NCBI GenBank assembly: GCA_018434245.1 | Contig: JAHDPQ010000141.1 | Span: 1-32,254 of the forward strand | Source: Oscillospiraceae bacterium | Lineage (GTDB): Bacteria; Bacillota; Clostridia; Oscillospirales; Ruminococcaceae | Length of the DNA stretch: 32,254 nt | Reading direction: 5' to 3' | Shown: positions 1 through 32,254 of the stretch, piece after piece | Numbering within the stretch: the stretch's first letter is position 1 | Layout: each line of letters opens with the position of its first letter | The notes under the pieces: generated by a model | Told to the model about the DNA's origin: nothing | The model's input: only the letters and a program-made list of their open reading frames with translations | Database searches by the model: none | Translations under genes and position numbers: made by a program

Positions 1-134
1 GATAACACATTGAGAAGCAACCCGGGATTTTGCACCAACCACTCCTCCGGACAGACATCGGGTCCCGGACCGAACACACTCAGAGCTCCGGTAATGTCTC
101 CCTCCAACAGCATCGGGCTTTCCAAATCCAACAT
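1..134 (-). CDS. Partial CDS running off the left edge, unknown function
   Basis: The reading frame starts at ATG 134-132 and stays open to the window edge, giving 44 residues that begin MLDLESPMLLEGDITGAL. The start is supported by a full AGGAGG Shine-Dalgarno six bases upstream. The gene lies 98 bases after the argS stop on the same strand, so it is probably cotranscribed with argS. The frame is also open further upstream, so a longer start cannot be fully excluded, but no other start has as good a ribosome site. I do not recognise the family from this fragment. Confidence 0.6.
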   Translation of the reverse strand, partial: MLDLESPMLLEGDITGALSVFGPGPDVCPEEWLVQNPGLLLNVL

Positions 135-232
135 GAAACTCCTCCTGTCGCCTATGTCCACCAGGAACCTTTCCGCCTTCCAACGGGGCAAGACCTGCGG
201 TCTTTCCGTTCCCAATGGCCTTCTGATGGTGT

Positions 233-1936
233 TTACATGCTTTCGGGCGCGTCAATGCCCAACAGTCTGAGAGTGTTTGCCAAAGCGGTTCGCACGCAGA
301 GACAGAGACAGAGCCTTGCCTGCATCAGAGGTTCCTCCTCGGGAACGTTGACACGGCAGGCACCGTAAAACTTGTGAAACAGGTTGGCGAGATCGGTGAC
401 GTAGTGAGTTAGGGCACTGGGATCGTACCGCTCGGTCACCGAGATAATCTCTCCGGGGAGCTGGGCCAGCCTGCGGATCAGGGCGATCTCCTCGGGAGCG
501 GAAAGCAGCAGCAACTCCTCCTGCGTCACCTTGCGGGGGGTGACACCCCCTTCTTCCAGCTTACGCAGAATGCTGCAAATTCTGGCGTGGGCGTACTGAA
601 CATAGTAAACCGGGTTTTGGCTGCTTTGCTCCACCGCCAGATCCAGATCAAAATCCATAGAGGAACCGGGAGACTGCATGTTGAAGAAGAAGCGGGCGGC
701 ATCCACCTCCACATCGTCCAAAAGATCCCGCAGAGTCACCGAGCGGCCGCTGCGCTTGCTCATCCGGTAGGGCTCGCCATCCTTCATCAGTCGAACCAGC
801 TGCATCAGCACAATGTCCAGCGCATCGCCGGAAAGCCCTGCGGCATCCATGGCACCCTTGAGCCGGGCCACGTGGCCGTGGTGGTCGGCCCCCCACACGT
901 CGATGACGGTATCAAAACCCCGCAGGGCAAATTTGTCGTAGTGGTAGGCAATATCGGCGGCAAAATAGGTGGCGTTACCATTACCGCGGATTAGCACCTC
1001 GTCTTTTTCCGCCCCGAACTCAGAAGCCCGGTACCACAGGGCGCCCTCCTTTTCGTAGGTCAGCCCCTTGTCGGTGAGAATCCCCACCACCTTGTCCACC
1101 AGCCCCTTCTCGTACAGGGAGGACTCGTGGAACCAACGGTCGTAGCGGATGCGATAGTGGGAAAGGTCATCCTTCATGGCTTGGATGTTCTTGGGCAGGG
1201 CGTAGTCCACCAGCACCTGCCTGCGCTCCTCCTCGGAGGTGTGGAGGAACTTATCCCCGTGGATGGCGGCGAACTCCTTTACCCGGTCTTTGATGTCCTC
1301 GCCCTGATAGCCGTCCTCGGGGAAGGGATGGGCCTCCTCCCCCTGATAATGCTGAAGGTAGCGGACGTTGAGGGAAAGGGCAAACTTTTCGATCTGATTA
1401 CCGGCATCATTGATATAAAATTCCCGGGTGACATCGTAGCCGGCAGCGTCCAAAGCGGCGGCCAGAGCGTCGCCGATGGCGCCTCCCCTGGCGTTGCCCA
1501 TGTGCATGGGGCCGGTGGGGTTGGCGGAAACAAACTCCACCATCACCTTTTTACCGCCTCCGGTTTCGGTGCGGCCAAAGGCTTCTCCCAATGTGTCGAT
1601 GGATTCCACCACAGCGGCAAACCACTTGGGCTTGAGGAAGAAGTTGAGAAAACCGGGGCCGGCGCTTTCGGCCCGGGTAAACCAGGTATTGGAAAAATCA
1701 AGATGATTTAGAATAGCAGATGCAATTTTGGGGGGAGCGCAGCGGAATGCCCGGGCTCCCGCCATGGCAATGTTGGAGGCAAAATCCCCGTGAGAGGTGT
1801 CGGCGGGAATTTCCACCGCAAAAGCCGGGATTTCCGCCTCAGGCAGCTCCTGCGCCTTGACAGCGGCTTCCAGAGCGGCAAGAATCATCTCCCGCACCTG
1901 AGCTGCGGCATCCCGGACCGGATTGTTCGACGTCAT
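233..1936 (-). CDS. argS: Arginyl-tRNA synthetase
   Basis: Class I aminoacyl-tRNA synthetase of 567 residues that charges tRNA-Arg with arginine in the cytoplasm. The N-terminal additional domain is followed by the class I signature in its ArgRS form, HMGN at residues 145-148 within SANPTGPMHMGNARGG. The second signature appears as MSKR (context YRMSKRSGRS) at about residue 390. The C-terminal part, ending LANTLRLLGIDAPESM, is the DALR anticodon-binding domain. Length is normal for the family. The ATG at 1936 has GGAGAG about nine bases upstream. It follows the DUF1934 gene by 51 bases on the same strand, an arrangement also found in other Firmicutes (ywiB-argS). Unlike cysS, tyrS and thrS in this window, it has no visible T-box. 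Confidence 0.97.
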   Translation of the reverse strand: MTSNNPVRDAAAQVREMILAALEAAVKAQELPEAEIPAFAVEIPADTSHGDFASNIAMAGARAFRCAPPKIASAILNHLDFSNTWFTRAESAGPGFLNFFLKPKWFAAVVESIDTLGEAFGRTETGGGKKVMVEFVSANPTGPMHMGNARGGAIGDALAAALDAAGYDVTREFYINDAGNQIEKFALSLNVRYLQHYQGEEAHPFPEDGYQGEDIKDRVKEFAAIHGDKFLHTSEEERRQVLVDYALPKNIQAMKDDLSHYRIRYDRWFHESSLYEKGLVDKVVGILTDKGLTYEKEGALWYRASEFGAEKDEVLIRGNGNATYFAADIAYHYDKFALRGFDTVIDVWGADHHGHVARLKGAMDAAGLSGDALDIVLMQLVRLMKDGEPYRMSKRSGRSVTLRDLLDDVEVDAARFFFNMQSPGSSMDFDLDLAVEQSSQNPVYYVQYAHARICSILRKLEEGGVTPRKVTQEELLLLSAPEEIALIRRLAQLPGEIISVTERYDPSALTHYVTDLANLFHKFYGACRVNVPEEEPLMQARLCLCLCVRTALANTLRLLGIDAPESM

Positions 1937-1987
1937 GTGTGTTTTCTCTCCTCTGTTTGATGCAAGTTAAAAGCAGCGGTTCAGCCC

Positions 1988-2410
1988 TTAGCTTTCCCGA
2001 ATGCTGATGTACATTTCGTTTTCGCTGGAATACATAGAGTTGATGTCCAGAGAGTACTTGAATTCCAGATTGCCCCCGGCATCGGTGAGGTTGGACTTGA
2101 TGCGGCTGCCCAGCACCCCCACCATCAAATCACCGTAGCCTACATCGTAATAGCACTGGTGGCGAACTCCCCGCTGGACAATCAGCTGGGAGTTCGCGGT
2201 TCCGGAGCGCTCCAACGTCACCATGTCCTCTTTTTCCACCTTGAGGGTGGTGCGGGAACCTTCGAACCCGGTGGCTTCGCTCTCCTCATAGCTGATGTAA
2301 TAACAGCCGTTTTTCTTATAGTACTGTCCGGTGGTAAACAGCTCGATGACATCCTGATCATCCTGACTGTTATATACCCCCTTGATGCTAATCAGCACGT
2401 CCTTTTTCAT
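1988..2410 (-). CDS. DUF1934 (YwiB-like) beta-barrel protein
   Basis: Small cytoplasmic protein of 140 residues beginning MKKDVLISIKGVYNSQDDQD. It shows the DUF1934 pattern: a short N-terminal strand, a YYISYEESEATGFEG segment, then KVEKEDMVTLERSG and a C-terminal strand-rich half ending in DINSMYSSENEMYISIRES. Family members are calycin-like barrels of unknown biochemical role that usually neighbour argS. The frame is open to an ATG at 2479, but only the ATG at 2410 has a ribosome site (AAGGGG eight bases upstream), and it gives the usual family length. Probably the first gene of a DUF1934-argS operon, transcribed from the extended -10 promoter near 2573. Confidence 0.85.
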   Translation of the reverse strand: MKKDVLISIKGVYNSQDDQDVIELFTTGQYYKKNGCYYISYEESEATGFEGSRTTLKVEKEDMVTLERSGTANSQLIVQRGVRHQCYYDVGYGDLMVGVLGSRIKSNLTDAGGNLEFKYSLDINSMYSSENEMYISIRES

Positions 2411-2572
2411 ACCATTATCCCCTTGCGCCAAAGCAGCGGGCGCATCTTTAGTTCTTTTATTTTGACGGATGCCGCTCATGGACCGCAGCAGTCTCGATGA
2501 TCAGCAAGCTTTCTCTGGGACATCCCAGCAGGTAAGGGACCCCAAGCATGGTGCTGCCCCAGTCTTTTGGTT

Positions 2573-2581
2573 ATTATACCA
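2573..2581 (-). promoter_or_regulatory. Extended -10 promoter for the DUF1934-argS operon
   Basis: On the minus strand the sequence TGGTATAAT is a perfect -10 with a TGN extension. No good -35 is present. Transcription would start near 2566, leaving about 155 bases of leader before the DUF1934 start. The leader contains no T-box motif. Confidence 0.45.
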
Positions 2582-2590
2582 CGAATAAGG

Positions 2591-2612
2591 GGCCCAAGGG
2601 AAGCCTTGAGCC
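2591..2612 (-). terminator. Weak hairpin after the sugar isomerase gene
   Basis: Inverted repeat GGCTCAAGG / CCTTGGGCC with a four-base loop, read on the minus strand 68 bases after the isomerase stop. It is followed by CCTTATT rather than a clean T-run, so it is only a candidate terminator. It lies just upstream of the argS operon -10. Confidence 0.3.
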
Positions 2613-2679
2613 AATTATTCAGGGTTTCTTCATTTTTAAGGATGATGGGGGAAGAAAACTTCTGCTTTGGCAACTGGGG

Positions 2680-3585
2680 TCAAACTTCCAGAGCCTTCGC
2701 CCGGCCGCAGCGAGCCATAGCGGCCTCCACCTCTTTGCGTACCCGCTGCTGAATCTGACGGTGAAAAGGCACATACCGTCCGTTATCGTATTCGCAGAGG
2801 AAAATCCCCTGATACCCGCTGGCAGCAATGATATCAAAGGCCTCCGCCAGTGGAACCTTTCCCCAAAAAGGCGGCAGGTGCAGATCCCCCTGACCCAACG
2901 CAATGCGCAGGGTGGGAGAGGAGTTGCGGTAAACAAAAAAGTCCTCCAGCCGCATGGGCTCAAAGCGGCCCATATTATCGTTGACATGGAGATGCCCCAG
3001 ATAGGGAGCGCACTCCCGCACCCCGGTGAGAAAATCTCCGCCAAAATACCGGGTAGAAAGATAGAGGTGCCCCAAATCCAGATTCATGCGGTAGCTGGGA
3101 TGATCCACTGCCTTGACCATGGCCAGAGCATGTTCGTAACGCTCCACCTCAATGTTTTCTAAACAGACCGTCACCCCCTGCTGTTGGGCATGGTGGGCAG
3201 CCAGCTGCTGGCTTTCCAGAAACAGCGCTTCCTCTTCTTCTCGGGGGGAGCGCTCCTCGTAATGAACCGTCAGGGTTCGCATTCCAAGCCGAGCACAAAC
3301 ATCGATGGAAGCCATTAAAATTTCCAGCTGCCTTTCCCGGTTATGCCGGGTGCGAAAGTTAAGATCATACATCATATGCCCCGTATAGACCAAGGGAAAG
3401 CGGGAGAAATGCTCCTGAAAATAGGCCAGATAGTCGGGCTGAATCTGGCCGCCTACAATCAGGGGGAAGGTTCCGAGATTGAGCTCTAGTGCATCAAAGC
3501 CGTTTTCTACCACCGTTTGCAGCACCTGTGGCAACTGCTCCACCTTTGCCGCCGCCGGAAAGTTCATACCGATCAGAGCACCCAT
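2680..3585 (-). CDS. Sugar phosphate isomerase/epimerase-like TIM barrel protein
   Basis: A 301-residue protein of the xylose isomerase-like TIM barrel superfamily (AP endonuclease 2 fold), cytoplasmic. Likely metal ligands typical of the fold are visible: H70 (YTGH), H108 (TVHYE), E143 (CLENIE), D170 and H173 (NLDLGH), H200 (GHLHVND) and D234-H236 (GQGDLH). The pattern LDLGHLYLS...GHLHVNDN with GxGDxxxP is typical of sugar isomerases and epimerases rather than DNA-repair endonuclease IV. The substrate cannot be read from the sequence. The gene is monocistronic from a perfect promoter (TTGACA-17-TATAAT) and diverges from a metallo-hydrolase. The start is the first ATG; its Shine-Dalgarno (GGAG at 11 bases or GAGG at 2) is not ideally placed. 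Confidence 0.85.
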   Translation of the reverse strand: MGALIGMNFPAAAKVEQLPQVLQTVVENGFDALELNLGTFPLIVGGQIQPDYLAYFQEHFSRFPLVYTGHMMYDLNFRTRHNRERQLEILMASIDVCARLGMRTLTVHYEERSPREEEEALFLESQQLAAHHAQQQGVTVCLENIEVERYEHALAMVKAVDHPSYRMNLDLGHLYLSTRYFGGDFLTGVRECAPYLGHLHVNDNMGRFEPMRLEDFFVYRNSSPTLRIALGQGDLHLPPFWGKVPLAEAFDIIAASGYQGIFLCEYDNGRYVPFHRQIQQRVRKEVEAAMARCGRAKALEV

Positions 3586-3624
3586 TTCCTCATCATCTCC
3601 GTAAACGTTTGTGTTGACAGTTTT

Positions 3625-3653
3625 ATTATACGGGATTGTCCAAGGGTTGTCAA
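3625..3653 (-). promoter_or_regulatory. Perfect sigma-A promoter for the sugar isomerase gene
   Basis: On the minus strand: TTGACA (3653-3648), a 17-base spacer, TATAAT (3630-3625). Both hexamers match consensus exactly. It lies 40 bases upstream of the ATG at 3585. Confidence 0.85.
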
Positions 3654-3677
3654 TGCAGGATTTCCGCCAAACAGCAG

Positions 3678-3706
3678 TTGACTTCCACTCTTGGGAATCC
3701 TATAAT
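3678..3706 (+). promoter_or_regulatory. Sigma-A promoter for the metallo-hydrolase gene
   Basis: TTGACT (3678-3683), a 17-base spacer, TATAAT (3701-3706). It lies 25 bases before the ATG at 3732 and is back-to-back with the isomerase promoter, the two -35 elements being 24 bases apart. Confidence 0.85.
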
Positions 3707-3731
3707 ACAGGTAGAAGAGGAGGGACTTGCC

Positions 3732-4610
3732 ATGAGCTGTTTTTATGCACTAAATGCGGGAAAGGCTGATTGTCTGGTGCTTCGTCTGTCTCTGGGGAAA
3801 GAAATGGCCACCGTGGTGGTGGACGGAGGCACCAGAAGAGACCTCCGCAATCCCCTCCCCTGTTTTTTAAAGGAGCTGGGGGTATCCCAAATTGATTTAA
3901 TGATTTTAACCCATATCCACCAGGATCATCAGGGCTTTTTGCTGGAAACATCGCAAACGTTTCCAGTTAAAGAGGCGGTGCTTCCCTACCCTCCTATCCC
4001 ACTGCCTGTAGAAAAACTGGATGCTCTGTACAGCCAAAAGCAGGCCGCCAACCTGAGGGCCTACAATGCTCTTTACCACAGTCTGGAGAGAACCTGCCAC
4101 CTTTACACCACCTACCCCTTTACCGGGCCGGGGCAATACGTCTTTGGAGAGTACACCCTGACCTGTCTCTATCCCCAGCTGGGCACGGTTTCCCCGGTTT
4201 GGGGTACCTACCAAAGGATTCTGGAGACTCCCACCGAGGATGCTCAAGCCATTGCCGACCAGGGTCGGGGGGCCATCAACGGGGATAGCTCCCTCTGGCT
4301 ACTGGAAAAAGGTGGTGAGGCCCTCCTCCTCCTTTGTGGCGACGGGCTGGACCTTCACGTTGCCCAAAGCTGCCGCCGCCATGCGGTCGGGCAGGTAGGG
4401 ATCATCAAGCTCTCTCACCACGGCCGCAACGACAAGGGCCGGGTCTACTACACCCCCCAAACCATCCAGAGCCTCCATCCCCATACCGTTGTGGTTTCGG
4501 CCGACGAGACGGTGTCTGCCCTCTACCGCAGCCAGTTTCAGTCCGTTGCGCCCAAGGCAAAGCTTCTCGTCACCTGCGAGGCAGAGCGCTTCTACGCACT
4601 GCCTCTATAG
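3732..4610 (+). CDS. Metallo-beta-lactamase-fold hydrolase (ComEC/Rec2-like MBL domain)
   Basis: A 292-residue cytoplasmic protein with no signal peptide or membrane segment. The metal-binding signature is HIHQDH at residues 61-66 (LTHIHQDHQG), followed by a GDG motif near residue 204 and LSHHGRND at 228-234. This is the layout of the MBL domain found at the C-terminus of ComEC and in stand-alone relatives, some of which are nucleases or phosphodiesterases. The substrate is unknown. The frame is open for 32 codons upstream, but ATG 3732 is chosen because GAGGAGGG lies seven bases before it and because the promoter -10 ends at 3706. Transcribed alone; a hairpin terminator follows at 4638. Confidence 0.85.
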   Translation: MSCFYALNAGKADCLVLRLSLGKEMATVVVDGGTRRDLRNPLPCFLKELGVSQIDLMILTHIHQDHQGFLLETSQTFPVKEAVLPYPPIPLPVEKLDALYSQKQAANLRAYNALYHSLERTCHLYTTYPFTGPGQYVFGEYTLTCLYPQLGTVSPVWGTYQRILETPTEDAQAIADQGRGAINGDSSLWLLEKGGEALLLLCGDGLDLHVAQSCRRHAVGQVGIIKLSHHGRNDKGRVYYTPQTIQSLHPHTVVVSADETVSALYRSQFQSVAPKAKLLVTCEAERFYALPL

Positions 4611-4637
4611 AACCACGTCCATCCGACAGATGCAACA

Positions 4638-4684
4638 AGCGCCCTCCATCGCTGTTTTCCAGCGGCGGAAGGCGCTCTTTTCAT
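4638..4684 (+). terminator. Intrinsic terminator after the metallo-hydrolase gene
   Basis: Hairpin with outer arms AGCGCC / GGCGCT, inner arms TCC / GGA, and a CGCTG-tttt-CAGCG top, followed by CTTTTC. It lies between two convergent genes and could also act on the minus-strand transporter transcript. Confidence 0.75.
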
Positions 4685-4721
4685 GATCTCATAGGTTGTC
4701 CCAGTATGTTTTGCGTTGGAG

Positions 4722-6119
4722 TTAGATGGTGATCCATCCCAAAACGCTGCCAACGGAAAGCAGCAGAATGGCAATCAGGCAGATGGGAGCCAAATAGGCA
4801 ACGGAAAGGTTGTACATTTTTTGCAGCTGGAAGGGAGAGGACGCTTTGATTTCTTCCCCAATCTTTTTGCGTCCCACCACCCGCACAATCAGCAGGCAAG
4901 TGCACAGGGCACCAATGGGCATCATAATGGAGTTGGTGATAAAATCCAAAAAGTCCAGCACCGACATGCCAAAGGGCTGAATGAAATCCCACATGTTAAA
5001 GCCAAAGGCACAGAGGGTTCCCACGGTGATGATGATGAGGCTCATCAGTACACCGCATTTATTGCGGCTCCATCCGGTCTGATCCTGAAAGGTGGCAACG
5101 CCGGTCTCCATCAGGGAGATGGCGCTGGTCAGGGCGGCAAACAGAACCATTAGGAAAAAGGCGGCACCAACAATGCTACCCAGACCCATGCTGGCAAACA
5201 CCTTGGGAATGGTAATAAACATCAAAGAGGGGCCAGAGTTGAGGGCGTCGGCATCTCCGCCGGAAAAGGCAAACACAGCAGGGATGATCATCAGGCCGGC
5301 CAGCATGGCAACGGAGGTGTCGAATATCGCCACCTGCTTGGTGGTTTTTTCAATATCTACATCCTTTTGAATATAGGAGCCGTAGGTGTACAAAATCCCC
5401 ATGGCAATGGAAAGGGAAAAGAACAGTTGCCCGAGAGCAGCGCCTACGGTCAGAAGGGAGAACTTGCTCAGGTCGGGAATCAGGAAATACTTGACGCCTT
5501 CCATGGCACCGGGGCGGGTCATGGAGTAGACCGCAATGATAACCGCCAATACTAGCAGAATCGGCATCATGATGGTGGAGGTTTTTTCCACACCGTTGAC
5601 AATACCGCAAAACACCACCACAATTACCATGGCGGCAAAAAGCAAGAAGCAAACTTCCATCCCCATGGGAGATGAGATAAAGTTTCCAAAATAGCCGTCT
5701 TCCACCACATTTTGGGAGTTGCCGATCATATACTCAAACAAATACTTGACCACCCAACCACCGATGACACAGTAATACGGGGCAATCAGCATAGGTACAA
5801 TCGCGTTGACCCAACCGCCAAGCTTAAAGTGCAGGCCTTTGCCAAAGGTGCCAAAGGCACCTACAGGACTTTTGCCGGTCATGCGGCCCAGAGCGGTTTC
5901 TGAGATAATCAGGGTATAGCCAAAGGTTACCAACAGAATCAGGTAAACCAGCAGAAACATTCCGCCACCATATTTTGCGGCCAAGTAGGGGAACCGCCAG
6001 ATATTTCCCAGTCCCACTGCGGAACCTGCTACGGCCATTACATAGCCCACGCTGCCGGTAAAGCCTTTCTTTTCCGGAGCGGATGGACTATGGCCCGCAT
6101 TTTGATTTTGTTCACTCAT
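4722..6119 (-). CDS. Sodium-dependent transporter, neurotransmitter:sodium symporter (NSS/SNF) family
   Basis: A 465-residue polytopic inner-membrane protein of the LeuT-fold NSS family, which imports amino acids or related amines with sodium. TM1 carries the family signature AGSAVGLGNIWRFPYLA (residues 31-47), which contributes substrate and sodium sites in its unwound middle. The TM6-like FFSLSIAMGILYTYGSY segment is also characteristic. Roughly 11-12 hydrophobic segments are visible, as in bacterial tryptophan or hydrophobic amino acid transporters such as TnaT and MhsT. The substrate cannot be assigned. The frame continues upstream to 6179, but ATG 6119 (MSEQNQNAG) is preceded by GAGGTGAGAGG, so it is the likely start. 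It is separated from cysS by a terminator and has its own promoter. Confidence 0.92.
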   Translation of the reverse strand: MSEQNQNAGHSPSAPEKKGFTGSVGYVMAVAGSAVGLGNIWRFPYLAAKYGGGMFLLVYLILLVTFGYTLIISETALGRMTGKSPVGAFGTFGKGLHFKLGGWVNAIVPMLIAPYYCVIGGWVVKYLFEYMIGNSQNVVEDGYFGNFISSPMGMEVCFLLFAAMVIVVVFCGIVNGVEKTSTIMMPILLVLAVIIAVYSMTRPGAMEGVKYFLIPDLSKFSLLTVGAALGQLFFSLSIAMGILYTYGSYIQKDVDIEKTTKQVAIFDTSVAMLAGLMIIPAVFAFSGGDADALNSGPSLMFITIPKVFASMGLGSIVGAAFFLMVLFAALTSAISLMETGVATFQDQTGWSRNKCGVLMSLIIITVGTLCAFGFNMWDFIQPFGMSVLDFLDFITNSIMMPIGALCTCLLIVRVVGRKKIGEEIKASSPFQLQKMYNLSVAYLAPICLIAILLLSVGSVLGWITI

Positions 6120-6150
6120 TCCTCTCACCTCAAATATAATGATTCTTTCT

Positions 6151-6179
6151 ATTTTACCATCGAAACCGTTTTCAAGCAA
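6151..6179 (-). promoter_or_regulatory. Candidate promoter of the NSS transporter gene
   Basis: On the minus strand: TTGCTT (6179-6174), a 17-base spacer, TAAAAT (6156-6151), 32 bases upstream of the start at 6119. Confidence 0.5.
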
Positions 6180-6393
6180 TAGTTACAGAAAACTTATGGC
6201 AAAAATGGTGAATATTACGTTTTCTCGTTCGATAAAGTGGAGGATAAGATAGTATTGAAAGGCTTTTTGTCGAGCCAAAGTGCAGGGCTTTTCTCCCAGA
6301 ATCGGCAATTCTTCCTTCTTTGGGATCAAAGCCATGGAATCTGCTGTTAGCAGTATATGTCTGATGCGATAATTTTTATAGAAAATTTTACAA
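6180..6393. other. Intergenic stretch without a supported gene
   Basis: About 210 AT-rich bases lie between the cysS terminator and the transporter promoter. I see no open frame with a ribosome site and no T-box. The minus strand has short GGGAGAAAAGCC / GGCTTTGATCCC complementarity, but it is too weak to call a riboswitch. Confidence 0.5.
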
Positions 6394-6440
6394 CAAAAAA
6401 TTAGCGGCCATCTCAGGAGAAAACCCTGCGGCGGCCGCTT
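6394..6440 (-). terminator. Intrinsic terminator of the cysE-cysS operon
   Basis: On the minus strand the arms AGCGGCC / GGCCGCT, with inner CAGG / CCTG pairing, are followed by AATTTTTTG. It lies 34 bases past the cysS stop. Confidence 0.85.
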
Positions 6441-6473
6441 GTCAGCTATGGTATATTCCTTAAATAATCTTTA

Positions 6474-7868
6474 TTAATCCTGATGCCATTTGACGCCTTG
6501 GGGGGTATCTTCCAGACGGATGCCCCGAGCTGCCAGCTGATCCCGAATTTCGTCGGCCCGGGCAAAGTTTTTGGCTTTGCGGGCCTGCTGACGCTCCTCA
6601 ATCAGCCCTTCTATTTCCGCATCCAGAGACTGGGGAGCCTTGCGGTTGTACAGAATCCCCATCACGGAGCAAATCTCATCAAAGAGAGCAACCGCTGCCT
6701 GAGCGGCGCTTAAAGAGCGGGTAACGGAAAAATAGGTGTTGCAGTCCCGCACCAGATCAAAGAGGGCGGCCAGGCCGTCGGCGGTGTTGAGGTCGTCGTC
6801 CATGGCGGCGACAAACTGGCCTCTGCGCTGCTCCAACAGGGAGTAGAACTCCTGCTCGCTGCCGTCCTTTTCCCCGTGATTTTTCATGGAAAAATCCAGG
6901 TTGTCGCGACAGCTATAGAGCCGGTCCAGGGCAGCTTTACACTGCTCCAAAATTTCAAAGCTATAGTTGATGGGACTGCGGTAATGAGCCTGCAGGTACA
7001 GGAACTTGATGGGCTCGTAGCCGTACTTTTCCGCCACATCCCGGATGGTGAAGAAATTACCCGCAGACTTGGACATCTTCTTGTTGTCAACGTTGATATA
7101 CCCGTTGTGAATCCAATACCGCACGTAATGTTCCCCGGTGCAGCACTCACTCTGGGCGATTTCGTTTTCGTGGTGGGGGAAAATCAGGTCCTGCCCGCCG
7201 CAGTGGATATCGATGGAGTTGCCCAAATGCTTGCGGACCATGGCAGAGCACTCAATGTGCCAGCCAGGTCTTCCTTTGCCCCAAGGAGAATCCCAGGAGG
7301 GCTCCCCCGGCTTGGCGGATTTCCACAGGGCAAAATCCAGGCCGTCCTCCTTCTGATCAGCCACATCGATACGGGCTCCCGCCTCCAACTCCTCCAGAGG
7401 CTGGTGGCTCAGTTTGCCGTACCCCTCAAACTTCCGGGAGCGGAAGTAGACGTTGCCCTCTACCGCATAGGCGTAGCCCTTATCCTCCAGCTCCTTGACC
7501 AGCGCAATGATCTCCGGCATGGTCTCGGTGGCTTTGGGATGGATGGTGGCCTCCCGTACGCCAAGGCCCTTGGCGTCGATTTCGTACTCCATAATATAGC
7601 GGTTTGCAATCTCTTCGGGAGAGACTCCTTCCTCGTTGGCCTTCCTGATGATCTTATCGTCCACATCGGTGAAATTCTGGACAAAGGTGACCAGATAGCC
7701 CCTGTATTCCAGATAGCGGCGCAACACGTCAAAGACGCAGATGGGCCGACCGTTTCCAATGTGGATGTAGTTGTAGACGGTAGGTCCGCAGGCGTATATC
7801 TTGACCCGTCCCTTCTCCAGAGGAACAAAGGTCTCTTTTTGGCGGGTCAGGGTATTATACAGCTTCAT
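6474..7868 (-). CDS. cysS: Cysteinyl-tRNA synthetase
   Basis: Class I synthetase of 464 residues that charges tRNA-Cys. The HIGH motif is HIGN at residues 36-39 and the KMSKS motif is KMSKS at 264-268. The catalytic zinc site is complete: C27 (YACGPT), C207 (IECSAM), H232 and E236 (FPHHENE), positions that match the E. coli enzyme within two residues. Length is standard. The ATG at 7868 is preceded by GAGGAG and overlaps the 3' end of cysE by 14 bases, so the two genes are translationally linked and share the upstream cysteine T-box. Regulation should therefore be by uncharged tRNA-Cys. Confidence 0.98.
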
Positions 7869-8544
7869 GGTTGCTCTCCTCTTTTTGATGAACGTCCTGT
7901 TTTATTGTTTCCTGTTCAATTTGATCCATTCGCTCCCGCAGACGGCGCAGTTCCACCTGCAGCTTGCACAGCTCCTGAGAAACCGGGTCAGGGATGTGGA
8001 CATGGTCCAGCTGCTGGCGCACCTTTTTGCCCTTGACCCGCACCACCCGGGCGGGAACGCCTACGGCGGTGGCGCCTTCCGGCAAGGGCTGCAGCACTAC
8101 GGCGTTGGAAGCTACCTTGGCTCCGTCCCCAATCTGAAAGGGACCCAGTATCTTGGCGCCGCTCCCCACCATTACGTTTTTCCCCAGAGTGGGGTGGCGC
8201 TTGCCGGTGTCCTTTCCGGTGCCCCCCAAAGTTACCCCCTGATAAAGGGTGCAGCCGTCCCCCACCTCGGCCGTCTCGCCGATGACCACACCCGAGCCGT
8301 GGTCGATGAGGATTCCCCGGCCGATTTTGGCCCCGGGATGGATTTCGATCCCCGTCAAAAAGCGGGAAAACTGACTGATGGCGCGGGCGGGAAAGGGCAG
8401 GCCCTTTTTGTAGAGCCAGTGGGCGGGACGGTGAAGCATCAGAGCGTGGAGCCCCGGATACAGCAACAACACTTCCAGAGCGCTTCTGGCCGCCGGATCC
8501 CGTTCCCGGATTGCCTGGATATCTGCCTTCATTTCCTTGAACAC
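7855..8544 (-). CDS. cysE: Serine O-acetyltransferase
   Basis: Makes O-acetylserine from serine and acetyl-CoA, the first committed step of cysteine synthesis. The protein is the short Firmicutes form of 229 residues. The N-terminal helical part ([20 protein letters not shown]) is followed by a left-handed beta-helix of hexapeptide repeats. The catalytic segment [18 protein letters not shown] and the GVTLGGTGK...KRHPTLG loop are both visible. The start chosen is GTG 8544 ([10 protein letters not shown]), because GGGAG sits eight bases upstream and the protein then aligns with family N-termini; another GTG at 8559 is in frame. It overlaps cysS by 14 bases, so O-acetylserine supply and Cys-tRNA charging are controlled together by the T-box. 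Confidence 0.95.
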
Positions 8545-8582
8545 AAAAATCACTCCCACTGCAAGTTGTGTGCGGGAGCTAT

Positions 8583-8817
8583 AAAAATACCCCCGCAGTG
8601 CCTATGACAGCACAACAGAGGCGGGTTTTTCCGCGGTTCCACTCTGATTTATCTCTTGGCAGCCCGGTAACGCAGGCAAGGCGGGCGCTGTTAACGCCTG
8701 CTCCCGGGGCGCACTTCCCTGCGTTCCTCTTCCCTCTGCCGCTTTCAGCCGGTGACGGCACTCTCTGTGGTGGAATCGGAAGGATGCAGGTACTCTTCCC
8801 CGATCTTCGCAGATATT
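8583..8817 (-). promoter_or_regulatory. Cysteine-type T-box leader of cysE-cysS
   Basis: Minus-strand leader that senses uncharged tRNA. The conserved T-box sequence AGAGTGGAACCGCGG is at 8645-8631. It is followed by the terminator arms ACCCGCC / GCGGGGGT (8627-8591) and a T-rich tail TATTTTTAT. Stem I features include GGGAAGAGTA near 8780 and an AGAGAG segment near 8770. TGC at 8713-8711 is a plausible cysteine specifier (context GGAAGTGCGCC); that assignment is inferred from position and from the downstream genes. Confidence 0.88.
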
Positions 8818-8823
8818 GAATCT

Positions 8824-8852
8824 ATTTTACAGTATATGTCGGGCCGGCGCAA
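8824..8852 (-). promoter_or_regulatory. Candidate promoter of the cysE-cysS T-box transcript
   Basis: On the minus strand: TTGCGC (8852-8847), a 17-base spacer, TAAAAT (8829-8824). It sits just upstream of the T-box stem I. Confidence 0.5.
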
Positions 8853-8903
8853 GATGCCCCCGGCTTTTTAACAAAATTTTTCCCTTAATTTCGTATCCAA
8901 TAG

Positions 8904-9458
8904 CTATGCTACGGAAAAGAGAGAGCGATTTTTTACCGTGTAATTGAAGCCGGATACCACCGTTAGAGACACCGTCAGCCCGGTAAAGAACTGATAGAGG
9001 TACCACAAAGCGGCAGCCCCCCCCCAGCCTTCCAGCCCCAGCCACAGAAGGCCCAGACAGATCCAGATCATCTGGCTGATGGTTTTCAGCTTGCCCAGCT
9101 TGTCAGCAGCGATGACGATCCCCTTGCCCGCCGCCACCAGCCGGATGGAAGTGACTAAAAACTCCCGGGCAAGAATCACGATGACAACCACCGCATGGAC
9201 AATCCCTGCCGGAATAAAGCAGATCATGGCGGCCATGACTAGCAGCTTGTCGGCCAGAGGGTCCATTAGCACGCCAAAGTCGGTGACCAGCCCCTGTTTG
9301 CGGGCGATCATACCGTCGGCCATATCGGTGAGGGAGGCCAGCCCAAAGACCAACAGCGCCCACAGATAGTGGTTGGGAATACTGGACATCAAAAAACAGA
9401 TAAGGAACAGGGGAATCATAAAAATGCGCAGCATGGTAAGCTTGTTGGGCAGGTTCAA
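8904..9458 (-). CDS. pgsA: CDP-diacylglycerol-glycerol-3-phosphate 3-phosphatidyltransferase
   Basis: Integral membrane enzyme of 184 residues that makes phosphatidylglycerol phosphate from CDP-diacylglycerol and glycerol 3-phosphate. The CDP-alcohol phosphotransferase signature DMADGMIAR...GxxxDPLADK is complete (DxxDGxxAR-x8-GxxxDxxxD), with about five to six hydrophobic segments. The start is TTG 9458, giving MNLPNKLTMLRIFMIP, the usual PgsA N-terminus, with AAGGAGG eight bases upstream. The next ATG would cut into TM1. It lies 36 bases downstream of the nitrilase-fold gene and is probably cotranscribed with it. A poor hairpin follows before the cysE promoter; I see no clear terminator. 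Confidence 0.95.
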   Translation of the reverse strand: MNLPNKLTMLRIFMIPLFLICFLMSSIPNHYLWALLVFGLASLTDMADGMIARKQGLVTDFGVLMDPLADKLLVMAAMICFIPAGIVHAVVVIVILAREFLVTSIRLVAAGKGIVIAADKLGKLKTISQMIWICLGLLWLGLEGWGGAAALWYLYQFFTGLTVSLTVVSGFNYTVKNRSLFSVA

Positions 9459-9494
9459 GGCCTTGGCCTCCTTCTTATAATATGGAGCAGACGA

Positions 9495-10520
9495 TCAGTA
9501 CAGGCGGTCAATGTATTGTTGCATAAACTCGCGGTTTTTATCCTGCGTATAGGGATTGCCGATAGCATCCAGCCGGTCCAGATCCAGACTGATGCAGATA
9601 ATGTCCGGCTCGTGGCGGCCGGAAGTTTTGGCCACTACTCCGTTTTTGTGGCGGAGCAGCTCGTTGGGGGCAAAGATTCGCCCTCCCCCTTCCAGAGAAA
9701 AGCCCAGCCCCGTCTCCCCCACCAGACTGCTCTGCACAGCGTACATCCGGTTTTCCTGAGCCCTCATGTTGGGCCCCAAAGAAGAATCCACCGGGGTGTA
9801 CTCATTCAGAAAGGCGTTGGGGCAAAGAATGATTTTGGCTCCCAACCGGCTTGCAATGCGGGCGCATTCAAAGTTGTAGGCATCGGAGCCGATGAGGATA
9901 CTCACAGGCCCCATGGGGGTTTCAAAGAGCTTGACCTCGGTTTCCGGAGGGATTTGTAGCTCCAGCTCCAGGGGGCCCTCGGCAATCTTATCCTGATAGC
10001 CGGCCAGCTCCCCTTCTCCGTTAAAAAAGAAGGCCCGGTGGCAAAGCTCGCTTTCTTCAAAGTAGAGGGTGGAACCTGCCATAATATAAACTTGGTGGTG
10101 GGCTGCCAGAGTGGACATGGTATAGAAGTAAGCGTCAAAAGTCTCATCAGATAGATAAGAAAGCGCATCGTTGAGGCCCTGAGGGTCCACGGGGCAGTCC
10201 TGCTCTCCCGTGGAGGTCAGGCGCTGGGCGTGAGCCTGAAACTGGGGGATAAAGCTCATGGGAAGCAGGCCCGCATAGGCCGGCAAGCAGATGAGCTGGG
10301 CTCTGCGGTTGACGGCATCGGCAATGTAGAGGTTCATATCCACCACATATTCCGCTAGAGAGCCATAGGGCTTGGCCTGCATCTGCAGGGCGGCCACCGT
10401 CACCGATTGGGAGCTGCAAAAGGTCAGATTGTCGGAGGGAAAAATCTCTAGCCGATCCACAATTTTTTCCACTTCTCGCAGGCTGATTTTGCTGCTGCCG
10501 ATCCGGGAAAAGCCATTCAC
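9495..10520 (-). CDS. Nitrilase-fold (carbon-nitrogen hydrolase) protein lacking catalytic Glu and Cys
   Basis: A 341-residue cytoplasmic protein of the carbon-nitrogen hydrolase superfamily. Family landmarks are the N-terminal VTVAALQMQA strand, LICLPAYAG where active members have a PE motif, GYQDK with the catalytic Lys at 178, ILIGSDAYNFECARIAS where active members have ICYD, and the GAKIILCPNAF strand after it. The catalytic Glu position is Ala81 and the nucleophile Cys position is Gly211, so amidase or nitrilase activity is unlikely by the normal mechanism. About 40 N-terminal residues precede the domain. The start is GTG 10520, nine bases after AAGGAGG; an in-frame ATG at 10634 overlaps the opposite promoter and is rejected. 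Operon with pgsA. Role unknown; a binding or scaffold function is possible. Confidence 0.8.
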   Translation of the reverse strand: MNGFSRIGSSKISLREVEKIVDRLEIFPSDNLTFCSSQSVTVAALQMQAKPYGSLAEYVVDMNLYIADAVNRRAQLICLPAYAGLLPMSFIPQFQAHAQRLTSTGEQDCPVDPQGLNDALSYLSDETFDAYFYTMSTLAAHHQVYIMAGSTLYFEESELCHRAFFFNGEGELAGYQDKIAEGPLELELQIPPETEVKLFETPMGPVSILIGSDAYNFECARIASRLGAKIILCPNAFLNEYTPVDSSLGPNMRAQENRMYAVQSSLVGETGLGFSLEGGGRIFAPNELLRHKNGVVAKTSGRHEPDIICISLDLDRLDAIGNPYTQDKNREFMQQYIDRLY

Positions 10521-10560
10521 AGCTGGCGGCCTCCTTCCTTGCGCTCTCGTTACTTTATTT

Positions 10561-10589
10561 AGTATACCGCCCCACTGCTCCGGATGCAA
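10561..10589 (-). promoter_or_regulatory. Promoter of the nitrilase-fold gene and pgsA
   Basis: On the minus strand: TTGCAT (10589-10584), a 17-base spacer, TATACT (10566-10561), 40 bases before the GTG start. Confidence 0.65.
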
Positions 10590-10597
10590 GTCCCCGG

Positions 10598-10626
10598 TTG
10601 AAAAGCTTGCACCATTGGGGTATACT
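10598..10626 (+). promoter_or_regulatory. Promoter of the LUD-phosphatase-dcd operon
   Basis: TTGAAA (10598-10603), a 17-base spacer, TATACT (10621-10626). Transcription should begin near 10633, which rules out the in-frame ATG at 10629 as the normal start of the next gene. It diverges from the nitrilase-fold gene promoter. Confidence 0.75.
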
Positions 10627-10661
10627 TGATGCATATCATTATCTTTTCAGGGGGGACCGAT

Positions 10662-11294
10662 TTGGACAAACATCTGCGCGAAACCATTCAAAAGCACATT
10701 GACCTCACCCTGGATGCCCTGCGGAAAAACCGCTTTGAGGCCGAGTATATCGAAACGCCGGAGCTGCTGCTTCAGCGTTTGGATGAGCTGATGCCTCAGG
10801 GATGCAGCTGCTCGGTGGGCGGCTCTGTCACGCTGGACGAAACCGGGGTACTGGATTATCTAAAGAGCGGCCGTTTTGAGTATTACGACCGGTACCATCC
10901 TCAGGCAGACCAGGAGGAGGTTTTTCATCAGGCCATGAGCTGCGATGTGTACCTCACCAGCTCCAACGCCATCACCGAGGAGGGGGAGCTTTACAACATC
11001 GACGGCCACTGCAACCGTCTGGCCGCCTTGATTTGGGGACCTAAAAAGGTGATTGTGGTGGCGGGCTATAACAAAATCGTCACCGATCTGGACGCCGCCG
11101 CCGACAGAATGCGGTCCATCGCCGCCCCTGCCAACGCCCGGCGTCTGAGCAAAAAGACACCCTGTGTCGCCATCGGCCGCTGTCAGGACTGCTCCTCCCC
11201 CGAGCGCATCTGCTCGCAGGAGCTGATTTCCCGCTGGCAAAGACATCCCGGCAGAATTCATGTGATTATTCTAGGCGGAGAGTATGGATATTGA
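10662..11294 (+). CDS. LUD domain (LutC/DUF162-type) lactate-utilization-like protein
   Basis: A 210-residue cytoplasmic protein with one LUD domain. The motifs SVGGSVTLDETG, YDRYHP, DVYLTSSNAITEEGELYNIDGHCNR and GPKKVIVVAGYNKIV are typical of stand-alone clostridial LUD proteins. Near the C-terminus is a cysteine cluster, CQDCSSPERIC. Related LutC proteins belong to lactate oxidation complexes, but lutA and lutB are not here, so a lactate role is not established. The start is TTG 10662: AGGGGGG lies seven bases upstream, and upstream ATGs fall at or before the predicted transcript start. The stop codon overlaps the next gene start (TGATG), which indicates translational coupling. Confidence 0.85.
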   Translation: MDKHLRETIQKHIDLTLDALRKNRFEAEYIETPELLLQRLDELMPQGCSCSVGGSVTLDETGVLDYLKSGRFEYYDRYHPQADQEEVFHQAMSCDVYLTSSNAITEEGELYNIDGHCNRLAALIWGPKKVIVVAGYNKIVTDLDAAADRMRSIAAPANARRLSKKTPCVAIGRCQDCSSPERICSQELISRWQRHPGRIHVIILGGEYGY

Positions 11295-12022
11295 TGGCCG
11301 GGTTTGATGTTCGCCGCCAAGTGTTAGAGCTGGAAGGCTCTTTCAATGTGCGGGACTTGGGGGGATACCCCACCCGCGACGGCAAACGCATCCAACCCCG
11401 GCGCTTTTTGCGGGCAGGGTCTCTCTACGACCTGAGCGAAAAGGGCCGACAGACTCTACTGGATCTGGGAGTGCACTGCGTCATCGACCTGCGCTCCCGG
11501 GTGGAGCGGGAGCAGATGCCCGATCCCGTGGAAAACCTCCCGGAGTTTACCTTCCATCATGTGCCTATGCTGGACTACATTAACTCCAGTGTGGTGGCCG
11601 GGGAGATGAGTTTCCCCGATTCTTTGGAGGAAATGTATCTGGGCCTTCTGGACAATGCCGGTCACAGCTTCGCCCAAGTGTTCGAGCTGTTTGCCAACCC
11701 TCTTTGCAGCGGCTTTTTGTTCCACTGCACCGCGGGAAAGGATCGCACCGGCATGGTGACCATGCTTCTGCTGGCTCTGGCCGGGGTGGAAGAGGACCTG
11801 ATTGTGGCGGATTACAGCCTCAGTGAGCATTTGGCTCCTCCGGCCCCCGGGGAGCGGCCCCATTACGTCCCTGCCTATGCCCTAACCTCTCCTCCGGAAG
11901 CCATGCGGGTAACACTGGAGTATCTGAATAGCCGATACGGCGGCGTGGAGCCCTATCTTTCCCACATTGGGGTAACCCATGAGCAGCGCAGCAGAGTGCT
12001 ACGAAAGCTACTGGAGGAGTAG
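11294..12022 (+). CDS. Tyrosine-protein phosphatase (Y_phosphatase3 family)
   Basis: A 242-residue cytoplasmic phosphatase. The N-terminal FNVRDLGGYPT motif (residues 17-27) marks the bacterial tyrosine/lipid phosphatase family related to MptpB and IphP. The P-loop HCTAGKDRTG gives nucleophile C145 and phosphate-binding R151, and a lysine at 149 sits inside the loop as in dual-specificity or phosphoinositide-active members. The general-acid aspartate cannot be placed with certainty. The ATG overlaps the LUD stop by one base (TGATG). The substrate (phosphotyrosine, lipid phosphate or other) is not readable from sequence. Confidence 0.9.
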   Translation: MAGFDVRRQVLELEGSFNVRDLGGYPTRDGKRIQPRRFLRAGSLYDLSEKGRQTLLDLGVHCVIDLRSRVEREQMPDPVENLPEFTFHHVPMLDYINSSVVAGEMSFPDSLEEMYLGLLDNAGHSFAQVFELFANPLCSGFLFHCTAGKDRTGMVTMLLLALAGVEEDLIVADYSLSEHLAPPAPGERPHYVPAYALTSPPEAMRVTLEYLNSRYGGVEPYLSHIGVTHEQRSRVLRKLLEE

Positions 12023-12068
12023 CTTTTGCCTATAGTCAGGCCAATTCAAATAGCGGAGGGACAACCTT

Positions 12069-12593
12069 ATGATACTGTCCGGTCTGGAGATTATCCGGCA
12101 GGTGAAAGAGGGGCGGATTGCCATCACCCCTTTTGACGAAAAGTTGGTGGGCCCCAATAGCTGCAACCTGCGGCTCCACAACGAGCTGCTGGTCTATACC
12201 GACCCGGTGCTGGATATGAAACAGCCTCTATCCACCCGGCGGATTCTCATTCCTCCGGAAGGGCTGGTGCTGGAACCGGGTGTACTCTATTTAGGGCGCA
12301 CCTTGGAGCACACCGCCACCGACCACTTTGTCCCCATGCTGGAGGGCCGCTCCTCCATTGGGCGACTGGGGCTGTTTATCCACGTGACGGCAGGGTTCGG
12401 GGACATCGGCTTTTCCGGCTACTGGACGCTGGAAATCCACTGTGTGCATCCGGTGCGCATCTACCCCATGGTGGAAATTTGCCAGATCTACTACCACAAG
12501 ATTGAGGGAGAGCACCGGCTCTACAACAGCGGCAAGTATCAGGACAACAGGGATATTCAGCCCAGCCTGATTTACCGGGATTTTTTAAAGTAG
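12069..12593 (+). CDS. dcd: dCTP deaminase
   Basis: A 174-residue enzyme of the dUTPase/dCTP deaminase trimer family that supplies dUTP (or dUMP in bifunctional members) for thymidylate synthesis. The core motif EGRSSIGRLGLFIHVTAGFGD and the following GYWTLE segment, containing the catalytic glutamate, are intact. The C-terminal KYQDNRDIQPSLIYRDF is standard. GGAGGG lies about eight bases upstream of the ATG. It is the third gene of the plus-strand operon that starts at the 10598 promoter and ends at the 12635 hairpin. Whether it is mono- or bifunctional (DCD-DUT) cannot be settled by eye. Confidence 0.93.
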   Translation: MILSGLEIIRQVKEGRIAITPFDEKLVGPNSCNLRLHNELLVYTDPVLDMKQPLSTRRILIPPEGLVLEPGVLYLGRTLEHTATDHFVPMLEGRSSIGRLGLFIHVTAGFGDIGFSGYWTLEIHCVHPVRIYPMVEICQIYYHKIEGEHRLYNSGKYQDNRDIQPSLIYRDFLK

Positions 12594-12634
12594 CGGTATC
12601 GCCGCTACTTGAGCCTTGGGCCACACAAACAAAC

Positions 12635-12671
12635 AAGGGAGAACCACCTCATCGGAGGGGTTCTCCCTTTT
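12635..12671. terminator. Bidirectional terminator between dcd and tyrS
   Basis: Arms AAGGGAGAACC and GGTTCTCCCTT around a 13-base loop. The plus strand continues TTTATG, and the minus strand continues GTTTGTTTG, so the hairpin can end both convergent transcripts. A second hairpin (AGTAGCGG / CCGCTACT) overlaps the dcd stop but has no T-run. Confidence 0.85.
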
Positions 12672-12697
12672 ATGATGCGCCGCCGCAATAGCAGGCG

Positions 12698-13936
12698 TTA
12701 TGATTCCATCGTCACACGGTGGAACACTTTTTTGCCTTTGCGCAGGATGATTCCCGCAACCAGAGCATCCCTAGAAAGGGCAAGACCGATGTCTGCGACC
12801 TGCTCATACTCCCCGGTTCCGGCATCCAGGCTGATCCCCTTCTGCTGGATCAGCCGCCGGGCCTCTCCCTTGGAGGGGCAGAGCTTGGTCTGCACCAAAA
12901 GATCCATGATGTTGATAGCGTCATCAGTCAAATCCCCTGCGGTCAGCGTGGTGGAGGGCATATGTTCCGCATCCCCGCCGGCAAACAGGTTCCGGGCGGT
13001 TTTGAGAGCCTCGTCAGCATCCTCCTTGGAGTGAACGTCCTTGGTCAGTTCCCAAGCCAGAATTTCCTTAGCCTTGTTGAGCTGACTGCCCTCCCACTGT
13101 TCCATTTCCTCAATCTCTTCGATGGGGACAAAGGTGAGCAGCTTCAGGCAGTTGATGACATCGGCATCATCCACATTGCGCCAGTATTGGAAAAACTCGT
13201 AGGGGCTGGTCTTGTTCCGGTCCAGCCAGACGGCGCCTTTGGAGGTCTTGCCCATTTTGTTGCCGTCCTTGGTAGCCAGCAGAGTAAAGGTCATGCCATA
13301 CACGTCCTTCTGCTCCACCCGGCGAACCAGATCCACACCCTGAATGATGTTGGACCACTGATCGTTGCCCCCAAACTGCATCTCGCAGTTGTGGCGGCGG
13401 TACAGCTCCAAAAAGTCGTAGCTCTGCATGATCATATAGTTGAACTCGATGAAGGAGAGTCCTTTGTCCCACCGGGATTTAAAGCAGTCGTAGCTGAGCA
13501 TCTTATTGACAGAAAAGTGAACTCCCACATCCCGCAGCATCTCCACGTAGTTGAGCTTCATCAGCCAGTCCCCGTTGCGGGCCACAATGGCCTTTTCGGG
13601 GCTGATGTCCACAATGCGGCCCATCTGCTCCAAAAAGCGGTCGGCGTTGTAGTTGATTTCGTCCATCGTGAGCATCTGGCGCATATCGGTGCGGCCGCTG
13701 GGGTCCCCCACCATGGTGGTGCCGGTGCCCAGCAGCAGAATGGGCATGTGGCCCGCCTGCTGCATTCGCTTGATGATGGTCAGCTGCAAAAAGTGTCCCA
13801 CATGCAGGGAGTCGGCGGTGGCATCAAAGCCGATGTAGAAGGTAAGCCCTCCCTCATTCATTCTCTTTTCAATTTCCTCCGGATGGGTCATCTGAGCAAT
13901 CAGCCCTCTGCGGCCCAACTCCTCGAACAGTGTCAT
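12698..13936 (-). CDS. tyrS: Tyrosyl-tRNA synthetase
   Basis: Class I synthetase of 412 residues that charges tRNA-Tyr. Tyr34 begins the substrate pocket motif YIGFDATADSLHVGHF, with the HIGH element as HVGH at residues 45-48. The KMSKS-equivalent loop reads KMGKTSKGAVW, the usual TyrRS form (KxGKT). The C-terminal 80 residues form the S4 RNA-binding domain (RRLIQQKGISLDAGTGEY). The start at ATG 13936 (MTLFEELGRRG) has AGGAG seven bases upstream; 21 codons further upstream stay open but lack a ribosome site. Controlled by the Tyr T-box directly upstream. Confidence 0.97.
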   Translation of the reverse strand: MTLFEELGRRGLIAQMTHPEEIEKRMNEGGLTFYIGFDATADSLHVGHFLQLTIIKRMQQAGHMPILLLGTGTTMVGDPSGRTDMRQMLTMDEINYNADRFLEQMGRIVDISPEKAIVARNGDWLMKLNYVEMLRDVGVHFSVNKMLSYDCFKSRWDKGLSFIEFNYMIMQSYDFLELYRRHNCEMQFGGNDQWSNIIQGVDLVRRVEQKDVYGMTFTLLATKDGNKMGKTSKGAVWLDRNKTSPYEFFQYWRNVDDADVINCLKLLTFVPIEEIEEMEQWEGSQLNKAKEILAWELTKDVHSKEDADEALKTARNLFAGGDAEHMPSTTLTAGDLTDDAINIMDLLVQTKLCPSKGEARRLIQQKGISLDAGTGEYEQVADIGLALSRDALVAGIILRKGKKVFHRVTMES

Positions 13937-13995
13937 TGCCTTTCTCCTTCCCCGTACTAAGTCTTCCATTTCTCTAGTATTGGCAACCGCCAAAC

Positions 13996-14271
13996 ACAAA
14001 AATCCCTCTGCCGGAATTCATTCCAACAGAGGGCGACAAAACCATCGCGGTACCACCTCTATTTGCCGTGGCGTCTCCGCCCACGGCCTTACCGGGTGAT
14101 ACTCACCCATGCACTGTAACGGGTGCTCCCGTCCTCCCTTTTTGCGCCGCAGTTCAGGAGGCGGCTCCGGAGATGTATTCGCGCTGCATCCGCTTGCCCC
14201 CTTCCACCTACCGGAGGCTCTCTGCAAAGCGGTTTTTGCAAAGCTACTTCTTCCCCATCATCGCCCATTTG
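13996..14271 (-). promoter_or_regulatory. Tyrosine T-box leader of tyrS
   Basis: Minus-strand leader RNA that reads uncharged tRNA-Tyr. The T-box sequence AGAGGTGGTACCGCGATG is at 14060-14043. The terminator arms CCCTCTG / CAGAGGG (14033-14004) are followed by ATTTTTGTG. In stem I, TAC at 14177-14175 in the context GCGAATACATC is a Tyr specifier codon. An AGAGAGCC element is near 14220 and a GAAGTAGC segment near 14250. Confidence 0.95.
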
Positions 14272-14277
14272 GAAGAT

Positions 14278-14307
14278 ATTATATCTTAATTCTCGGGCAT
14301 TTGTCAA
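14278..14307 (-). promoter_or_regulatory. Promoter of the tyrS T-box transcript
   Basis: On the minus strand: TTGACA (14307-14302), an 18-base spacer, TATAAT (14283-14278). Confidence 0.85.
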
Positions 14308-14368
14308 GTTCCCACGCCCCGGCAAAAGGCAGATTTGTTAAGAATCTGTAAAACCCCCGGTCCCCTAC

Positions 14369-14397
14369 TTGACATTCGTCCGGCAGGAAGCTAAACT
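14369..14397 (+). promoter_or_regulatory. Promoter of htpG
   Basis: TTGACA (14369-14374), a 17-base spacer, TAAACT (14392-14397). Transcription would start near 14404, at the left edge of the CIRCE element. Confidence 0.85.
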
Positions 14398-14404
14398 GAG
14401 AATG

Positions 14405-14431
14405 TTAGCACTCTGCATTTGCGAGTGCCAG
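14405..14431 (+). promoter_or_regulatory. CIRCE operator (HrcA-binding site) in front of htpG
   Basis: TTAGCACTC, nine bases, GAGTGCCAG. The left arm is a perfect match to CIRCE, and the right arm differs from GAGTGCTAA at two of nine positions. It sits at the transcription start, where HrcA normally represses. The ribosome site and ATG follow at 14452-14466. Confidence 0.92.
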
Positions 14432-14465
14432 TCAAACGACAACACACAGGGAAACGGAGCGATGT

Positions 14466-16391
14466 ATGGTGGAAAAGAAAGCCTTTCAGGCCGAATCCAA
14501 GCGGCTTTTGGACCTTATGATCAACTCGATCTATACCCATAAAGAGATCTTTTTGCGGGAGATTCTCTCCAACGCCAGCGACGCGGTGGACAAGCTCTGC
14601 TACAAGTCTTTGACCGACGAGAGCGTTGGCATGAGCCGGGATGACTTCTTGATCCGCATCAACCGGGATGAGGAAAACCGCGTCATCACCGTGACGGATA
14701 ACGGCATCGGCATGACTCGGGAGGAGCTGGAAAAGAATCTGGGCACCATTGCCAAAAGTGGCTCCCTGGATTTTAAACAGAATCTGGAATCCTCCAATCT
14801 GCCCAAGGGGGAGGACGGCACCGCCCCCATCGACATCATCGGCCAGTTTGGGGTGGGCTTTTATTCCGCCTTTATGGTCAGCGACAAGGTCACCGTCGTC
14901 AGCCGGGCTTGGGGGGAAGATCAGGCTTGGAAGTGGGAATCTTCCGGGGCGGACGGCTACACCATCACCGAGGCCCAGCGGGAAACCGTGGGCACCGACG
15001 TGATTATGGAGATTAAGGCCGACACCGAGGACGAGGATTACAGCCGCTTTTTGCGGGAGTACACCCTAGCCGGGCTGGTGAAAAAATATTCCGACTACAT
15101 CCGCTATCCCATTCAGATGGAGCGGGAGAAGCACCGCGCCATCGAAGGCACCGAGACCGAGGACAGGCCTGCGGAAACCGAAACCTACTACGAGCTGGAA
15201 ACCCTTAACAGCATGGTTCCGGTGTGGCAGCGCAGCAAAAGTGAAGTGACTCAGGAAGATTACTACGCCTTCTACCGGGACAAGTTCTTTGATTTCACCG
15301 ACCCCATCAAGGCTATCCATGTGGATGCCGAAGGGGTGGTCAGCTACAAAGCACTTCTGTTTATTCCCGCCAAGGCAAGCTACGACTACTACACTAAGGA
15401 TTACAAAAAGGGACTGCAGCTCTATTCCAGCGGCGTGCTGATTATGGACAAGTGCGAAGATTTAATCCCCGAGCACTTCCGGTTTGTCCGGGGTGTGGTG
15501 GATTCCCCCGACCTTTCCCTCAACATCTCCCGGGAGATGCTACAGCACAGCCGCCAGCTGAAGGTCATCGCAGGCAACATCGAAAAGAAGATTCGAAACG
15601 AGCTGCTCAAGCTCCAAAAGGACGACCGGGAACACTATGAAGAATTCTTCGCCCAGTTTGGCCTGCAGCTCAAGTACGGGGTACTTCAGGACTTTGGCCG
15701 GGAGAAGGATTCCCTCAAGGACCTGCTCCTCTTCTCCTCCTCCGCCGGGGAAGCTCTCACCACTCTGGCCGAGTACCGGGCCCGGATGAAGGAAGACCAA
15801 AAGGACATCTACTACGCCACGGGAGAGACCGCCGCCCTCATCGAGGCTCTGCCTCAGGCCGAGCTGGTTCGGGAAAAGGGATACGAAATCCTCTACTTCA
15901 CCCACGAGGTGGACGAGTTTGTGGCCCAAACTCTGATGGAATACGACGAGAAGCCCTTTAAATCCGTCAACCGGGACGATCTGGACTTGGAGACCGAGGA
16001 GGAAAAGGAGCAGCTGAAAAAACAGGAGGAGGAACTGGGCGACCTGCTCACCTTTGTCAAGGAAGCGGTGGGGGACAGCGTCAAGGAGGTCAAGCTCTCC
16101 CACAAGCTGCGCAGCCAGCCGGTTTGCCTGACGGCAGGAGGCTCTCTCTCCTTTGAGATGGAGAAGTACCTCAATGCCGTCCAGCCGGAAGCAGGGGCCA
16201 AGGCAGAGCGAATTCTGGAGCTGAACGCCGACCATCCCGTTCTGGCCAAGATGAAGGAACTGCAAGCCGACCAGCCGGAAACAGCCAAGCGGTACGCTCA
16301 GATTCTCTACCATCAGGCAGAGCTGATGGCAGGTCTTGGGGTGGAAAACCCCGCCGCCTACTCCGAGCTTGTCTTTTCTCTGATGGAATAG
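14466..16391 (+). CDS. htpG: Molecular chaperone HtpG (Hsp90)
   Basis: Full-length bacterial Hsp90 of 641 residues, a cytoplasmic ATP-dependent dimeric chaperone. The N-terminal GHKL ATPase domain shows REILSNASDAVDKL, VTDNGIGMT and GQFGVGFYSAFMV. The middle domain includes LYSSGVLIMDKCEDLIPE, RFVRGVVDSPDLSLNISREMLQ and the region near residue 350. The C-terminal dimerisation domain follows an acidic, Lys/Glu-rich linker. The ATG at 14466 has GGAG six bases upstream. It is transcribed alone from a strong promoter with a CIRCE element, which implies HrcA heat-shock control. A terminator follows at 16443. Confidence 0.98.
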   Translation: MVEKKAFQAESKRLLDLMINSIYTHKEIFLREILSNASDAVDKLCYKSLTDESVGMSRDDFLIRINRDEENRVITVTDNGIGMTREELEKNLGTIAKSGSLDFKQNLESSNLPKGEDGTAPIDIIGQFGVGFYSAFMVSDKVTVVSRAWGEDQAWKWESSGADGYTITEAQRETVGTDVIMEIKADTEDEDYSRFLREYTLAGLVKKYSDYIRYPIQMEREKHRAIEGTETEDRPAETETYYELETLNSMVPVWQRSKSEVTQEDYYAFYRDKFFDFTDPIKAIHVDAEGVVSYKALLFIPAKASYDYYTKDYKKGLQLYSSGVLIMDKCEDLIPEHFRFVRGVVDSPDLSLNISREMLQHSRQLKVIAGNIEKKIRNELLKLQKDDREHYEEFFAQFGLQLKYGVLQDFGREKDSLKDLLLFSSSAGEALTTLAEYRARMKEDQKDIYYATGETAALIEALPQAELVREKGYEILYFTHEVDEFVAQTLMEYDEKPFKSVNRDDLDLETEEEKEQLKKQEEELGDLLTFVKEAVGDSVKEVKLSHKLRSQPVCLTAGGSLSFEMEKYLNAVQPEAGAKAERILELNADHPVLAKMKELQADQPETAKRYAQILYHQAELMAGLGVENPAAYSELVFSLME

Positions 16392-16442
16392 CTTTACCCT
16401 TTTGGGAGGCTCCGCCCTGCGCCCCGCTAAACTCTTTAGAAT

Positions 16443-16484
16443 CAATCCCCTCTCGCACATCCGTGCAGGAGGGGATTGTTTTGC
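16443..16484 (+). terminator. Intrinsic terminator of htpG
   Basis: Arms CAATCCCCTC and GAGGGGATTG, with extra GCAC / GTGC pairing in the loop, followed by TTTTG. It lies about 50 bases after the htpG stop. Confidence 0.85.
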
Positions 16485-16520
16485 CGCTATAGAGTTCCCC
16501 TCGCTGGGTATTTCAACGTG

Positions 16521-16562
16521 CAAGCAGCCCAAGCCCTTGCTGTAGGGGCCTTGGGCTGCTTG
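16521..16562 (-). terminator. Long hairpin after the AbrB-like gene
   Basis: Perfect 13-base arms CAAGCAGCCCAAG and CTTGGGCTGCTTG around a 16-base loop that itself holds CCC / GGGG. It lies 18 bases past the stop of the AbrB-like gene. Neither strand has a T-run after it, so it may be a repeat or an RNA-stabilising hairpin rather than a classical terminator. Confidence 0.5.
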
Positions 16563-16579
16563 ATGTGGATGGAGCGTGT

Positions 16580-16822
16580 TTATGGACCGGTGAGCGCGGC
16601 ACGGCAGTCCGGGCAAACCCAGCCGCCATCAACGGACGTGAGGCCCTCGCTGTTTTTCCTGCACAGAGAACATCGGGGCCGGGCCTGGCGAATCACCACG
16701 CTTTTGGCGACAGGGTCGGGCCATCCAATTTCCAGCTGGGTGCCCTCGTCCCATTCCAGCGCTTCCCGCACCTCCCGGGGAAGCAAAATCCGTCCCAAAT
16801 CGTCCATCTTTGTTGTTGACAT
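16580..16822 (-). CDS. AbrB/SpoVT-fold protein with C-terminal zinc ribbon
   Basis: An 80-residue cytoplasmic protein. Residues 1-46 match the swapped-hairpin AbrB DNA-binding domain (DLGRILLPREVREALEWDEG). Residues 51-73 hold CSLC...CPDC, a four-cysteine zinc ribbon (C51, C54, C70, C73). The fusion suggests a small transcription regulator or a protein that binds a nucleic acid or protein partner through the ribbon. The frame is open to 16912, but ATG 16822 is chosen for AGGGG eight bases upstream and for the typical AbrB N-terminus. It is preceded by a structured leader with a terminator and is followed by a long hairpin. There is no antitoxin-toxin partner next to it. Confidence 0.8.
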   Translation of the reverse strand: MSTTKMDDLGRILLPREVREALEWDEGTQLEIGWPDPVAKSVVIRQARPRCSLCRKNSEGLTSVDGGWVCPDCRAALTGP

Positions 16823-16846
16823 GTGTTTTGCCCCTTTCGCGTAATC

Positions 16847-16883
16847 GCGGGTAGGGGCCGGCTGCCCGACCCCCACTTCCCGC
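16847..16883. repeat. Palindromic hairpin between the leader terminator and the AbrB-like gene
   Basis: Plus strand: GCGGG-ta-GGGG-cCGG-ctg-CCcG-a-CCCC-cactt-CCCGC, an interrupted palindrome of 37 bases. The block GTAGGGGC occurs again near 16542 inside the hairpin after the gene, so this may be a dispersed repeat. In the minus-strand transcript it would lie in the 5' untranslated region of the AbrB-like gene. Confidence 0.5.
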
Positions 16884-16892
16884 AGGCCGCGA

Positions 16893-17110
16893 AAAAAAAG
16901 AAGAGCGCACATAGGTGAAAAAGGGGTACCATAATACCCCTAACCCCTACGTGCGCCCCAAAAACACCGCTTGAAATGGGTGCCTGTGTGCGGTATAATA
17001 AGGTTGCTGCGCGCCGGATGTTCCGGTTGTAGAGGTGGGTAGTTCACCCTACAGTCTCCCAAGGGTTGCCGCCCGAAGGAGATGCGTGGCCCTGCTTTTT
17101 TCCGGGCCTT
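16893..17110 (-). ncRNA. Candidate structured leader RNA or small RNA upstream of the AbrB-like gene
   Basis: Transcribed region of about 215 bases on the minus strand between a consensus promoter and a T8 tail. Hairpins in order: GGCCC / GGGCC at the 5' end (17108-17088), TCTCC / GGAGA enclosing GGG / CCC (near 17081-17055), TGTAG / CTACA (near 17053-17028), CCGG / CCGG (17026-17014), ACCGC / GCGGT (near 16995-16967). The last is a large terminator, GCGCAC-gTAGG with CCTAt-GTGCGC enclosing GGGGTA / TACCCC, then CTCTTC and eight Ts. The layout fits either a riboswitch-like attenuator for the AbrB gene or an independent small RNA. It does not match T-box, SAM, TPP, FMN, ZTP, SRP or tmRNA motifs that I know. 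Confidence 0.5.
16971..16999 (+). promoter_or_regulatory. Candidate antisense promoter inside the AbrB leader
   Basis: On the plus strand: TTGAAA (16971-16976), a 17-base spacer, TATAAT (16994-16999). Its transcript would be antisense to the 5' half of the structured leader and meets a T6 run at 17096-17101. No convincing hairpin precedes that T-run. Confidence 0.4.
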
Positions 17111-17116
17111 AAAATT

Positions 17117-17145
17117 ATTGTAGCAGGAGGGGCAGGGCTTGTCAA
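17117..17145 (-). promoter_or_regulatory. Promoter of the structured leader and AbrB-like gene
   Basis: On the minus strand: TTGACA (17145-17140), a 17-base spacer, TACAAT (17122-17117). Confidence 0.8.
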
Positions 17146-17427
17146 TCCATTTAGGAAAATATGGGAAATCGGCGGAATTGGGCGATCGATGGGGGGAGTT
17201 CTTCACCCCTTGCAATGCTAAGGCGCGGGATACAATGTATCCCGCGCCTTACTATCAATAAAAGCAGTTCCTCCAAAACCAGTGAGGGTCATTTCGGCTT
17301 TACCCGAAATGCAGCGAGCGGGCCATTTTCCGCCGCCGGGGAGCAACGGGAAGAATCCAAACATGTTGCGGATTACAAAGGGGTTGGGGCAGGGCCCCAT
17401 TGAGAATGCGCCACAGCCCCCCTACCG
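17146..17427. repeat. Palindrome-rich intergenic region after thrS
   Basis: No gene supported. Three inverted repeats are visible. The first is AAGGCGCGGGATACA / TGTATCCCGCGCCTT with a single central base (17220-17250). The second is CATTTCGG / CCGAAATG with a six-base loop (17290-17311). The third is GGGG / CTCCCC around 17190-17212. None has a T-run, so these look like repeats or protein-binding or processing sites rather than textbook terminators. No other thrS terminator is evident, so the 31-base palindrome may serve as one. Confidence 0.55.
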
Positions 17428-19338
17428 CTAATTTGCCTTGGTTCGGATCTCCTCCAAAGCGGAGGCCAAGAACTCCTCGGGGGTAACAGCACCCTTGTCC
17501 CCTTCCTTGCGGGAACGAACCGCTACCTGACCGTTTTCCATCTCCCGGTCGCCGATCACCAGCATGTAGTTGATCTTCTGCACCTGAGCTTCCCGAATTT
17601 TGTAGCCCATCTTCTCGTTGCGGTCATCCAGCTTGACCCGCATCCCGGCCTTGGTCAGCTGCTCCACCACCTGCTTGGCATAGCCCAAATGGGCGTCCCC
17701 AATGGGAATCACCGACACCTGAACCGGGTTGAGCCACAGGGGGAAAGCCCCGGCAAACTGCTCGATGAGGATGCCGATAAACCGCTCGATGCTGCCAAAG
17801 GCCACCCGATGAATCATGATGGGGCGGTGCTTTTGGTTGTCGGCTCCGGTGTATTCCAGCTCGAACCGCTCCGGCATCTGGAAGTCCAGCTGAATGGTTC
17901 CGCACTGCCAGGTCCGGCCGATGCAGTCCTCCAGATGGAAGTCCAGCTTGGGACCGTAGAAGGCTCCATCACCCTCGTTGATGACAAAGCTCATCCCCAG
18001 CTCGGTGATGGCCTCCTGCAGAGCACCTGTGGCCGCCTCCCAGTCCTCGTCGCAGCCCATGTGGTCCTCTGGCATGGTGGAAAGCTCGATGTGGTAGCGA
18101 AACCCAAAGGTGGAGTACACCTCATCGATGAGCTTGACCACATTCTTGATTTCATCCTTGATCTGATCCTTGGTCATAAAGATGTGGGCGTCGTCCTGAT
18201 TGAAGCAGCGCACCCGCATCAGGCCGTGAAGGGCGCCCGACATCTCGTGGCGGTGAACCAGACCGATTTCCGCCAGACGCAGGGGCAGGTCCTTATAGGA
18301 GTGGGGCTTCTGCTGATAGACCAGCATGCCGCCGGGGCAATTCATGGGCTTGATGGCAAAGTCCTGCTCGTCGATGACGGTGGTGTACATGTTGTTTTTG
18401 TAGTGGTCCCAGTGGCCGCTGCGCAGCCAGAGCTCCTTGTTGAGCATAATGGGGCTGGAAATCTCCACGTAGTTCCAGCGGTTATGAACCTCCCGCCAGT
18501 ACTCCATCAGCAGGTTTTTCAGCACCATGCCCTTGGGCAGCCAGAAGGGAAAGCCCGGGCCTTCTTCCAGCATGGCAAAGAGCTCCAGCTCCTTGCCCAG
18601 CTTCCGGTGATCCCGGCGCTTGGCCTCCTCAATCCGCTCCAGATGCTCCTGTAGCTGTGCCGCCTTGGGGAAGGCGGTGCCGTAAATCCGGCTCAGGGTC
18701 TGGTTGTTCTGATCCCCGCGCCAGTAGGCGGCATTGGTGGCAGTGAGCTTGAAGGCCTTGACCTTGCCCGTATCGGTGAGGTGGGGGCCGGCGCAGACAT
18801 CGGTAAACTCCCCTTGGCGGTAGAAGGAGATTTCTTCCCCCGCATCTGCATGCTCTTTAATCAGCTCCTGCTTGTAGGGCTCGTCCTTCACCAGCTCCAA
18901 AGCTTCGTCCACCGGCAGGGTAAACCGCTGGATGGGCAGAGCCTCCTTGACGATCTTCTTCATCTCCCCTTCGATCTTTTCCAAGTCCTCGGGACCAAAG
19001 GCGGGCTTGCGGTCAAAATCGTAGTAGAAGCCCCCTTCGATGGCGGGGCCGATGGCCAGTTTGGTTTCGGGATAGAGCCGCTTGACGGCTTGGGCCATCA
19101 CGTGGGTGGCGGTATGCCAAAAGGCTTTTTTGCCCGCCTCGTCCTCAAAGGTGCAGAGGATCAGCTCGCAGTCCTTTGCCAGGGGATAGCGTAGATCCAC
19201 CACTTCCCCGTCCACCATGCCACAGTACACCTGCTTGTAGAAACCGCCTCCCAGAGATTTGGCTACCTCCAGCACCGTGGTGCCTGCTTCAAATTCCTTG
19301 ACCACTCCACCCTTGAGGGTAATGTTCAGCATATTCAT
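17428..19338 (-). CDS. thrS: Threonyl-tRNA synthetase
   Basis: Class II synthetase of 636 residues with all domains. The TGS domain covers residues 1-62. The editing domain has HTATH (H75, H79) plus C182 and H186 (DVCAGPH), the site that removes Ser from tRNA-Thr. The catalytic core has zinc ligands C334 (MNCPGG), H385 (DDAHIF) and H510 (IMIHRVAFGSIERF), nearly the same numbers as in E. coli. The anticodon-binding domain is C-terminal. The start is ATG 19338. A second ATG two codons later (19332) has better spacing to GGAG (nine bases rather than three) and may be the true start. Controlled by the Thr T-box upstream. Confidence 0.97.
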   Translation of the reverse strand: MNMLNITLKGGVVKEFEAGTTVLEVAKSLGGGFYKQVYCGMVDGEVVDLRYPLAKDCELILCTFEDEAGKKAFWHTATHVMAQAVKRLYPETKLAIGPAIEGGFYYDFDRKPAFGPEDLEKIEGEMKKIVKEALPIQRFTLPVDEALELVKDEPYKQELIKEHADAGEEISFYRQGEFTDVCAGPHLTDTGKVKAFKLTATNAAYWRGDQNNQTLSRIYGTAFPKAAQLQEHLERIEEAKRRDHRKLGKELELFAMLEEGPGFPFWLPKGMVLKNLLMEYWREVHNRWNYVEISSPIMLNKELWLRSGHWDHYKNNMYTTVIDEQDFAIKPMNCPGGMLVYQQKPHSYKDLPLRLAEIGLVHRHEMSGALHGLMRVRCFNQDDAHIFMTKDQIKDEIKNVVKLIDEVYSTFGFRYHIELSTMPEDHMGCDEDWEAATGALQEAITELGMSFVINEGDGAFYGPKLDFHLEDCIGRTWQCGTIQLDFQMPERFELEYTGADNQKHRPIMIHRVAFGSIERFIGILIEQFAGAFPLWLNPVQVSVIPIGDAHLGYAKQVVEQLTKAGMRVKLDDRNEKMGYKIREAQVQKINYMLVIGDREMENGQVAVRSRKEGDKGAVTPEEFLASALEEIRTKAN

Positions 19339-19410
19339 CTTCTCCGTTCCTGTAGAATGCGGGTATTCCTACCCGATTGCATTTATAGTTCCTGATTTGC
19401 TTTTTAAAAC

Positions 19411-19658
19411 AAAAAAGCCCCGTCCCAATTGGGACGAAGCCATGCTCCGCGGTTCCACCCAAGTTGCGCAAAATTGCCTGCGCCACTCTGCTCCCTTAAC
19501 GCAGGAAAACGGGATGCTTACGCCAAGATCGGCCTTACATCCACTCGGAGGCGGTGTCGAAACAGGTTCTTCGCGGGGCGCTTGCAGCCGATGGCGCTCC
19601 CTCTCTGGGGCGAAGGTTATTGCCCGTTCGCTTCCTCGTCAACGCATTCTTAAATATC
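19411..19658 (-). promoter_or_regulatory. Threonine T-box leader of thrS
   Basis: Minus-strand leader. The T-box sequence TTGGGTGGAACCGCGG is at 19462-19447. The terminator GCTTCGTCCC-aatt-GGGACGGGGC (19439-19416) is followed by six Ts. In stem I, ACC at 19555-19553 (context TTCGACACCGCC) is a plausible Thr specifier, and an AGAGAGGG segment lies near 19600. The specifier is assigned by analogy with the Tyr leader in this window. Confidence 0.93.
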
Positions 19659-19664
19659 AGCTTC

Positions 19665-19693
19665 ATGCTATCACTATTTTTCTTCCTTGTCAA
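19665..19693 (-). promoter_or_regulatory. Promoter of the thrS T-box transcript
   Basis: On the minus strand: TTGACA (19693-19688), a 17-base spacer, TAGCAT (19670-19665). Confidence 0.75.
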
Positions 19694-19763
19694 GGTGAGG
19701 ATGCTTTTATGGGAAATAATACAGATTATCTTGCAAAAAAGGCTTCCAAAAGGGTCTTATATC

Positions 19764-19792
19764 TTGACATTATTACCAAATAAGGATAAAAT
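19764..19792 (+). promoter_or_regulatory. Promoter of rny
   Basis: TTGACA (19764-19769), a 17-base spacer, TAAAAT (19787-19792). It is divergent from the thrS promoter. About 90 bases of leader precede the RNase Y start and hold a small AAGCG / CGCTT hairpin. Confidence 0.8.
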
Positions 19793-19890
19793 AATTAAGA
19801 ATACGTAGTAGTGGTTAGCAAGCGTAATCATGCGCTTTAATCAATACTGGTACTTTGAAAATTTAATAGTAAAGGAGGTCCGACCAATTT

Positions 19891-21450
19891 ATGCCGAAAG
19901 AGACAGTTTTTACCTTGGTGGCCAGCATAGTCACACTTTTAATTGGAGCTGTTATCGCCTTTTTTGTGGGCGTTCAGTATAGAAAGCGGGTTGCAGAGGC
20001 CGAGCTTGGAAACGCAGAAGACGAAGCCAAGCGCATTGTAAGCGAAGCGATCAAAAATGCTGAAAGCAAAAAGAAGGAAGCTCTGGTAGAGGCAAAGGAC
20101 GAAATCCATAAGATGCGCACCGAAGCCGAGCGGGAAATGAAAGAGCGACGCAGCGAAATCACCCGGCTGGAACGCCGTACCCAGCAAAAGGAAGAGTCCC
20201 TAGAAAAGCGTTCCGACAAGCTGGAAAAAAAGGAAGAAGAATTGCAGCTCAAACTGCAAAACGCCGAAAAAACTCTGCAGGAAGCAGAAATGGTCAAGCA
20301 CCATCAGTTCGAAATGCTGGAAAAGATTTCAGGATTTTCTACCGAACAGGCCAAAGAGTATCTTCTTGCCAATCTGGACGACGAACTGACCCGGGATAAA
20401 GCTCTGCGGATTGCCGCTACCGAGCAAAGAATCCGGGAAGAGGCCGAAGATAAGGCCCGCAGCATCGTTTCCCAAGCCATTCAGCGCATTGCCTCCGACC
20501 ACGTGGCCGAAGTCACCGTCTCGGTAGTACCCCTGCCCAACGACGAGATGAAGGGCCGCATCATCGGACGAGAGGGCCGCAATATCCGCACTCTGGAAAC
20601 TCTGACCGGCGTCGATCTCATCATTGACGACACTCCTGAAGCCATTACTCTTTCCAGCCACGATCCCGTCAAACGGGAAATTGCCCGCATCGCTCTGGAA
20701 AAGCTGATTCAGGACGGCCGCATCCATCCTTCCCGCATTGAGGAAATGGTGGAAAAGGCAGGGCGGGAAGTGGAAGCCAAAATCAAGCAGGATGGAGAGC
20801 GCGCCTCGATGGAGACCGGCGTTCATGGAATCCACCCCGAGCTGGTACGGCTTCTGGGCCGGATGCGCTACCGCACCAGCTACGGACAGAACGTGCTGGA
20901 GCACTCCATCGAAGTGGCCAATCTGGCCGGCGTCATGGCTGCCGAAATTGGCGCCAACGTTGCCTTGGCCAAACGTGCCGGGCTCCTCCACGATATTGGC
21001 AAGGCTCTCACCCACAAGATCGAAGGCTCCCACGTGCAGATCGGTGTGGATGTAGCCCGCAAGTACAAGGAAAACAACGACGTGATCCACGCTATCGAAG
21101 CCCACCACGGAGACGTGGAGCCCAGCACCACCATCGCTTGTCTGGTGCAGGCTGCCGACGCCATCTCTGCCGCACGGCCGGGAGCCCGTCGGGAAAACAT
21201 CGAGAACTATATCAAGCGTCTGGAAAAGCTGGAGGAAATCACCAACTCCTTCAACGGGGTGGAAAAATCCTTCGCCATTCAGGCCGGTCGCGAAATCCGG
21301 GTGCTCCTGCGCCCCGACATCATCAGCGACGATCAGCTCACCATCACCGCCCGGGAAATCTGCAAAAAGATCGAGGAAGAACTGGATTATCCAGGTCAGA
21401 TCAAGGTCCACTGCATCCGGGAAAACAGAGCCATCGAATACGCAAAATAG
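19891..21450 (+). CDS. rny: Ribonuclease Y
   Basis: Membrane-anchored endoribonuclease of 519 residues that initiates mRNA decay in Firmicutes. Residues 7-29 form one N-terminal transmembrane helix. Residues 30-200 are a charged coiled coil ([20 protein letters not shown]). The KH RNA-binding domain has [15 protein letters not shown] at residues 222-236. The HD metal-dependent catalytic domain has HDIGK with H367 and D368, plus AHHGD near 404. AAAGGAGGT precedes the ATG by about ten bases. It has its own promoter and terminator, so it is monocistronic. Confidence 0.98.
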
Positions 21451-21458
21451 TTCATTCA

Positions 21459-21490
21459 ATCCCCCGATTCATGGTCGGGGGATTTTTCTT
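21459..21490 (+). terminator. Intrinsic terminator of rny
   Basis: Arms ATCCCCCGA and TCGGGGGAT with a seven-base loop, followed by TTTTCTTT, nine bases after the rny stop. Confidence 0.9.
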
Positions 21491-21496
21491 TGCACA

Positions 21497-21534
21497 CAAA
21501 AGAGCCGGAGAAGAATAATAGCTTCTCCGGCTCT
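21497..21534 (-). terminator. Intrinsic terminator of the LarA-family gene
   Basis: On the minus strand, perfect 13-base arms AGAGCCGGAGAAG and CTTCTCCGGCTCT with an eight-base loop, followed by TTTGTG. It faces the rny terminator. Confidence 0.88.
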
Positions 21535-21553
21535 TGCTATACGATGTGACAAT

Positions 21554-22837
21554 TTAGAAGGGTTTGGACCAAAGGCCCAGTGCAGGGTTGCTGATATAAA
21601 AGATTTCCTCCCCGTCAGGCAGGGTGTTGTAGCCGTCCTTGAGCTGGGTGGGGTCATAGCGCTTGGTAGCATCCTCGTAAGGCATATAGTGGAAAGCCGC
21701 CCCCTCCACCTCTTCCTGGGTCAGGTGGGCAGTGGCATAAGTGATGGAAAAGCGCCCGTCAGAAGAACCGTGGATCAGGTGAGCCGCCACACTCTGGTTG
21801 GTTTGGAGATCCTCTTCCTTGCCAAACAGCTCGATGACGTTTTCCCGTCCCACATAGCCATATTTGCGGATCAGACGGTCATTTTCGGCATCCTCTCCAA
21901 ACTTGCGCACACCGGGAGCCAGAATGATCAGCTCGCCGTCCTGCGCCATGGCCATGCGGGTGCGGTAGATGGCCTTGTTCCCCAGCCAGGTGCTCTTAAA
22001 CTCGGCGGGATCCAGATACACCACACATTTTTTGAAGGGCTGATCCACAAAGATCAGGTTTTTTTCCTTGGCCAGAGCACAGGCTTCCTCGTAAGGAGCG
22101 CGGGTGGTTCCGGCAAAGAGGCCGTGAATGGCCACACCCTCGGGAGTGTTGGTGGTGACGGTGAGGATGTAGACGATGGGCAGCTTGGAGAGGAAGTGCT
22201 CCTGAGCGTAGTCAAACACCTTGCGGACAGGGGTGTCGATCCGGCCCATCATTCGCTCCATGCCGTACATGGCCCCCAGCATATGGCTCTGGTTGATGAT
22301 GTTGTTGCCGCCAACGCCCACCAGAATGTTCTTGGAGTAGTTGGCCATGCCCACCACTTCGTGGGGGGCAACCTGTCCCAGAGAGAAGATGGCTTTGTAT
22401 TCGGGTTTGAGAAGCTCCCGGTTGACTTCAATGAAGATATCCTCGTCCATTAGGCCCTCGGATACCTCTTTGACAAAGGAGGCAGGCACTTCCCCGATTT
22501 TTTCCACGCCGTTTTTCCAGTCGTGAATCAGGTAGGCATCGTCGGGGATGCTATCGCCAAAGAAGGCAAGCTTCTCCTCCTTGCTCATGGGATCGTGAGT
22601 GCCCAAAGCAGGCATCACCTTAACCTGAGCGGCGGGGGTGCGCTCCCCAACCAGAGCGTACATCTCCCGGGCCAGTACATTGGCGCCGGAATGAAGCCGG
22701 GTCATATCGGGAGGCAGCAGCAGGGTGTCGCCCCCCTCGCCGCAGGCATCCAGAACCTGAGCCAGAAACCCGCGAATCTCGCCGATTTCCAACCCCCTTC
22801 CCTGAGGTGCCAGCAATTTGAGTTCGAAAGCTTTCAT
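21554..22837 (-). CDS. LarA-superfamily nickel-pincer racemase/epimerase (DUF2088)
   Basis: A 427-residue protein homologous to lactate racemase LarA. The residues known from L. plantarum LarA are all present with matching spacing: R47 (PDMTR), H81 (GTHDP), H159 (PHEVVG), K169 (YSKN, the lysine that tethers the nickel-pincer nucleotide) and H185 (NQSH, a nickel ligand). H159-K169-H185 has the same 10 and 16 residue intervals as in LarA. The superfamily includes malate and hydroxyglutarate racemases and gluconate 2-epimerases. The neighbours here (mannonate oxidoreductase-like SDR, KDG-type kinase, gnd) favour a sugar-acid C2 epimerase over lactate racemase. AAGGAG precedes the ATG by eight bases. 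The cofactor genes larB, larC and larE are not in the window. Confidence 0.85.
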   Translation of the reverse strand: MKAFELKLLAPQGRGLEIGEIRGFLAQVLDACGEGGDTLLLPPDMTRLHSGANVLAREMYALVGERTPAAQVKVMPALGTHDPMSKEEKLAFFGDSIPDDAYLIHDWKNGVEKIGEVPASFVKEVSEGLMDEDIFIEVNRELLKPEYKAIFSLGQVAPHEVVGMANYSKNILVGVGGNNIINQSHMLGAMYGMERMMGRIDTPVRKVFDYAQEHFLSKLPIVYILTVTTNTPEGVAIHGLFAGTTRAPYEEACALAKEKNLIFVDQPFKKCVVYLDPAEFKSTWLGNKAIYRTRMAMAQDGELIILAPGVRKFGEDAENDRLIRKYGYVGRENVIELFGKEEDLQTNQSVAAHLIHGSSDGRFSITYATAHLTQEEVEGAAFHYMPYEDATKRYDPTQLKDGYNTLPDGEEIFYISNPALGLWSKPF

Positions 22838-23073
22838 GCTGTTTCTCCTTACTGATAATGTGTTTCATGGGACAAAACGTCAGAGTAGTGCAAGGTTTTG
22901 CGCCAAACGAGACAACCCCCGCACTACTGCAAATCACCATGCTGTTTTGTCTCTTGGCGGGAAATAGAGGGGCTGCCCCCCGACGTATTCTGCCGGAAAG
23001 CAGCAAGTACCTCTTGCAGGACCTCTCTCTCCAAAGGCTCACGGCCTTCGGAGAGGAGACGCTGCCTATGATG
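22838..23073 (-). other. Hairpin-containing spacer between gnd and the LarA-family gene
   Basis: These 236 bases hold no supported gene. Two strong inverted repeats lie on the minus strand: CTCTCCGAAGGC / GCCTTTGGAGAG (23055-23027), 18 bases after the gnd stop, and AGTAGTGC / GCACTACT with inner GGTT / AACC (22928-22884) upstream of the LarA-family ribosome site. Neither has a T-run. I find no clear promoter, so readthrough from gnd with RNA processing or attenuation is possible. Confidence 0.5.
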
Positions 23074-24528
23074 TTATACCGAGTAGGTGGAGGCGGAGGT
23101 AGTGCCGCCCTTACCGGTCCAATTGACATGGAAGAACTCGCCGCGGGGGTGACCCAGCTTCTCAAAGGTGTGGGCACCAAAGTAGTCCCGCTGCGCCTGC
23201 AGCAGGTTGGCAGGCAGGCGATCGGTAAAGTAGCCGTCAAAGTAAGCCAGAGCAGAGCTCATGGCGGGCACGGCCACTGCGCTGGAAATACCCAGAGTGA
23301 CAATCCGGCGCCAAGCTTCCTGACCCTGATCCAGAACATCCTTAAAGTAAGGAGCCAGCATCAGGTTGGCCAGATTGGGATCAGCCTCAAAGCTCTTCTT
23401 GATCTCGTTGAGGAAGGCGCTGCGGATGATGCAGCCGCCTCTCCAGATCATAGCGATGCCGCCCATATCCAGAGTCCAGCCAAAGGTTTCGGCAGCAGTG
23501 GCCATCAGGGAGTAGCCCTGAGCATAGCTGACCACCTTGGAGCAGAACAGAGCCTCTTCCAGATCCTTGAGGACGGCGGCCCGGTCAATCTTGACATCCA
23601 GCTTCTTTTTCTGGAGCTGTTTGGCAGCGGCCACGCGCTGCTCCTTGAGAGCGCTCAGGCAGCGGCTAAACACGGCTTCACTGATCAGGGTCAGGGCAAC
23701 ACCCTCGTCCAGAGCGGACTGGCTGGTCCACTTGCCGGTGCCCTTTTGGCCGGCGGTGTCCAGAATCTCGTCCACCACATAGTTGCCCTTCTCATCCTTG
23801 TAGCCCATGATGTCCCGTGTAATCTCGATGAGGTAACTGTCCAGACGGCCTTCGTTCCACTCGGCAAAGGTCTTGTGGATTTCGTCGTTGGTCATGCCGA
23901 GAACGTCCTTCATCACGGCATAGGCTTCGCAGATCAGCTGCATGTCGCCGTATTCGATGCCGTTGTGAACCATCTTGACAAAGTGGCCTGCGCCGTCCTT
24001 GCCGATCCAGATGCAGCAGGGAGACTGGTCCTCCCCCGCCTTGGCGGAGATGGCGGTGAAGATATCCTTGACATGAGGCCAGGCAGCTTCGGAGCCGCCG
24101 GGCATGATGGCAGGGCCGTTGAGAGCGCCTTCTTCGCCGCCGGAAACCCCGGTGCCGATGTACAGCAGGCCCTTGCTCTCCACATACTGAGCACGGCGGA
24201 TGGTGTCGGGGAAGTGGGAGTTGCCGCCGTCGATGATGATGTCGCCCTCTTCCAGATGGGGAATCAGTTGCTCGATGGTGGCGTCCACCGGTTTACCGGC
24301 CTTTACCATAATCATAATGCGGCGGGGTTTTTTCAGGGAGTTCACAAAGTCTTCTACGTTAAGGGCACCGATGATGTTCTTGCCCTTGGCGCGACCTTCT
24401 ACAAAGTTGGTCACCTTTTCGGTGGTACGGTTGTAGACAGCAACGGTAAAGCCCTTGCTCTCCATATTCATAACCAGGTTTTCGCCCATGACTGCCAGGC
24501 CAACCAGACCGATATCAGCTTTGCTCAT
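23074..24528 (-). CDS. gnd: 6-phosphogluconate dehydrogenase, decarboxylating
   Basis: A 484-residue enzyme of the oxidative pentose phosphate pathway that converts 6-phosphogluconate and NADP to ribulose 5-phosphate, CO2 and NADPH. The Rossmann start GLVGLAVMGENL has the GxAxMG fingerprint. The substrate motifs IIDGGNSHFPDT, GVSGGEEGALNGPAIMPGG, KMVHNGIEYGDMQLI (catalytic Lys) and GTGKWTSQSALD are all intact, and the C-terminal tail has DYFGAHTF. This is the long form, as in E. coli. The ATG at 24528 has AGGAGG ten bases upstream. It sits between the PfkB kinase and the LarA homologue, which suggests 6-phosphogluconate is made by the neighbouring pathway. Confidence 0.97.
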   Translation of the reverse strand: MSKADIGLVGLAVMGENLVMNMESKGFTVAVYNRTTEKVTNFVEGRAKGKNIIGALNVEDFVNSLKKPRRIMIMVKAGKPVDATIEQLIPHLEEGDIIIDGGNSHFPDTIRRAQYVESKGLLYIGTGVSGGEEGALNGPAIMPGGSEAAWPHVKDIFTAISAKAGEDQSPCCIWIGKDGAGHFVKMVHNGIEYGDMQLICEAYAVMKDVLGMTNDEIHKTFAEWNEGRLDSYLIEITRDIMGYKDEKGNYVVDEILDTAGQKGTGKWTSQSALDEGVALTLISEAVFSRCLSALKEQRVAAAKQLQKKKLDVKIDRAAVLKDLEEALFCSKVVSYAQGYSLMATAAETFGWTLDMGGIAMIWRGGCIIRSAFLNEIKKSFEADPNLANLMLAPYFKDVLDQGQEAWRRIVTLGISSAVAVPAMSSALAYFDGYFTDRLPANLLQAQRDYFGAHTFEKLGHPRGEFFHVNWTGKGGTTSASTYSV

Positions 24529-24680
24529 AAATTATATCCTCCTATTGTTTTTTTCAATTGCAAGTAATTTCATCCAATCAATTGATGAAGGTGCCAGGAG
24601 ATTCTCAGCGGTGCGAAGGGGCAGCCCTGCTGCGCCCTTCCGCTGATGGAGCATTTTTGAGCCTTATTGGAACGGAAGCG
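24529..24680 (-). other. Spacer between the PfkB kinase and gnd with a long hairpin
   Basis: Inverted repeat on the minus strand: CAGCGG-a-AGGG ... CCTT-cgca-CCGCTG, with an inner GCAG / CTGC (roughly 24645-24605). There is no T-run after it and no good promoter between it and gnd, so it looks like an intercistronic hairpin rather than a firm operon end. Confidence 0.4.
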
Positions 24681-25754
24681 TTACCGCTGCACCCGGGCAT
24701 TACCCTTGTAGATATCCCAAACCTGAGCCTCGTCGGCGGGCTGGGCGTGGTCGGTGAGCATGGTGGTGGCAAGAGCACCGGTGGCCCAGGCAAACTGCAA
24801 CCATTTTTCCGGCTCCCACTCCTTGAGGATGCCGTACAGAAGTCCGCCTACAAAGCCGTCGCCGCCGCCAATCCGGTCCAGAATGGGAATTTCCCGAGGC
24901 TCTACCACATGCCAGTTGTCCCCTTCCAGCATGATGGCACCCCACAGGTGCTCGTTGGCGGAAAATACCTGACGCAGGGTGTTGGCAAAGACACTGGTGT
25001 TGGGATACTGCTTCTTCACCCGCTCAATCATGCCCTTAAAGCCGTCGATTTTGGAGGTCAAGTCCTTGCCACCAGCCTCGGGACCCTGAATGCGCAGGCA
25101 GAGCTGGAAGTCCTCCTCGTTGCCCTCCAGAATATCGGCAAGGGAAGCGATTTCGGAAAAGCTCTGGTGGAGCTCCTCTTCCCGGCCTTTCCAGAAGGTG
25201 GCACGATGGTTGAGGTCAAAGCTAATAAGAGTGCCGTGTTTTTTGGCAGCTCTGGCTAGCTCCAGGCAGAACTGGGTGGTCTCAGGAGAAAGGGCGGCAA
25301 TGAGTCCGCTCATGTGGAGAACCTGAACTCCTTCTTCCCCAAAGATGCGCTCCAGATCAAAATCCTTGACGTTAAGGGTGCGGCCCACTTCACCGGCCCG
25401 GTCGTTCCAGACTCTGGGGCCCCGCATGCCAAAGCCGCTGTCGGCAATGTTGAACTGGTGGCGGTAGCCCCAAGGGCCGCCCTGATCCACCTCAGGTCCT
25501 TCGATTTCCATCCCCCGGGAGCGGAGATCCTGCTTGATAAAGGCCGCCATGGGGCTGCCCTTTACAAAGGTGGTGAGCACTTTGACGGGAAGTCCCAGAT
25601 AGGAGGAAATGCTGGCTACATTGGCCTCTGCACTGGTTGCCTGAAGTAAAAACTGGTTGGAAGCAGCCACCGGCTGACGGGTGTGAGGGGTAATTCGAAG
25701 GCCCATGCTGGCCGGAACCATTAATGCGTATTTTGCATCCTTGCGAAGCTTCAT
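24681..25754 (-). CDS. PfkB-family sugar kinase, 2-keto-3-deoxygluconate kinase type
   Basis: A 357-residue cytoplasmic kinase of the ribokinase/PfkB family. The N-terminal TSAEANVASISSYLGLPV matches the family GGxxxNxA region, ISFDLNHRATFW matches the DxNxR motif of 2-keto-3-deoxygluconate kinases, and IGGGDGFVGGLLYG is the C-terminal anion-hole motif with catalytic D299. The best family match is KDG kinase, but a PfkB enzyme phosphorylating gluconate or mannonate cannot be excluded, and no KDPG aldolase or mannonate dehydratase gene is here. AGGAGG lies ten bases before the ATG. It follows the SDR by 43 bases in the LacI-controlled operon. Confidence 0.85.
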   Translation of the reverse strand: MKLRKDAKYALMVPASMGLRITPHTRQPVAASNQFLLQATSAEANVASISSYLGLPVKVLTTFVKGSPMAAFIKQDLRSRGMEIEGPEVDQGGPWGYRHQFNIADSGFGMRGPRVWNDRAGEVGRTLNVKDFDLERIFGEEGVQVLHMSGLIAALSPETTQFCLELARAAKKHGTLISFDLNHRATFWKGREEELHQSFSEIASLADILEGNEEDFQLCLRIQGPEAGGKDLTSKIDGFKGMIERVKKQYPNTSVFANTLRQVFSANEHLWGAIMLEGDNWHVVEPREIPILDRIGGGDGFVGGLLYGILKEWEPEKWLQFAWATGALATTMLTDHAQPADEAQVWDIYKGNARVQR

Positions 25755-25797
25755 CGTATATACCTCCTGTTAATAATATTCTGTTAGAACTGTCCGG

Positions 25798-26646
25798 TTA
25801 TACGCCGGAGTAAGCAGAAAATCCGCCGTCAATGGGGATGACCACGCCGGTGATAAATCCGGACATGCTTTCATCCAGCAAGAAGAGCATGGTGCCCAGC
25901 AACTCCTCGGGTACACCAAAGCGGCCCATGGGAGTGTTGCGCAGAATCTTTTCGGAGCGGGCCGTGTAGCTGCCGTCCTCGTTGGTGAGGAGAGCGCGGT
26001 TCTGATCGGTCAGGAAAAAGCCGGGTGCCAAAGCGTTGACCCGGATGTTGGTTTTGGAAAAGTGCACAGCCAGCCACTGGGTAAAGTTGGAGATGGCTGC
26101 CTTGGCCGCCGAATAGGCGGGAATCTTGGTGAGAGGGGTAAAGGCGTTCATCGAGCTGATGTTGAGGATGGAACCGCCTTTTTCGATCAGGTCCCGGCTG
26201 AACTCCTGGGTAGGCAGCAGGGTTCCCATAAAGTTGAGGTCAAATACAAAGCGGACACTGTCGGCATCCATGTTGTAAAAGGTCTTAAAGCCTTCCTTAT
26301 CCAGATCGCTGGGGGAGAAAAACTCGCCGTCGGTGGTGCCTTTGGGATGGTTTCCGCCGGCTCCGTTGATGAGGATATCGATGGGTCCAAAGGCTTCCTT
26401 TACCTTTTGGTGAGCCTTGCGGATGCTCTCTACCTCCAGCACGTTGCACTTGACACCAATAGCCTGTCCTCCCGCAGCGGTGATCTCGTCCGCCACCTTT
26501 TGAGCCGCCTGCTCGTTGAGGTCCAGCACCGCTACCTTAACGCCATATTCACCCAGCGCCTTGGCCATGCTGCCGCACAGAATGCCGCCGCCACCGGTAA
26601 CGACTGCGACTTTTCCGCCTAAATTCTTCTCCATAGAAATGATCAT
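25798..26646 (-). CDS. SDR oxidoreductase resembling D-mannonate oxidoreductase (UxuB, SDR type)
   Basis: A 282-residue NAD(P)-dependent short-chain dehydrogenase. The cofactor motif is TGGGGILCGSMA, followed by NGAGGNHPKGTT, a sequence characteristic of clostridial and bacillar mannonate oxidoreductases (fructuronate to D-mannonate) rather than generic SDRs. Ser164/165 (NISSMN), Tyr178 and Lys182 (YSAAK) form the catalytic set. AAGGAGTG lies about nine bases before the ATG at 26646. It is the first gene of the minus-strand sugar-acid operon, transcribed from a promoter whose start site is covered by a LacI-type operator. Gluconate 5-dehydrogenase is the main alternative assignment. Confidence 0.85.
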   Translation of the reverse strand: MIISMEKNLGGKVAVVTGGGGILCGSMAKALGEYGVKVAVLDLNEQAAQKVADEITAAGGQAIGVKCNVLEVESIRKAHQKVKEAFGPIDILINGAGGNHPKGTTDGEFFSPSDLDKEGFKTFYNMDADSVRFVFDLNFMGTLLPTQEFSRDLIEKGGSILNISSMNAFTPLTKIPAYSAAKAAISNFTQWLAVHFSKTNIRVNALAPGFFLTDQNRALLTNEDGSYTARSEKILRNTPMGRFGVPEELLGTMLFLLDESMSGFITGVVIPIDGGFSAYSGV

Positions 26647-26694
26647 GCCGTTTCACTCCTTATCATTTTTACTCATTATATCCTTTACGTCGTT

Positions 26695-26710
26695 CATGTA
26701 AGCCCTTACA
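26695..26710. promoter_or_regulatory. LacI-type operator O1 at the SDR promoter
   Basis: Perfect palindrome TGTAAGCCCTTACA (26697-26710), extended by CA at the left. It lies eight bases downstream of the SDR -10 and covers the predicted transcription start. The same sequence in reverse orientation is found at 26822. Confidence 0.85.
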
Positions 26711-26717
26711 ATTTATC

Positions 26718-26746
26718 ATTTTACACTGATATCTCTCAATTGTCAA
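26718..26746 (-). promoter_or_regulatory. Promoter of the SDR-kinase operon
   Basis: On the minus strand: TTGACA (26746-26741), a 17-base spacer, TAAAAT (26723-26718). Operator O1 follows at once. Confidence 0.85.
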
Positions 26747-26793
26747 TTAGTGGAGTCCACAGAAATGCCCCGGCTTTTTGGGTATAAATACAG

Positions 26794-26822
26794 TTGAAAA
26801 TCATAATTTCACAGGTTATAAT
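26794..26822 (+). promoter_or_regulatory. Promoter of the LacI-family regulator gene
   Basis: TTGAAA (26794-26799), a 17-base spacer, TATAAT (26817-26822). The last base of the -10 is the first base of operator O2. Confidence 0.85.
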
Positions 26823-26837
26823 GTAAGGGCTTACATG
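26822..26837. promoter_or_regulatory. LacI-type operator O2 at the regulator's own promoter
   Basis: Perfect palindrome TGTAAGGGCTTACA (26822-26835) extended by TG. It is the exact reverse complement of O1 over 16 bases, and the centres are 125 bp apart. Confidence 0.85.
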
Positions 26838-27012
26838 CTTTTTGACAATTAAGGCCCATCCACCGGCATCGATCAGGGCTTGTCTTTGCCCCTGCAGATA
26901 TGGTACTATCTGCTTTGAAGTGGGGATGATGCCGGATGGCCCGGCCTGCTGTGGTACAAGGTTTGTTGCGGCAGCGCTAACATTGGGCATCCATCCCAAA
27001 AGGGGGATCTTT

Positions 27013-28002
27013 TTGAATATCTACGATATTGCAAAGCTGGCAGGAGTCAGTATCGCCACTGTCTCCCGAGTGATTAACGGCAAGGAAAACGTCTCCGAAA
27101 AGACCCGCCAAAAGGTGGAAGGCGTCATTTCGGAAATGGGGTATACTCCCAACGTCTTTGCCAGAGGTTTGGGACTGGGCTCCATTCAGATGGTGGGGGT
27201 TCTCTGCTCCACCGTCAGCGATTTGTTCTACGCCCGGGCGGTTGCCACCATCGAAAGCGAGCTGCGCACATTGGGCTATGACGTGATTCTCTGCTGCACC
27301 GGCAACGATGTTGCGGAAAAAAGCCGGTACATGCAGCTCCTTCTTTCCAAGCGGGTGGACGCTATGATTCTGGTAGGTTCCATTTTTCAGGAGCGGACCA
27401 GCAACGAGCATATTGCTCAGGCCGCCACTCAGGTTCCGGTAATTCTGGTCAACGGCTCTTTAGATATTCCAAACACCTACTGTGTCTTTTGTGATGAAGA
27501 AGGCGCGGTCTATCATTTGGTGCGGGCTTTGGCAGCCGAAAATCGCCGGGAAATCCTCTACATCGAAAACACCGAAAACTACGCCAGTCTTTCCAAGTGG
27601 AGAGGCTTTACCCGGGGCTGTGCCGACTACAACATCTTCCACTCCCCCGCTCTCACCCTGCAGGTGCCCAAGGACGCCGACGCTGTCAAGGAGCGAGTGG
27701 GCAGGCTGGTCGATTCCGGGGTGACCTTCAATGCGGTGGTCGCCAGCGAGGACCTGCTGGCTCTGGGGGCTCTCAAGGCCCTGCAAAACCGCAATCTGCG
27801 GATACCGGAGGATGTGGCGGTGGTAGGGTTTAACGACTCCATCCTCTGCGAGTGCTCCTCCCCCGAGCTTTCCAGCGTGGACAACAAGGTAGACGATATG
27901 TGCCGCCGGGCGGTGGCCACCCTGTTGGAGCTGATTCGGGGGCGCAACCCTCCTACCCGGACCGTTCTCACCCCCGAGTTCAAACGCAGGGGAAGCTTCT
28001 GA
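27013..28002 (+). CDS. LacI-family transcriptional regulator
   Basis: A 329-residue DNA-binding repressor or activator. The N-terminal helix-turn-helix is NIYDIAKLAGVSIATVSRVING and the hinge helix region is TPNVFARGLGLG. The rest is a periplasmic-binding-protein-like sensor domain ending in FKRRGSF. The start is TTG 27013, with AGGGGG six to seven bases upstream; the frame is open to 26842, but the upstream residues do not look like a LacI N-terminus. It diverges from the SDR-kinase operon, and two copies of one palindrome at the two start sites mark it as the likely local regulator and autoregulator. The effector is probably a sugar acid, by context. Its leader of about 175 bases contains an imperfect hairpin (26855-26870 with 26926-26941). 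Confidence 0.93.
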   Translation: MNIYDIAKLAGVSIATVSRVINGKENVSEKTRQKVEGVISEMGYTPNVFARGLGLGSIQMVGVLCSTVSDLFYARAVATIESELRTLGYDVILCCTGNDVAEKSRYMQLLLSKRVDAMILVGSIFQERTSNEHIAQAATQVPVILVNGSLDIPNTYCVFCDEEGAVYHLVRALAAENRREILYIENTENYASLSKWRGFTRGCADYNIFHSPALTLQVPKDADAVKERVGRLVDSGVTFNAVVASEDLLALGALKALQNRNLRIPEDVAVVGFNDSILCECSSPELSSVDNKVDDMCRRAVATLLELIRGRNPPTRTVLTPEFKRRGSF

Positions 28003-28029
28003 TCTATCAACAAGAATGGACCCAAACAA

Positions 28030-28064
28030 AGGGCCTCCCAGAAAATACCTGGAAGGCCTTTTTT
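28030..28064 (+). terminator. Intrinsic terminator of the LacI-family gene
   Basis: Arms GGCCTCCCAG and CTGGAAGGCC (one mismatch) followed by TTTTTTG, 27 bases after the stop. Confidence 0.88.
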
Positions 28065-28071
28065 GTTGCAA

Positions 28072-28102
28072 GAAAAGGGACCGGCTGCTCTGCCGGTCCC
28101 TT
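28072..28102 (-). terminator. Intrinsic terminator of the alcohol dehydrogenase gene
   Basis: On the minus strand, arms AAGGGACCGGC and GCCGGTCCCTT around a six-base loop, followed by TTCTTG. It starts eight bases after the dehydrogenase stop. Confidence 0.85.
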
Positions 28103-28109
28103 GCATGGG

Positions 28110-29231
28110 TTACTGAGCATCCATATAAACGATGGGTTTGATCAGGTCGGGAGCTTTTTTATCCATTAGGTCAAAGGCGTCTTCCATTTTTTCAAAGCCG
28201 TTGAACTTGTGGGAGATAATCTTGGTGGTATCCAGACGGCCATGGCGGATCACTTCCAAAAGCTTTTGAATCCGAAGGGCACCGCCGGGGCAGAAGCCGC
28301 CGCGAATATCCTTGTTGGCCATTCCCAGTCCCCAGGACCAGGCAGGCATGGACAGCACGTGGGATAGGTCAAAGAAGTTGATATTGGATACAACGCCCAT
28401 CTCTTTGGTCATATCCACTGCCTGACGGAAGGTTTCGGCATCTCCACCGGCAATGATCACCTTGTCGGCCCCGCCGCCGGTCAAATCCTTGATCTGCTCG
28501 ACAATATCGCCCTCTTTGTAGCTGACAATATCGGTGGCGCCGTACTCCCGGGCAATTTTGACGCAGTTGGGGCGGGTTCCGATGCCGATGATCCGTCCGG
28601 CTCCCCGCAGCTGGGCTCCCGCCACAGCCATCAAGCCTACCGGCCCGATTCCAATGACTACAACGGTGTCGCCATATCCGATCTCTGCCAGCTCGGCGCC
28701 GTGGAATCCGGTGGACATCATATCCACAGTCATGAGGGCCGCTTCGGGAGATACGTCGTCAGGCATGTGGACCAGGTTGGCATCCGCCTGATTGACGTGG
28801 AAGTATTCGGCAAAAATGCCGTCCTTCTGGGACAAGAACTTAAAGCTTCCCATCATAAAATGGTCGTGAGCGGTGGACTTACCTGACTGCGTACCCATGG
28901 AAAGCCAGTCGGGCGTGACACAGGGAACCACAACCCGGTCACCAGGAGCAAACTTGGTCACCAGCTCGCCGACTTCTTCTACAATGCCTACGGCTTCGTG
29001 GCCAAGAATCAGGTCCTTCTTGGGTCCGGAGCCGCCGTGAGACACGTGGGTGTCCGAGCTGCAGGGAGCCACAATGGTGGGGCGTACAATGGCGTCCAGG
29101 GGCCCTGCCACAGGGCGAGTCTTTTCCAGCCAGCCGGTCTTGTTGACTTCCAGCATACCGTAACCCCGCATCATCACGGGAGGGGTTTCCTTTTTCTTTA
29201 ATCTAGTATCAAACGTTGTGCGTGTGCTCAT
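28110..29231 (-). CDS. Zinc-dependent secondary alcohol dehydrogenase (NADP isopropanol dehydrogenase type)
   Basis: A 373-residue medium-chain dehydrogenase closely resembling the Thermoanaerobacter brockii and Clostridium beijerinckii secondary alcohol dehydrogenases. Catalytic zinc ligands are C57, H78 and D170, with E79 beside H78 (GHEAVG). The Rossmann motif is VVIGIGPVGLMAVAG. The IGTRP segment corresponds to the GSRP loop that binds the NADP phosphate, which supports NADP(H) use. The N-terminus is about 19 residues longer than in those enzymes (MSTRTTFDTRLKKKETPPV). This start is favoured because AAGGAGGT lies about eight bases upstream, while the internal Met pair has no ribosome site. 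It diverges from a LysR gene that probably regulates it. The substrate is not certain. Confidence 0.92.
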   Translation of the reverse strand: MSTRTTFDTRLKKKETPPVMMRGYGMLEVNKTGWLEKTRPVAGPLDAIVRPTIVAPCSSDTHVSHGGSGPKKDLILGHEAVGIVEEVGELVTKFAPGDRVVVPCVTPDWLSMGTQSGKSTAHDHFMMGSFKFLSQKDGIFAEYFHVNQADANLVHMPDDVSPEAALMTVDMMSTGFHGAELAEIGYGDTVVVIGIGPVGLMAVAGAQLRGAGRIIGIGTRPNCVKIAREYGATDIVSYKEGDIVEQIKDLTGGGADKVIIAGGDAETFRQAVDMTKEMGVVSNINFFDLSHVLSMPAWSWGLGMANKDIRGGFCPGGALRIQKLLEVIRHGRLDTTKIISHKFNGFEKMEDAFDLMDKKAPDLIKPIVYMDAQ

Positions 29232-29478
29232 AATTGTCTACCTCCTTGGAAAAATATATTGCCTGCTTTGTTGCATCGTGAAGGAATACTCTTCCGATAT
29301 TGTCATTTTTTTGTCAATCCAAGTTACCACTCGTTTATGGCGAGCTTTTATTATCTGCAATTTGAGAATACATTATTACACACCATTTGTAAAATACATA
29401 AAAGCTAATATATTATAGTTTTAAGCTATAGTATATGATATAATAGAATAAATGTGGATTCGTTTAGGGGGTGATCCG
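29232..29478. promoter_or_regulatory. AT-rich divergent control region of the alcohol dehydrogenase and LysR genes
   Basis: Markedly AT-rich 247 bases. On the plus strand a TATAAT at 29439-29444 is a good -10 for the LysR gene, without a clear -35. A dyad TATAG-N7-CTATA at 29413-29429 is the best LysR-box candidate. On the minus strand a TTGACA at about 29313-29318 lacks a good -10 at 17 bases, fitting an activator-dependent promoter for the dehydrogenase. Confidence 0.45.
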
Positions 29479-30384
29479 GTGACTTTGACCCAGTTGCGGT
29501 ACTTTATGGAGGTCTGCAAGCAGGGCAGCATTACCAAGGCGGCTCAGGTTTTGCATGTCAGCCAGCCCTCAATTTCCAACTCCATCCGGGATTTGGAAAC
29601 CGAGCTGGGGGTGAATTTATTCCATCGGATCAAGATGCGGCTTTCTCCCACTCAGGAGGGTTACTACTTTTATCAGGGATTGTCCCGAGTGCTGTACCGA
29701 CTGGATATGCTGGTCAGCGATATGCAGGATATGGGGAAAAAACATAATATGATCCGCATTGGTGTGCCGCCTATGATCGGCACCTTTCTCTTCCCCGATA
29801 TTTTTGATCTGTTCCACAGCGAACATCCCGACGTTTTGCTGGAAATGGTGGAGTATGGCTCTCTGAAAATTCAGGAAATGGTCCTCAGTGAGGAGCTGGA
29901 TGTGGCTCTGGCCGTCTCCGACGAGAAGGAATCCCGGCTCAACAACATCGAACTGATGCGGACCTCTCTGGTGTACTGCGTGGATCAAAAGCATCCCATG
30001 GCAGGAGCCAAGAGCATCTCCCTGCAGGATTTGGACAACGCCCCCGTGATTTTGATGCAGCAGGGTTCCTTCCAGACCGAACTGCTGCGGCAGCATTTTT
30101 TCAGCCGCAGTATTCACCCCAAAATCATTATGTACTCCAACCAGCTTTACACCATCAAGCACATGCTGTCCCGTAGTCAGGCCGGGGCCTTTATGTTCGA
30201 GCATGTGCTTGAAATGAATCCCGACCTTGTGGGGATTCCTCTGGAGGACCCGGTGGAACTGGGTATTTCCCTGATCTGGAAGAAGGACCGCCATCTCTAC
30301 AGCGACACCAGCCGACTGATTCAGATGGTAAAGAAACACTTTCGCAGCCGACAACAGCCCCACAACTCCGGTAAGGGTGAATAA
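29479..30384 (+). CDS. LysR-family transcriptional regulator
   Basis: A 301-residue regulator. The N-terminal winged helix-turn-helix (LTQLRYFMEVCKQGSITKAA...VSQPSISNSIRDLE) is followed by a type 2 periplasmic-binding effector domain starting near residue 85 (IRIGVPPMIGTFLFP). The start chosen is GTG 29479, with AGGGGGT six bases upstream; an in-frame ATG at 29452 has no ribosome site and sits only seven bases after the -10. It diverges from the alcohol dehydrogenase gene, the usual arrangement for a LysR regulator and its target. The effector is unknown. Confidence 0.92.
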   Translation: MTLTQLRYFMEVCKQGSITKAAQVLHVSQPSISNSIRDLETELGVNLFHRIKMRLSPTQEGYYFYQGLSRVLYRLDMLVSDMQDMGKKHNMIRIGVPPMIGTFLFPDIFDLFHSEHPDVLLEMVEYGSLKIQEMVLSEELDVALAVSDEKESRLNNIELMRTSLVYCVDQKHPMAGAKSISLQDLDNAPVILMQQGSFQTELLRQHFFSRSIHPKIIMYSNQLYTIKHMLSRSQAGAFMFEHVLEMNPDLVGIPLEDPVELGISLIWKKDRHLYSDTSRLIQMVKKHFRSRQQPHNSGKGE

Positions 30385-30713
30385 ATTTTAGCAACAAATA
30401 GGTCTGTCTCAAAGGGCGGTGTAATGGAGAAAAGGGCATCTAATGGGTTAAACCTATGGCCTCCACATCTTCCCCGCCAGTCCCCGAGAGCTTATCCCAT
30501 GGGCCAAACGCAGATCCTGATAACAACTCTTAACTTTCGCCAGCTTTGAAGAAATCTTCTAATTCTGCTGATTCCTTCTGACACATTCCAGATCATTCAG
30601 CTAATATTTTCAAATCCCCTGTGCAGATTATTTGCTGGAAATGGCACTCTCCTTCTGCCGAAAATTCATCCAAGAACCCTTTGCCATAAAGCTGGAACAA
30701 GAAGCCGTCCACA
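30385..30713. other. Intergenic stretch without a supported gene
   Basis: About 330 bases lie between the LysR stop and the ilvA terminator. No frame has a ribosome site and family resemblance. One minus-strand frame reads fairly protein-like (for example FLDEFSAEGECHFQQI near 30690-30640) but meets stops at about 30600 and 30540. It could be a decayed gene end or chance. No clear terminator follows the LysR gene. Confidence 0.4.
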
Positions 30714-30741
30714 TAAAAACAGGAGCCAAAAGGCTCCTGTT
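30714..30741 (-). terminator. Intrinsic terminator of ilvA
   Basis: On the minus strand, AACAGGAGCC-tttt-GGCTCCTGTT followed by TTTATG; the plus strand continues TTATT, so it may also stop rightward transcription. Confidence 0.85.
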
Positions 30742-30776
30742 TATTGATAGGTTGTCCGCCCTGCAGCGGGGATAGG

Positions 30777-31985
30777 TTACGATTCCCCTTGAACCTGATA
30801 GCCGTATTCCTCCAGCCGCCGGAGCAGCTCCTTTCCGTGTTCCCGGCCGCTGACTTCGCAAACCACATGCAAAATAGCGTCCCCCAGCTGAAGATCAACG
30901 CTCATGCGGTCGTGCTGCACCATCACGATGTTGGCACCGCACTGGGCCACAATATCGGTAAAGGTGTTTAAGCTGCCGGGAATATCCCGCATGATGGTGC
31001 GGAATTTAATCTGTCTTCCCCGGGTGACCAGACCCTTTTCCACCACCCGGTGGATAAAGCCCACATCGATATTACCGCCGGAAAGCACGCAGACCGCCCG
31101 CTTGCCCTCAAGGTCCACCACCCGGCTGATGGCAGCGGCAAGGGCGGCGGCTCCGGCGGGCTCCACCACCATTTTGTCCCGTTCCAACAGCAGCAGAATG
31201 GTAGAGGCAATCTCGTTGTCGGTAACGGTGACCATCTCGTCCACATACTGCCAAATCAGGGAGGAGGTGAGCACCCCCGGCTTTTTGACCGCAATGCCGT
31301 CGGCGATGGTGGCTACCGCATCGCAGTTCACATCTTGTTTGGTGCAGAAGCTACGGACCATGGCATCGGCTCCGGCGGCCTGAACCCCGATCACCTGCAC
31401 CCGGGGATTGATCTGCTTGATACAGACAGCCATCCCGGCCAGAAGGCCTCCCCCACCCACCGGAACCAGCACTGCATCCACCGTAGGCAGTGCTCTGAGA
31501 ATCTCCAGCGAGATGGTTCCCTGCCCCGCTATAACAGCGGGATCATCAAAGGGGTGGATGAACAGCGCCCCTGTCTCCTCCTGTAGCTTTGCCGCATGAG
31601 CATAAGCTTCGTCGTAGCAGTCACCCCACAGCACCACATTGGCTCCGTAGCCTTCAGTGGCAGACACCTTGGCAATGGGGGTGGTGCGGGGCATGACGAT
31701 GGTGGCCTGTGCTCCCATGGCACGGGCGGCATAGGCCACCCCTTGAGCGTGATTTCCGGCGCTGGAGGCAATGAGCATGGGAAGCTGCCCCTGTTCCCGG
31801 GTCAAAGCCGCAATTTTGTTATAGGCTCCCCGCACCTTAAAGGATCCGGTTTTTTGTAGGTTTTCGCACTTTAAGAATAGCTCCGCTCCCGAAAGCTCCG
31901 AAAAGGTGCGGGAGGAGTTGACAGGAGTCTCATGAATTACGCCTTTTAGACGGGATGCCGCCAGTTCAATATCCTTCAGTTCCAT
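30777..31985 (-). CDS. ilvA: Threonine ammonia-lyase (threonine dehydratase)
   Basis: A 402-residue PLP enzyme that converts threonine to 2-oxobutyrate and ammonia, the entry to isoleucine synthesis or, in catabolic forms, threonine degradation. The PLP lysine is K50 in KTGSFKVRGA. The SSAGNHAQG loop and the glycine-rich phosphate-binding VPVGGGGLLAG motif are present. The last 75 residues (FRTIMRDIPGSLNTFTDIVAQ) form one ACT domain, as in the 400-residue clostridial form, so allosteric control is likely. The start is ATG 31985 (MELKDIELAASRL); the ribosome site is only moderate (AAAGAGAG). The upstream open frame to 32177 overlaps the promoter and is not coding. Confidence 0.93.
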   Translation of the reverse strand: MELKDIELAASRLKGVIHETPVNSSRTFSELSGAELFLKCENLQKTGSFKVRGAYNKIAALTREQGQLPMLIASSAGNHAQGVAYAARAMGAQATIVMPRTTPIAKVSATEGYGANVVLWGDCYDEAYAHAAKLQEETGALFIHPFDDPAVIAGQGTISLEILRALPTVDAVLVPVGGGGLLAGMAVCIKQINPRVQVIGVQAAGADAMVRSFCTKQDVNCDAVATIADGIAVKKPGVLTSSLIWQYVDEMVTVTDNEIASTILLLLERDKMVVEPAGAAALAAAISRVVDLEGKRAVCVLSGGNIDVGFIHRVVEKGLVTRGRQIKFRTIMRDIPGSLNTFTDIVAQCGANIVMVQHDRMSVDLQLGDAILHVVCEVSGREHGKELLRRLEEYGYQVQGES

Positions 31986-32057
31986 GGAAATACACTCTCT
32001 TTCTGGGGGCTTTTGGGCGGAATATTCCGGCAGAAACCCTAACCTATCTCTCAGTAA

Positions 32058-32098
32058 AGCGCCCACTCGCCGGTACAAAAGCACAGGCAAAGGGCGCT
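32058..32098 (-). promoter_or_regulatory. Hairpin in the ilvA leader
   Basis: Arms AGCGCCC and GGGCGCT, 27 bases apart, in the leader of about 120 bases between the promoter and ilvA. On the minus strand it is followed by TTACTG, a weak T-tract. It may be an attenuator or only a structural hairpin; no T-box motif is present. Confidence 0.4.
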
Positions 32099-32113
32099 GG
32101 GTGATTTGAATGC

Positions 32114-32143
32114 AGTATACCGGATACACTCCCCCAGTGTCAA
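32114..32143 (-). promoter_or_regulatory. Promoter of ilvA
   Basis: On the minus strand: TTGACA (32143-32138), an 18-base spacer, TATACT (32119-32114). Confidence 0.8.
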
Positions 32144-32184
32144 GAGCTTTTCTGCTAACTGGGGCTTTTAAGAGCACAACGATG

Positions 32185-32216
32185 AGAGGGCGCTGGGTCT
32201 CCCCACCACGCCCTCT
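32185..32216. repeat. Inverted repeat at the right edge
   Basis: AGAGGGCG / CGCCCTCT around a 16-base loop with no T-run. The 11-base block GGGCGCTGGGT occurs here (32188) and at 32092 next to the ilvA leader hairpin. The gene to the right is outside the window. Confidence 0.45.
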
Positions 32217-32254
32217 ACTTCCAATCTGTTGCAGGGAACTGCTCAGAGCGGACA

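Follow-up and report, generated by a model that had tools for sequence, protein, structure and literature searches.

A LarA group 18 gene cluster in an Oscillospiraceae bacterium suggests a route for hexuronates into the pentose phosphate pathway

How might a bacterium that carries hexuronate genes complete uronate breakdown when mannonate dehydratase is missing? The question is raised by a 32,254-nucleotide stretch of DNA from an Oscillospiraceae bacterium (contig JAHDPQ010000141.1 of assembly GCA_018434245.1; hereafter the window). A first-pass annotation had described four minus-strand genes lying together there, a mannonate oxidoreductase-like SDR, a PfkB kinase, a 6-phosphogluconate dehydrogenase (gnd) and a LarA homologue, and this observation is confirmed (Table 1), with the SDR and gnd both scoring well over the cut-offs of their families. 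Mannonate dehydratase had been noted as absent from the window, and we found no uxuA there either. TIGR00695, the model for the uxuA gene that marks the isomerase pathway, gives zero matches at E <= 0.001 in the host genome (91% complete). We also found no match to zwf in the host genome, and the gnd of the cluster is its sole PF00393 match. Two copies of uxaC are encoded outside the cluster, uxaE is located elsewhere in the genome, and there are four KDPG aldolase-family genes. From the sequence, we consider it probable that the cluster is the lower half of a hexuronate catabolism that leads into the pentose phosphate pathway, rather than into the KDG/Entner-Doudoroff branch.

Table 1. Features of the cluster and of the host larE, larB and larC genes (window positions, except for contig C71)
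Feature	Position	Strand	Evidence
LarA group 18 homologue (LarA18), predicted D-mannonate/D-gluconate (hexonate) 2-epimerase	21554..22837	-	427 aa; NF052594
gnd, decarboxylating 6-phosphogluconate dehydrogenase	23074..24528	-	484 aa; TIGR00873 745.3 bits, cut-off 426.7
PfkB-family sugar-acid kinase, predicted gluconokinase (or mannonate kinase)	24681..25754	-	357 aa; PF00294 68.8 bits
SDR, predicted fructuronate reductase (D-mannonate oxidoreductase)	25798..26646	-	282 aa; NF006132 'D-mannonate oxidoreductase' 438 bits, cut-off 281
Palindromic operator-like site TGTAAGCCCTTACA	26697..26710	.	just 3' of SDR-operon promoter; kept in sister locus L055
Promoter-like site for SDR-PfkB-gnd-LarA18 genes, TTGACA-17-TAAAAT	26718..26746	-	11/12 consensus matches; consensus match only
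Promoter-like site for LacI-family gene, TTGAAA-17-TATAAT	26794..26822	+	11/12 consensus matches; consensus match only
Second palindromic operator-like site TGTAAGGGCTTACA	26822..26835	.	touches -10 hexamer end of LacI-gene promoter
LacI-family regulator, divergent	27013..28002	+	PF00356 76.9 bits, PF13377 94.8 bits
larE	C71:60-851		277.8 bits, cut-off 150
larB	C71:1086-1709		290.8 bits, cut-off 175
larC	C71:1762-2988		477.4 bits, cut-off 22.1

The LarA homologue matches the 'nickel-dependent putative hexonate epimerase' family NF052594 at 599.8 bits (cut-off 500), the remaining LarA models at 59 bits or less, and Lar_N (PF09861) at 40.9 bits. The 'hexonate epimerase' label of this family, LarA superfamily group 18, is itself a hypothesis only. 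Among solved structures the closest is 4nar, the GntE2 protein of Thermotoga maritima (132.9 bits; 163.6 bits by profile comparison). The five residues said to be kept, R47, H81, H159, K169 and H185, do align with the same residues in the three other LarA paralogues of the genome, and together with D44 and K288 they are invariant in all 101 group 18 rows. In Lactiplantibacillus plantarum LarA numbering, mapped via these paralogues and not onto LarA itself, the nickel-pincer nucleotide (NPN)-binding and catalytic set D72, R75, H108, H174, K184, H200 and K298 corresponds to D44, R47, H81, H159, K169, H185 and K288. The hexonate signature of groups 18-20 (loop E-V/S and a helix 11 W) is conserved as E160, V161 and W284. 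In an alignment that includes 19 of 20 other loci (L039, near-identical to L038, was left out), NF052594 is the only family that any of the 20 LarA rows matches at E <= 1e-100, and all 20 match it. The protein is thus placed in the hexonate group, at a large distance from the lactate and malate racemases, and family scores, structure placement and alignment rows rule out both of these activities as the identity of LarA18. Within the accessible portions of the literature, we found no assayed group 18 enzyme and no assayed member of the subfamily of the window kinase.

The kinase had been called KDG-type, which holds at the level of the PfkB superfamily and not for the KDG type: it scores 90.3, 38.5 and 24 bits against NF041332, NF040938 and NF052444 (cut-offs 440, 400 and 400). 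These cut-offs are a weak test, as L141, the likelier candidate for a KDG kinase in this genome, which adjoins a KDPG aldolase-family gene, is also below them (240 and 153 bits). The window kinase shares with KDG kinases (2afb, 1v19) the fold family and the catalytic GxGD motif, and the solved structures closest to it are 4gm6, for which no function is named, and 2afb, a KDG kinase. It differs from them in the substrate loop, where the GG of KDG kinase is replaced by an invariant T40-S41, in an inserted stretch with invariant W95, R98, H99, Q100, F101 and N102, and in its identity of 28% to L141. By sequence, it is a PfkB subfamily apart from the known KDG kinase models. These scores and residue differences, as well as its tracking of gnd (see below), make a KDG kinase unlikely.

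The window kinase, of PfkB fold, matches none of the gluconokinase models searched. An FGGY gluconokinase hidden elsewhere in LarA18 genomes was considered and rejected, as TIGR01314 is over cut-off in 0 of the 147 genomes sampled from the order; weaker FGGY matches (E <= 1e-90) occur in 6 of 21 LarA18 genomes and 32 of 126 others, with no association. The host genome does encode an FGGY kinase (L140) beside a KDPG aldolase-family gene, with gluconokinase as its best model (196 bits vs a cut-off of 648.6), thus a second gluconokinase is possible.

Co-occurrence was analyzed in 147 genomes drawn from the order, with LarA18 defined by E <= 1e-60 to the window protein and window-type PfkB by E <= 1e-100 to the window kinase. 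The gnd gene is present in 20 of 21 LarA18 genomes vs 7 of 126 without LarA18 (Fisher p 7e-18), and window-type PfkB in 17 of 21 vs 2 of 126 (p 1e-16). All 19 genomes with this kinase have gnd and 17 of them have LarA18. Kinase and LarA18 are on separate contigs in 7 of the 17 genomes with both; two of these seven LarA18 contigs are shorter than 9 kb, so that linkage is possible there. Over its cut-off, uxuA is detected in one of 21 LarA18 genomes and in 72 of the 126 others. The 87 genomes with uxaC divide into 14 with LarA18 only, 64 with uxuA only, one with both and eight with neither (p 8e-10); counted by genus, uxuA stands at 1/12 with LarA18 vs 37/42 without (p 5e-7, three genera being counted on both sides). 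LarA18 and mannonate dehydratase thus nearly exclude each other among uxaC genomes. The single LarA18 genome with uxuA (G045) has neither gnd nor the PfkB, and in two others the uxuA matches are weak and fall short of the cut-off (G015, 60 bits; G140, 57 bits). As zwf is found in just one of the 21 LarA18 genomes, 6-phosphogluconate must come from elsewhere. No KDPG aldolase-family match is found in nine of the 21, seven of which have the PfkB; the PfkB is absent from four and uxaC from six. Overall, the order-wide comparative tests support the proposed route.

Gene neighborhoods were compared across 101 LarA18 loci, comprising the window, 20 other loci and 80 named loci (the best 80 among 571 relatives, and so those closest to the window), with at least three contigs, judged by their length, in both sets (L027/L057, L035/L105 and L039/L129). 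Most of the named loci come from uncultured members of the Clostridia and Oscillospiraceae, and by record title many are from the gut of goat, sheep, roe deer or yak. In nine of these best 80, uxaC, SDR, PfkB, gnd and LarA18 all occur in one stretch. The locus L106, from Sporobacter termitidis DSM 10068, combines SDR, PfkB, gnd and LarA18. UxaE is in the stretch in 10 of the 101 loci and in the same-strand run in seven. All 40 named PfkB proteins share 60% identity or more with the window kinase. For the SDR, clustering used a threshold of 30% identity, and in 25 of the 26 named loci of this cluster an SDR reaches 45% identity or more to that of the window. An FGGY kinase replaces the PfkB in three of the best 80 named loci and never occurs alongside it; for the substitute in L088, the best NCBIfam model is gluconokinase, far below cut-off. 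We did not see gnd in 19 of these 80, partly because contigs end. At least three of the 80 (L113, L116 and L126) have uxuA within the stretch around LarA18, and two of these loci carry gnd and PfkB as well; the exclusion therefore has exceptions. Separately, six loci without the PfkB (L040, L063, L073, L086, L090 and L096) have a PFK-type and a HAD-type gene near gnd or LarA18.

The divergent LacI-family gene has a listed ORF start at 26842, and the start in Table 1 was inferred from the position of the HTH. Its product is below cut-off on all 18 NCBIfam models listed. The exact operator pattern TGTAAGSSCTTACA has only two sites in the 3.11-Mb genome, both at the cluster, and the counterpart of the second site in the sister locus L055 is TGTAAGAGCTTACA. 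A near-copy lies ~58 bases upstream of uxaE; when exact and one-mismatch sites are searched genome-wide, this is the sole intergenic site outside the cluster. A uxuA-kdgA set under the same LacI operator, which had been named as a finding that would speak against the route, was therefore not found. A terminator-like stem separates gnd from the LarA gene, so that co-transcription of LarA18 with the other genes may be incomplete here.

The identities of the genes, their linkage and co-occurrence, the avoidance of uxuA, the operator sites and the presence of larE, larB and larC in the host are all read from the sequence. We infer from them all substrates, the order of epimerase before kinase, and LacI repression and its effector. 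In the proposed route, glucuronate would be converted to fructuronate by UxaC, and galacturonate would reach fructuronate via UxaC and the epimerase UxaE. The SDR would reduce fructuronate to D-mannonate, and LarA18 would invert C2 to yield D-gluconate by reversible hydride transfer to the nickel-pincer nucleotide. The PfkB-family kinase would then form 6-phosphogluconate, from which Gnd would release CO2 to give ribulose 5-phosphate; the reduced cofactor formed in this reaction would balance the earlier reduction of fructuronate. Repression by the LacI-family protein may act on the operon and on the LacI-family gene itself, and probably also on uxaE. The first-pass annotation had proposed the steps from fructuronate onward, and this proposal is supported: none of the three results that it had named as counting against it (a LarA homologue among lactate or malate racemases, a genome lacking LarB, LarC and LarE, a shared uxuA-kdgA operator) occurred in the host genome.

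The same genes could reach the same end product with the kinase acting first, if the PfkB is a mannonate kinase and LarA18 a 6-phosphomannonate 2-epimerase that yields 6-phosphogluconate. Both activities, and no gluconate from mannonate, were shown in Lactobacillus suebicus extracts according to the available parts of that study (PMC6978723), and the failure of the window kinase to match any gluconokinase model fits this order. However, the assayed relatives GntE1, GntE2 and LarAH15 use free D-mannonate, as far as the accessible text of the reports describes (PMC7583248, PMC11770544), and it is GntE2 that LarA18 most resembles among solved structures. The FGGY replacement in three named loci, with a best model of gluconokinase in L088 (below cut-off), also speaks against this order. 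We regard the kinase-first order as rather unlikely.

It is distinctly improbable that LarA18 has no part in the route or uses a different hexonate, with the SDR and PfkB serving as fructuronate reductase and KDG kinase of an ordinary isomerase pathway. The resemblance of the kinase to 4gm6 and 2afb, the four KDPG aldolase-family genes of the host and the uxuA genes near LarA18 in at least three of the 80 named loci are consistent with such an arrangement, but the host has no uxuA match and LarA18 genomes avoid uxuA order-wide. Moreover, the PfkB with the higher KDG kinase scores is the one adjoining a KDPG aldolase-family gene, whereas gnd accompanies the window-type kinase in all 19 genomes that have this kinase, and seven LarA18 genomes with the kinase show no KDPG aldolase-family match. 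Operation of LarA18 in reverse, from gluconate to mannonate to feed the dehydratase route, is highly improbable given that gnd is present, and uxuA not over cut-off, in 20 of 21 LarA18 genomes. The reaction is reversible, and uxuA lies beside LarA18 in L113, L116 and L126; the reverse direction is plausible only for a minority such as G045, with LarA18 and uxuA and without gnd.

The route from mannonate to gluconate also requires a cofactor for LarA18. All three of larB, larC and larE were found in the host genome (Table 1). Across the order, LarB and LarC do not accompany the group 18 enzyme in every genome: LarB is detected in four, LarC in six and neither in 15 of the 21 LarA18 genomes, with the pocket residues kept. 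Incomplete genomes do not account for this, as completeness is 95% or higher in 10 of the 15. The two models are otherwise in agreement: LarC is found in each of the 42 genomes with LarB and, without LarB, in seven more. A LarA18 subclade tied to LarB and LarC was also rejected, since the states are mixed on the tree with six changes, and even genus mates differ (G112/G126 and G135/G081, G126 having LarC only). No partner gene commonly replaces larBCE beside LarA18 in the 101 loci. A PHP-domain gene is found in 16 of the 101 same-strand runs with LarA18. With slightly less than even confidence, we suggest that many bacteria operate group 18 enzymes in the absence of the known LarB-LarE-LarC pathway. 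The NPN would then come from salvage or an undescribed biosynthesis, or the same pocket residues would hold another hydride-accepting cofactor. If so, there would be a second source of nickel-pincer nucleotide or a different cofactor, and either outcome would alter current thinking in this young field of cofactor research.

The analysis offers a testable function for LarA group 18 and for a PfkB kinase subfamily. It suggests that a set of bacteria without zwf and uxuA consume uronates through the pentose phosphate pathway; annotation based on uxuA alone would score such species as incapable of completing uronate breakdown.

In principle, a mannonate/gluconate epimerase route has a precedent in T. 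maritima, for which it was proposed earlier and where, in the accessible parts of the literature, the epimerase GntE2 is described as assayed. The T. maritima UxaR locus (aldH-pelB-gnd-uxaRED-gntEK; pectin/galacturonate), as described there, likewise brings together gnd, uxaE, uxaD, a LarA-family gluconate 2-epimerase and a gluconate kinase. According to the same portions of the literature, its epimerase belongs to LarA group 20 and its regulator to the GntR family, in contrast to group 18 and the LacI family in the window, and T. maritima also keeps a kdgA-kdgK-uxuB-uxuA operon, whereas uxuA was not found in the genome of the window. Its GntK is presumably an FGGY kinase, unlike the PfkB of the window, and the FGGY gluconokinase model has matches in T. 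maritima. The D-gluconate 2-epimerases GntE1, GntE2 and LarAH15 share with LarA18 the cofactor and catalytic residues, the E-V/S loop and the W signature; the window protein differs in belonging to group 18, most of whose genomes in the order lack LarB and LarC. The galacturonate route of Lactobacillus suebicus, as far as the accessible text describes it, is known from extracts, not genes, and places phosphorylation before epimerisation, but it likewise uses a kinase and a 2-epimerase to turn mannonate into 6-phosphogluconate, on which 6-phosphogluconate dehydrogenase then acts (PMC6978723).

The four minus-strand genes that the first-pass annotation placed together were all recovered as open reading frames with family matches (21554-26646), and a LacI-family gene beyond this set is divergent from the SDR gene. 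Of the two perfect palindromes between these divergent genes, each adjoins a promoter-like site that matches the consensus at 11 of 12 positions. No further copy of the exact palindrome pattern was found elsewhere in the 3.11-Mb genome assembly; three sites with one mismatch occur, two within called ORFs and the third ~58 bases upstream of a uxaE gene (contig C178). The genes are in the same order in the sister-species locus L055, whose LarA protein is 91% identical and which also has both palindromes, the centre of one being altered. A terminator-like stem separates gnd from the LarA gene, and transcription of the latter may be lower than that of the remainder of the operon. A zinc-type alcohol dehydrogenase gene, scoring below the curated cut-offs listed and with a possible link to the use of uronates or polyols, adjoins the LacI gene here and in L055.

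Features of the gene cluster in the window and of related loci in the source genome (G000)
Feature	Position	Strand	Match or location
LarA group 18 homologue	21554-22837	-	NF052594 'nickel-dependent putative hexonate epimerase', 599.8 bits (cut-off 500)
Terminator-like stem	22972-23004	-	
gnd	23074-24528	-	TIGR00873, 745 bits
PfkB kinase	24681-25754	-	PF00294, 68.8 bits
SDR, D-mannonate oxidoreductase subfamily	25798-26646	-	NF006132, 438 bits (cut-off 281)
Perfect palindrome TGTAAGCCCTTACA	26697-26710		between SDR and LacI-family gene
Perfect palindrome TGTAAGGGCTTACA	26822-26835		between SDR and LacI-family gene
Zinc-type alcohol dehydrogenase	28110-29231	-	
larE, larB, larC run (L135)	C71:60-2988		
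uxaC locus L136	C177:825-6909		
uxaC locus L137	C36:201-6617		
FGGY kinase locus L140	404-3599		contig C10

The LarA homologue falls in group 18 of its superfamily (LarA18), and all 20 rows of the LarA18 set A1, at E <= 1e-100, match NF052594 and no other family. R47, H81, H159, K169 and H185, named earlier as cofactor-binding and catalytic residues, were correctly assigned: they align, as do D44 and K288, with the three further LarA paralogues of the genome, and none of the seven varies among the 101 group 18 rows. E160-V161 and W284 fit the loop (E, V/S) and tryptophan features of groups 18, 19 and 20 (Desguin et al. 2020, PMC7583248). Groups 19 and 20 have been assayed as D-gluconate 2-epimerases, and group 18 is a hexonate epimerase by hypothesis (PMC7583248). 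By profile, the nearest solved structure is 4nar (163.6 bits), the GntE2 of T. maritima (PMC7583248), followed by lactate racemase (29.6 bits).

Every gene was scored in the same draw of 147 genomes of the order, where LarA18 (E <= 1e-60 to the window protein) was detected in 21, window-type PfkB (E <= 1e-100 to the window kinase) in 19, gnd in 27, zwf in 4, uxaC in 87 and, over cut-off, uxuA in 73 and the KDPG aldolase family in 92. The LarA18 genomes encode gnd in 20 of 21 cases, versus 7 of the 126 genomes without LarA18, and window-type PfkB in 17 versus 2; gnd is present in all 19 genomes with this PfkB. Only one LarA18 genome has zwf, so that 6-phosphogluconate for gnd has to be supplied in another way in these genomes. 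uxuA exceeds its cut-off in one of 21 LarA18 genomes versus 72 of the 126 others (G015 and G140, both with LarA18, have weak matches below cut-off). Among the 87 uxaC genomes, 14 have LarA18 only, 64 uxuA only, one both and eight neither (p 8e-10), and by genus the exclusion is 1/12 versus 37/42 (p 5e-7; g5, g20 and g24 on both sides), p-values that disregard kinship above genus level. Switches occur within genera g20 (G016 versus G057) and g37 (G040 versus G075, G102 and G115), and the sole uxaC genome with both genes (G045) lacks gnd and PfkB. The KDPG aldolase family has no match in nine of the 21 LarA18 genomes, seven of which have the PfkB.

Stretches examined around 20 LarA18 loci of other genera include gnd in 14, PfkB in 9 and the SDR in 2. 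In the named loci (the best 80 of 571 relatives), 61 have gnd, 14 uxaC and 40 PfkB; every PfkB locus has gnd, and its kinase shares 60% identity or more with that of the window. An SDR occurs in 26, and in 25 of these at 45% identity or more to the window SDR; nine have LarA18, gnd, PfkB, SDR and uxaC together. UxaE, a tagaturonate epimerase of the T. maritima type (PF16257), occurs in the stretch at 10 and in the same-strand run at 7 of 101 LarA18 loci; in L124 and L125, two of these loci, the genes run UxaE, PfkB, gnd, SDR, LarA18. Two observations count against the pathway: no gnd is visible in 19 of these best 80 loci, partly because contigs end, and at least three of them (L113, L116 and L126), exceptions to the general exclusion, have uxuA close to LarA18. 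L113 and L126 also have a mannitol-dehydrogenase-type gene. In L040, L063, L073, L086, L090 and L096, where the PfkB kinase is absent, a PFK-family gene (PPi-dependent phosphofructokinase-like) and a HAD-type gene are near gnd/LarA18. A PHP-domain phosphoesterase-like gene (~286 aa) is part of the LarA18 same-strand run at 16 of 101 loci (including L033, L038, L039, L061, L065-L068, L080, L081, L091, L093 and L098), often between LarA18 and gnd.

Mannonate is very probably converted to ribulose 5-phosphate through these genes, whichever of epimerase and kinase acts first. The kinase had been regarded as the weakest link, with a family match to KDG kinase; it looks like a separate PfkB subfamily. 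It is 28% identical to another PfkB kinase of the genome, L141, which lies on contig C48 next to a gene of the KDPG aldolase family. The KDG kinase models give L141 240 and 153 bits and the window kinase 90 and 39, in both cases below the cut-offs, so that L141 is itself a predicted KDG kinase; against the kinase part of NF041633, a model for an aldolase-kinase fusion, the two reach 577 and 160 bits. The GG of the L141 substrate loop corresponds to T40-S41 across 32 relatives, in which W95, R98, H99, Q100, F101 and N102, all within an inserted segment, are invariant. An FGGY kinase takes the place of PfkB in three of the 80 named loci (L059, L079 and L088), never together with PfkB, and the best NCBIfam model of the L088 protein is gluconokinase, below its cut-off. 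We infer that the window kinase is a gluconokinase. Alternatively, it may be a mannonate kinase, because extracts of Lactobacillus suebicus phosphorylate mannonate and then epimerise 6-phosphomannonate (PMC6978723). Epimerisation to gluconate before phosphorylation is probably the order here.

The presence of larB, larC and larE, one of the checks proposed earlier, was confirmed in the source genome, where they form one run. Besides LarA18, this genome encodes two lactate racemases that exceed the cut-off and one more LarA paralogue, and its four LarA-family genes are all on contigs other than that of the run. Of the 147 genomes of the order, 49 have LarC; LarB is detected in 42, each of which also has LarC. 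Six of the 21 LarA18 genomes have LarC and four LarB, and 15 have neither over cut-off; these 15 span 13 genera and 8 families, with a mean completeness of 95% (10 at 95% or above). LarA18 presence shows no association with LarB/LarC (6/21 versus 43/126, p 0.80) in this comparison, which covers LarB and LarC among the cofactor makers and LarA18 as the sole LarA group, and presence and absence are intermixed on the LarA18 tree. As the pocket lysine, histidines and arginine are unchanging across the LarA18 rows, most carriers in the order keep the pocket for the nickel-pincer nucleotide without two of its known makers. It is possible, at slightly less than even odds, that LarA18 works in many relatives without the known cofactor pathway. 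Genomes with larBCE and without larA have been described (PMC11796402); the accessible parts of the cofactor literature, including that paper, gave no mention of larA without larBCE.

Other loci of the source genome carry related genes. L137, with one uxaC copy, is a possible uronate uptake locus: it also holds a gene for a TctC-type transporter receptor, two genes that are its likely partners, and a LacI-family gene that falls in one ORF cluster with the window regulator. The other uxaC copy (L136) is flanked by two methyl-accepting chemotaxis genes, which perhaps serve chemotaxis towards uronates. In L140, an FGGY kinase gene adjoins a 2-hydroxyacid-dehydrogenase-cluster gene and a KDPG aldolase-family gene.

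In passages from a mainly open literature on group 18 or hexonate epimerases, mannonate epimerases and PfkB gluconokinases, no paper gave the assignment made here. The conversion of mannonate to gluconate and 6-phosphogluconate has been proposed for T. maritima (Rodionova et al. 2012, as cited in PMC3750489, PMC6978723 and PMC7583248) and the activity of GntE2 demonstrated (PMC7583248); the route described here is thus a variant of a known pathway. It differs from that of T. maritima in its LarA group, kinase family and regulator, and in its host bacteria, which mostly lack uxuA and zwf.
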